IMG/VR virus record: IMGVR_UViG_3300044940_000191
Location: 1-37,831 of that record
Length of the DNA stretch: 37,831 nt
Source of the DNA: a virus
Direction: 5' to 3' (one strand)
In this document: positions 1 to 37,831 of the stretch, piece after piece
Position numbering within the stretch: position 1 is the first letter of the stretch
Layout: every line of letters starts with the position of its first letter
Position numbers and translations under genes: made by a program
The notes under the pieces: model-generated
What the model was told of the DNA's origin: nothing
The model's input: the letters and a program-made list of their open reading frames with translations, nothing else
Databases searched by the model: none

Positions 1-150
1 TATCTCTGGGCACCACGGAAGAACTCGCATCAGCAGCGTTCCTTGTTCGCTTGGTGCAAACCAAGACCAGTCATGCTCGACTTCCTCAAATTGCCATTCG
101 TAAATTCTGCCATATCCTTGGCTCACTTTCTTGCCGATCGAACGCACAGA
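1..150. repeat. Left copy of 150-bp terminal overlap (circular junction)
   Basis: These 150 bases recur at the right end (37682-37831) with two mismatches, at 127/37808 and 129/37810. Both fall in one csf3 codon, AAA here (Lys) and GAT there (Asp). Because an open reading frame continues across the join, this is best read as the assembly overlap of a circular or circularly permuted molecule, not a biological terminal repeat. The two mismatches suggest more than one strain in the sample or a local error. Confidence 0.9.
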
Positions 151-579
151 ATCGAGCAATGTTTTGAGGCTTTGCCGCTTACTACCACCAATAAACCAAC
201 ACACTCGATCTACATTGCTTACTTTGTTGGGCAATCGATAGCTCTTTGTCCAACTGTTGCCAGTCGCGACAACTAGCAGTTGATCGTCTCTCAACAATGC
301 CGCATTCTCGACCGCGATTCGCTTGGCGTAGTGCTCATGCCTCACACTTTGCGGTACAAGTATAGGCGCGGAGCAACGAGGTATGCCGTTGACTCCGCCA
401 AACTCACCACGCAAACACGGAAGATGCACCGAACCGATAGGCGGTGCAGGAGCATTGCTATTGATTCGCTGTGCAATTCCATGACGCAGTACAATCTCAC
501 GCTCTAGCAGCGAATCGAGGTACGGCGCATCACCCGCAAGCGGACTTGATAGCACAGCGGTAACTTTCCAATTACTCAT
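1..579 (-). CDS. csf3: Csf3 (type IV Cas5-like), N-terminal 193 codons; continues at 37681
   Basis: This is the Cas5-like subunit expected to cap the crRNA-5' end of a type IV ribonucleoprotein. The frame is open from ATG (577-579) to the contig edge and, if the ends are joined, continues from 37681 to a stop at 37589, giving 223 aa. The start overlaps the csf2 stop (ATGAGTAA). Visible traits are an N-terminal RAMP-like strand (WKVTAVLSSPLAGD), a central Pro/Cys-rich part, and a glycine-rich segment near residues 147-158 (IGKKVSQGYGRI) typical of RAMP proteins. The family call rests strongly on gene order between Csf2 and the CysH-like gene. Cas5-like proteins are poorly conserved, so sequence alone would be weak. 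Confidence 0.8.
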   Translation of the reverse strand, partial: MSNWKVTAVLSSPLAGDAPYLDSLLEREIVLRHGIAQRINSNAPAPPIGSVHLPCLRGEFGGVNGIPRCSAPILVPQSVRHEHYAKRIAVENAALLRDDQLLVVATGNSWTKSYRLPNKVSNVDRVCWFIGGSKRQSLKTLLDSVRSIGKKVSQGYGRIYEWQFEEVEHDWSWFAPSEQGTLLMRVLPWCPEI

Positions 580-1486
580 CGGCTATCAACTCCTTTTGTT
601 TCGCCTTGGACAGCTTCTTTTCTTTCGCGGCTGCCGCCTTGGTAAAACAATCTTCGAGCCATGCAATTGCATGATCCTTGACGCTATCGACGTGATCGAC
701 ATACGCACCGACGATTGCATCGTCGTCAACTTGGTCGATCAACGTAAGTTGCAATCGACCGTGACCAAGCCGTGCGTTGCCTCCGATCGTGCCGCCGTTG
801 GCTTGCCACAATCGCAACGACAACAGCAAGCAACCCAATTCTATTTCGTTGACATGCTTCAGGACAAAACCATGATGGAACAACGCTCCGCGCGTAACCG
901 CTTGACCGCTGTAAATCATCAGGTTGCTTGCGTCCTGGATGTCGTCGCGTTCGCGACTCAGACCGGTTTTTTTTGCATCTCCGCGAGTGTATTGATACCC
1001 GCTTAGAAAACGCTCACTACTCAATAGTCGCTTGCGTGGTATGTGACCAAGTGTCTTTTCTAAGCTGGCTCGGTTTTCCTCGCAAATCAACGTACCACGC
1101 CAAACGTCCAGCGAACCGGCTAGGATCTGATCTGGCAATGATCCACCGCATAAGCGGATTATTGGCCAATACTCGTGCATCTCTGCAATGCGACGAGTGT
1201 TTTCGTGGGCGTTGCTCATGGTGAGATTGCCGCCGTGCAAGAGAAAATTCAATTGCAACAACGACAACTTGCCACGCAAGCCGTAGCGATCGATCAACCA
1301 CAGCGCCATCGGTTCTCGGACGCAACGATGACGCAACGCGTTACCGCTGAGATATGGCACGTACATGATGCCTTTCTCGGTATGCACTGGTTCGCGTGCA
1401 ACGATTCCTTCGTTGCCTGCGGTCCCGCTCATGTGTGTGATTGGCGAAACGGCTTCGCTAATGCACTGGATTGTATACGTCTTCAT
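572..1486 (-). CDS. csf2: Csf2 (type IV Cas7-like backbone subunit)
   Basis: Predicted Cas7-family subunit that would form the helical filament along guide RNA, 304 aa. The N-terminus shows a RAMP-style strand followed by SPITHMSGTAGNEG (residues 14-27) and a motif YLSGNALRH (45-53) like those of Csf2 proteins; a glycine-rich loop GGNARLGHGR lies at 235-244. The C-terminus is Lys-rich. I chose the ATG at 1486 because it overlaps the cas11 stop (ATGA) and has GGAGA eight bases upstream. A frame opening at 1570 would only add residues inside cas11. The frame ends in an 8-nt overlap with csf3, consistent with translational coupling and fixed stoichiometry within one transcript. Confidence 0.88.
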   Translation of the reverse strand: MKTYTIQCISEAVSPITHMSGTAGNEGIVAREPVHTEKGIMYVPYLSGNALRHRCVREPMALWLIDRYGLRGKLSLLQLNFLLHGGNLTMSNAHENTRRIAEMHEYWPIIRLCGGSLPDQILAGSLDVWRGTLICEENRASLEKTLGHIPRKRLLSSERFLSGYQYTRGDAKKTGLSRERDDIQDASNLMIYSGQAVTRGALFHHGFVLKHVNEIELGCLLLSLRLWQANGGTIGGNARLGHGRLQLTLIDQVDDDAIVGAYVDHVDSVKDHAIAWLEDCFTKAAAAKEKKLSKAKQKELIADE

Positions 1487-1944
1487 TGGTGTTCTCCAAT
1501 CGCTTGTTTGTGGTCGCGCCTTGCGCAAACCAACACGGGAATCAAATGCGTGACGAGATATTGTAGCCAATCTTGACGCTCGTTCTCCGGTAATCTTTGG
1601 AGCATGTCGATGGCGTCGGTAAGACGTTCGCTTGCTACTGCTTTGCTTGCGTCGGCTTTGATCGACTCGAGAACATGCTGAACGAACAAATCAATGTCTC
1701 CACCGACGGTTTTGGCGTAGCCGCTTTGGATCGCGGCCGCGATTTTGTCCCACATCGTCATGCGGTCCAACGACTCGCCAAACACGGCTGGCAAGGCTGC
1801 GCAGAATTGTATCGCTAACGCTTTTGCGTAGCTCTCATACCATTCGTGCTTTTCTTCGTGCGGATCAATCAAACCAGCCAGGCGTTGTCGCAGCTGATCT
1901 GTGCTTAGCGTGCGGTTCTGGTTGGGTAACTGCTGGGTACTCAT
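1483..1944 (-). CDS. cas11: Cas11-like small subunit of the type IV-B complex
   Basis: A 153-aa, mostly helical, soluble protein with no membrane segment or metal motif, placed between csf1 and csf2 exactly where type IV-B loci carry the small subunit (Cas11). Its family role is to line the inner belly of the RNP filament. I recognise no diagnostic motif, so the call is from position, size and predicted helicity. The ATG at 1944 has GAGG nine bases upstream. The first 80 nt overlap the end of csf1 in another frame, unusually long for this genome, but no later Met lies near the csf1 stop. The stop overlaps the csf2 start as ATGA. Confidence 0.72.
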   Translation of the reverse strand: MSTQQLPNQNRTLSTDQLRQRLAGLIDPHEEKHEWYESYAKALAIQFCAALPAVFGESLDRMTMWDKIAAAIQSGYAKTVGGDIDLFVQHVLESIKADASKAVASERLTDAIDMLQRLPENERQDWLQYLVTHLIPVLVCARRDHKQAIGEHQ

Positions 1945-2671
1945 CGAGGCATTCCTCTTTTGCTGGACACAACCAAACCGCCAATCGCGTGAGCGGTTCG
2001 GAAAAACAATCTAGCCACGCTGCTAGGACTTCTTCACTTTCAAAATGCTCTACAATTCGCATCTGCGATTGTGGTGTCATCGCTTCTTTCATCGCAGGCT
2101 TGCCTGTGGCCGCCGCGATCATTTTACATAATTCGATTCGCTCAATTAACTGCGTGGGACGATACGTTATTACCTCGCCTTCGAGAGTGACCGTTACACG
2201 GTCGCGACTTAAATTTACAACGGCACGATAAAGCAAGTGCTTTTGGCCGCTGTCGCTGAGGCAAATACAAAACGGAGGATCTGGCGGATTGATGCACGCC
2301 TCTAGTAACTGAGCACGATGTGCTTTAGTGCATGCCTTGCGATCTGTTGCTGTGATAATCCACGAATAACCTCGTGTCTTTTGGTTGCTCTTGCGTGTGC
2401 CGTCGATCAATTCCAAATCAATTCCCTCTTGCATGGCATCCACGCATCCGGGGCAAACCCAATCACTTAACGTGACGGTGTCCAATCCGGTGAACGATGG
2501 TTTAACAATCTCTTTTGCGGGGTGAATCGGTTCGCACGATCCACCGCAATAAAAACACGTCTCTGTACCGCTAGGACCAACCCCAGCGAAAAGCTGCGTC
2601 GCCGTCCACGGCCGTTTACCGTTCGCTCCGACCATGCTTACCGGATGGGGAGTCAGGTTTTTGATTTTCAT
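1865..2671 (-). CDS. csf1: Csf1 (type IV large-subunit-like, zinc-finger)
   Basis: Signature protein of type IV CRISPR-Cas systems, thought to act as the large (Cas8-like) subunit; 268 aa. A four-Cys zinc site is clear: C39-x2-C42 (CFYCGG) and C73-x2-C76 (WVCPGC), separated by a segment with VKPSFTG, matching the Csf1 layout as I know it. Further Cys residues cluster at 114-137 and 222-241. The start at 2671 is set by AAGGAGA seven bases upstream; the frame extends to 2920 but only through a repeated leader. The N-terminus MKIKNLTPHPV resembles the start of small phage proteins of unknown role, so a fusion or convergent start is possible. First gene of the Cas operon. Confidence 0.82.
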   Translation of the reverse strand: MKIKNLTPHPVSMVGANGKRPWTATQLFAGVGPSGTETCFYCGGSCEPIHPAKEIVKPSFTGLDTVTLSDWVCPGCVDAMQEGIDLELIDGTRKSNQKTRGYSWIITATDRKACTKAHRAQLLEACINPPDPPFCICLSDSGQKHLLYRAVVNLSRDRVTVTLEGEVITYRPTQLIERIELCKMIAAATGKPAMKEAMTPQSQMRIVEHFESEEVLAAWLDCFSEPLTRLAVWLCPAKEECLDEYPAVTQPEPHAKHRSAATTPGWFD

Positions 2672-2674
2672 TTT

Positions 2675-2777
2675 CTCTCCTTTGCAAGGCGGCTCCCCGC
2701 TCGCATAACGACTTGGGACGGCCAGCGTTGGCACCCCCAGCGCTGGGGCATTAGCACCGACGAATCGGTGCCCCTCT
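2675..2777 (-). repeat. Leader repeat copy 1, upstream of csf1
   Basis: About 100 bp shared with 3034-3138. Read in the gene direction it holds a GGGGC...GCCCC hairpin (with ACCGA-TTCG-TCGGT inside), an AGCGCTGGGGG block, CTGGCCGTCCCAAG, then a weaker hairpin directly before the Shine-Dalgarno of csf1. It fills the gap between csf1 and the preceding gene. It could be a planctomycete-type intergenic repeat or a transcript-level control element. Confidence 0.75.
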
Positions 2778-2778
2778 G

Positions 2779-3027
2779 CTAGTCTGCTGCCCAATCCATT
2801 TCTTCTTGGGACAGCGGAGGCGCTGTCCCGCATCCAAAGCACAACCAGCCGTTCTCGAAATATCGACCACCGGCTAATATGGCCGACCGCCGGGACGCGC
2901 AAGTTATGTGCTTGCAGCAATCACAATTGACGGGAATCGGTTTTTCTCCCGTGTAGTGAACCGACTCGGGGTCGGTGCAATATCGCGGGCCTAGACGCCC
3001 GCACCAGGGGCATTGTTGTTGAGGCAC
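2779..3027 (-). CDS. Cys-rich small protein, probable zinc binder
   Basis: An 82-aa protein with three pairs of cysteines: CPWCG near the N-terminus, CDCC in the middle and CFGCG near the C-terminus, which suggests one or two zinc knuckles. I do not recognise the family. The start is a GTG at 3027, chosen because AAGGAGA lies nine bases upstream; an upstream in-frame extension to 3093 is made of repeat sequence. It directly precedes csf1 in the same direction and shares csf1's leader repeat, so it may be co-regulated with the Cas genes. Confidence 0.65.
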   Translation of the reverse strand: MPQQQCPWCGRLGPRYCTDPESVHYTGEKPIPVNCDCCKHITCASRRSAILAGGRYFENGWLCFGCGTAPPLSQEEMDWAAD

Positions 3028-3033
3028 GGTTTC

Positions 3034-3138
3034 TGTCTCCTTTGCGAGGCGGTCCTCGCACGAATGCCGCCTTGGGACGGCCAGCGCTGGCACCCCCAGC
3101 GCTGGGGCATTAGCACCGGCAAAGCCGACGCCCCTCTG
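3034..3138 (-). repeat. Leader repeat copy 2, upstream of the Cys-rich gene
   Basis: Second copy of the element at 2675-2777, with the same block order. The hairpin next to the Shine-Dalgarno is perfect here (GCGAGG / CCTCGC, 3044-3059), while copy 1 needs G-T pairs. Confidence 0.75.
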
Positions 3139-3153
3139 CGCGCTGACATCATG

Positions 3154-3516
3154 TCAGCCAACAGGCTCCTCGAAGTAAGCGTTGGTGATGGCCCAACGCT
3201 TTTCTTTGTTGAGAAGATCGCGGACCTTCTCAACGTCGACTCCAATTTTCTCCAACTCTGTCAGGACCGCACGGTTTCCCGTGACGGTTTCCTGACGGAC
3301 AGAGACCATGCCACGGCAGATTTCTACCGTGGCAATCAAATTGTGTGTGCCGTATGGATTACGGCACAAGCCAACTCGGACGAAATATGTTACTTCGTCC
3401 CTGTAATCGTCCTCGTCTTCTGGGACGATGATCTCGTCCCAGAAGAACCAGGTTGGCCAATAGCAAAAGTATTCACCATCGAAGTGGTGATACCCGTGAT
3501 TGATTCTTGTTTCCAT
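3154..3516 (-). CDS. Hypothetical protein, acidic, aromatic-rich N-terminus
   Basis: A 120-aa protein of unknown family. The first 40 residues are rich in Tyr, Trp and Phe (GEYFCYWPTWFFWDEI), followed by an acidic stretch and a C-terminal helix with LTELEKIGVDVEKVRDLL. Start at 3516 has AAGGAGA seven bases upstream and sits just after a GC-rich hairpin. It is the first gene after an intrinsic terminator. Confidence 0.6.
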   Translation of the reverse strand: METRINHGYHHFDGEYFCYWPTWFFWDEIIVPEDEDDYRDEVTYFVRVGLCRNPYGTHNLIATVEICRGMVSVRQETVTGNRAVLTELEKIGVDVEKVRDLLNKEKRWAITNAYFEEPVG

Positions 3517-3527
3517 CGTGTCTCCTT

Positions 3528-3546
3528 GCCCCCGCGAGGCGGGGGC
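3528..3546 (-). promoter_or_regulatory. Hairpin next to Shine-Dalgarno (gene at 3516)
   Basis: GCCCCCGCCTCGCGGGGGC in the transcript direction, flanked by ACTAACC on one side and AAGGAGA on the other. The same arrangement (TAAC-GCCCC-loop-GGGGC-SD) precedes several genes in this run, suggesting control of translation or transcript stability. Confidence 0.6.
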
Positions 3547-3562
3547 GGTTAGTGTTAGCATG

Positions 3563-3593
3563 AAAAAGCCCAGGCCCCCGATGATGCCTGGGC
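3563..3593 (-). terminator. Intrinsic terminator inside the small-gene/Cas run
   Basis: Minus-strand stem GCCCAGGC / GCCTGGGC with a 10-nt loop, followed by TTTTT. It lies between the 65-aa gene (ending at 3606) and the 120-aa gene (starting at 3516), with too little room for a promoter downstream. It would reduce transcription into the Cas genes unless read through. Confidence 0.78.
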
Positions 3594-3605
3594 AAAATCT
3601 ATCGC

Positions 3606-3803
3606 TCACGGTGCATAGCAGAAACAATGCCCGCAATCCACCAACGTATTCCCGTTGCGATCCTCAAAAACAGGATCGTAGGAATTGCGGTGGTATTTTT
3701 CGACGATTTTCATCGCCTCTTCGTAGCTTTGCGCGAAACACTCCTTTTGCGAAGTGCCGGCCCAAACCGTGATCTTGATTTTCCAATTTTTAGAATCAGT
3801 CAT
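3606..3803 (-). CDS. Small hypothetical protein
   Basis: A 65-aa protein with the pattern KIKITVWAGTSQKE...SYEEAMKIVEKY and a Cys/His-containing tail (CGHCFCY). The strand-then-helix start resembles small sheet-helix phage proteins of unknown role. GAGGG lies upstream of the ATG at 3803, after a GCCCC/GGGGC hairpin. Confidence 0.6.
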   Translation of the reverse strand: MTDSKNWKIKITVWAGTSQKECFAQSYEEAMKIVEKYHRNSYDPVFEDRNGNTLVDCGHCFCYAP

Positions 3804-3819
3804 TATTGTTTTCCCTCGT

Positions 3820-3833
3820 GCCCCGCTAGGGGC
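3820..3833 (-). promoter_or_regulatory. Hairpin next to Shine-Dalgarno (gene at 3803)
   Basis: GCCCC-TAGC-GGGGC in the transcript direction, preceded by ACTAACC; same arrangement as the hairpin at 3528-3546. Confidence 0.55.
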
Positions 3834-3849
3834 GGTTAGTTGTTAGAAG

Positions 3850-4167
3850 TTACCAATCTACGACTTCGCCGTCGTACTCGACATCAGCATCGCCGAACCA
3901 CTCGCGCGCGGCGTCGTATTCCACGTCGCATATCCTGATCCACTCGTGGGGAATTTCTTCCCCATTTACCCGAATCACTCCTTGGATTCGCTCAATATCG
4001 GGTTCATATATTTCCGTTGGAAGCTCTACGCCGTCTTTGAGCATTGCGTAGATTTCATAATTTGCATCGGTGCAGCAATCTTCGAGGCTTCCCCACTTTG
4101 CCTTTTGTTTTTCCTTGACAAGGTTAATGGTTGCCTCGATAACGCCTTTAATTTCGAACCAGGACAT
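3850..4167 (-). CDS. Hypothetical acidic protein
   Basis: A 105-aa acidic protein of unknown family, helical at first (IKGVIEATINLVKEKQKAKW) and ending in a run rich in Asp, Glu and Trp. Start at 4167 is set by AAAGGAGA upstream; an in-frame Met further up lies in the leader hairpin. Confidence 0.6.
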   Translation of the reverse strand: MSWFEIKGVIEATINLVKEKQKAKWGSLEDCCTDANYEIYAMLKDGVELPTEIYEPDIERIQGVIRVNGEEIPHEWIRICDVEYDAAREWFGDADVEYDGEVVDW

Positions 4168-4179
4168 TTGGTCTCCTTT

Positions 4180-4193
4180 GCCCCATGCGGGGC
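4180..4193 (-). promoter_or_regulatory. Hairpin next to Shine-Dalgarno (gene at 4167)
   Basis: GCCCC-GCAT-GGGGC in the transcript direction, preceded by ACTAACA and followed by AAAGGAGA. Confidence 0.55.
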
Positions 4194-4290
4194 TGTTAGT
4201 GTTCATAGTTTTGCGTTTGGCGCGAAGGAAACTAGGCGGGAATCGCGCCCGCCTTGAAACAATTTGCTTTCAACCTACTCATCACTTGAA

Positions 4291-4533
4291 CTATTTGACT
4301 AGCCCAAGCGAAGCCGCGATTTTATGCAGCTTCTTACCGCTTATCGCGGTATTAACATCGTACATGGGCTTCCCCATGTACGTGCCGGGGTGTTGGTCGC
4401 AACACGACGGGTCGGCACACCCTCCGCACAAATGCGGCGAAGGGGGACCGATCGTCGCGTTTGTGTCGATTCCAGTTTCGCGCAGATGCGCGACTAGTTT
4501 AGTCGCGTTGGGTTCGATGAATCGCTTGCTCAT
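4291..4533 (-). CDS. Small Cys-rich hypothetical protein
   Basis: An 80-aa protein with a central cluster CGGCADPSCCDQH that could bind a metal, and a basic C-terminal helix. Family not recognised. First gene of the run after the promoter at 4603-4631; AGAGGAG precedes the ATG at 4533. Confidence 0.6.
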   Translation of the reverse strand: MSKRFIEPNATKLVAHLRETGIDTNATIGPPSPHLCGGCADPSCCDQHPGTYMGKPMYDVNTAISGKKLHKIAASLGLVK

Positions 4534-4545
4534 TTCTTCTCCTCT

Positions 4546-4565
4546 TGCCCTGCCAGGGGCGGTTA
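4546..4565 (-). promoter_or_regulatory. Hairpin next to Shine-Dalgarno (gene at 4533)
   Basis: TAACC then GCCCCTGGCAGGGC (one bulged base) then AAGAGGAG. Imperfect member of the hairpin-SD set. Confidence 0.45.
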
Positions 4566-4576
4566 CTGTTTCCGTC

Positions 4577-4589
4577 GAGCACTGTGCTC
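4577..4589. promoter_or_regulatory. Operator-like palindrome GAGCAC-N-GTGCTC
   Basis: A perfect 13-nt palindrome located about +7 to +19 relative to the start site predicted for the promoter at 4603-4631. This is a position where a bound repressor would block initiation or escape. The protein that binds it is unknown; candidates in this genome are the HTH proteins at 13828 and 35447. Confidence 0.5.
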
Positions 4590-4602
4590 AACTGATGCCC
4601 TA

Positions 4603-4631
4603 ACTATATCGGCCCGATGGCCGACAGTCAA
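4603..4631 (-). promoter_or_regulatory. Sigma70-type promoter for small-gene and Cas run
   Basis: Minus strand: TTGACT at 4626-4631, 17-nt spacer, TATAGT at 4603-4608; expected start near 4596. This is the best-matching promoter I found in the window. The spacer holds the inverted repeat TCGGCC-ATCG-GGCCGA, a possible operator. It lies between the terminase and the first small gene, and no other good promoter is visible before csf1. Confidence 0.75.
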
Positions 4632-4698
4632 CAGGGAAGAAGAAAGAATTTCGAAATTTTTTTCCAAGCCCTTTTTCGCATGGATCTAGCGACTCGCT

Positions 4699-6825
4699 CT
4701 ACTCTGAGTGCTTGCGCATCAAGTCGGCGTAGCGGTCGCGGACGCTCCTGCCCGATTTCTGGGGCTTGCGCCGGCGAATGCTCGTGGCGTCCTCGAGGTC
4801 GTTGCGGGCTCCCTCCATGCTGGCCGCAATCGCAGCCAGACAGACGGCATCGAGGAGGTGATTGTCCCGATTGGGCTTTAGGGTCCACTCTTGGAGCGTA
4901 CGCCCATGGCCTGTGGTTTCGACGGCGTACTCGGCGCTGAGATGGTCCGCCATCATGCGGTGACGACTGGGGTGAGCGCGAAACAAATGCCATGCACCGA
5001 TGCTACCGCTGTCCATCGCGAACGATTCGGCGATAAAGGTCTTAATGCGGTTCGTGTCGACATGCACCAGGCGAGCGCCTCGGACGCGTCTCACCGGCGG
5101 CATCCGCCAACAGAACCCGCGTCGCTCGCCTCGCTGCTTGGGGACCTGAGACCACGGTTTTTTCTTGGCCGTGATGCCTTCGCCTTTGCTCGGCAGCAGC
5201 TTGATCGCTCCCTCGTACGCATCGCAAAACTGCATGATAGTCTCGCTGCGATAGCCACTGTCGATAAGACCTCGCTCGATTTTAAGCTGCGTCCCATCGT
5301 CGCGGACGAAGCGACGTGCGGCGAGCTCGGCCGTTAACCGGTTAAGTGCCTCGTAGGTAGCCTCGGCAGGTCGAGAGATTTTTAACTTGCGTGCGTAACT
5401 CATCTCGATGTCGGCCAGCGTCACATAGTCGACGCCTTGATCGGGCCACACTCCGTAGTCAGTGACCAAGCCCGAGAAGTCTGTGCCAGTTGCCAGGACT
5501 GCCCACCAGAGGGATGAGCCCTGTACGTCGATACCAAGTGTGACCCATTCGGCCCAGTCTGGTAGTTCGGTGCGACGATGTGTTTGCAATACGCGCAAGC
5601 AGTATTCGTCCGAGCTTAGGATTTTGATGCCGGTCGAGATCTCGATTTCCGGCTTGGGCTCGTTGTTGTATTCAGCGTCAAAGGTCTCGGGATTGTCCTC
5701 GCGCAGTCCGTAGGCGTGCTGGATGCACGATAGCTCGTGATCGTAATGGCGATGCTCCCATCCAACCTTGGCCCCTTTGTCCATCGCCTTGCGATTCTTC
5801 TTGTAAAATGCGGTGGCTTTGGGGTGCGTGTCATCCCCTGCGAGGATCTCCTCGCGACGGATCTCGAGATACTTATTCCAGAGTTCTTCGTTCTCTGGCC
5901 ATGCATAGACGAGCTTACACCGACGTCCATGCCATTTGGGATTGAGCTGTCGATTGAGCAATCGATCGGCGGCATCGTTTTGGACGATGACCGTTACGGC
6001 AGCGAATCCCGAGATCCGCTTTCCTGGTCCGGCTAGTCCGAGGATGGCAGCGGATAGGATCTTTTCTCGTTTGGCGCATTCGATCGCGGACTTGGCCGAG
6101 GTGTCGGTCTGCGGATCGTTGACGAGCACAAAATCCGGTCGCACGGTCTCGCCGTTAGGCATGAGGACCTGCATGCCACGGATGCGGCCCAGAATACCGG
6201 TGCATCGAATGGTTGCGCCGGATGCGATGCTACCGACTATGGTCGGATAGGTGATGCTCTTTTTCGTCCATCCGATTTGGGTGCGTTGGCCTAAACAAGT
6301 CTGTGCGTTGGCGCGTTGGGTGATCCCCTCTAGCTTGCGAATCGGCACCGCGATCTCGGGGAAATCCTCGAGCAGTAGGTCGTTGGTTTCCCACTCGGCT
6401 TTGATCGTGTCGAGCGATTCCTCGGCTGCGGATTTGTCCGCCTCAACGAGCAGCACGACCTTGCGATGTCCGTACGAGGTAGCCCAAATCGCGGCACGGA
6501 TTAGGATCGTGGTTTTGCCCGAGCCGCGAGGCATCGCGATTGCCGACAGGCCACCCTCGAGGACTTTCTTTTCGATGTCGGCGATAATGTCGAGGTGATC
6601 TTGCGAAAACGGCTTCAGAAAGGACTCGGGATAGTACGTGAGCAGATACCGTTTTAGATCTCGCTCGCAGGCCTGCCGACGTTTGAAATTCTTGGGTCTT
6701 GGGATGCGTCCCAGGTCTTTGGCGTCAGTGGCTTTTTCGCGTTGGCGATTGTTCGCGCGGATCTTGTGCTGTGCGTAGCTATCGTCGTGAGCATTGGCGG
6801 CTGCGTGGGGCGGCTTGCGTGGCAT
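4699..6825 (-). CDS. Terminase large subunit (GpA-like)
   Basis: DNA-packaging ATPase and nuclease, 708 aa. ATPase part: Walker A MPRGSGKTT (98-106) and a Walker B-like strand FVLVNDPQ (232-239). Nuclease part, starting near residue 420, has the strand TLGIDVQ with the metal-binding Asp and a second acidic strand GLIDSGYRSE, as in GpA-type terminases. The ATG at 6825 has AGGA upstream; an extension to a TTG at 6888 is possible but overlaps the preceding gene more. No small terminase subunit is recognisable; the preceding zinc-ribbon gene overlaps this start by 47 nt and is a candidate only by position. Confidence 0.92.
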   Translation of the reverse strand: MPRKPPHAAANAHDDSYAQHKIRANNRQREKATDAKDLGRIPRPKNFKRRQACERDLKRYLLTYYPESFLKPFSQDHLDIIADIEKKVLEGGLSAIAMPRGSGKTTILIRAAIWATSYGHRKVVLLVEADKSAAEESLDTIKAEWETNDLLLEDFPEIAVPIRKLEGITQRANAQTCLGQRTQIGWTKKSITYPTIVGSIASGATIRCTGILGRIRGMQVLMPNGETVRPDFVLVNDPQTDTSAKSAIECAKREKILSAAILGLAGPGKRISGFAAVTVIVQNDAADRLLNRQLNPKWHGRRCKLVYAWPENEELWNKYLEIRREEILAGDDTHPKATAFYKKNRKAMDKGAKVGWEHRHYDHELSCIQHAYGLREDNPETFDAEYNNEPKPEIEISTGIKILSSDEYCLRVLQTHRRTELPDWAEWVTLGIDVQGSSLWWAVLATGTDFSGLVTDYGVWPDQGVDYVTLADIEMSYARKLKISRPAEATYEALNRLTAELAARRFVRDDGTQLKIERGLIDSGYRSETIMQFCDAYEGAIKLLPSKGEGITAKKKPWSQVPKQRGERRGFCWRMPPVRRVRGARLVHVDTNRIKTFIAESFAMDSGSIGAWHLFRAHPSRHRMMADHLSAEYAVETTGHGRTLQEWTLKPNRDNHLLDAVCLAAIAASMEGARNDLEDATSIRRRKPQKSGRSVRDRYADLMRKHSE

Positions 6826-7114
6826 AGGGGGCGATCCTGTGCTTAGGGGTGTTGACGCCTCTGGGTGAGAGGCTGGTACCACATCCAACAGCAGCGAGTT
6901 GGCGTGGCATGGATCGTAATTGATCGATGCGGGATTTGCGACGTGAGGCTTTGTAGCCCGGCGCTCCGCACGAGAAGCAGTAATAGGTCCAGTGCGGGCT
7001 CGAGTGATAGGCGCGAGCCACGGTCCCGCAATCAGGGCATACGCGAGCGGTGCAGCGTGGCTGGCGCTGGTAGGTATCGTCCAGTAGGGTCAATCGGGGA
7101 TCAATAGCGGTCAC
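6779..7114 (-). CDS. Zinc-ribbon protein upstream of terminase
   Basis: A 111-aa basic protein with CPDCG (27-31 region) and CFSCG (47-51 region), a compact zinc ribbon, then a long Arg/Ser-rich tail that overlaps the start of the terminase gene in another frame. Start codon GTG at 7114 overlaps the end of the previous gene by 14 nt. It might take part in DNA recognition for packaging; this is positional inference only. Confidence 0.6.
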   Translation of the reverse strand: MTAIDPRLTLLDDTYQRQPRCTARVCPDCGTVARAYHSSPHWTYYCFSCGAPGYKASRRKSRIDQLRSMPRQLAAVGCGTSLSPRGVNTPKHRIAPYATQAAPRSRQCSRR

Positions 7115-7844
7115 AGCGTGCGTAACCCTGTTCGACTAGGTATCGATTGAGTGTGTGTGACCCGCGATGATTCCACAGCCAGCCTGCCATCGGCTCGGAT
7201 CGCCGCAGCTGCTCGAGCCAAGTGAAAACAGGTCGACCTGGTGGGAGTGGGACTGTGTAGGATGCCACGGCCTGGTGCAGTACGCTCGCAACCAATCCAG
7301 CCGCCTCGGATCGGGTGTAACAATCGAGCAAGGCGACTGGTAGCTCGTGATCGTCCGAACCCATGCATCGCACTTGATCGGTCGATTCTACCGAGACCAC
7401 TTGGCATCGCATGGTGAGTTGATCCAAGGGCCTGGTGCGTGGTCGAATGTTAGGTGGTTGGTAGCACCGCGTAGGATACGGTGGGATCGCGTGGATAGAA
7501 CTCATGCGGCCGAGGTGGTCGCTGGCTGTCTCGGTGTCAGTGATCCATAGCCATGCGGGCTTGGGATCTGCGTTACCAAGTCGCTTGGTCCAGTTCGGAT
7601 GCCGGCTCGACGTTGGACAGGGGATCGTGGCACTGAGCCGGACGGTCTGAGATAGCACGCGGTTGAGACTATCCTGATGGGCTTGCGTGTACGATTCGCC
7701 AGCGGCAAAGGCGTTCAGAGGCACGAGGAACATGGAGTTTCCGCAGTGCGTGCGAGCTAATATGGCGTGTGGCAGTAGCGTCGCCTCGGCGATGGGTATC
7801 GTGAGTCCGTACGCTGGCCGGGTCTTCGGTGCAGTGATTTGCAT
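7101..7844 (-). CDS. Hypothetical phage protein between sigma factor and terminase
   Basis: A 247-aa protein with no family I recognise. It contains a hydrophobic N-terminal third (LTIPIAEATLLPHAILARTHCGNSMFLVPL in part), no clear membrane segment, and a Trp-containing C-terminal part. Start at the ATG 7844 lies 6 bases after the sigma-factor stop. Confidence 0.6.
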   Translation of the reverse strand: MQITAPKTRPAYGLTIPIAEATLLPHAILARTHCGNSMFLVPLNAFAAGESYTQAHQDSLNRVLSQTVRLSATIPCPTSSRHPNWTKRLGNADPKPAWLWITDTETASDHLGRMSSIHAIPPYPTRCYQPPNIRPRTRPLDQLTMRCQVVSVESTDQVRCMGSDDHELPVALLDCYTRSEAAGLVASVLHQAVASYTVPLPPGRPVFTWLEQLRRSEPMAGWLWNHRGSHTLNRYLVEQGYARCDRY

Positions 7845-7849
7845 CAAGA

Positions 7850-8506
7850 CTATTCGGCCATTTTGTCGTACAGTGCTTCGAAAAAGTTGGATTGCCTTAG
7901 CTTTTTCATAATTTCTCGCAGGATTTGCGAGATTCGCGATTCGGCAAGCCCGAGGACGGTGGCCACGCTTTTCTGCGAGGCCTCTTGGTAGTAGATCAGA
8001 TACAGCACGGTTTGCTCGAGCAGGCTCAGGCCCCGCGTGGCCTCGCGAAAGGCATCGGCTTCGGCGATCGTGCAGCGATGGGGCTTGGCTCGTGGTAGTC
8101 GCTCCTCGTCGAGCTGGCACAATTGCGGCGGCTCTGGATAGGGCACTCCGGCAGCCTCGAGCTCCTCGTCGGTAGGCGGATGCTGGAGCTGCTGCGTGAG
8201 GTAGTCGATTGCCGATTGTCGTTTCTTAGATTTGCGGCGTAAGTGTCGCGAGAGGAAATCGAGCTCGCGAATCGCGGTGAGCATTTCGCTGTGGCAGCAC
8301 CGGGCGATCCAAGTCGTGAGCGTGCCGCGTGCGGGATCGTGGCTGCGGATCGCTCGCAATAGACCGACCTGGGCAGCGCTCTCGATATGATCGTGATCTA
8401 ATCTGTCGCATCGACTGGATAGATTGGCAGCCAGGCGCTGGGCCAGAGAGATGTATTTCGCAGCGAGTTCGGACTCTCGCTGCAGCTCGCTTTGTTTCGG
8501 TCTCAT
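7850..8506 (-). CDS. RNA polymerase sigma factor, FliA/sigma28-like
   Basis: A 218-aa sigma-70-family protein. Region 2 (about 38-84) has IESAAQVGLLRAIRSHDPARG and WIARCCHSEMLTAIRELD, the usual core-binding and -10-reading helices. A short region 3 follows (PTDEELEAAG near 111-120), and region 4 (about 158-204) ends in the helix-turn-helix SVATVLGLAESRISQILREIMKKL. There is no region 1.1, as in group 3 factors. It would redirect host RNA polymerase to phage promoters. The twin element at 30466 and 35380 has a GATAA core like a sigma28 -10 box and is a plausible target. Confidence 0.88.
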   Translation of the reverse strand: MRPKQSELQRESELAAKYISLAQRLAANLSSRCDRLDHDHIESAAQVGLLRAIRSHDPARGTLTTWIARCCHSEMLTAIRELDFLSRHLRRKSKKRQSAIDYLTQQLQHPPTDEELEAAGVPYPEPPQLCQLDEERLPRAKPHRCTIAEADAFREATRGLSLLEQTVLYLIYYQEASQKSVATVLGLAESRISQILREIMKKLRQSNFFEALYDKMAE

Positions 8507-8549
8507 GCCGGTAGGCTACCGGTTTTTGAGCGGACGGGTCAAGGAGCGT

Positions 8550-8771
8550 TTAGGCGAGTGGTGTTAATCCCATGGCCTTGATACGCATTTCAAGGCATCG
8601 TTTGTAGCCAGCCATCCAGTACCATTGGTTTGTCAATCGATCTTGCTCAGCGGTGTCAAGCGTGTCATGTAGAGGATCGATAAAAAAACCGGTGAGCTTG
8701 TCGATTCGTTCGGCAAGATCGCGGTGCTCTTCGAGGACTCGCTGCTGATAGCGTGAGATTGGATTAGTCAT
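8550..8771 (-). CDS. Small helical phage protein
   Basis: A 73-aa protein starting NPISRYQQRVLEEHRDLAERIDKL, predicted all helical. Similar small proteins with this opening occur in early regions of many phages, function unknown to me. AAGG precedes the ATG at 8771. Lies between the sigma factor and the replication genes. Confidence 0.65.
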   Translation of the reverse strand: MTNPISRYQQRVLEEHRDLAERIDKLTGFFIDPLHDTLDTAEQDRLTNQWYWMAGYKRCLEMRIKAMGLTPLA

Positions 8772-8777
8772 GGATTC

Positions 8778-9002
8778 TTACCTTTCGTTTGTACTTGTGT
8801 TCAAATTAAACAATGGATTGCATGGCATGTCTCGAATCTTTTGACTTAAAACCGCAGCGTCGTACCAGCTAAAATCTAGTTCTGGATTGGCTGCCATGCG
8901 GCCCAGAGTCCTAAGTGTTTCCGTGCGATTTGCCTCATCGAACAGGAAAATGTAATGCTGGCCGCCTCGGGATAACGCAGCGACACGAACTTGTGGGCTC
9001 AT
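8778..9002 (-). CDS. Small hypothetical protein after replication initiator
   Basis: A 74-aa protein whose ATG overlaps the stop of the replication gene (ATGA), so it is probably translationally coupled. Sequence has a strand (HYIFLF) followed by helices. Family not recognised. Confidence 0.6.
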   Translation of the reverse strand: MSPQVRVAALSRGGQHYIFLFDEANRTETLRTLGRMAANPELDFSWYDAAVLSQKIRDMPCNPLFNLNTSTNER

Positions 9003-10078
9003 GCTGTGACCGGTTCCTTTGGTAATGGTGGGCATGGGGGTAACTGTTTGCGGAGCTTGTGCCAGTCGTAGCCTCGCTCCTCGGCGAAGTGTCGCCCAAT
9101 GCCTCGGTAGTAGGCGGCCTCGTCGCGAGCATGCGCCTTGGCCGATCGCACGAATTGCCTCACCTGGTGCAATCCCTCGAGCAGCACGCCCGCACACGCA
9201 ACCTGCCAAATGTGCTCTCGCTCCTCGCGTTGCCGCGCTTTCGACCGGATCGATTCCGCGATCATGCGAGCTCCCTGCGCAATGTCGCGAAGTTGCTCGG
9301 CGGTGATGTTCCCGAAAGGTGTTTCGCCAACATCGTCGACGACGACGACTGACCGCTCGATGGGCTGCTCAGTCGCTTCGGAAATCGCGTGCTCTGTCGG
9401 AGTCGTCGGAGTCGTCGGAGATAACGGATTATCGGATTTATCGGATATAAGGAGAGGCTCGCCGATGTTGCATGCAGCGCTGCTATAGGCGCTGCTATCA
9501 GCGCTGCTATAGGCGCTGCTATAGGCGCTGCTATCAGCGCTGCTATAGGCGCTGCTATAGGCGCTGCTATAGGCGCTGCTATCCTCGTTGCATACAACAT
9601 CGGGTGCCAAAGCACTGCTCTGAGGAGCAATTTTCGCGTCGGATTCGACCACGAAAAACGGCTTGGCCTTTGGGCTTCTGGCGAGGATGTTGACAACCCG
9701 CATCTGGATCTCGATGAGCATGCCTGCATTCTGCCCTCGAGCGTTTCTGACGGTGGTGCGAGTGATGATCCCAGCCTCCTCGAGGCGAGCCAGTGCACGG
9801 CCCACGGCATTGGGGTGGCATTTGAGTCGCTCGTGCTCGGCTAGCTCTTTCTTGGTACCGATCCACTGGATGCCCGAGCAGCCCATCTCGCTGACTGAGG
9901 GGCTGCCAGCAAATACGGCCAGCATGCCAGCGAGCTCGTGCAGGAGCTCGCCCGGCTGAGCACCGATCTGCTCGGCCGCAAGCTGCATCTTGCGAGCGCG
10001 ATCGGCCCGAGCTTTGCGTATCGCTTCGGATTCGGCCTCGAGCGACTCTAAGCCTAGTGTGAGTTGTTGGAATGTCAT
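8999..10078 (-). CDS. Replication initiator-like protein with winged helix and iteron-encoding linker
   Basis: A 359-aa protein resembling phage lambda-O-style initiators in layout. A winged-helix domain covers about 70-125 (TKKELAEHERLKC, ALARLEEAGIITRTTV), followed by a low-complexity linker SSAYSSAYSSAD repeated nine times and a C-terminal domain rich in charged helices that could contact a helicase loader. The linker repeat is the translation of a 12-bp tandem array, so the origin may lie inside the gene, as in lambda. No helicase or polymerase gene is visible, so host replication enzymes would be recruited. AAAGGA lies six bases upstream of the ATG. Confidence 0.7.
   Translation of the reverse strand: MTFQQLTLGLESLEAESEAIRKARADRARKMQLAAEQIGAQPGELLHELAGMLAVFAGSPSVSEMGCSGIQWIGTKKELAEHERLKCHPNAVGRALARLEEAGIITRTTVRNARGQNAGMLIEIQMRVVNILARSPKAKPFFVVESDAKIAPQSSALAPDVVCNEDSSAYSSAYSSAYSSADSSAYSSAYSSADSSAYSSAACNIGEPLLISDKSDNPLSPTTPTTPTEHAISEATEQPIERSVVVVDDVGETPFGNITAEQLRDIAQGARMIAESIRSKARQREEREHIWQVACAGVLLEGLHQVRQFVRSAKAHARDEAAYYRGIGRHFAEERGYDWHKLRKQLPPCPPLPKEPVTA
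9396..9453. repeat. Short tandem repeats and AT-rich block beside iterons
   Basis: GTCGGAGTC repeated about three times, then a run with TTATCGGAT-type repeats (near 9421-9450) that is the most AT-rich part of the gene. Beside the iterons, this is where an origin's unwinding region would be expected. Confidence 0.5.
9477..9584. repeat. Nine tandem 12-bp repeats (candidate origin iterons)
   Basis: Units of GCGCTGCTATAG or GCGCTGCTATCA in direct tandem with no spacer; the last unit ends differently. They are in frame and encode SSAY/SSAD in the overlapping minus-strand gene. The variant unit recurs at positions 2 and 5. Arrays like this inside an initiator gene are typical of lambdoid origins. 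Confidence 0.85.
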
Positions 10079-10532
10079 TTCGATCCTTTCAACGTCGTGT
10101 TGTGGTATTCGATTTGGTGTTGTAAATCCGGTTGTAAAACGGTAGTTTTTAGGTGCAAAAACCCAACAAAAAATAGTCTTAGTAAGACTCTTGTTTATTG
10201 GGTTTTTGATGTGCCTTTGTGCTCAACTCCGTGCATACTCCGAGCGAGCGATCCGAGAGAATCTCGGTCGATACAGGCAAACAAAAATCTATTGCGATTG
10301 TGGTCTCGCGTTTTTCAGTTTCGCGTCGCTTGCCAGTGCTGTTGAATTGTCCGAGGCTACTCGGTTTATGCCTCTCGCCTGAGCGTAGCTACTCGCTCGG
10401 ATGAGTGGCAAAAACCATTCGTCTCGTCGGTGGGGGGTGGTTTAGTTGATCATGGGATTGGCTCCTAGTTTTCGTGGAAAAGGTGTTAGGACAGCAGCAA
10501 AGGCTCCTAGTCTGCTTCGGTGATCTGACAGA
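10079..10532. other. 454-bp intergenic region before the replication gene
   Basis: No convincing gene; plus-strand frames here have no Shine-Dalgarno and no recognisable product. It holds the long hairpin at 10157-10207 and several short inverted repeats (for example TCCGAGAGAATCTCGG). It probably carries the promoter and control sites of the replication gene, but no clear -35/-10 pair is visible. Confidence 0.6.
10157..10207. terminator. Long hairpin, bidirectional terminator-like
   Basis: Arms AAAAACCCAA and TTGGGTTTTT enclose an inner palindrome AGTCTT-AG-TAAGACT. A T-run follows the stem on both strands, so it could end transcription from either side. It also could be a cruciform control site for the replication gene. 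Confidence 0.6.
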
Positions 10533-10805
10533 TCATTCAAAAAGGCTCCTTTGCACGAGGCTCTCGGCCTCGGTTGGTTTGGGTGGCCCGAGCAATCCGT
10601 CTCGATCGACGATTGCACCGGCTTCGACGGCTTGCTTGATGACTCGCAGCCAATGCGCGGCTGAGGCCTGCGGCCACTGTGCACCATGCTTGGCCAAAAG
10701 CTCAATCTCGGCAGCGACCTCTTGGGCGGTCTGGACGTACGGCAGAGCCGTGCAATACTCCACGATGGAGTCATATAGCTCGGCATCCCTCTTGAACTTG
10801 CTCAT
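10533..10805 (-). CDS. Hypothetical protein downstream of alpha-CTD-like gene
   Basis: A 90-aa protein, mostly helical (DAELYDSIVEYCTALPYVQTAQ), ending LVQRSLFE. The start overlaps the previous gene's end (ATGAG), so it is coupled to it. Family not recognised. Confidence 0.6.
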   Translation of the reverse strand: MSKFKRDAELYDSIVEYCTALPYVQTAQEVAAEIELLAKHGAQWPQASAAHWLRVIKQAVEAGAIVDRDGLLGPPKPTEAESLVQRSLFE

Positions 10806-11221
10806 GCGTCACCTCGCAGGTAATCCCGATAAGAGGCATCCTCCACCACTGCGACGGGCTCGCCGGATCGCAATCGCTTGAGGACCATCCGAATGTAGTT
10901 GATGGACTCTTGGCCCATGCCGTTGATTTTCCGTAGATCGTCATCGTGAGCGTAATGCACGGCCATCATGCTGTGATACCCCTCGTCCTCTAGCAGATTG
11001 GCCAGGCGTGACGGTAATGCCTGGCTCGGATGCGAGGTCATCGTGCAGTATTGCGGGATCTCGCCGGCGCAGAATCGTCGTAGGACTGCATGGGCGTCAT
11101 CGTGTCGGCCCGATACGATGCGGATAAGCATTTCCTCGCATGCCATCGCCCATCGATCTAGGTTGATGCGTGCGACCCTATCCTCGATAGGAGAAAACTT
11201 CTGGCCGACTGGTTTTGTCAT
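10802..11221 (-). CDS. RNA polymerase alpha C-terminal-domain-like protein
   Basis: A 139-aa protein whose residues 69-117 (LPSRLANLLEDEGYHSMMAV, then DDDLRKINGMGQESINYI) follow the helix-hairpin-helix pattern of the RNA polymerase alpha-CTD, in which LxxRxxNxLxxEGI precedes a DLxxIxxxGxxSI motif. The alpha-CTD binds UP elements and transcription factors. A free copy in a phage could act as a DNA-binding adapter or decoy. The N-terminal 65 residues are unfamiliar. The ATG overlaps the stop of the recombinase gene. A generic helix-hairpin-helix protein is the alternative. Confidence 0.6.
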   Translation of the reverse strand: MTKPVGQKFSPIEDRVARINLDRWAMACEEMLIRIVSGRHDDAHAVLRRFCAGEIPQYCTMTSHPSQALPSRLANLLEDEGYHSMMAVHYAHDDDLRKINGMGQESINYIRMVLKRLRSGEPVAVVEDASYRDYLRGDA

Positions 11222-12345
11222 GCTGCGGCTCGCAATTTATCGAGGAGCAAATCATCGACGGATAGATAGTTCTTGCGAGCCACCACCGCAGAGTGACCGA
11301 GCAGCATGCCTGCTTGTTGCGGCGTGATGTTCGGATCGGCAGCAAGCTGATTGGCTCGCGTGGATCGGAAGGCGTGATACGGTGGCGACCAGTGTGGCAG
11401 ACCCAGTTCGTCCTGCATCGATCGCAGCCACTTGTAGCAAGTGTTATACGTCATTCGCTTGAGCACTAGCTCGGTTGGCTCGCGGCCTTTGAACAGTGAA
11501 TACAAGTACTGGCCAATCGCTGGATAAAGCGGGTTGACTCGCACGCGATCGTTCTTGCTTTCCGTAATCAGGATGCGACCTTTTTCAAAATCGAAATCCG
11601 CAATCCTAAGTTGCAGCCCCTCGCTGAGTCGGCATCCGGTCCACTGCAACAGCCTGAGCCAGTATCGCTCCTCGTCGGTTCTGCACGATCGCACCATCGC
11701 ATCAATCCATTCGGTGCGGATAGTATCCTTTTCTCGCGTGCTGATCTCTTTTGGAAGCTCGTCGCATGGATTGAGCGAGATCGCTCGCTGAATGTGCATG
11801 AGCCAGCCAAAAAAGGTATTCCAAGATATAGCGATTCGCGCAAGCGTGCTCGGTGCATAGTTGCGTTCGTCAGCCAGCTCGGCGAGTAGATCGGTTAGCA
11901 TGCCGGTGTCGATGCGTGTGATGTCGCTTGGGCATCGTCGCCGTAACAGTTCGACGTGCCGCATCACAGCGGCATCGGTGGCGAGGCTGGTGTTTTGCTC
12001 GGCTCGATAGGCGGCGTAGAGATCGATATATTCGTCGAGATCGTGCTTGGTCTGGACAAAAGCAGGATCGTATGCGAGCAGCTTTTTGTGTACCTTGTTT
12101 GCCAACTTTTTTGGCAGTTTTTCGAACCATTGAACGGTCGATTGCATGTGAGGCACATCGTTGCGCTGTGCATCCCAAATGCATTTGATATGCCGCACAA
12201 ATTTTTCCCATTCCGTGTCCATCTGAGACGCTTTAGCGTACGGGAAAAATTTTTTCACCGACAGCGTGTCACATTTGCCCATTTTCGGGCCTAGCTGCCG
12301 ACTGAAAATTATTTGACGCTTACGGCGAACCACAGAAAACGTCAT
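11218..12345 (-). CDS. Second tyrosine recombinase
   Basis: A 375-aa tyrosine-type site-specific recombinase with core-binding domain (about 105-200) and catalytic domain. Catalytic residues are all visible: R239 in TGCRLSE, K264 in ITESKN, H324 and R327 in YHAFRSTRAN, H350 in LLGHS and Y360 in KNYLSV. GAGAGGA precedes the ATG at 12345. It lies in the early gene run, away from attP and on the opposite strand from the integrase at 14942. Its substrate is unclear: it may be an accessory recombinase, a dimer resolver or the remnant of an earlier integration module. Confidence 0.9.
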   Translation of the reverse strand: MTFSVVRRKRQIIFSRQLGPKMGKCDTLSVKKFFPYAKASQMDTEWEKFVRHIKCIWDAQRNDVPHMQSTVQWFEKLPKKLANKVHKKLLAYDPAFVQTKHDLDEYIDLYAAYRAEQNTSLATDAAVMRHVELLRRRCPSDITRIDTGMLTDLLAELADERNYAPSTLARIAISWNTFFGWLMHIQRAISLNPCDELPKEISTREKDTIRTEWIDAMVRSCRTDEERYWLRLLQWTGCRLSEGLQLRIADFDFEKGRILITESKNDRVRVNPLYPAIGQYLYSLFKGREPTELVLKRMTYNTCYKWLRSMQDELGLPHWSPPYHAFRSTRANQLAADPNITPQQAGMLLGHSAVVARKNYLSVDDLLLDKLRAAA

Positions 12346-12370
12346 TGCATCCTCTCCCACACAAACACAA

Positions 12371-12805
12371 TTACCCGTTCCTCGGTTGTCTCGCGAATCG
12401 TATTCGCTCGTTAAATCCTTCTATGAGCTCGCCCGCTTGCTCGAATCCGATCGCAAGCAGAAATGCGGCTGCATCGGTGTTCTCGCGTGGCACGTAGGCC
12501 ACGACTCGCTTATCGTGCTCATCGAGCTGATCGATGATGGATCGCGCAAGGCCGCGATTGCGGAATCGCGGATGGGTTCCGAATGACAAGATGCGTGTAC
12601 TGTTGCCGACAGGTTGGTACACGCAATAGCAGCTCCACACGTCGCCGTCGTGCTCGGTCTTGGATAGACCTAGCATTACCTGGCGATCGCCAAAACTTAG
12701 GAACTCGCTAAACGGCTCTAAGTCCCAGCTCGGAAATTCGTCACACAACTGAGCAAGGTGCAAAGTCTCTCGCAATAAGGTCTGTCGATCGAGTACGATT
12801 GGCAT
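12371..12805 (-). CDS. GNAT-family N-acetyltransferase
   Basis: A 144-aa acetyl-CoA-dependent transferase. Motif A is seen as ILSFGTHPRFRNRGLARSII (about 72-91) with the R-x2-G-x-A acetyl-CoA loop, and motif B as AAAFLLAIGFEQAGE (111-125). Substrate unknown; in a phage it might modify host RNA polymerase, a toxin or DNA-associated protein. GAGGAG precedes the ATG at 12805. Confidence 0.85.
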   Translation of the reverse strand: MPIVLDRQTLLRETLHLAQLCDEFPSWDLEPFSEFLSFGDRQVMLGLSKTEHDGDVWSCYCVYQPVGNSTRILSFGTHPRFRNRGLARSIIDQLDEHDKRVVAYVPRENTDAAAFLLAIGFEQAGELIEGFNERIRFARQPRNG

Positions 12806-12810
12806 CGTGC

Positions 12811-13140
12811 CTACTCCTCAATCCTCGCCTTAAAAACGAGCTCGTCGACCGTCGGATGCTTCGGATCGCTGTACAGGTAAATCCTAGGCTTGCCCTCCCA
12901 CGAAAGGATATCGCAATAGATGCCCCATCGATGTGCTGCGATCACAATCGCAGTCAGCAGGCCACTTGTAGACAGCAGACCCTTGGGCGTTACGCGATAC
13001 TCGCCGTCGACCAATTCAAGCTCGTACTCTTTTGGGTCTTTGAAAACCGAGTTCAAAAAAGGCGCGAGCTTCGTTTTGATGGGCCACTCGCGAGGATTCT
13101 CGCTCGCGTTGGCTTTGACTTTTTTGGATTTTTTTAGCAT
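12811..13140 (-). CDS. Hypothetical protein with basic N-terminus
   Basis: A 109-aa protein beginning with a Lys-rich stretch (LKKSKKVKANASENPREW), then a strand-rich middle. Family not recognised. The ATG at 13140 is favoured by AAAGGA upstream; the frame extends ten residues further to 13170 without a Shine-Dalgarno. Confidence 0.6.
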   Translation of the reverse strand: MLKKSKKVKANASENPREWPIKTKLAPFLNSVFKDPKEYELELVDGEYRVTPKGLLSTSGLLTAIVIAAHRWGIYCDILSWEGKPRIYLYSDPKHPTVDELVFKARIEE

Positions 13141-13179
13141 GTTCTCACGTCCTTTGTTACGGTTCTTCATTGAAAAAAA

Positions 13180-13482
13180 CTATGCGGTGGCTGCTGCATC
13201 TGGTGCCAGCAGCTCGGATCGATAGATCTTGATGTGTCGAGGTGCCTCGACTGCAATCGATAGATGCGAGCCACCGCAAGTAAATTTGCGATGCCAAGAA
13301 AGAGAGACCTGCGTCCCGTCGATCTGGAAAAAATACAGATCGTGCTCTGGCACATGCACGAATGAGATGACTGCGCCACGGATGACCATGATCTCAGCGA
13401 TTTTCTTACGCCATCCAACGAAAGTGAGTCGCACTGATCCGATCAGCAGAGACTCGCCAAATTTGCGAGAAACACAAAGCAT
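13180..13482 (-). CDS. CsrA-like RNA-binding protein with internal insertion
   Basis: A 100-aa relative of the translational regulator CsrA, which binds GGA motifs in mRNA leaders. The first 23 residues (LCVSRKFGESLLIG-SVRLTFVG) match CsrA strands 1-2, with R6 and G9-E10 in place, and 72-91 (SHLSIAVEAPRHIKIYRSEL) match strands 3-5 including the R44-equivalent R88. Between them lie about 48 extra residues absent from ordinary CsrA (about 60 aa in total). AAGGAG precedes the ATG. Lies just after an intrinsic terminator. Confidence 0.78.
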   Translation of the reverse strand: MLCVSRKFGESLLIGSVRLTFVGWRKKIAEIMVIRGAVISFVHVPEHDLYFFQIDGTQVSLSWHRKFTCGGSHLSIAVEAPRHIKIYRSELLAPDAAATA

Positions 13483-13502
13483 CTTCACCACTCCTTGGTT
13501 AG

Positions 13503-13563
13503 AAAAAAGCCGGCGCAAGTGTGCGTGCGTTTGACGCCCGAAAAACGTGCAACTTGCGCCGGC
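13503..13563 (-). terminator. Intrinsic terminator after tRNA-like gene
   Basis: Minus-strand 12-bp perfect stem GCCGGCGCAAGT / ACTTGCGCCGGC around a loop of about 31 nt, followed by TTTTTT. It separates the tRNA-like gene from the CsrA-like gene. Confidence 0.82.
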
Positions 13564-13615
13564 GGCCCACAGGAACAACCACCACAATTCCAGCGGCGAT
13601 AGGAACCGCTGGAAG

Positions 13616-13699
13616 CACCGGCCCCAGGAGTCGAACCCAGACCGTCGCAGCCAACCGAGGGAGTGCGCTGCGATGCTCTACCAATTGAGCTAGGCCAGT
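13616..13699 (-). tRNA. tRNA-like gene with enlarged anticodon arm
   Basis: An 84-nt cloverleaf-like sequence. Acceptor ACTGGCC / GGCCGGT, D-arm GCTC-AATTGGTA-GAGC and T-arm with the loop TTCGACT are all normal. The anticodon arm is not: it forms a 7-bp stem (TCGCAGC / GCTGCGA) with a 15-nt loop (GCACTCCCTCGGTTG), about 12 nt too long, so the anticodon cannot be assigned. It is not a class II tRNA, since the extra bases are in the anticodon arm. No CCA is encoded. The 345 bp between the CsrA-like and HTH genes contain only this gene and two terminators. Confidence 0.6.
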
Positions 13700-13748
13700 G
13701 TGTGGATCTCGCCGCAGGCCAGATGGTGCCCGGAAGCTAATGGGCAAA

Positions 13749-13779
13749 CAAAAAACCCGCTGGTTTGATCCAACGGGTT
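13749..13779 (-). terminator. Intrinsic terminator after HTH gene
   Basis: Minus-strand stem AACCCGTTGG / CCAGCGGGTT (one G-T pair), loop ATCAAA, followed by a T-run. It ends the transcript of the HTH gene at 13828. Confidence 0.85.
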
Positions 13780-13827
13780 AAGTGTTGCAGATTTACGACA
13801 TGCAGTCAAGAACAGACCGGTGTTTTT

Positions 13828-14055
13828 TTACGACATTTTCGTAAACGAGATTTTGTAGCCAATCGCTCGCAAAATTGCCTCTGTTCTGGCAAGCGTAGGC
13901 GTAGCACGATAGGTTCCGTTTCGCAATCCAGACACCAAATCACGTTGCACGCCCGCCCGCTCGGCAATCGCAGAAATGTTATCGCCTTGATCGCAAGCGT
14001 CGTTTATTAGGTTACCGATCTCTTGCAAAAGATCGTCATTGGTAATCGTCGCCAT
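13828..14055 (-). CDS. XRE-type helix-turn-helix regulator
   Basis: A 75-aa single-domain DNA-binding protein. The helix-turn-helix covers about 27-55 (NISAIAERAGVQRDLVSGLRNG), followed by ATPTLARTEAILRAIGYKI, a usual XRE ending. Small, Cro-like, and beside the integrase/attP, so it may govern lysogeny. The ATG at 14055 is favoured since AAGGA lies nine bases upstream; the ATG at 14064 would touch that site. Confidence 0.8.
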   Translation of the reverse strand: MATITNDDLLQEIGNLINDACDQGDNISAIAERAGVQRDLVSGLRNGTYRATPTLARTEAILRAIGYKISFTKMS

Positions 14056-14114
14056 TTCTTCCATTCCTTTATCTTAGTTCGTCGACCATAGCCGGTCTAG
14101 CTTTGATTTTCTAA

Positions 14115-14555
14115 TTAGCCGAATGCTTGGTATCGCTTGATCGCACGTCGCACGCAGACCAGGCCAAGCAAGATCAGAAATGCTCCGAGCGCTTTCATAG
14201 ATACTTCGGGCTGACAGAGCGATGCGATTCCGAGGCAAGTGAACAAAAGAAAGCCAAAGCAATAGATCGGCATCAGAATCACAGTAAGAACAAAGCTAGG
14301 CGTGCTTGGCTCTTGCAGGTAGAACTCCTCGACCTCATCAGTGTTTTCCTGACTCGCTTTGCGACCTTTCCTCGTGCCGAGCTGCTGACGTGCACTGATG
14401 CCAGTCCCTGGTATTGATCCAGAAACTCTAGCTCCGGTCGGAGTGACTGAAACCCCCGCGTGCTTGGTTCCAACTCGCACTCCCACTCCACGGTGCGACA
14501 GCGAAAGCCGTACACCAGGCAGGAGCTTTTTCGATTTGCGAAATGACCATCCCAT
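14115..14555 (-). CDS. DUF4236-domain membrane protein
   Basis: A 146-aa protein. The N-terminal 60 residues (MGWSFRKSKKLLPGVRLSLS, then GVSVTPTGARVSGSIPGTGIS) match the DUF4236 pattern. Two membrane segments follow at about 86-107 and 118-134. Function unknown for the family. GAGGGG precedes the ATG. Beside the attP, so it would sit at a prophage end and may be expressed from the lysogen. Confidence 0.8.
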   Translation of the reverse strand: MGWSFRKSKKLLPGVRLSLSHRGVGVRVGTKHAGVSVTPTGARVSGSIPGTGISARQQLGTRKGRKASQENTDEVEEFYLQEPSTPSFVLTVILMPIYCFGFLLFTCLGIASLCQPEVSMKALGAFLILLGLVCVRRAIKRYQAFG

Positions 14556-14941
14556 ACCAAACCCCTCAGGCCAAAGGTTAAACAAGCCGATGCACCGAGC
14601 GCCGCCCGAAATGCGTCAGATCCAAATTTTCACGGGTCCTTCCTGCGACTTCCACGCTGCCGACCCCGTAGGGAGTAGCAGCAAAATGAGACACACTTTC
14701 TTTTTTTTCCTTGCGTCCTTGAAAAACTGGACTAGGGTGCAAGGAGTCGTCTTTCGAGTGCGGCCGAGAGGACTTGAACCTCCAAGGGATTGCTCCCACT
14801 AGCACCTCAAGCTAGTGGGAGCAAAAAGCCAAACGGTTTCGGCGAAAAATTTAAGGCGACAATAGGACCGCCCAAATTACGATGGATTGGAGGATTTGAC
14901 GTCAGGGACGGCTTTTCGCTCTCGACAGAAAGTCACCATCC
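14556..14941. other. 386-bp region between DUF4236 gene and integrase
   Basis: Contains the tRNA-derived attP and presumably the integrase arm sites and promoter. A TTGACG hexamer lies at about 14896 but has no convincing -10 partner. No gene is supported. Confidence 0.6.
14759..14822 (-). other. attP core: 3' part of a tRNA-Leu(GAG) gene
   Basis: Read on the minus strand this has tRNA-Leu sequence from the anticodon stem to the 3' end: loop TTGAGGT with anticodon GAG, a class II variable arm (TGGGAGCAATCCC), T-loop TTCAAGT and acceptor strand CGGCCGC plus A. The 5' acceptor strand and D-arm are absent, so it is no working tRNA. Upstream of the loop the sequence departs from tRNA and instead completes a perfect 12-bp inverted repeat (GCTCCCACTAGC / GCTAGTGGGAGC) around the 7-nt loop, the layout of core-type integrase sites with a 7-bp crossover. 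The integrase starts 120 bp away. Confidence 0.85.
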
Positions 14942-15853
14942 ATGAACCTTGTAGATTTCGCTGAACACTATTTTTCCTCGCACGAATTTGGAATCAAAGA
15001 AAATTCCCAGCGTTGTTACTACCTCCCTGCAGCGCGTCAGTTTATTGAAGCGACGAATTGCCAAAGCGTCGCGGCAATCAACAAAGTCTATGCCAATCAA
15101 TTTGTAGATTGGCTACGCTCGCGCCCCATTTCGGTGACTACTCAGCACACCAGGCGGCGAGCATTTGCGACCCTTTGGCGTGCAGCCTACGATGCAGGCG
15201 AATGCCCAGTATTCGAGCCATTTCGGAAGATCCGCGTCACCAAAAAATCGCCGCGAGCCTGGTCTCGCGAGGATGTGCAAAAGTTGTTCGCAACCACGGT
15301 GATCGATCAATCCGAATGGGCTTGGGGAATGAAAGCTGGCACCTATTGGGGCTCTCTGTTTTCGGCTGCGTGGGATAGCGGCTTGCGGCTCGGTGATCTG
15401 CTGTCGATCGAGCTCGATTGGCTAATCCGCGATGGTAAATCCGGCACCGCTGTCGTAGTGATTTCCGCAAGCAAAACCGGCAAAGAGCATGTCGTGACAT
15501 TCAATCGGCCCACCATGCAGCTCATCGATCGCAGCATGAAAGAGCATCCCAATCGCAGGCTCATTTGGCCACTGCGTAATGCTCGTCGCGAGTTCTATCG
15601 CGACGTGAAAAATAGGCTCGCGAAAGCAGGCTTGGAGGGAACGTTTCGTTACCTGCGTCGATCGGCGGTTACCTTTGCCGAGTCCATTTCGCCAGGCATG
15701 GGCACCAGGCTCGCAGGCCACCGCGATTCGCGCACGACTCGCGATAGCTACATTGATCCGCTGCTATTGCCAAACAATCGAGTGATCTTGCCGGCGCTGA
15801 TACAAGATGCGAACACTAGCGGCAACCAAGCCGATGCTGATGCTCGCGGATAA
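14942..15853 (+). CDS. int: Integrase, tyrosine recombinase
   Basis: A 303-aa phage integrase and the only clear plus-strand gene. N-terminal SAM-like core-binding domain at 1-90; catalytic domain from about 105. Catalytic residues: R149 in SGLRLGD, K178 in SKTG, R240 in YLRRSA, H260 in AGHRDS and Y270 in RDSYID. The usual His of the H-x2-R box is replaced by Tyr237. The attP lies immediately upstream, so it probably integrates the phage at a host tRNA-Leu gene. The 3' end overlaps the convergent glycosyltransferase gene by 38 bp. Confidence 0.92.
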   Translation: MNLVDFAEHYFSSHEFGIKENSQRCYYLPAARQFIEATNCQSVAAINKVYANQFVDWLRSRPISVTTQHTRRRAFATLWRAAYDAGECPVFEPFRKIRVTKKSPRAWSREDVQKLFATTVIDQSEWAWGMKAGTYWGSLFSAAWDSGLRLGDLLSIELDWLIRDGKSGTAVVVISASKTGKEHVVTFNRPTMQLIDRSMKEHPNRRLIWPLRNARREFYRDVKNRLAKAGLEGTFRYLRRSAVTFAESISPGMGTRLAGHRDSRTTRDSYIDPLLLPNNRVILPALIQDANTSGNQADADARG

Positions 15854-16934
15854 ACTGCATCCGCTTGGCGTGATCCTGCCCAGCTAGATGCACGATGTAC
15901 GCATCGTCCAGGCCTGCGTCAAAATCGCTTTGCCAGGCCTGCCAATTCCAGCGGCGGTCGATCTTGTGAAACTTGTCGCCCATCAAGTAGTCGTGCCAGA
16001 GCTGCTCGCTACAGTGCGTTAGCGGCAGCGGCTTCGGCGGCATCTGCCACGATGCGGATTGCTTGCTCGCCAGAATCATACCCGAGTTGATCATTCGCAG
16101 CGTCCACTCGATACGAGGCAATCCCTGCGAATCCATTACGCCTTGCATTTCCCAATGAAACGGCTCCATGCTCGGCAGATAATCCGCATCGTCGACCCCG
16201 TAGACTTTGGTAGGGTCTGGATGTGCTGCGAAAATGTCAGGGCAATTGGGGGCAAAAAACAGATCGTTATCCACCCAGAGAATCCAATCGTACTGGCCAA
16301 CAAAAAACGATGCCCGTAGTTTTTCGAGCTGCCACGAATCGTACAATCGATTCCCCAAGCAAACATAATCTGCACCGACTCGCTCAGCATACGCACGTTG
16401 ATTTGGTCCAGTGAATGCATGCAGCTCTAATGCCTGCGGTCCTGTTGCCATGCTCAGTATCAATCTTTTCGACCTGCGAGGACCTCGGTGCAACCACTGC
16501 GCACGGGCTTCTGCAATCGTGATATTCGGCACTCCCAGCTTTGCATTGACAGCCGATCGCAAACGCCACTTCCAAGCAAACGACACACGGCGACCAGGCG
16601 GATTCTTTTTTTTCCAAGCCTGGTAAAACGGCTCGCATTCACAGTAGCGAGGAATCAATGGCTCCCACGCTTTAAGATCCGCAACGGTCTTGACCTCAGT
16701 AAATAGGACCTTCCACGCCTGGCGTCCTGCCACGGCTAAGGCAGATTCTTTTCGAGCATAGTAGGCCGTGTCTTGCGTCCCTGGCGTGACATATTGCAGT
16801 GCTGGAACCGAGGCAAAACGATCGTGATCAAAGGGTAACCGCATTACCCAAGCATACAGAGACGTTTGCAGTATCTCGTCAGACAAAGGCGAACTGTACA
16901 TTCCATCGATTCCATGCAGCCAGTGCGAAATCAT
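15816..16934 (-). CDS. GT-A-fold glycosyltransferase
   Basis: About 372 aa. A GT-A Rossmann-like core starts near residue 158 (LILSMATGPQALELHAF) and has ILWVDNDLFFA, the DxD motif that holds the nucleotide-sugar metal, plus a second acidic motif DDADYLP and a C-terminal His segment (VHLAGQDHAKRM). It resembles GMA12/MNN10- or family-8-like transferases. At the end of the tail operon it may decorate virion or host-surface glycans (serotype conversion). The start is uncertain: ATG 16934 overlaps the previous gene by 56 nt, and the ATG at 16901 is an alternative. Confidence 0.8.
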   Translation of the reverse strand: MISHWLHGIDGMYSSPLSDEILQTSLYAWVMRLPFDHDRFASVPALQYVTPGTQDTAYYARKESALAVAGRQAWKVLFTEVKTVADLKAWEPLIPRYCECEPFYQAWKKKNPPGRRVSFAWKWRLRSAVNAKLGVPNITIAEARAQWLHRGPRRSKRLILSMATGPQALELHAFTGPNQRAYAERVGADYVCLGNRLYDSWQLEKLRASFFVGQYDWILWVDNDLFFAPNCPDIFAAHPDPTKVYGVDDADYLPSMEPFHWEMQGVMDSQGLPRIEWTLRMINSGMILASKQSASWQMPPKPLPLTHCSEQLWHDYLMGDKFHKIDRRWNWQAWQSDFDAGLDDAYIVHLAGQDHAKRMQFIREHQHRLGCR

Positions 16935-17952
16935 AGTCGTAGCAGTCGATTTCTTGTGTCGCGAAACCTCCTGTAAATCGAGATTGGAACGTACAATTTT
17001 CGCACGTGCCGCCAACATTCTCCCAGTTGGTTTCCGATGGGAACGTCTCTGTAGAATCCTCTGGGCAAGCAACGGTGGTTAGTCCCGCTTCGGAATCGAC
17101 CGCGTACAGATCGCAGTGACTAAGCGGCGAATCGTACGGTCGCTCTAGCAGAAACGTATCGTCCGTCAGCTCGTCTAGGTCCCGGCTCATGTAGTAAGTG
17201 AACGGTGCCGTGCCAGCAAGGTTAATAATTTCCACCGGTGCAGGCTCGAGAAACTCCGGCATAGCACATAAAGCGTTTGGCAGTAAATTGCATTCAGGGG
17301 GCGAGCAACTAGACTCGGTAAATATCTCGACCGATTTAACCCCTGAATACGATCCAAGAGATCCGTACTGACCAGCACAGTTCCCCTCTGGAAAGTCTGT
17401 CAGATACTGAAAAGAATGCGCAAGCAAGTGCACGCCTGAAACCTTGAGCGTCACACGGTACTTGCACGCATCGTCGGCCCGTCGGCTCAAATAGATCGCA
17501 ACATTATTGAGCCTGGACCAATAGTGCCAATGCAAGTTGTAAATCCAGTGCCCGCAACGTGTAACACTGAACAGCACTGGCCTGGGCAATTGAGGAACAC
17601 CGTTTACAAAACAGAGTTTGCCAAATTCCCTAGTTGTTTCGCCGTAGCTTCGGTACCGAAATCGAACGCCCGTTTGCGCAAAAGGATTATCAGCCCAGCT
17701 CGCGCCGTTGACTGCATTAAAGGCGTTCGGGTTACTACTACCAGTTCCGCAGCATTGCGACGCGGTACCGTTAAGGAAAAACTGAGCTGTATAATCTGGC
17801 TCATCCACATTGGTGACCGTTGCACGAATGCGATTCCACTGAGGCGCACGACACTTGCCAATCTTCGATCCGCATGGACGGCAATTATGCCCTAGCCACA
17901 GATCGTTGGCATCGCACCATTTGCATTGATAAGCCAGATTCAAGGCGGGCAT
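16879..17952 (-). CDS. Cys-rich tail-region structural protein
   Basis: A 357-aa protein with an N-terminal zinc-knuckle-like pattern C10-x2-C13 and C24-x2-C27 and many further cysteines, unusual for a virion protein. The rest is strand-rich. Placed last in the tail operon it may be a tail-tip or adhesin component. Start at the ATG 17952; no clear Shine-Dalgarno. Family not recognised. Confidence 0.6.
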   Translation of the reverse strand: MPALNLAYQCKWCDANDLWLGHNCRPCGSKIGKCRAPQWNRIRATVTNVDEPDYTAQFFLNGTASQCCGTGSSNPNAFNAVNGASWADNPFAQTGVRFRYRSYGETTREFGKLCFVNGVPQLPRPVLFSVTRCGHWIYNLHWHYWSRLNNVAIYLSRRADDACKYRVTLKVSGVHLLAHSFQYLTDFPEGNCAGQYGSLGSYSGVKSVEIFTESSCSPPECNLLPNALCAMPEFLEPAPVEIINLAGTAPFTYYMSRDLDELTDDTFLLERPYDSPLSHCDLYAVDSEAGLTTVACPEDSTETFPSETNWENVGGTCENCTFQSRFTGGFATQEIDCYDYDFALAAWNRWNVQFAFV

Positions 17953-17969
17953 TGTTAGCTTGGCTCGTC

Positions 17970-18752
17970 TTACGGGTCTAGTGGCAAAGGATCGCCGGAT
18001 GGTGATGTATCGCCCAAGCACCAAGGATTGACAACGGTCCAACGATTGTTGATCAGCATGGCCTCACCACGATCCTCGTTGGCTTGCCACTGCGCAATGC
18101 CAAAGGAGTCTATCACGTAAAAGTTACCAGCCAGTGTCTGCAACGTCGCAATCGTAGCCTGCGAGGGAATCTGCATTGGTTGCGTCAGCCGATAAAAGGT
18201 GCGATTGTTGGCGGCGTTCAAATCTATCAGCGCCAGCCCCGTACCGGTATCGCAAATTTTGCGAGCCACTCCCCAAACATTATTGACCGTTAGTTTTGAA
18301 CGAAAGTTCGTATCGGCCTGCGTCATGGGCGACATCCAGCCCGGCCCAGCCTGCTGGCAATTACACTCGACCACACCACCGATCGCAACCTCGCCCGATG
18401 CATTCTGCGCGATCGCATCGAGCGTAATGCCGATCGAAAACAAATCCCCCTGCAAGGCATTCGACTCGGCCAACGTCCTCGGCAGATAGCATGGCCTGAG
18501 CGAGTGCCAGCCCTTGCGAGCATTCCCGAGCTGCGGCGATGCAGCATCAGCGGTAAAGGCACCGAGCACCACCGGCGAGCCTGGCAGCAGATCATACCCG
18601 CAATCGTTGCGACCGGTTGCTTTGATGTAGGAGACTTCGACCGGTTTGGCGGTTGCCTCGACACCAGTCGTCGCCGCATCGCTGATGAGATTGTTCCACT
18701 CGCTCGCGCTGATCGGAGTCTTGTCGCCAGAGAAACGTCGATGGGGAATCAT
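17970..18752 (-). CDS. Tail-region structural protein
   Basis: A 260-aa protein, opening FSGDKTPISASEWNNLI, which resembles the start of phage baseplate or tip proteins, followed by strand-rich sequence and CNCQQAGPG. Lies between two unassigned tail genes. Probably part of the tail tip; family not recognised. Confidence 0.55.
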   Translation of the reverse strand: MIPHRRFSGDKTPISASEWNNLISDAATTGVEATAKPVEVSYIKATGRNDCGYDLLPGSPVVLGAFTADAASPQLGNARKGWHSLRPCYLPRTLAESNALQGDLFSIGITLDAIAQNASGEVAIGGVVECNCQQAGPGWMSPMTQADTNFRSKLTVNNVWGVARKICDTGTGLALIDLNAANNRTFYRLTQPMQIPSQATIATLQTLAGNFYVIDSFGIAQWQANEDRGEAMLINNRWTVVNPWCLGDTSPSGDPLPLDP

Positions 18753-18754
18753 CG

Positions 18755-19642
18755 CTACACCGATAATCCGAGAGGTGCAAAGCTCGCTGGCTCGATCCCG
18801 TAGAGATCCTGCACGTACACCGCCAGCGGTCGCCGCACAGCTCGGCCCGAGACAATCGCCGACTCCCAGTCGATCCACATATACTGGTGCCCCAGTTTAT
18901 TGACGCCGGTAATCGAGCCGATGGTGAGGTTGGTCAGATTCGGCGAGTACAAAAACTCAAAGCTCAATTCCCGGTCCTGCGGCGTCAGCGGCGGCCCACC
19001 AGAAAACGGATTGTTGATGGCAAAACTCAGTGCCGCATCCCCCCCGATAAACTGAATCGACCCAGCAGGAAACACACCCATAAACGTCGCGTTGTTATAC
19101 TTGCCCACCAAGTTCGCCACCGCGAGAGCATAAGCAGGTGTCAGCGTGGAACCCTGCATGCGTTGCGTGATCGTGATCGATAGCCCAGGAATGATCGTAT
19201 CGACTCCCTCGACCTGGCCATCGGAGTTGACGTTGATCGCGTTGTTGTAGTCTTTGGCTGTGCCCGGAAATCGCTGCGTTGACTTAGCAACGAATTGTTT
19301 GATCGTCTGCGGCTTGACCGAAAACGATACGCGATAGTCGCCGACCGCTTGCAGTTTTTCCTTTTCGCGAGTCCGTAGCTTGGGCTCTCCATACCGTGCG
19401 ACCGCTTGCCAAGCGTTCGGCCCATCGGGATTCATCTCGATGGTGCGGCACAGCAAACCATCGATCTCGCCATCCAAACCAGGCCACAGATCCCCGTCGC
19501 CTGAGATCAACGCGGAGTACGCCTCGGGGCTCGTCGGGCAATCGACGATCGACCAGATCAGCTCGCCACTATCCTCGCCGTCACCGGAATAGACGAGTTG
19601 CGATTTTCCTGAATCCCAAAGCGGTATCACTCTCGCCGTCAT
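18755..19642 (-). CDS. Tail-region structural protein following tape measure
   Basis: A 295-aa strand-rich protein directly downstream of the tape measure, with starts and stops sharing bases (TAATG). The position is that of distal tail proteins in siphoviruses, but I see no diagnostic motif. C-terminal part HQYMWIDWESAIVSGRAVRRP is notable. Confidence 0.6.
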   Translation of the reverse strand: MTARVIPLWDSGKSQLVYSGDGEDSGELIWSIVDCPTSPEAYSALISGDGDLWPGLDGEIDGLLCRTIEMNPDGPNAWQAVARYGEPKLRTREKEKLQAVGDYRVSFSVKPQTIKQFVAKSTQRFPGTAKDYNNAINVNSDGQVEGVDTIIPGLSITITQRMQGSTLTPAYALAVANLVGKYNNATFMGVFPAGSIQFIGGDAALSFAINNPFSGGPPLTPQDRELSFEFLYSPNLTNLTIGSITGVNKLGHQYMWIDWESAIVSGRAVRRPLAVYVQDLYGIEPASFAPLGLSV

Positions 19643-21597
19643 TACACAAATCCCCCTTCCATTTCTTTGAGCCTAGCCAGGATACTGGCTAGCGTTGTGT
19701 TGACGCTTTGGAGGCTCGCATGGAGTGCCGGATCGAGCTGAGCCACGATCGATGGACCCTTGGCCCCAGGGGCACTCATCGGATCGCGGCCCGCTTGCTC
19801 GAGCATCACTTGCGTGCCTTGGGTCGCTACCAACGCACCAGCCATTTCGGCCAGGTACTGCGTTTGGGCTTTATTCTCGGCCAGCATTTCGGCATCCAAA
19901 TCGTATCCACCCGATTGCCCCATAAGTGCCGCAGCAAAGCCCGAGAACGTCCCACGCATGGCATCTGAGGCCTTGCCGAGCTCGTTATCGGATTGCGCGG
20001 CTATAGGGCTTCCCGCGTCGGCTGGGCCTGGAGCCTCGAGGTCGCCCAGCGACGTATCGACCGCCGTGCTCGCTGCCTCGGCAGCAGCTTGGGCGGCCAT
20101 CGCGGTCGACTCGGACAGCTTCGCCTCCAACTCCTCGATCGCCTTTTCACGCTCTCGCATATTAGCCTCTGCAACGGCGTCACGACCGGCTGCACGATTC
20201 GCTCCGCCGGCTGCAAAGGCCTTGTTCTGCTGAGCTGTATTTTCAGCCCGAATTTGTTTTGCTTGTTGGACGTCAAAGGATTCGTCGAAGTAACCGTAGG
20301 CTTCGAGCATGCGATCTGCCAGCCATCCCGACACGTCATTCCACTTGCTGCGAAACTGGATGATAAACTGATCGAGTTGCCCCAGCATGCCATTAAGCCA
20401 CTGATCCCAAGCAGCCTTTAGATCCGAAGTTCCCTTGGCAAAGGCGACTTGCACGCCAAGCCAAAGGATCTCGGCAGCCAGTTTGAAATTCCCCCCGGCC
20501 ATCGCGTCTTGTATCCCCTGGAACACTGGTCCAGCGATGTCGCTGAGCATGCGAAATTTTCCAAAGAGCCAATCCATCGCCTTGCCACCAGCCCCCGAGG
20601 TGTAGGCGAAGTAACCAGCCAAGCCAACCAGGCCGACCACCACGGCAGCGATCGCCGCACCGACACCACCGGTCAGCACCGTCCCGATCGCGGCAAAGAC
20701 GGTACCGGCTGCGGTGGCTACAGTGGTTGCAACACCAATCGCAACACTGAGACCGTAAGCCAACCCTGCGGCAGTCACCAGCCCAGCACCGAGAACCCCG
20801 AGTGCAAACCCACCGATCGTTACAGCCAGCACCATGCCCCGATTGGCATCGATAAAATTGCGGACTTGCACCACGCCATGGGTGAGCATCGAAAACACGG
20901 CGGACAACATGGGCGCCACCGAGGCACCGATGACATTGATCAGACCCGTAAAGGATTTGCCCATGCGATCGAGGGCATCGGTTAAGGCAGCAGCCGCCTT
21001 AGCATCCTCGCCGCTCATCACGGCTCCCAGCCTGCGAGCCTCCGCCCCAAACGCGGCCATTCCACTCGATCCTGCCGAAAGAATGGGGAGCATTTCCGCG
21101 CCGTTGCGTCCGAAGATTTCCATCGCGACCGCCACTCGCTCGGCAGGATCTTCGATCATGTTGATACGATCGGCGATCGCCGCAAAGGCTTGCTCGGGTG
21201 CCATCGCTTTGAGCTTGTCCGGATCGAGTCCCAGCTTGGCGAACACATCGCTACCAGCCGCAAGCCCCTGCTGCATTTTGCGAATCGATTTTTCGACGGC
21301 CTCGATGGAGGTCCCGCTCAAGCTGGCCGCGTGAGCCAACTCGCCCAACGCCTCGACACTCATACCCGTTCGCATGCTCATCTTGTCGAGCATGTCGCCG
21401 TTGCTCGCAAACGTCTTGGCCATCGCAGCGATTGGGGACAGGATCGCAGCGCCGCCCCCCATCATGCCAGCACCGATCTTAGCCGTACTGGCAGCAAACG
21501 TGGCGAGTTGCTTTTTGGCAGCATCCAGCCCTGCAGCCAATCGAGAGCGATTGGCCTCGATGATGATGGTTGCTTTTCCCGCATTGATTTTCGACAT
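19642..21597 (-). CDS. Tail tape measure protein
   Basis: A 651-aa protein that sets tail length and may pass through the membrane at infection. The N-terminal part (1-250) is helical and shows the TP901-like pattern (GMSVEALGELAHAASLSGTS, IFGRNGAEMLPIL). Long hydrophobic Gly/Ala/Val segments span about 255-345, and a coiled-coil, Ala/Glu-rich part follows at 470-530. Short for a tape measure, so the tail should be short for a siphovirus. ATG 21597 shares a base with the previous stop (TAATG). Confidence 0.93.
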   Translation of the reverse strand: MSKINAGKATIIIEANRSRLAAGLDAAKKQLATFAASTAKIGAGMMGGGAAILSPIAAMAKTFASNGDMLDKMSMRTGMSVEALGELAHAASLSGTSIEAVEKSIRKMQQGLAAGSDVFAKLGLDPDKLKAMAPEQAFAAIADRINMIEDPAERVAVAMEIFGRNGAEMLPILSAGSSGMAAFGAEARRLGAVMSGEDAKAAAALTDALDRMGKSFTGLINVIGASVAPMLSAVFSMLTHGVVQVRNFIDANRGMVLAVTIGGFALGVLGAGLVTAAGLAYGLSVAIGVATTVATAAGTVFAAIGTVLTGGVGAAIAAVVVGLVGLAGYFAYTSGAGGKAMDWLFGKFRMLSDIAGPVFQGIQDAMAGGNFKLAAEILWLGVQVAFAKGTSDLKAAWDQWLNGMLGQLDQFIIQFRSKWNDVSGWLADRMLEAYGYFDESFDVQQAKQIRAENTAQQNKAFAAGGANRAAGRDAVAEANMREREKAIEELEAKLSESTAMAAQAAAEAASTAVDTSLGDLEAPGPADAGSPIAAQSDNELGKASDAMRGTFSGFAAALMGQSGGYDLDAEMLAENKAQTQYLAEMAGALVATQGTQVMLEQAGRDPMSAPGAKGPSIVAQLDPALHASLQSVNTTLASILARLKEMEGGFV

Positions 21598-22172
21598 TAG
21601 CCTGCACCTACTCCCGATGTAGACCACGAATCCAGGATGTACTGCTTATTCTTTTCGAGCGCCGGCAGCATAAAGGGTCTCGCTGGATACTTCACCTTTC
21701 GTCGCCGAACTTCCTTGCCACGCTTTTTGGCGTTCGCCTCGCCCCGTCTTCCGACCTGTATCCATCGGCTCTTGCGCCCTTGGCTGGTGTTAAATTCGTA
21801 GTTCGCCTCGACAAGCGTGACCGTACCCCCCTGCTCATGCAGCTCGGGTACGGTCATCTCAGGAAACGCAGACCAGTTGAATTTAACAGGAGCGATCACC
21901 ACTCGGTGGCGTTGCGGCTCGTAGGCATACCAGATGTTCGATAAGCCTTTACCCAAGTCCGTATGCCGACGAGGCGGCTTGCCTGGTGCCGAGGCCTTGC
22001 GCACGAGGGGTCCTTTCTTGGGTTTCCTCTGCGGTCGCATGGATCGCATCGCAGTGAGTCGGATGCGACCACCGATCCGATTCATCGCGATGCCTTCCTT
22101 TTGGTCGACCATATCGAGCACTTTTTTGCGATCGAAAAAATAGTCTTTAGCACTGCGGGAAAATTGGATCAT
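21597..22172 (-). CDS. HK97 gp10-like tail-completion protein (putative)
   Basis: A 191-aa basic protein with a Lys/Arg-rich N-terminal half and an ending PARPFMLPALEKNKQYILDSW, the C-terminal pattern of HK97 gp10/minor-tail-Z-type proteins that complete tails or join head and tail. Here it lies between the tail chaperone and tape measure. ATG 22172 overlaps the end of the frameshifted chaperone reading frame (ATGA). Confidence 0.65.
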   Translation of the reverse strand: MIQFSRSAKDYFFDRKKVLDMVDQKEGIAMNRIGGRIRLTAMRSMRPQRKPKKGPLVRKASAPGKPPRRHTDLGKGLSNIWYAYEPQRHRVVIAPVKFNWSAFPEMTVPELHEQGGTVTLVEANYEFNTSQGRKSRWIQVGRRGEANAKKRGKEVRRRKVKYPARPFMLPALEKNKQYILDSWSTSGVGAG

Positions 22173-22444
22173 CGGGCGAGTTGCTTTCGTTGCAAGTGCA
22201 AGGTTTCTTTGGTCAGCTTGGTTCCAGTTCGTTTGTATTCGATCAGCGGGTGAAAATGGGATCGGCGAAATCGTTTGTGCTTGCTGCTGTGGATGTTGGC
22301 CAGCAGTGCCATCAGGTCCGCAGTTTGGTTCCACTGGTGCGTTAGGCGGCTTTTCGCCATGCGGCTAAGCTCTCGGAGCGTGTAACCCCAAGGCTCGACT
22401 CCGAGGACTCCGGCGAGGTCGAGACAGAGATCGAGGATCTGCTC
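22169..22444 (-). CDS. Tail assembly chaperone, C-terminal part in the -1 frame
   Basis: An open frame of about 91 codons without a good start, overlapping the end of the gene at 22342-22869. Its sequence (PWGYTLRELSRMAKSRLTHQ, then ADLMALLANIH) looks like the second half of lambda gpG-T-like tail chaperones. It is probably made only as an extension of the upstream protein by a -1 frameshift. I found no canonical slippery heptamer, so the site and mechanism are open. Confidence 0.6.
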   Translation of the reverse strand, partial: EQILDLCLDLAGVLGVEPWGYTLRELSRMAKSRLTHQWNQTADLMALLANIHSSKHKRFRRSHFHPLIEYKRTGTKLTKETLHLQRKQLAR

Positions 22445-22869
22445 AGCGCTTTGTCCACCTCCCGATTGATCACCTCGTCGATCTCGCTCCCGGCCAACAG
22501 CGTCTCCAACTCCCGCGTCGCCTGAGTCATCTTGCGCTTCGTCGCTATCAAGGTCCGACTCAGCAGCTCCCGGCGAGCGGGGTGGGAAAAATTTATGTAG
22601 GCTTGCATCCACTCCTCCGTGGCCGATTGCAGCGAGTCGTTGTCGAGGGACTCGAGCCACTCCTCCTCCGTAACTCCCCTCTGCTTTGCCTGCGGTGCGA
22701 TCGTCAGCCAGAGACATTGCAACAGCAAGGCGTCATCGTGCCCGATGCGAGCCAGCAGCGAGTTCTCGCCGTTGAGCAGCTTGGTGTCCAGGTGCGTGGC
22801 AGCACTGATGTCGCGGACGGTCAGAGCGGTGAAGCGAAAGCTCCACTCGCGGCCTTTGGTGTCTTTCAT
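22342..22869 (-). CDS. Tail assembly chaperone (G-like)
   Basis: A 175-aa protein in the position of lambda gpG: between the tail tube and tape measure. Opening FRFTALTVRDISAATHLDTK and LLQCLWLTIAPQAK are usual for this type. Its last 30 residues (Ser-rich) overlap the second frame. It should bind the tape measure during tail assembly. Confidence 0.75.
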   Translation of the reverse strand: MKDTKGREWSFRFTALTVRDISAATHLDTKLLNGENSLLARIGHDDALLLQCLWLTIAPQAKQRGVTEEEWLESLDNDSLQSATEEWMQAYINFSHPARRELLSRTLIATKRKMTQATRELETLLAGSEIDEVINREVDKALSRSSISVSTSPESSESSLGVTRSESLAAWRKAA

Positions 22870-22897
22870 GGTTTGCAGCCTTTAGTAATCGCCGGGA

Positions 22898-23377
22898 TTA
22901 AACGACCGTGAACCACTGCGGCAGAATGAGCGTGTTGCTTTCGTAATGCTCTACGAGCGACACAGAGCAGTTGATAATCTTGCCATCCTCGAGCGGCTCA
23001 TCATTGCCGAAATCGAAGATCTGGCCGGGAAATACTTTTCCCTGTACACCGAGCCAGTTGTCGGGACCATCGAGAATCCACCAAATCAGAGTAGTACCAT
23101 CCAGCTGTGCGGCTCGCAAAGCAGCAAAAACCGTATCGGTCCCCCGCTTGTATCGATAACCAAACTCCAACTCTTGGCGTCTCGTCGTGCCACGGTCGAA
23201 AATCCACTCGCTCGCACGGCTCTTGATCTCCGCCTTGTTGCGCACGTTGGTCTCCGTGATGTCGATCGCTCGTGTGATCGGCACGCGAGTCGGTGTCCCA
23301 AAGGTCGTCGAGTAGAACAGCTTGCAGTCAATTCCGACTGGGGAAACGTCCCATCCTGCAGGGGGGTTGATTGGCAT
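22898..23377 (-). CDS. Major tail tube protein
   Basis: A 159-aa strand-rich protein in the tube position just before the chaperone. It contains RVPITRAIDITETNVRNKAE and a segment LEFGYRYKRGTDTVFAALRA, similar in layout to siphophage tube proteins that replace a helix between strands. AGGAG precedes the ATG. Confidence 0.75.
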   Translation of the reverse strand: MPINPPAGWDVSPVGIDCKLFYSTTFGTPTRVPITRAIDITETNVRNKAEIKSRASEWIFDRGTTRRQELEFGYRYKRGTDTVFAALRAAQLDGTTLIWWILDGPDNWLGVQGKVFPGQIFDFGNDEPLEDGKIINCSVSLVEHYESNTLILPQWFTVV

Positions 23378-23385
23378 GGTGGCTC

Positions 23386-23841
23386 CTAAGTAATGTTGGT
23401 GAAGGTCATGGTCAAAATGGATTTGAACTCGCAGTGCTGATCGAGCACGGCGGGATCGTAGATAGGTTCGTTGCTCGACTCGATGTAGCCGAGTCGTGTT
23501 TGTTGGCCGATAAGCTCATCGATCGCAAACATCAATTCGATGAGCTCCTCTAGCTCGGAGTATTCCGAGTCGAGTCGCTTGACCACGAGCATCTGCACCG
23601 TGATCCGTCGGTTCCGCGGCGAGCGACCCGCCAGCGTGGTACGCCTGGCTCGATCGCTCAGAGCAATGCACAGCTCCTCTCGGTCGGCTGGCTCCCACTT
23701 GGGCAATCGCGATAGCTCGATCGGTGCGATGGTGCCGACCGCCATCGGCAGCGATACGCCCGGCGTGTAGTCGCTGTCGATCGGTGCGGCCTCGAGCACG
23801 CTTTTGATTTGTTCACATAGCCAACGGCCAGGATTTTTCAT
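23386..23841 (-). CDS. Tail terminator/completion protein (putative)
   Basis: A 151-aa protein of the alpha-beta layout seen in tail terminators (helix ICEQIKSVLEAA at the start, then strands, helix EELIELMFAIDELI, and a final strand). It directly precedes the tube gene, the usual order. No identifying motif. Confidence 0.6.
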   Translation of the reverse strand: MKNPGRWLCEQIKSVLEAAPIDSDYTPGVSLPMAVGTIAPIELSRLPKWEPADREELCIALSDRARRTTLAGRSPRNRRITVQMLVVKRLDSEYSELEELIELMFAIDELIGQQTRLGYIESSNEPIYDPAVLDQHCEFKSILTMTFTNIT

Positions 23842-23856
23842 AATTGGTTCCGTAGG

Positions 23857-23920
23857 AACCGGACGCTAGCGCGTTCCGGCTGAACATCGTAATAACCGGA
23901 CGCTAGCGCGTTCCGGCTGA
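23857..23920. repeat. Two copies of a 27-bp palindromic intergenic element
   Basis: AACCGGACGCTAGCGCGTTCCGG plus CTGA occurs twice, 10 bp apart, in the gap between 23841 and 23957. Each has inner palindromes (CGCTAGCG; CCGGA/TCCGG). From memory such elements are common between genes of Rhodopirellula-type planctomycetes; this is my main hint for the host. Confidence 0.85.
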
Positions 23921-23956
23921 TCAGCCGCAGGGCCCTAGCCTACGGTTGTTTGTTGG

Positions 23957-24187
23957 TTACTCTCCCTCTGCCGATTTCTTTCGACGGTTGCCAAACAAGG
24001 CTGGTTTCTTTGGCTCGCTCGCCGGTGGATCGCATGGGCGAATGTGCTCCTCGGCGATCAGGATTTCGAATCGTGGATGCGACTCGATTTTCTCTGCTGG
24101 GAGAATCGTGCCTGCGACGTGGACTTGACCCTCAACCTCGAATGCCGATGACATCAGGTAGTGTGTAACGCCGTTTTCTTGCGACAT
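23957..24187 (-). CDS. Small hypothetical protein, head-tail joining region
   Basis: A 76-aa protein ending in a basic Pro/Lys-rich tail (SEPKKPALFGNRRKKSAEGE). The start at 24187 has AGGCTG nine bases upstream; the frame continues back to 24331 inside the previous gene. Family not recognised. Confidence 0.55.
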   Translation of the reverse strand: MSQENGVTHYLMSSAFEVEGQVHVAGTILPAEKIESHPRFEILIAEEHIRPCDPPASEPKKPALFGNRRKKSAEGE

Positions 24188-24197
24188 AGTGTGCAGC

Positions 24198-24548
24198 CTA
24201 TAGTTGTTTGGAATGGATTCGCAGCACCGTGCGGTGCTGCCCTGAGTATCGATAGGGCTTCTCGCTGCCAGGCGAAAGAACCCGAAATTCCGTCGTCCCG
24301 TCGTGGATCTGGTCTCCGTCTTTCGGCTCACCGAAACGAGCCAGGAACTTATCCACGTCGGTGATTAAAAAATCTTGCGTATCGACTCGGTGAATGGCTC
24401 CGTCGATGTCCTGAGAGTCGAACGTCGAGGTGCCGCGTGTCGCATCGATCTTGAGCGTCACCGCTCCTCGCGAATACGTCACGCATTGACTCGTATGTTG
24501 GCCCATTTGCTTGGCGAGCCACTCGGATCCGAATCGCAGCAAGTTCAT
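24198..24548 (-). CDS. Head-closure/neck protein (putative)
   Basis: A 116-aa protein with the pattern LRFGSEWLAKQMGQHTSQCV, TRGTSTFDS, a DFLITDVD strand and the ending RTVLRIHSKQL. This matches small head-closure proteins found between head and tail genes of siphophages as I know them. GAGGAG precedes the ATG. Confidence 0.65.
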   Translation of the reverse strand: MNLLRFGSEWLAKQMGQHTSQCVTYSRGAVTLKIDATRGTSTFDSQDIDGAIHRVDTQDFLITDVDKFLARFGEPKDGDQIHDGTTEFRVLSPGSEKPYRYSGQHRTVLRIHSKQL

Positions 24549-24551
24549 TGC

Positions 24552-24854
24552 CTACTCCTCGCCGAGCAGTTCGTACGCCTCGGCGATCGCGGCAGAGTCC
24601 GCCTTGGCCTCGTACTTTTGTTGCAGGATTCGTTGGATGCGTAGCAGCTTGCGGTCCATCTCGCTGTCTGTTTGCAGCCTGGTGTATGGCACGGTTGGCG
24701 AGATGGGCTGTGGCGGCATCGGGTGCGGTGGGATCGGTGCTGGCTGTAGGGGCTGTGGCATGGGGTTGGCAGGATCTTTGGGCTTGATGATGAGCCATGC
24801 AAAAGCCCCTACGATGAGAACAACGAATCCATACACGATCAAATTGAATACCAT
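24552..24854 (-). CDS. Small single-pass membrane protein, Pro-rich
   Basis: A 100-aa protein with an N-terminal membrane helix (3-24), a proline-rich stretch (25-60) and a charged C-terminal helix. First of three adjacent membrane-linked genes within the head region; function unknown, possibly envelope-related. Confidence 0.65.
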   Translation of the reverse strand: MVFNLIVYGFVVLIVGAFAWLIIKPKDPANPMPQPLQPAPIPPHPMPPQPISPTVPYTRLQTDSEMDRKLLRIQRILQQKYEAKADSAAIAEAYELLGEE

Positions 24855-24862
24855 GGCGCAGC

Positions 24863-25855
24863 CTATCGGGTCTTAATGAGGTACACGACGACAAAGGTCC
24901 CGATCGCGATGATAAGAACCTGCAAGAGAAATTCCGTCGGCGAAAAGATCGCTTGGAGCAATCCTTCGACAGCATCTTTGGGTTTGTTGCGCAAGCGATC
25001 GAGCAAAGGAAATCGCGACTCTGTCACGCAGTTACTATCGGGACATGGCTCGATGTAATCCGGGTCGGTTTGCTGAGCCGTCTGCGCATTGCCATGCGTC
25101 TGCGATTGTGGTGCGTGGGAAGGGTTAGCGTTGGCCATAATCGACCGGTGCAGCTTGGTCGCGTCGCTGATCTCCGTCACCAAGGCCTCAGCGTTTTGCG
25201 GCAGTGTGTACCGATCCGCAACATACACTAGCCCACCATTGGGTGCGGTGACCAGGCAGACCGGAAAGGCGTCAGCCGGAATGAGCGCAGCGTATCGCGC
25301 TTTGTAGAGCGGGTTGTCTGCGTTGTAGATGTTATGATTGCAGGTCGTGGTCCACTTAGTCAGCGTCGCATTATCGCGAAACCACGATTGCACAGCGCGG
25401 CTTTGTGGATCGGTCGCTACGAATAGCTCGATCGAATACCGCTCTTGCGTTTTCACTGGTTGCACGTTGCTAGGCTGCTTGGGCTGCGTATTGGTCGCCG
25501 GGCTCGCTTGGGGCACAGCGCTGGGGGCGCAAGTGCCATCAGGACAGTTGGGCACTCTATTGGGCGATGCGTACGACGTGATGCGTCGGCCCAGGATCTG
25601 CTTTTTCAGTTCGTCGCGTGCGGCATCGTTGACCGGCAGCGTATTAGGCGATCCGTAGCGTTTGGTGTCGAAATTGATGCCGCCGGGCGGTGCGTCTGGC
25701 GTTGCGGTCTGCGGCGTGTCGAGAAGATATTGCTCCACCTTGGGGAGCGTGCGTTGCACGATGCCAAAGATGACGGCTTGCGCGAGCATCGCAGCAAGTA
25801 GGCCAGCACTCAGAGCCAGCGTAACTCGTGTCGGTGTGTTGCAGCAGTCGGTCAT
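24863..25855 (-). CDS. Two-span membrane protein with thioredoxin-like domain
   Basis: A 330-aa protein with membrane helices near residues 12-35 and 303-325. Between them is a segment (about 140-225) beginning YSIELFVATDPQSRAVQSWF and continuing to PVCLVTAPNGGLVYVADRYT, which looks like a thioredoxin-like fold lacking the CXXC pair. Flanks are Pro/Gln-rich. Start at 25855 is favoured by AGGGACAGGA upstream. Role unknown. Confidence 0.6.
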   Translation of the reverse strand: MTDCCNTPTRVTLALSAGLLAAMLAQAVIFGIVQRTLPKVEQYLLDTPQTATPDAPPGGINFDTKRYGSPNTLPVNDAARDELKKQILGRRITSYASPNRVPNCPDGTCAPSAVPQASPATNTQPKQPSNVQPVKTQERYSIELFVATDPQSRAVQSWFRDNATLTKWTTTCNHNIYNADNPLYKARYAALIPADAFPVCLVTAPNGGLVYVADRYTLPQNAEALVTEISDATKLHRSIMANANPSHAPQSQTHGNAQTAQQTDPDYIEPCPDSNCVTESRFPLLDRLRNKPKDAVEGLLQAIFSPTEFLLQVLIIAIGTFVVVYLIKTR

Positions 25856-25866
25856 AATCCTGTCCC

Positions 25867-26730
25867 TCAAAACAGCGTTACAGGCTCGTACGCGCGGAAT
25901 GGTGGCGGGCTGGGTGGATCACCCAGGATGGTCAGACCAAAGCCGCCGTAGCTTGCCCAGAGTCGATGGAATCGATTCTTTTCGGTGTACTCGAATCGCT
26001 CGGGAAAGTTGTTGTCGAGAATCACTGCATGAATCTTTCCATCGATCTCGACCCATCCACAAAACGTACAAGCGTGCGAGGGCTTCCACCAAATGACTGC
26101 CCCGCGCCTGGTCTCGTGCGCGTAGTCGAGCAGAGCCAAGTTGGCTTGCTCGGTGTAAGCGTATCGGACTCCTTCTCGATCGAGTCGCTCGCGTAGTCGT
26201 GATGCGTACTCACCCCCTGAGTATTTGCTTCGCCAGATGCGCGCCAGCTCGAACTCGTTCTGCCAGTGCAACATGTTGAGGGTGCTGGCGTGAGCACAGG
26301 ATCCCTCGCGCCCCGAGGTTCCACCGAGCCAGTTACGGACGCGGATCGATACGGGCGGATTGATCGAGGGAGTCTCGGCCTTTGGTGCGGCCAGTGCTCG
26401 GTACTCGAGTGGTGCATCGCATCCCAAAACCAAACCCACCCCCAGGCAACACAACAGCAAAGCCACCACCCGAAAGGGTCGCGAAGGTGGTTGAGTATCG
26501 TCGTGGTTGTCTTTGTCGGTTTGCATTTTGGTCAGGGCGTAGGTGACTTGTGCAATCGTGATCATCAGGACTGACACCGGCCAGATCCATGCTGCCAGGG
26601 CAACGAGCAGCGTGAGTACAGGCTTGGTCAAATTTTGACGTAGCTCGGATTCTCCAATCCATTTCGTCAGGCCCGCGAGTCGTTTGACTGCGGCGACGAT
26701 GCGAAAAGCGATGTTGATCCAGTACTTCAT
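25867..26730 (-). CDS. Membrane-anchored papain-like/C39-like cysteine peptidase
   Basis: A 287-aa protein. Hydrophobic segments at 37-63 and 88-104, the second ending in a lipobox-like VLGC. The C-terminal domain has the catalytic set of papain-like enzymes: Cys145 in GSCAHAS, His219 in PSHACTF and Asp239/Asn240 in ILDNN. It may process proteins or cut envelope material. It lies between capsid-decoration and membrane genes, so an entry or lysis role is possible but unproved. Confidence 0.7.
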   Translation of the reverse strand: MKYWINIAFRIVAAVKRLAGLTKWIGESELRQNLTKPVLTLLVALAAWIWPVSVLMITIAQVTYALTKMQTDKDNHDDTQPPSRPFRVVALLLCCLGVGLVLGCDAPLEYRALAAPKAETPSINPPVSIRVRNWLGGTSGREGSCAHASTLNMLHWQNEFELARIWRSKYSGGEYASRLRERLDREGVRYAYTEQANLALLDYAHETRRGAVIWWKPSHACTFCGWVEIDGKIHAVILDNNFPERFEYTEKNRFHRLWASYGGFGLTILGDPPSPPPFRAYEPVTLF

Positions 26731-26739
26731 GGTTTGTTG

Positions 26740-27054
26740 TTACTCGGATGGTGCCGAGATCGATAGTTTTTTCTCGACCGACTTGGCGGCCTCCTCTTTG
26801 AGTCGGTTGGCTTCGTCCGCTCCGCAGGCCTTGAGAAACTCTTCGGCCCACTTGACGGTAGCGCGGCCTTCGACCCAGCTCAATGTAAAGCCGTGCCGCG
26901 TGATCGATTGCTTACCACTCTTAGTAAGTTCGGCCTCGAAATCCGCCTCGAGCTGCTTGGCTCGTTGGCCTAACGTCGCGGCTCGTCGCGTTAGTTCTTT
27001 GCGCTCCGCTTCGATTTGCTGCCACTCGAGCAACTTTTCTTTGAGACCAGGCAT
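26740..27054 (-). CDS. Coiled-coil protein
   Basis: A 104-aa highly charged protein with a coiled coil over 1-45 (QQIEAERKELTRRAATLGQR) and a basic middle (HGFTLSWVEGRATVKW). Role unknown. Its start lies inside the preceding gene by 64 nt. Confidence 0.6.
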   Translation of the reverse strand: MPGLKEKLLEWQQIEAERKELTRRAATLGQRAKQLEADFEAELTKSGKQSITRHGFTLSWVEGRATVKWAEEFLKACGADEANRLKEEAAKSVEKKLSISAPSE

Positions 27055-27299
27055 CGGGCGTATCCTAGTTGCGTTAGTATTTTGGCCATGTCGGTTGCCG
27101 CGTCTGCGATCGCGGTCTCATCGAGATCCCAAAAGCAAGCGTGCAGCAACTCGTGTATCAGTACGTCGAGGAATCGCTCGGGTGTGAGTCCATCGCGAAT
27201 CCGAATCGATCGCCTCGTGTGATCGGGCGAGTCACACGAGGCGTCGACTTGTTCGCCATCGACCATCACGGTGGACTGTCGATAGATCGTTATCGTCAT
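26991..27299 (-). CDS. HExxH-type putative metalloprotein
   Basis: A 102-aa protein with HELLH at 49-53, a zinc-metallopeptidase motif, followed by acidic residues (DLDETAIADAATD) that could give the third ligand. It resembles small ImmA/SprT-like proteins found in phages. Basic Ser/Lys-rich tail. Start at 27299 has AGGATC eight bases upstream. Confidence 0.65.
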   Translation of the reverse strand: MTITIYRQSTVMVDGEQVDASCDSPDHTRRSIRIRDGLTPERFLDVLIHELLHACFWDLDETAIADAATDMAKILTQLGYARCLVSKKSCSSGSKSKRSAKN

Positions 27300-27357
27300 G
27301 CCACGGATCCTAGCCGTAGCTATGCGGCTGGGGCGTGGCATGATGGGCTAGGTGGTG

Positions 27358-27723
27358 TTAAATAACCCCAGTGCCGTTGAGCACCACCTCGACCGTCACG
27401 GTGCCGTTACCTGCTGCGGCTCGTGCACGGCCTAGTAAAATGTTTCCGGAATCGGCTGCACCACTGGTCTTGACGGTGACCAATTGCGTCGCGGTCGCGA
27501 TCTGCAATCGATCGCCAGCCGCAATGACGGTCGCAGGTGCTTTATCGCACAGCACGACACCCCGCACGCGACCCTTGCCGCGTCGCCCTGGTTTGATACC
27601 AGCGAGCCCCTCGACAATAGCGGCGCGATTATCGGGGGCAGCGACGATAGTGCCGTTGGCAATCGTGTTGCTGGTATTGTTGAGCAGATCGACGATATCA
27701 TCTTCCGCAAGAAAACTGGCCAT
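27358..27723 (-). CDS. Capsid decoration/cement protein, DUF2190-like
   Basis: A 121-aa protein rich in Ala, Gly and Val, with VIAAGDRLQIATATQLVTVK and ILLGRARAAAGNGTVTVEV, the beta-barrel pattern of DUF2190 capsid-cement proteins. Placed soon after the capsid gene as expected. GGAG precedes the ATG. Confidence 0.75.
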   Translation of the reverse strand: MASFLAEDDIVDLLNNTSNTIANGTIVAAPDNRAAIVEGLAGIKPGRRGKGRVRGVVLCDKAPATVIAAGDRLQIATATQLVTVKTSGAADSGNILLGRARAAAGNGTVTVEVVLNGTGVI

Positions 27724-27763
27724 AATTTATAGACTCCGATGGGAATTAAGGGGTTGTGTTGTG

Positions 27764-28015
27764 TTACCGTTTGCGAGACCGCTTCGGTGCAACCGTTGGC
27801 TCAGGCACCGGCGCATCGTCGTCTCGGGCGACCGTGCTCGCAGGTGCATCGGCATCGCTCGGCTCAGGCTCATCGCTCTTGGCTTTGCTCGGTGCGAGCT
27901 TGGCCCAGCCTGCGTTACAGAGTGATTCGGCGTAACCGTCCTCGACGGCGTGCAGACCTGGCTCGTGGTCGACACCATCGATTTTGACCGGTCGTAGTAA
28001 CTGGATTCGTTTCAT
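27764..28015 (-). CDS. Small protein after capsid gene
   Basis: An 83-aa protein: a compact N-terminal part (MKRIQLLRPVKIDGVDHEPG, ALCNAGWAKL-like helix) and a long Pro/Ala/Asp-rich tail ending in RSRKR. Similar short proteins often follow capsid genes; role unknown. The frame reaches a TTG at 28045, but that lies against a terminator stem, so the ATG at 28015 is preferred. Confidence 0.6.
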   Translation of the reverse strand: MKRIQLLRPVKIDGVDHEPGLHAVEDGYAESLCNAGWAKLAPSKAKSDEPEPSDADAPASTVARDDDAPVPEPTVAPKRSRKR

Positions 28016-28046
28016 TGGTTTGCCGCGTTGGGTTGGGTTTGTCAAA

Positions 28047-28077
28047 GCTCCGTCTGATCAGAGCGATCAGACGGAGC
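28047..28077 (-). terminator. Perfect 13-bp hairpin after capsid gene
   Basis: GCTCCGTCTGATC / GATCAGACGGAGC with a 5-nt loop, 16 bp after the capsid stop. Only a short T-run (TTT) follows on the minus strand, so it may be a partial terminator or an mRNA stabiliser for the capsid transcript. Confidence 0.7.
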
Positions 28078-28092
28078 GAATGGAAAAATCGA

Positions 28093-30465
28093 CTACGCTC
28101 GGCCTCGGACAAAGCCTCGGAAATCGAGGGCTTTGGCTCCGACGTAGTGCCGAACCGTCACATTGAGACCAAATCGACCACCGGTCAATTGCTCGGTCGT
28201 GACGATTGGCACGCGGCCAGCCCCCTCGAGGAATGTGACCTCGATGGTGTGGGCCTCGCTCGACACCAGAATCCAGTTGGTGGGCGATCCTGAAAGTGCC
28301 GTACGAGTGACCGGATCGAGCATGCCGTTTTGGAGGCGTGCTTCGCTCACCGGTTTGATGCGATACCGAGAGAATACGTTCGCGCTACCGGCTCCACCAT
28401 CGACCATGACCATGTTGCTCTCGAGCAGTTGCACAGCCAGATCTTGCAGAGCAGGTGGCACGAGCAAGTGGGTTGCTTGGAGATTGAGCGAGGCCTCCCC
28501 ATCGCGTCGCAATCCCAGCGTTGCGATCGCTTCGCTCAGCGTGGCACGCGCCAAAGCCTTACCCGTGCCGAGGTCGGAGACGTCGGTGGTGTTAAATAGC
28601 GCTCGACCCGTTACGGCGAGGTTCGCATTGGCGAGCAGTACCGCCGCGACGACGTTGGGACGCATGCGACCAGCGGCTAAACCGAAATCGCGAGGCGTCT
28701 GAGCGAGGCGACCAAAGTTGTCGCTCATCAAATCGGCTTCATCGATTGGGTACTGTCGGCTGAAGCGATCGACCTTGACCTTTTCGCTGACCGCTGAGCG
28801 GCGCGCGTAATCGGCTTCGCCTCCAGGCGGGTGTAGAGAAAGATCGCCCGCCGCTTCCATGCGCGTGCGATCATGTTCCTCAAGGTCTGGATTTTCCGCT
28901 TCTTGCGTCCAGCCAAGAGAAAAGTCGGAGATCTCGGCATACGATGCGAGCAGTCGTGCTCCGATCGTCGCGCCGAACAATTGCGACACGGCCCCCGAAC
29001 CAAATGCTGCGTGCAACATATCGATTCGGTTGCTTGGCACCATTGCCCCCGTGCTGGCCAGTGCACAGCGAGCGGCCTCGAGCATCGACAGATCGCGAAA
29101 CTCGTGCGCGTGGTCCATGATGCGTTGTCGGTTGGTATCGTTGATACCGGCCTGGAGCCACTGCGGCATGCGATGCCGTACCGTGGGAGCGTTTAAGCTC
29201 GGCGAGTCGAGTGCCACACCGCATCGCAACAGAAGACCTGCTTGCAAGCTCTCCATCGTACCCCGCTGCGCGCGGCTGGTCGAGTGGATCGCTGGTCCGT
29301 GCGGTCGGTTGTTACGAGCCGCCTCGAGCTCTTGGTGTCGGCGTGCCTCTAGCTCGCAGCGATCGGTGTCCCATCCATGTTGGATGGCATAAGCGGCGAG
29401 CAAAACATTGCGGCCTCCGATGTTGACCTCGGGATTACCGAATCGTGCGCAGAGCTGATTGATTTGATTGGTGCGAGCGGTTTCCTCGGCGAACGTCGCT
29501 CGCAGATCCTCGAGCACAGTGGCCCGCGTCGATTGCGAACGGCTGGTTGCACCGGTGTTAGATCGAGTGTTTGTGTTTTGCGCGTGGAGCGAGTCACCGT
29601 CGGCACGCGATGCGGCAGCGGTGGGGGCTGGCTCGGTTGTTTGTGAGCCATCGCCAGCGTCAGAGCTGTCCCCCGAGCTAGCGGCCATTTGTGCATCGTA
29701 TTGGGCTTTGAGTGCGGCCTTAGCGGCATCGCTAAGAGTCGCGATATCAAGTCCGAGCGAAGAAACCCAGGAGTCGAAATCCATTGCGAAAGTCCCTGTA
29801 GAAAGTTGGGCGGAAAGGGTGAGCTTGGGCACGTCCATATCGCCCGGCTCGGTCAAAATGGCGATGTGTTTCAGTCGCGAGCGACTGACATACAGCAGAG
29901 GTCCGACAAAGGTCTGGCCGTTGGCTTGCAGCTCCTCCCCTTCGCGGATCATGCGATGTTCGATGAGGATCAATCCGATCGACGTTTTCCAAGGGAATGT
30001 TTGCCCTTCCTCAGCAGAGAGAGACGAAACAATTTCGCGTGCATCGTCGTTGTCGAGGCTGAACAGCCCCGACGCGAGAAACTGCGTGTTGTTATGTCCC
30101 ACGGAAAAGCAATGTCCGACCGGTCTTGATGGATCGTGATCGCGATTGATGGGCGTATCGGGTGCAGCCTCGATACCTGTCACATCGACCACGACAGCAC
30201 CTTGATAGCCCGATGCCATCCGCAATTGCGGATACATCACGCCACCGGTGTAGACCACTTGGCTCGTGAATTTCGCCGGCGCAGTAGACTGAGCATCATC
30301 GTTCGCGGCAGCAGCGTGCAGCGTAAGACGAGCACCGCCAGCCAGGCATACCGTAGGGGCGGCAGCCGTAGCGGATAGAGTCGCGTAGAGCGAATCCTCA
30401 GCGATGATGGGAGCGATAAGGCTCCTAGCACGTTGGCGAGATGGGATGAGTCGGCGATTGATCAT
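28093..30465 (-). CDS. Fused prohead protease and major capsid protein
   Basis: A 790-aa protein. The N-terminal part (about 60-215) looks like a prohead serine protease: INRDHDPSRPVGH with His110 and PWKTSIGLIL with Ser162, both in the arrangement of HK97/Mu-type proteases. A low-complexity helical linker (about 235-390, Ala/Ser/Thr-rich) could be the scaffold, and the remainder (about 400-790) looks like a Mu gpT-type capsid (ATHLLVPPALQDLAVQLL, SPTNWILVSS). Protease, scaffold and capsid in one chain would be self-processed. ATG 30465 has no Shine-Dalgarno and follows a repeated promoter-like element. Confidence 0.82.
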   Translation of the reverse strand: MINRRLIPSRQRARSLIAPIIAEDSLYATLSATAAAPTVCLAGGARLTLHAAAANDDAQSTAPAKFTSQVVYTGGVMYPQLRMASGYQGAVVVDVTGIEAAPDTPINRDHDPSRPVGHCFSVGHNNTQFLASGLFSLDNDDAREIVSSLSAEEGQTFPWKTSIGLILIEHRMIREGEELQANGQTFVGPLLYVSRSRLKHIAILTEPGDMDVPKLTLSAQLSTGTFAMDFDSWVSSLGLDIATLSDAAKAALKAQYDAQMAASSGDSSDAGDGSQTTEPAPTAAASRADGDSLHAQNTNTRSNTGATSRSQSTRATVLEDLRATFAEETARTNQINQLCARFGNPEVNIGGRNVLLAAYAIQHGWDTDRCELEARRHQELEAARNNRPHGPAIHSTSRAQRGTMESLQAGLLLRCGVALDSPSLNAPTVRHRMPQWLQAGINDTNRQRIMDHAHEFRDLSMLEAARCALASTGAMVPSNRIDMLHAAFGSGAVSQLFGATIGARLLASYAEISDFSLGWTQEAENPDLEEHDRTRMEAAGDLSLHPPGGEADYARRSAVSEKVKVDRFSRQYPIDEADLMSDNFGRLAQTPRDFGLAAGRMRPNVVAAVLLANANLAVTGRALFNTTDVSDLGTGKALARATLSEAIATLGLRRDGEASLNLQATHLLVPPALQDLAVQLLESNMVMVDGGAGSANVFSRYRIKPVSEARLQNGMLDPVTRTALSGSPTNWILVSSEAHTIEVTFLEGAGRVPIVTTEQLTGGRFGLNVTVRHYVGAKALDFRGFVRGRA

Positions 30466-30517
30466 GCACCGACGTTATCACACGATTTAGAAATCGCAGA
30501 ATTTTAGATACCAATAA
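30466..30517 (-). promoter_or_regulatory. Promoter-like element, copy 1 (before protease-capsid)
   Basis: Shared with 35380-35432. In the transcript direction: TTATTGGTATCTAAAA, then TCTGCGATTTC, a 7-nt variable spacer, then TGTGATAACGTCGGTGC directly before ATG. GATAAC is a -10-like core eight bases before ATG, so transcripts would be leaderless or nearly so; no Shine-Dalgarno is present. Probably a late promoter. Confidence 0.7.
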
Positions 30518-30581
30518 CGGAGCGATCGATTCGGCGGGCGTAGAGTGTCTGGCCTGGTTGTCGGGTGAGTGATACGTTCAT
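30504..30581 (-). CDS. Possible 25-aa leader peptide
   Basis: ATG at 30581 to TAA at 30504, basic peptide (SLTRQPGQTLYARRIDRS). It starts by the stop of the 132-aa gene and ends inside the promoter-like element. There is no good Shine-Dalgarno and expression is doubtful. Confidence 0.25.
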   Translation of the reverse strand: MNVSLTRQPGQTLYARRIDRSVIGI

Positions 30582-30583
30582 CG

Positions 30584-30982
30584 TTATTCCTCGCTACCCC
30601 TCTCTAGCCCAAGCAATTGCAAGGCTTGCCCTACGTCGTCCATTACAAGCCCAACGATCTTATCTGGGTCGGCACTAGGTATGTCGCCTTCACCCATCCA
30701 TAGCTCAATCTTGCTCTGTGCGAATGATGCCAATTCAAAACTCCAATTTTCAGGCGCGAAGTCTCTGGGTTCGAGCATCGACCCCGCAAACTGAAACAAT
30801 GTTGGCGTGCATTGCAAACTTGCAACCGCGTAACGATTGCCCTCGCTGTCTACCCAATCTGCTTGGCCGAATGTCTCAAAGTCGCCAGCAGACTCGCCGA
30901 TTGCTACGGCGAGATGATTCGCCGCCTCGATAAGTGCTTCTGGGACTGCAACTGTTAGCCGGTAAACGTATGGAGTGCTCAT
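30584..30982 (-). CDS. Hypothetical protein downstream of fibre
   Basis: A 132-aa acidic protein, predicted alpha-beta (VYRLTVAVPEALIEAANHLA). The start overlaps the end of the fibre gene (ATGAG), so it is coupled to it and could be a fibre chaperone; no family recognised. Confidence 0.6.
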   Translation of the reverse strand: MSTPYVYRLTVAVPEALIEAANHLAVAIGESAGDFETFGQADWVDSEGNRYAVASLQCTPTLFQFAGSMLEPRDFAPENWSFELASFAQSKIELWMGEGDIPSADPDKIVGLVMDDVGQALQLLGLERGSEE

Positions 30983-32937
30983 AGATCGATCCCCGCTTTA
31001 ACTCCCACCCAGTATTTTTCGTAGTCGGATAAAATCGCCGGATCAATTATCTTGTTAATTACAAAGCCACTGTGGAGGTGACCATTCAAATACAAGCTAG
31101 ACTGCCCTCTACTTCCAAGGTTTACCAAATGATTGCTTAAATTCCCGGACCCTAAATCCGCAGATGACAAAGCGACTTGTGTTCCATTACGTCGCAATGT
31201 GACGTTATCTGTACTGATTTTTGATTGACCAGTCAGCACGTTTGTAGTGTTTAGGGGAACTACGTCGCCTTCTACTGAGACTAAGTTCGTACCCCAAGCT
31301 CTGTAAGATGGTCTTCCGTTGTTCCACCAAACATTCAACGCGAATAAACCAGTTGCGGCTGCTAGGTTTGACTCGACCAATACCTGTTGTGCGGCAACTA
31401 AAGTTCTCGCAGCCAAGCATACTGTCATCTCGTCGGAATTTGAGAAATTAATTGCCGTGGCTGACTGCATACAATCATCAATCCCGTCAAACCAAAGATA
31501 ATTGACATCTGGTTGACCGGCCTCGGTCACGTCGAATTGGTTGGTGACTCGTTGGTAGTTTGAAGGTGTTGCTGAGACTTCTTGCTGCGCACCCCAAATG
31601 AAAATATTGCCAGAACCATTGCCAAGATAAACTACACCATTATCGCTTAAAGCGGTAACTCCGTCATCTAACAAGATGAATGCGTTTGTGAGATTGACTC
31701 CATGCGCGAAAGAAAAACGGCATCTCCACCACCCATTGCCAACGCTCTCCATGCTAGCTACCGGCGCACTGAAAGTCCCAGTAACGCGGGTAGCTCTGAC
31801 TACACCTGTAACTAAGTTAAACGACGCAGTAGCTCGCGCCGCTGACCCGCTACAGTGAATAGCGATGTGATTTCGAGTTCCGGCTTTTGCGTACACCGTT
31901 GTCGTGACTAATCCAGGTGATGTATTTAGATTTAATTGTACGCCATGCCCAGTATTTGCTGTGTTTTCGACGAGACTATCGGCTGTAGCTAAGCCATCAG
32001 GTGCGGTTTCGACATTGGCCGATACTGAAGAGTTGTTTTTGATCCAGTATGCATTATCAAATTGTTCCGTCCTTTGCAACAAATTCCTAATCCCACTCTT
32101 TGGCCTGCGTGCATACGTTGGCCTGCGTGAAGATGTGGCTTGGATCAAGTGATTGCCCTTGCCGGATGCGTCGTCAACTTTTCCAACAGGATCGCCATAC
32201 GCGGTCACTGGCGTTGTACCTGCTGAGTTTTGCCAAAGCGACGCGATATTATCCAAGTCCCACGCGAGACCGCGATCATTTGGACCAAACAAGTTGGCAA
32301 TCGAGACACCTATCGTTAAGGCTACGGCGTTAGTATCTTCGCTCCCGAACGCATTGGTAAGCCTGCATCGGTACAGCCCGTTGTTGCCGACTAGAGCCGG
32401 ATTAAACGGGATACTCGGTGATGTCGCCCCTGTGATGTCGTTGTAACTCACCCCAGCATCAGTCGAGAGTTGCCATTGGTAAGTAAGATTAAGGTGCGTG
32501 TTCGGGAGAATACCGCCAAGACAGTTAATCGATAGCGAATCTCCGACATTGCCCGACACAGCGGTTGGTTGTGTAAGCACAACCGGACGCAAATTACCTA
32601 ACAGTGCGTCTAGTCCTGGGATTTCGCTTGTCGGGTGCGTATGCGGTAGCGGTGTTCTAGCATCAGATAGACTAGAGTCTGTCGTATCAACTTTCGTAGA
32701 CAGTGCCGTGGTTAGCTGTGCATTGGTCGGCACACCGATCAACGCCGGTACATCGCCGAACGGGATCGCAGCGGGAACTGCTGTTGCGCCCGTGTCGTTG
32801 CCAAGGAGCGAGTTTGCGGCGATAGGCAACAGTTCGCCGGGAATACCCTGGATGCCTTGATCGCCCGGCCTGCCCGTTGCTCGCACGATTGTGCGTACGG
32901 TCGCAGGCGTGCGGATCGTGGTTTTGAGTGTGGCCAT
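30979..32937 (-). CDS. Fibre/receptor-binding protein with collagen-like, Ig-like and lectin-like parts
   Basis: A 652-aa virion fibre. Short collagen-like stretch (GRPGDQGIQGIPGE, 22-35), then fibre N-terminal sequence with HTHPTSEIPGL, an Ig-like domain (about 118-208: SGNVGDSLSINC, YQWQLSTDAG, GLYRCRLTNAFG), a carbohydrate-binding-like domain (about 290-460) and a concanavalin/LamG-like end (about 480-640). Base use is more AT-rich than the neighbours, suggesting recent exchange, as is common for host-range genes. Unusually it lies between portal and capsid genes, so a head-attached fibre is also possible. Start at ATG 32937; an earlier TTG at 32991 is less likely. Confidence 0.78.
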   Translation of the reverse strand: MATLKTTIRTPATVRTIVRATGRPGDQGIQGIPGELLPIAANSLLGNDTGATAVPAAIPFGDVPALIGVPTNAQLTTALSTKVDTTDSSLSDARTPLPHTHPTSEIPGLDALLGNLRPVVLTQPTAVSGNVGDSLSINCLGGILPNTHLNLTYQWQLSTDAGVSYNDITGATSPSIPFNPALVGNNGLYRCRLTNAFGSEDTNAVALTIGVSIANLFGPNDRGLAWDLDNIASLWQNSAGTTPVTAYGDPVGKVDDASGKGNHLIQATSSRRPTYARRPKSGIRNLLQRTEQFDNAYWIKNNSSVSANVETAPDGLATADSLVENTANTGHGVQLNLNTSPGLVTTTVYAKAGTRNHIAIHCSGSAARATASFNLVTGVVRATRVTGTFSAPVASMESVGNGWWRCRFSFAHGVNLTNAFILLDDGVTALSDNGVVYLGNGSGNIFIWGAQQEVSATPSNYQRVTNQFDVTEAGQPDVNYLWFDGIDDCMQSATAINFSNSDEMTVCLAARTLVAAQQVLVESNLAAATGLFALNVWWNNGRPSYRAWGTNLVSVEGDVVPLNTTNVLTGQSKISTDNVTLRRNGTQVALSSADLGSGNLSNHLVNLGSRGQSSLYLNGHLHSGFVINKIIDPAILSDYEKYWVGVKAGIDL

Positions 32938-32954
32938 GATGAGGGACCGCGGGC

Positions 32955-33377
32955 TTAGGTGATCGTGGGCTTGGAAACGCGACGCGCACAAATGGCGTTG
33001 CCAAAATACAAGGGCTCTAAGTCCGCATCGCTTGGCGGTGCGAAGAAAATATCGAACACGTATTGGCTGGCCTTGTCGGTCACTAGCTCACCAGCAGGGA
33101 TCGCGAGGGTCTGCACGTCGCTGAGGTAGAGAGTAAATTTGTTCGGCGCGATAATGGTGCAAGTCGGACTCGCGACCGGTGCGCCGGTATCGAGCCCCTT
33201 TTTGCGGATCTCACAAATGATAGTCCCGCCCGTGAGATCGTACGGTACAAGATCGCCGTTTTCGTCCTCGAGCTCGAGCTCAAATTCAAACGGTCCAAAC
33301 TTGGCTCCTTGTTTGATAATCATATCAAACGACTCGCCAAGCCAGCCTAATACGAGTCGCTCGCTGTCGCAGCTCAT
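32955..33377 (-). CDS. Structural protein with BppU-N-like layout
   Basis: A 140-aa strand-rich protein. IIKQGAKFGPFEFELELEDE and VPYDLTGGTIICEIRKKG resemble the small structural domain at the N-terminus of BppU-type proteins and many phage structural proteins of similar size. ATG 33377 overlaps the portal stop (ATGA) and has AGGAGG eight bases upstream, so I reject the internal Met at 33323. Probably works with the adjacent fibre. Confidence 0.65.
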   Translation of the reverse strand: MSCDSERLVLGWLGESFDMIIKQGAKFGPFEFELELEDENGDLVPYDLTGGTIICEIRKKGLDTGAPVASPTCTIIAPNKFTLYLSDVQTLAIPAGELVTDKASQYVFDIFFAPPSDADLEPLYFGNAICARRVSKPTIT

Positions 33378-35152
33378 GCGTCGGCCTCCTCGTATTCGTC
33401 GGACTCGTCGAGATCGTCGTTGTCCGCGTCCTCCTCGGCGAGATCCTCCGCGATCTCATCGAGCAACGCGTCAATGGTCTTTTGCTTGAGCCCCAGCGAG
33501 CTTAAAAACAGTGCGGTGCGTGTGCGTGTCCACTCGCCCGCAGCAAAGTGATGGATCGCGTCGTCAATCGCTTTGGTGGCGTTATGCATCTGGCGTCGCG
33601 ACATGTCGCGAAACTCGCCGGTGGGCTGATCGAACTCGCTCGCGACCTCGGCCGGCGCATTATCGGAGGAGGTTGTCGCCATGCGAGGGACTGCACCAGG
33701 TGCGGCACTTGGTAATGAGGATGGGGGCTGTAATAAGTTGCCCATGGGCCCACCAAGCTCGGCTAGTTTGCGACGTCGCAGGGCTTGGCTAATGAGCTGG
33801 TTATAATGCTCCTCGGGATCGATGTTTTGCTCGAGGAGATACTGCTCCTCGGTTTTGAGCCCTGCATCGAGCATCGTCACGGCTGCCGATGCCTCCTTGA
33901 TTGGATCGACGTGCTTAGGTGGATTCCAACGCCAGTAGCGTGCCACCGGTATGTCGAGCATCGCGCTAGGTGAAATCGGCACATAGCGGGAGAGCATGAG
34001 CGCCTCGTCGAGCCACCATTCAAAAATGCGATCGAGACACTCCAGCTCCCACTGCGATCGCTCCACGTCAATCGCCTCGTAGTACGTCTGATGATCGAGG
34101 CGGCCCGAGCTGTAGTTGTATTTGGAGGAGTCGGCCAGAGCTTTGTTGGCGGGCATGTGGACGCAACGAGCGATCTCGTTGAGGATCGCATTGCGAAATA
34201 CTTCGTAGGTGGTGGTCGGCTGCTCGGGCTTAAACTGATTGAGCTTCCAGCCTTTGGGCAGACTCATCATCATGTTACGCATGATCGGCAGCGTGAGTGG
34301 CTCTTCCCCCAGATCCTCGGCTCCTAGCTCGTCGTCGAAGCTGGTCGCCATCGTCTCCATCACACCGGCGAGATTAGCGGCGGTTTCGCTGGCTGCAATC
34401 GTGGCTAGCGTCCAACGTCGCAAAAAGGCAAAGAGTGGCAGAGCCGGTGTGATCTCAGGGATACCACGCACTTGGCCAGGTCGCTCGACCCGAAACATGT
34501 GAATAATATCATCGGGTGCTATGTCGTCTTTGTCCCAGGCGCGTAGATTCCAGATGTCACCTGGGTGCGATTTGAGCATGTGGTAATTGATCGGGTAGCC
34601 GTATTTGTCAAACTCGATCCCGTCAACTTGGCCATCGATCCCATCCATAAAACCCGGTGTCGAGATTTGATCCGCTTCGATGAGGCGAACATCCAGCTGC
34701 ACCGGTGTACGCAATCGCTTGTTGTACGACTTGAGCAAGAATACCTCGCCATCGACTACCTTCGACAGCCGGGCGGTGCGTAGCTTGGCGGCGAGGTTTA
34801 CCGATCGCGACCAGGCTCGCCACTCTCGCTCGATCCATCGATCGAGATCTTTATCTCCGGTGTTGAGTTGCAAGCATGGACCGGTGCTGATCGTATCGTT
34901 GGCCAGTGTGTGGCAGATGCCTTTGGCAAATGAGTTGGCCTGGTGGCATTCGTAGCGAGCTCGCGAACGCAGTCGGCGGCGGACCTCGATCGAGTTCGCT
35001 GCTGCGGCGGAGTCGTGATCGGCCCAAGCCCAATGGCGGCGATTTTCCTCGGTATCTTGGGCGGCGTCGTATTTTGCATTCAGTCGGCCTCGAGATTTCG
35101 AGGCCTGCGGTTGCGAGGCGGCGAGTGGTCGGCCAAATTGATCGACGAGCAT
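33374..35152 (-). CDS. Portal protein (lambda family)
   Basis: A 592-aa portal through which DNA enters the head. Features of lambda-type portals: RRRLRSRARYECHQANSFAK near 60-80, VDGEVFLLK, the EADQIS and GIEFDKYGYPINY motifs, and FRVERPGQVRGIPEITPAL (about 223-241). The C-terminal 50 residues are highly acidic. ATG 35152 shares a base with the previous stop (TAATG). Starts the structural block together with the 75-aa gene before it. Confidence 0.93.
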   Translation of the reverse strand: MLVDQFGRPLAASQPQASKSRGRLNAKYDAAQDTEENRRHWAWADHDSAAAANSIEVRRRLRSRARYECHQANSFAKGICHTLANDTISTGPCLQLNTGDKDLDRWIEREWRAWSRSVNLAAKLRTARLSKVVDGEVFLLKSYNKRLRTPVQLDVRLIEADQISTPGFMDGIDGQVDGIEFDKYGYPINYHMLKSHPGDIWNLRAWDKDDIAPDDIIHMFRVERPGQVRGIPEITPALPLFAFLRRWTLATIAASETAANLAGVMETMATSFDDELGAEDLGEEPLTLPIMRNMMMSLPKGWKLNQFKPEQPTTTYEVFRNAILNEIARCVHMPANKALADSSKYNYSSGRLDHQTYYEAIDVERSQWELECLDRIFEWWLDEALMLSRYVPISPSAMLDIPVARYWRWNPPKHVDPIKEASAAVTMLDAGLKTEEQYLLEQNIDPEEHYNQLISQALRRRKLAELGGPMGNLLQPPSSLPSAAPGAVPRMATTSSDNAPAEVASEFDQPTGEFRDMSRRQMHNATKAIDDAIHHFAAGEWTRTRTALFLSSLGLKQKTIDALLDEIAEDLAEEDADNDDLDESDEYEEADA

Positions 35153-35379
35153 TATTGCCTCCGCTCTTCGCCGACGGCGCTGCCGGGCACAAATCGCGTC
35201 AGCAGGACGCCTCGCGATCGCTTGCGAGCGATGCGGTTGGCGTCAGCTTGTTGGAGTGCAGCGATCTGATCCGCAGCAGATCGCGAGGTGACGGTAAGAC
35301 CGTCAGTAGAGACCGATTGCGGCCCGGCAGAGTTGCTCAGAATCGAATCGGCATTGGGAGTGGGGTCTGCATTGCTCAT
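35152..35379 (-). CDS. Small protein preceding portal
   Basis: A 75-aa protein with a polar N-terminus and a helix (SAADQIAALQQADANRIARK). Position suggests a small head-joining protein like lambda gpW, but similarity is weak. ATG 35379 lies directly after the second promoter-like element, without a Shine-Dalgarno. Confidence 0.6.
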   Translation of the reverse strand: MSNADPTPNADSILSNSAGPQSVSTDGLTVTSRSAADQIAALQQADANRIARKRSRGVLLTRFVPGSAVGEERRQ

Positions 35380-35432
35380 GCACCGACGTTATCACAGCAG
35401 CCCCGAAATCGCAGATTTTTAGATACCAATAA
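35380..35432 (-). promoter_or_regulatory. Promoter-like element, copy 2 (before portal operon)
   Basis: Matches copy 1 (30466-30517) in both conserved blocks; the variable spacer is 8 nt here against 7 nt. ATG again follows TGTGATAACGTCGGTGC immediately. Likely promoter of the portal-fibre operon. Confidence 0.7.
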
Positions 35433-35446
35433 AGGTTTCCAACGAG

Positions 35447-35653
35447 TCATGTTGCCTTTTTGCGAGGCTTGGTTTTAGGCACGATCCGCAGCTCCAGCGC
35501 AGCGAGCAAGCGATCGACCGAATCGCTGGTGAGCCCGCGTTTTCCGTCCACAAATCGTTTAACGACGCCGGGATCAAGCCCCGCGAGCTTGGCCAGTGCG
35601 TAAGCGGTTAGATCGCGCCGGGTCATTTCCACAATGATCGTGTCTCTTATCAT
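35447..35653 (-). CDS. Helix-turn-helix regulator
   Basis: A 68-aa XRE-like protein. Helix-turn-helix at about 16-40 (AYALAKLAGLDPGVVKRFVDG), then GLTSDSVDRLLAALELRI and a basic tail. The start MIRDTIIVEM is typical for a family of small regulators in phages and plasmids. It begins one base after the stop of the 93-aa gene upstream. A broken relative lies at 36815-36862. Confidence 0.75.
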   Translation of the reverse strand: MIRDTIIVEMTRRDLTAYALAKLAGLDPGVVKRFVDGKRGLTSDSVDRLLAALELRIVPKTKPRKKAT

Positions 35654-35654
35654 T

Positions 35655-35936
35655 TCAATCGTTGAGTCGAGTTTCGTGTACAACAATTCGGATAAACTCG
35701 AGCCACGCAGACTCGTCGTCACTGGTGAGCAGCCACGTTACTGACGACACAATCCAATCGTAATCGTCGTTATCTTGCCCGCGGACGTTCATTGGTCCGC
35801 TCGGTGGTGACAAGCTGTCGCCAACACGCGGCAGCGGGTCATCCCAATGGGGAAACTCTAGCCACAGCGATAGATCGTCGGTAAAAATCGGAGGCTCTAG
35901 GTTTGCGCCAACCCACTCAAAAATAACACGTGCCAT
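35655..35936 (-). CDS. Hypothetical cassette protein, Trp-rich
   Basis: A 93-aa acidic protein with many Trp residues (FEWVGANLEPP, SLWLEFPHWDD, AWLEFIRIVV). Family not recognised. ATG 35936 lies just after the 83-bp repeat; the longer frame back to 36065 only reads through the repeat. May be paired with the HTH gene that follows it. Confidence 0.55.
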   Translation of the reverse strand: MARVIFEWVGANLEPPIFTDDLSLWLEFPHWDDPLPRVGDSLSPPSGPMNVRGQDNDDYDWIVSSVTWLLTSDDESAWLEFIRIVVHETRLND

Positions 35937-35938
35937 GT

Positions 35939-36021
35939 ACCACACCAATAAACCCGAGCCCGCCCTCGAGTCTTTTCGAAATGGAAAATCACTCGGAGCG
36001 GGCCGAGTCATTGGTAGCGTT
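35939..36021. repeat. 83-bp palindromic repeat, copy A
   Basis: Matches copy B (36653-36735) except for one base. Nearly palindromic: arms CCAATRA and TCATTGG at the outside, CCGAGCCCG... and ...CGGGCCGAG inside, with an AT-richer centre. The stop codon of the upstream small gene (TAA in CATAACGC) touches one end and an ATG follows the other. Confidence 0.88.
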
Positions 36022-36316
36022 ATGACGACCTGGTGAGTCGTGTCATAATTACGTAAACGCAACACTCACGAAACCAAAACTGTGAACCATACTCGCCGTT
36101 GTCATCGAGCGTAGGGATTTGCATGACTAGCTTTGCAAGTTCTTCAGACCTTTCTAGTAGGTTGCCATAAACAAACAGATCGCAATGCGTGTTGTCGATA
36201 GACGTTTCACACCGCACGTCGTCTCCAATCATCAAAGACAATCCAGAGGCGATGATCGTCGCATAATTGCCGTCTGAACAGCAGTCAAGCAATTCACCAA
36301 TAATCTGAGGTGTCAT
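36020..36316 (-). CDS. Hypothetical cassette protein
   Basis: A 98-aa protein of unknown family (QIIGELLDCCSDGNYATIIA, HCDLFVYGNLLERSEELAKL). Its TAA stop lies at the edge of repeat copy A. No strong Shine-Dalgarno. Lies between two repeat copies, as in a mobile gene cassette. Confidence 0.55.
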   Translation of the reverse strand: MTPQIIGELLDCCSDGNYATIIASGLSLMIGDDVRCETSIDNTHCDLFVYGNLLERSEELAKLVMQIPTLDDNGEYGSQFWFRECCVYVIMTRLTRSS

Positions 36317-36367
36317 AAAAATCCAATGCTACCGGAGTCGCAAATACTGGTTAATTTGAAATTACAA

Positions 36368-36389
36368 TCCCTGGCTGCGACACCAGGGA
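36368..36389 (-). terminator. Weak terminator-like hairpin
   Basis: TCCCTGG / CCAGGGA with an 8-nt loop, followed by TTGTAATTT on the minus strand, after the 83-aa cassette gene. T-run interrupted, so strength is doubtful. Confidence 0.45.
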
Positions 36390-36398
36390 ATCAAGTCG

Positions 36399-36650
36399 TT
36401 AGGTGGATTCCACAACAATCGAAATCTTTACCATCTTGGCACCACGCTTCTTTATCCAACGCTTCTTTTTTTCGAAATCCCACTGCGGGTCGTAACCTAG
36501 TCGTGCCATGCTAAATTCTGGCATCCTCTCACACGCATCATCGTATTCTCGGATTGCTCTCAACCACGACTGCTTTGCTTTCCACGCAATTGACGCAGTC
36601 ACAACCCCCGAATCCGGCCACAGCAAACCGAAGTATCCAGAATAACGCAT
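36399..36650 (-). CDS. Hypothetical cassette protein, basic C-terminus
   Basis: An 83-aa protein (WLRAIREYDDACERMPEFSM, then EKKKRWIKKRGAKMVK). Family not recognised. ATG 36650 follows repeat copy B; extending the frame to 36755 only adds translated repeat. Confidence 0.5.
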   Translation of the reverse strand: MRYSGYFGLLWPDSGVVTASIAWKAKQSWLRAIREYDDACERMPEFSMARLGYDPQWDFEKKKRWIKKRGAKMVKISIVVEST

Positions 36651-36652
36651 AG

Positions 36653-36735
36653 ACCACACCAATGAACCCGAGCCCGCCCTCGAGTCTTTTCGAAATGGAA
36701 AATCACTCGGAGCGGGCCGAGTCATTGGTAGCGTT
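36653..36735. repeat. 83-bp palindromic repeat, copy B
   Basis: Second copy, one mismatch to copy A (G for A at base 12). On the minus strand AACGC opens the repeat and GCGTT follows shortly after its end, which resembles the outer pair of an integron attC site, though the spacing is asymmetric. Confidence 0.88.
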
Positions 36736-36814
36736 CTAGCTGCCGGTTGAACCACCCCCGCCGGATCATTGGGCTGGCACCCTCCCCGGCAGGGGCGAGA
36801 ATTGTTACTGCTGA

Positions 36815-36862
36815 TTAGACCATGTGTCGTATCATTTCGGCGATGATGATGTCTCTTATCAC
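36815..36862 (-). pseudogene. Remnant of HTH gene start
   Basis: Fifteen codons from GTG 36862 (VIRDIIIAEMIRHMV, then TAA) align with the first fifteen of the HTH gene at 35653 (MIRDTIIVEMTRRDL). The rest of the gene is missing. This points to duplication or replacement of material between here and 35447. Confidence 0.55.
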
Positions 36863-36893
36863 AATGTTTTTTCTTTCGACTGGGATAACACTT

Positions 36894-37595
36894 TTAAGGT
36901 CTTCTGGCACGCATTCTCGCCAGCACGTCGCCGTAATACTCGTGTTCCCACTCCGAGCGACCATTCCCACCGCCTGTATGTCCGCCTATGGCGTCCACTC
37001 GCAGCTTCTCGCGTTTCCATCTCCCTTGTCCGAGCATCGCGTAGTTCGGGTGTGTCGGTAAATCATGTATTGCCAACAAAGCAAAGACGTCTTGCTCACT
37101 AAGCCATCCTATCGGTCGGCAGACACTCTCGGTTGCTAGTCCATGTATTCGCATGGACATTTTTCGAATACCTGATTCGCTGGCCCTAACGCCAACAATT
37201 CGCCGATGGGTACCAGTCGCTTCAACGGCTGGGCGGAAGCAGCGTTCATTGCTTACGGTTGGATCATTCCAGAGCTTCGCTGGAAATGTCGGCTCGAAAT
37301 AATCGACATCAAATCGCCTTAAAAAGGCGTCTCGCACGTCTTCGCAACCTGGGCACTCCGCCCCTTCGGGACGCACCCAAACCAAGGGCACCCAAGGCGT
37401 CCAAGTCGCAACCAACCAAGCGGTAACAACCGAGTCTTTGCCCCACGAAACCGAGCAATAGCATCGCTCTTGCGCAAACCCTCGGACTTCGTTCACTGAT
37501 CGTTCGATGTTGACTCGATGCAGTTTGTCACTTTCCAAATACGATTGCCACAATTGCAAATCCTCTTTGGTGTGGCGATGACTTGGAATTAACAT
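36894..37595 (-). CDS. cysH-like: CysH-like (PAPS reductase-fold) partner of the type IV-B locus
   Basis: A 233-aa PP-loop protein. ATP-pyrophosphatase loop SVSWGKDS at 48-55 (SxGKDS type), a CPGC pair at 81-84, GVRASES at 135-141 and the usual C-terminal pattern RPIGWLSEQDV...LPTHPNY (160-185). It lacks the ECGLH-type end of sulfate-assimilation reductases, so ordinary sulfate reduction is unlikely. CysH-like genes are the constant neighbours of type IV-B Cas genes; their reaction there is unknown. ATG 37595 overlaps the csf3 stop by 7 nt (ATGTTAA), so it is the last gene of the same operon. Confidence 0.85.
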   Translation of the reverse strand: MLIPSHRHTKEDLQLWQSYLESDKLHRVNIERSVNEVRGFAQERCYCSVSWGKDSVVTAWLVATWTPWVPLVWVRPEGAECPGCEDVRDAFLRRFDVDYFEPTFPAKLWNDPTVSNERCFRPAVEATGTHRRIVGVRASESGIRKMSMRIHGLATESVCRPIGWLSEQDVFALLAIHDLPTHPNYAMLGQGRWKREKLRVDAIGGHTGGGNGRSEWEHEYYGDVLARMRARRP

Positions 37596-37831
37596 GGCAC
37601 CGCAATCTCCATGATCCTATCAGGATGCCAGTACGGAGGTGCTACGCCACCGCACCAACGCTTCCATCCGATAAGATTGTGTATCTCTGGGCACCACGGA
37701 AGAACTCGCATCAGCAGCGTTCCTTGTTCGCTTGGTGCAAACCAAGACCAGTCATGCTCGACTTCCTCAAATTGCCATTCGTAAATTCTGCCATATCCTT
37801 GGCTCACATCCTTGCCGATCGAACGCACAGA
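37589..37831 (-). CDS. csf3: Csf3 C-terminal part (joins 1-579 across the circle)
   Basis: The last 80 codons of csf3, with no start in this part. The first 50 repeat the terminal overlap with one residue change (IGKDVS here, IGKKVS at the other end); the last 30 (from HNLIGWKRWCGG to EIAVPC) are present only here. Joined at 37681/1 they make a 223-aa protein with a stop at 37589-37591. Confidence 0.8.
   Translation of the reverse strand, partial: SVRSIGKDVSQGYGRIYEWQFEEVEHDWSWFAPSEQGTLLMRVLPWCPEIHNLIGWKRWCGGVAPPYWHPDRIMEIAVPC
37682..37831. repeat. Right copy of 150-bp terminal overlap
   Basis: Same 150 bases as 1-150 with two mismatches. Removing one copy gives a circle of 37,681 bp. Confidence 0.9.

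What the first reader, a model, noticed from the sequence alone, without database searches (positions are those of the whole stretch)
1..2671. Type IV-B-like CRISPR-Cas operon carried by a phage and hidden by the contig ends
Seen: a zinc-finger protein, a helical small protein, two RAMP-like proteins and a PP-loop protein in the order csf1-cas11-csf2-csf3-cysH, each gene overlapping the next, with csf3 split between positions 1-579 and 37589-37831. Known: this set, order and the lack of an array, Cas6, Cas1/2 and DinG define type IV-B, so far described mainly on plasmids and in prophage-like elements, especially of actinobacteria. Inference: a planctomycete phage uses this RNP, perhaps in conflict with other elements or the host. 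It would be lost if the contig were annotated as linear.
Basis: partly seen in the sequence, partly recalled or inferred. Interest (0 to 1): 0.95.

Follow-up and report, generated by a model that had tools for sequence, protein, structure and literature searches.

The report
Type IV-B CRISPR operon in Pirellula phage
A temperate virus of Pirellula-like bacteria carries a complete five-gene 'CRISPR without a memory' operon as removable cargo, and comparison with about 15 other viruses shows that its RNA-binding machine is inherited as a unit while its enzyme partner is swapped between operons, a clue to how this poorly understood system works.

Summary
The contig is circular (126 nt exact end overlap, 150 nt with 2 mismatches; 37,681 bp unique). 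Joining the ends gives an intact minus-strand operon csf1-cas11-csf2-csf3-cysH, every gene overlapping the next. PADLOC profiles for type IV Cas8, Cas11, Cas7 and Cas5 match at 5e-62, 4e-25, 3e-80 and 3e-26. No array was found, and no Cas1, Cas2 or Cas6 among the ORFs scanned: canonical type IV-B.

The host call holds. The phage is temperate, and its attP contains 59 nt identical to tRNA-Leu(GAG) of a Pirellula MAG. The operon is cargo in a ~7 kb island between terL and portal; two close relatives have only ~105 nt there. A 76%-identical csf operon sits in a structurally unrelated HK97-type phage.

Virus-borne IV-B was already published, so this is a new member of a known kind. What the papers I read did not contain: at least 16 viral contigs carry complete IV-B sets; csf1, csf2 and csf3 travel together while cysH is exchanged between operons (same-clade cysH rejected, p-AU 2.7e-5); some loci embed a ParB plus PAPS-reductase/DUF3440 pair.

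Favoured mechanism, inferred only: a nuclease-less RNA-bound filament positioning an exchangeable PP-loop enzyme. Function remains untested.

The parts
1865..2671 (-). csf1 (type IV Cas8-like large subunit; paired Cys motifs CFYCGG..WVCPGC)
   Evidence: PADLOC PDLC01574 E=4.8e-62; NCBIfam TIGR03114 E=3.2e-14, below its curated cut-off
1483..1944 (-). cas11 (small subunit)
   Evidence: PADLOC PDLC01573 E=3.7e-25
572..1486 (-). csf2 (type IV Cas7-like backbone)
   Evidence: PADLOC PDLC01572 E=2.8e-80; phrog_22746 E=1.9e-62; weak match to the solved type IV-B Csf2 7jhy E=0.014
1..579 (-). csf3 (Cas5-like), 5' part; continues at 37589-37681 across the contig ends
   Evidence: joined 223 aa protein: PADLOC PDLC01498 E=2.9e-26, phrog_34599 E=3.3e-27
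37589..37681 (-). csf3, 3' part
37682..37831 (.). end overlap, repeats window 1-150 (circular contig)
36894..37595 (-). cysH-like PP-loop protein (SWGKDS motif; no C-terminal catalytic cysteine)
   Evidence: Pfam PAPS_reduct E=1.1e-4, phrog_2302 E=3.2e-22; model pLDDT 64, best PDB match CysH 6vpu E=9e-5
1..4708 (.). cargo island, part 1: from just after the terL stop (4699), through small genes and csf1/cas11/csf2, to the 5' part of csf3
   Evidence: L030 and L031 have 103-104 nt between terL- and portal-side homology where the window has 6,958 bp
35432..37681 (.). cargo island, part 2: 3' end of csf3, cysH, small genes and an HTH gene, up to the portal side
4603..4631 (-). sigma-70-like promoter candidate (TTGACT-17-TATAGT) at the head of the island
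   Evidence: consensus match only, shuffles give 1.1 such sites by chance
14757..14815 (-). attP core: 3' half of tRNA-Leu(GAG), beside integrase 14942-15853
   Evidence: 59/59 nt identical to tRNA-Leu of Pirellula sp. Prado161

Best explanation
This is a complete type IV-B CRISPR-Cas operon carried as a cargo module by a temperate tailed phage of Pirellula or a near relative. Shown here: operon integrity, circularity, host signal, cargo site with empty relatives, spread between unrelated phages, purifying constraint on the csf genes, and exchange of cysH between operons. Inferred mechanism: Csf2, Cas11, Csf3 and Csf1 assemble a nuclease-less filament on short RNAs taken from the cell, because the locus encodes no array and no conserved flanking RNA. 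The filament binds complementary or otherwise chosen nucleic acid and positions the CysH-like PP-loop enzyme, which activates a substrate by adenylation and so modifies or marks nucleic acid. The conserved N- and C-terminal segments of CysH would be the docking parts and the variable core the substrate-specific part. The phage gains in conflict with host defences or competing elements. Identification confidence is about 0.97; this mechanism about 0.35.
For: Profiles. Circularity. No CRISPR-like array in the window (only a 12-bp coding microsatellite appears) and none in 15 related viral loci apart from one microsatellite in L064. No conserved flanking DNA within the window/L003/L004 trio, nucleotide or translated. 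Purifying constraint: csf2 dN 0.13-0.22 against dS 1.8 or more. Cargo status. Transfer to an unrelated phage: L003 operon 76% nt identical, in a phage with its own HK97-type portal (5e-73). Exchange of cysH: the trio is one clade for Csf1 (97/97), Csf2 (100/98) and Csf3 (100/99) but rejected for CysH (p-AU 2.7e-5); the CysH of L003 groups with L057/L059 (100/99), a grouping that Csf2 rejects (p-AU 1e-4). CysH keeps the PP-loop and termini (61-78% and 50-61% identity within the trio) around a core of 19-33%. Published: the IV-B RNP assembles on heterogeneous RNA of about 55-60 nt (PMC7937560); CasCysH lacks the catalytic Cys and is proposed to act by ATP alpha-hydrolysis (PMC8175902).
Against: No experiment that I found shows the biological activity of any IV-B system. 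The CysH-RNP interaction and the docking/core split are inferred from conservation alone. The CysH model is of modest confidence (pLDDT 64; C-terminal fifth below 50), and fold matches to other PP-loop enzymes (TrmU, NAD synthetase, LarE) are only slightly weaker than to CysH. In actinobacterial and haloarchaeal pairs the PP-loop partner is about as conserved as Csf2, so exchange is not universal. Part of the low CysH identity could be fast evolution rather than replacement.
Confidence: 0.45

Rival explanations
1. Guide-RNA sponge: the Csf filament soaks up host crRNAs or other small guide RNAs and so protects the phage from RNA-guided defence; CysH is accessory.
For: The RNP binds heterogeneous short RNA and the sponge idea is published (PMC7937560, PMC8175902). 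No array or conserved flanking RNA. 8 of 27 genomes of the host genus hold Cas1, so guide RNAs exist in some hosts.
Against: Does not explain why cysH accompanies every complete operon seen here or why it is exchanged. Neither MAG that carries the matching tRNA-Leu site has a detected Cas1, though the MAGs may be incomplete.
Confidence: 0.2
2. Scavenging interference: the complex loads host crRNAs and silences competing phages or plasmids as type IV-A does.
For: Type IV-A systems repress targets without a nuclease (PMC11656645); the type IV-B complex presents RNA as type III complexes do (PMC7937560).
Against: No Cas6 or DinG found among the ORFs scanned; co-expressed I-E crRNAs were not preferred by the published complex (PMC7937560); no role for CysH.
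Confidence: 0.15
3. Non-CRISPR role: the RNP and CysH act in the phage's own cycle, for example marking or protecting its RNA or DNA.
For: IV-B loci in L044, L048, L050, L006, L007 and L041 sit with a ParB plus PAPS_reduct/DUF3440 pair; in L050 the cluster directly precedes the small terminase gene.
Against: Dispensable: close relatives L030 and L031 lack the whole island at this site. The window itself lacks the ParB/DUF3440 pair.
Confidence: 0.15
4. Neutral hitch-hiker or decaying relic.
For: Patchy presence; absent from close relatives.
Against: All five frames are open and overlapping; csf dN is far below dS; the gene set is kept in many divergent viruses.
Confidence: 0.03

Closest known systems
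Type IV-B CRISPR-Cas, Mycobacterium sp. JS623 plasmid (structure 7jhy, PMC7937560)
   Same: Csf1, Cas11, Csf2, Csf3 plus cysH; no array, no Cas6, Cas1 or Cas2
   Different: Csf2 only distantly similar (phmmer E=0.014); here on a temperate phage of planctomycetes
Bathyarchaeia 'Fuxivirus' IV-B (PMC10848311)
   Same: Virus-borne IV-B with cysH next to csf3
   Different: Fuxivirus infects archaea and has a two-repeat mini-array and Cas4; none was found in the window
Skermania phage SPI1 ORF40-44 (KR011061, L005)
   Same: Isolated phage with the same five-gene order
   Different: Csf2 25% identical in tblastn; annotated only as hypothetical proteins
IV-B operons of viral contigs L003, L004, L048
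   Same: Csf2 83%, 76% and 64% identical to the window
   Different: Other phage contexts and a different cysH; L048 has a DUF3440/ParB pair between csf3 and cysH

Membership tests
Type IV-B CRISPR-Cas | Csf2 (type IV Cas7) | tested here: met
   PADLOC 2.8e-80 over 2-281 of 304 aa; NCBIfam TIGR03115 matches at 34 bits, below its 130-bit equivalog cut-off
Type IV-B CRISPR-Cas | Csf1 and Csf3 core genes | tested here: met
   4.8e-62 and 2.9e-26; NCBIfam equivalog models match below cut-off
Type IV-B CRISPR-Cas | cas11-like gene | tested here: met
   3.7e-25
Type IV-B CRISPR-Cas | cysH-like gene in the operon, without catalytic Cys | tested here: met
   PAPS_reduct just above its cut-off (22.7 against 22.5 bits); no Cys in the last 74 residues
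Type IV-B CRISPR-Cas | no CRISPR array | tested here: met
   no array-like repeats
Type IV-B CRISPR-Cas | no Cas6, Cas1, Cas2 or DinG | tested here: met
   no such match among the larger ORFs scanned against PADLOC; a DinG match at E=0.0055 lies in terL. Small ORFs were not all scanned
Type IV-B CRISPR-Cas | RAMP fold of Csf3 (predicted structure) | tested here: inconclusive
   AlphaFold2 on two sequences (L003, L004) gave pLDDT 30
Type IV-B CRISPR-Cas | Csf2-Cas11 filament on RNA | not testable with these tools
   needs purification and cryo-EM
Type IV-A | DinG helicase, Cas6 and array | tested here: not met
   absent; a IV-A-like locus (L040) with Cas6- and DinG-like genes served as contrast
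Type IV-C | Cas10-like HD large subunit instead of Csf1 | tested here: not met
   Csf1 present

The most novel reading that the evidence does not exclude
CysH is the exchangeable effector of viral type IV-B: a PP-loop enzyme that the RNA-bound Csf filament directs to a nucleic-acid substrate and that phages trade to change target or escape countermeasures. In some lineages it is joined by a second PP-loop (PAPS_reduct/DUF3440) plus ParB module.
Probability: 0.3. Interest if true: 0.88.

Novelty: new member of a known kind. Interest (0 to 1): 0.56.

Why it matters
Type IV-B is among the least understood CRISPR subtypes: no known guide, no nuclease and an unexplained enzyme partner. This set of phage operons gives an empty cargo site, a likely host genus, and natural chimeras in which nearly the same RNP is paired with different CysH proteins. 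That makes the role of CysH and its docking parts directly testable by swaps.

Tried and rejected
A dedicated guide RNA beside the operon: the 71-nt repeat upstream of csf1 (2694-2764, 3053-3123) and the hairpins before small genes looked promising, but no flanking sequence is shared with L003 or L004, and the hairpin-plus-Shine-Dalgarno element occurs four times in the island and nowhere in the eight other loci scanned. Rfam gave no match. Host-chromosome origin: 0 of 392 planctomycete genomes have a convincing type IV Csf2; the six weak partial matches (E 9e-6 to 1e-3) were not followed up and are probably type III Cas7. The one Csf1 match (E=8.5e-12) is a IV-A-like locus in what looks like a contaminating contig. 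The Csf3 model failed and was not searched. A genome scan with Csf2 and viral scans with Csf3 or SPI1 Csf2 found nothing new. CysH as a free phage gene: of 21 CysH relatives, 16 lie with csf1, csf2 and csf3; four others are near a contig edge and one (L062) lies in a 79 kb contig without Csf2, in a frame that may be broken. The Csf2 tree with plasmid relatives left deeper branching unresolved.

Full report
Observation. The window is an IMG/VR virus record. Its first and last 150 bases match, identical for 126 nt with mismatches at 127 and 129, so the contig is circular, about 37,681 bp. Across the join csf3 reads as one 223-aa protein; L003 and L004 hold it in one piece at 81% and 70% identity. 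The operon order on the minus strand is csf1-cas11-csf2-csf3-cysH with overlaps at every junction. PADLOC profiles identify type IV Cas8, Cas11, Cas7 and Cas5 (4.8e-62, 3.7e-25, 2.8e-80, 2.9e-26). NCBIfam Csf1/2/3 models match weakly and below cut-off. PHROGs already holds Csf2- and Csf3-like families of 'unknown function'. The cysH product matches PAPS_reduct, and its model, of modest confidence, is nearest to CysH 6vpu. No array, Rfam match or other Cas protein was found.

Phage and host. TerL, portal, protease/major head protein, tape measure and two integrases are present. Next to integrase 14942-15853 lies the 3' half of a tRNA-Leu(GAG), a probable attP. A pattern from it matched only two contigs in about 85,000 species genomes, both Pirellula MAGs; the Prado161 tRNA is identical over 59 nt. 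A phage palindrome (23851-23923) was found with two mismatches in 1 of 149 planctomycete genomes, that same MAG. TerL homologues occur in 53 of 392 planctomycete genomes, while none of 392 has a convincing type IV Csf2.

Cargo island. L030 and L031 are close relatives (TerL 89%, portal 84-87%; major head protein 83% in L031), and in both only 103-104 nt separate terL- and portal-side homology; in the window 6,958 bp lie there, holding the csf operon, small genes and an HTH gene. A sigma-70-like site heads the island (consensus only). In L003 a csf operon 76% identical in DNA sits in an HK97-type phage with different structural genes. The module therefore moves between unrelated phages.

Relatives. 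A scan with the CysH alignment found 21 viral loci; with HMMs built here, 16 of these hits carry csf1, csf2, csf3 and cysH, including L003 and L004 again (as L052 and L058) and one near-duplicate contig. Counting the window, 16 distinct viral contigs hold the set. Of 15 records checked, 6 have a portal and 2 more have a clear terminase. Skermania phage SPI1, an isolate, has the same order. These loci were found by their CysH signature, so the count is not a census.

Exchange of cysH. Between the window and L003/L004, Csf2 is 83/76% identical, Csf3 81/70%, Csf1 69/62%, but CysH 44/40%. Csf2 identity to the window ranges from 34 to 84% across loci, whereas CysH stays at 33-46% whatever the Csf2 distance. 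The trio is a supported clade for Csf1, Csf2 and Csf3; for CysH the clade is rejected (p-AU 2.7e-5), and L003 CysH joins L057/L059 with 100/99, which Csf2 rejects (p-AU 1e-4). The trio was named from Csf2 before the CysH tree was built, but after the low CysH identity had been seen; the L003/L057/L059 test was chosen after seeing the CysH tree. In Rhodococcus and haloarchaeal pairs the PP-loop partner is about as conserved as Csf2, so the exchange is a feature of this viral set and not of all IV-B.

Second PP-loop module. In L048 and L050 a PAPS_reduct/DUF3440 protein and a ParB-like protein lie between csf3 and cysH; L044, L006, L007 and L041 have the pair nearby. The pair resembles IbrA/IbrB (name from memory, not tested). 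The window lacks it.

Mechanism. Shown: gene set, constraint, mobility, exchange. Known: the IV-B RNP forms on heterogeneous RNA of about 55-60 nt without a nuclease (PMC7937560); CasCysH lacks the catalytic Cys and may act by ATP alpha-hydrolysis (PMC8175902). Inferred: the conserved RNP acts as platform and the exchanged CysH as catalytic output on nucleic acid. Sponge and crRNA-scavenging models remain open.

Comparison. Membership in type IV-B is met on every feature that could be tested conclusively by sequence. Virus-borne IV-B is published (PMC10848311; PMC11656645), so the category is not new. I found no report of planctomycete phage IV-B or of cysH exchange in the papers searched; two key papers (Pinilla-Redondo 2020, Moya-Beltran 2021) were not held and Al-Shayeb 2022 was not read, so this absence is weak.

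Noticed in passing
window 3522-4575 (-): Four copies of a hairpin plus Shine-Dalgarno element (ACTAACCGCCCC..GGGGC.AGGAG..ATG), each before a small gene of the island; not found elsewhere in the window or in eight other loci.
   Followed up: partly
window 2694-2764 and 3053-3123: 71-nt repeat (87%) with the palindrome CCCCAGCGCTGGGG just upstream of csf1 and of a small Cys-rich gene.
   Followed up: partly
L030 6586-6680, L031 8156-8255: Strong long hairpin (about -42 and -48 kcal/mol) between terL and portal at the empty site; absent from the window, where the island lies.
   Followed up: no
L048:4315-6011, L050:2727-4538, L044, L006, L007, L041: ParB-like plus PAPS_reduct/DUF3440 pair inside or beside type IV-B operons of viruses and plasmids.
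   Followed up: partly
window 35934-36036 and 36648-36750: 103-nt direct repeat (90%) covering the start of two small genes with nearly identical N-termini.
   Followed up: no
window 9477-9582: 12-bp tandem repeat, about 9 copies, encoding SSAY/SSAD repeats in the 359-aa ORF 8999-10078.
   Followed up: no
window 23851-23923: Tandem palindrome AACCGGACGCTAGCGCGTTCCGG; among 149 planctomycete genomes found (2 mismatches) only in the Pirellula MAG that has the matching tRNA-Leu.
   Followed up: partly
window 13615-13699 (-): tRNA-Val(CAC) carried by the phage.
   Followed up: no
   Followed up: partly
L005 (KR011061 ORF40-44): Isolated Skermania phage SPI1 carries an unannotated type IV-B operon.
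   Followed up: yes

Follow-up and report, generated by a model that had tools for sequence, protein, structure and literature searches.

A phage type IV-B locus and the exchange of its CysH-like protein independently of the RNP genes

Type IV-B systems consist of an RNP, usually without an array and a nuclease, and the CysH-like protein CasCysH is regarded as key to their function (PMC7937560, PMC8175902). According to a 2021 review, CasCysH lacks the catalytic cysteine, carries a PP-type motif and clusters apart from housekeeping CysH, and it was proposed that the protein may AMPylate some target that the RNP binds (PMC8175902). The IV-B RNP structure contains heterogeneous RNA and no CysH (PMC7937560). 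IV-B loci with CysH adjoining csf3 have been described in archaeal viruses (PMC10848311), and type IV systems were found earlier in lytic phages (cited by PMC10848311).

The phage locus and its cysH-like gene

The window analysed here is an entire virus contig of 37,831 bases. Its first and last 150 bases (1-150 and 37682-37831) are identical at 148 of 150 positions, which makes it very likely that the contig is a circular or complete phage genome, and terminase, portal and head protein are among its phage genes. The two differences within this terminal direct repeat (127/129 vs 37808/37810) alter one csf3 residue (K or D).

All genes of the locus lie on the minus strand. Upstream of csf3 and cysH, in the same direction and with strong PADLOC matches, are csf1 (cas8-like, 1865..2674; PDLC01574, 1e-61), whose frame is open to 2920 with a likely start at ATG 2674, cas11 (1483..1944; PDLC01573, 4e-25), and csf2 (cas7, 572..1486; PDLC01572, 1e-80), with a start at ATG 1486 set by alignment. 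The csf3 gene (cas5; PADLOC typeIV_Cas5) is divided by the contig join into an N-terminal part (1..579, of which 1-150 is the redundant contig end) and a C-terminal part (37589..37831) that runs on at 151-579. Because the contig ends repeat, it is complete when read over the join, from 579 to 151 and then from 37831 to 37589, giving 223 aa. The cysH-like gene (36894..37595) starts with ATG and encodes 233 aa with a predicted N-type ATP-PPase fold. Given csf1, cas11, csf2 and csf3 beside the cysH-like gene, the phage carries a type IV-B locus, of which the cysH-like gene product is the CasCysH. IV-B membership and the loss of the CasCysH catalytic cysteine are not new, being mostly published (PMC8175902).

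The csf3 stop and the cysH start overlap by 7 nt (ATGTTAA, 37589..37595), and this overlap recurs among diverse phages (L075, L087, L098, L102, L103 and others); many relatives carry another gene between the two. A preliminary description of this DNA had the protein fused by overlap to csf3; the overlap is real, but these are two separate genes. No array-like direct repeats were seen in the window, Cas6, Cas1 and Cas2 were not found by PADLOC among its larger ORFs, and the single weak DinG match in that search falls on the terminase.

Several other repeats were noted. At 30457-30520 and 35371-35435 there are two pairs of repeats, 26 and 31 nt long and equally spaced. They lie upstream of two genes, that of the head protein and the one at 35152-35379, and could be shared promoters for a phage sigma factor (7850-8506). 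A 103-nt element is duplicated (90%) downstream of cysH (35934-36036 and 36648-36750) and a 71-nt element (87%) just upstream of csf1 (2694-2764 and 3053-3123), while about nine copies of a twelve-base unit (AGGCGCTGCTAT-like) form a tandem repeat at 9451-9603.

CasCysH and the RNP genes in viral relatives

Viral contigs were scanned with the window protein and one relative as queries and the pattern WGKDSVV, giving 50 loci (L-numbers), all of them, like the other related viral sequences, metagenomic assemblies. The csf3 gene lies alongside cysH in 49 of these, the exception being 125 nt from a contig end. Since WGKDSVV was the search pattern, the conservation of the PP-loop in this set was discounted, and an unbiased csf2-driven scan was run, which gave 29 loci. 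CasCysH was present within the same ~12 kb in 24 of them, with SWGKDS as the PP-loop in 23/24 and SGGKDS in one (L076). As the two scans agree, the association of CasCysH with the csf genes is not due to chance. The tight coupling to csf3 claimed in the preliminary description holds as a genetic tie to the RNP genes, but not as a universal csf3 overlap.

The genes that separate csf3 and cysH are varied. In four loci (L008:4303-5427, L012:4270-5445, L092:8439-9758 and L097:3408-4535) there is a second PP-loop protein, with a DUF3440 match in L008, L092 and L097; in L008 and L012 it adjoins a ParB-like ORF, and together they resemble the IbrA/IbrB pair. Elsewhere the position is occupied by an HD-domain gene (L003:5507-6025, L028:5516-6025), a cupin gene (L006:5532-5996) or a possibly Cas6-like gene with a weak match (L015:5502-6008).

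In the tree, viral CasCysH form a clade with 100/100 support that includes the window protein, and canonical CysH forms a separate clade (99/92). A single genome of Corynebacterium striatum encodes all three types: CysH (TMSMENTVL and ECGLHE), CysD (FSGGKDSVVV) and CasCysH (TSWGKDSVVV, without ECGLH). A tblastn search of phage and plasmid collections with the window CasCysH returned no match, which is put down to divergence because the Corynebacterium CasCysH query did reach the plasmid copies. With the window csf3 as query, L075 and L076 alone were returned.

L075 and L076 are the closest relatives of the window's RNP, with a strongly diverged CysH. Identities to the window in csf2, csf3 and cysH are 85, 80 and 42% for L075 and 79, 71 and 39% for L076, and the pair L025-L097 is similar (84, 88 and 39%). 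The corresponding values in unexchanged pairs are, for example, 98, 97 and 96% (L039-L041) and 69, 61 and 72% (L017-L018). DNA likeness between the window and L075 extends through csf3 and about 50 nt into cysH, and is then gone save for a short stretch at the gene end; the replacement in the window clade seems to span nearly the whole gene. A tree of csf2 and csf3 groups WIN+L075+L076 (WIN being the window), L025+L097 and L100+L101, each at 100/100, and the cysH tree breaks all three. An AU test on cysH, covering the first two groups, which were named from the csf tree after the identity values were known, rejects WIN+L075+L076 (p 2.2e-5) and L025+L097 (p 1.7e-4). Faster evolution of CysH was considered as a cause of its low identity and set aside, since in most unexchanged pairs the identity of CysH is close to that of csf3 or higher, and the RNP grouping does not survive the AU test. 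Taken together, the identities and trees show that CasCysH has repeatedly been exchanged independently of the RNP, and that csf1-cas11-csf2-csf3 travel together. Such an exchange seems to be new; a literature search of partial coverage found no report of it.

A sharp break within the gene was observed in a clade other than the window's, a divergent branch of CasCysH represented by seven contigs (the L048 group: L048, L049, L051, L052, L053, L106 and L108), the flanking DNA of which is mostly 92-99% identical. Their CysH proteins are near-identical up to roughly codon 66, a little beyond the PP-loop, where a sharp replacement begins that gives four alleles (A-D), with similarity resuming in the next gene, cas6. 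Two of the alleles include a weak Coq4-like ORF within the exchanged stretch. Misassembly is unlikely, because allele A was found in two and allele B in three metagenomes. The cas6 gene of this group follows csf2-csf3-cysH (L048:7244-7825, TIGR02807 E 8e-31; also L049, L051, L052, L053 and L106). No CRISPR array was seen in 12 kb of these phages, and arrays of the host may therefore be what Cas6 acts on.

Candidate functions of CasCysH

The AlphaFold2 model of the window CasCysH, built from 30 sequences, has a pLDDT of 95.2 and supports a predicted N-type ATP pyrophosphatase fold. If matches within 1 Z are treated as tied, the solved chains that it most resembles are CysD at Z 15.8, APS reductase from plants at 15.6, FAD synthase at 14.9, and PAPS/APS reductases at 14-15. 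GMP synthase, LarE and TtuA score lower, and NcsA is also matched. A sequence profile search placed CysD first (1ZUN, 8.5e-13) and CysH second. Together, the profile and structural matches support a putative ATP pyrophosphatase-type nucleotide site, with catalytic activity likewise putative. The PP-loop is intact, as the preliminary description had it: SVSWGKDS at residues 48-55 (37431..37454) is a W variant of the SxGKDS that is invariant in alignments.

That this is an ordinary phage auxiliary reductase of sulfate assimilation (PAPS/APS reductase) can be given next to no credence. Beyond the shared fold, the names of its matches point that way: Pfam PF01507 (PAPS_reduct) at the edge of the cut-off (E 1e-4) and two phage 'PAPS reductase' families in PHROG (phrog_2302 at 3e-22). 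However, the catalytic cysteine is missing, which already contradicts this account. As the preliminary description noted, the C-terminal Cys box is missing: there is no ECGxH-type box in the protein and no Cys in its last 45 residues, and ECGxH is absent from every CasCysH compared; by its sequence, the window CasCysH is without the cysteine needed for sulfonucleotide reduction. The second motif D(T/S)G (VDTG of CysD) is also missing, no D-T-G being present in CasCysH of the window clade. The protein lies outside the canonical CysH clade, is tied to csf genes, and has no match in NCBIfam, hence to neither a reductase nor a DndC family model; its neighbours are csf and phage genes, which gives no indication of a DndC protein. 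The preliminary description's view that it is not a sulfate-assimilation reductase is borne out.

Also very improbable is an enzyme resembling the tRNA/RNA thiolases of the PP-loop type (TtcA, TtuA, NcsA), with an Fe-S cluster on CPGC and other cysteines. The structural matches do include TtuA, NcsA and LarE, and Cys84 and Cys159 are present in many members (16/23 and 18/23 of the aligned CasCysH), but no set of three cysteines is conserved, Cys119 being rare and Cys81 found in 1/23, so that conserved cluster-binding cysteines of this type were not found. The earlier suggestion that the CPGC pair (residues 81-84, 37344..37355) holds a metal or cluster fails at the same positions: the first Cys occurs in the window sequence alone, NPDC being the usual form in other CasCysH, and 23/47 and 16/23 CasCysH have the second. 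That CasCysH serves the RNP as an adaptor which binds nucleotide but has lost catalysis is somewhat easier to imagine and still quite unlikely. Such an adaptor would fit the Trp in the PP-loop and the lost second motif, and to our knowledge no activity of CasCysH is known. Against it, K53, D54, S55, G135, R137, E140 and R144 show little or no variation among highly divergent CasCysH; GxRxxESxxR and other residues are likewise near-invariant in the alignments.

An account that leaves the enzyme activity the same in all alleles is that CasCysH has been exchanged to escape an inhibitor, a protein of the host or of a competing phage that binds to it. The alleles retain the catalytic motifs (GxRxxES..R, LP..Y) and differ in their surfaces, and the window clade shows whole-gene replacement, making this possible, if doubtful. 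We know of no inhibitor of CasCysH, and the border just after the PP-loop in the L048 group, together with the co-exchanged Coq4-like ORF, fits a functional cassette better. The explanation we favour, and consider rather probable, is that CasCysH is an ATP-activating or AMP-transferring protein acting with the Csf RNP, the exchangeable part of which sets specificity. From its fold and motif it would bind ATP, and together with the Csf RNP it would transfer AMP to a substrate or otherwise activate it. A constant ATP-binding part (in the L048 group the first ~66 residues, with the PP-loop) would be joined to an exchangeable part setting substrate or partner specificity, and selection would favour change in that specificity, as happens in self/non-self or arms-race systems. 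The replacement of Gly by Trp in the PP-loop speaks against this explanation, since it might alter or abolish catalysis, and so does the location of the sharp break in a clade other than the window's. A role in modifying RNA or a nucleotide, as the preliminary description proposed, is a reasonable candidate function and was put forward before for CasCysH (PMC8175902).

Exchange under a near-constant RNP indicates that selection diversifies CasCysH, not the RNP. Taken further, CasCysH might be the specificity module of IV-B systems, its constant ATP-binding half coupled to an exchangeable half that chooses the nucleic acid or protein to be adenylated or marked. This extension is speculative and in our estimate unlikely; if true, co-circulating phages with near-identical RNPs would differ in their mark and could tell self from competitors. 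The natural series of four alleles on one backbone, in seven contigs, permits a direct test of the exchanged part.

Comparison with known systems

The window protein is like the published IV-B CasCysH (PMC8175902; locus type PMC7937560) in neighbouring csf1-cas11-csf2-csf3, in its PP-type motif, in the absence of the catalytic cysteine and in standing apart from housekeeping CysH. The four plasmid IV-B copies read here (Rhodococcus, Xylanimonas) carry FSGGKDS and FDSG, unlike the viral copies, which have no D(T/S)G; as far as these sequences go, SWGKDS in viral CasCysH versus SGGKDS in the four plasmid copies is a new distinction. With the CysH-like protein of Fuxivirus (PMC10848311) it shares a virus-borne IV-B locus and a cysH beside csf3, but Fuxivirus is an archaeal virus with a mini-CRISPR array, and no array was found in the window.

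The DUF3440-type phage PAPS-reductase-like protein (L008, L012, L092 and L097) belongs to the PP-loop family and occurs in the same neighbourhoods as CasCysH, but it is a separate family (SGGKDST) that co-occurs with CasCysH and does not replace it. The fold and the GxR..S..R motif are shared with CysH (PAPS/APS reductase; 1SUR, 2O8V, 6VPU), from which CasCysH differs in having no ECGxH and in its intact KDS PP-loop, which CysH lacks. CysD (ATP sulfurylase subunit 2, 1ZUN), of which AMP-forming chemistry is a feature, is both the best profile match and the top structural match and has the SxGKDS PP-loop in common (SIGKDS/SGGKDS in CysD), although the second motif of CasCysH differs and identity over the aligned core is 17%.
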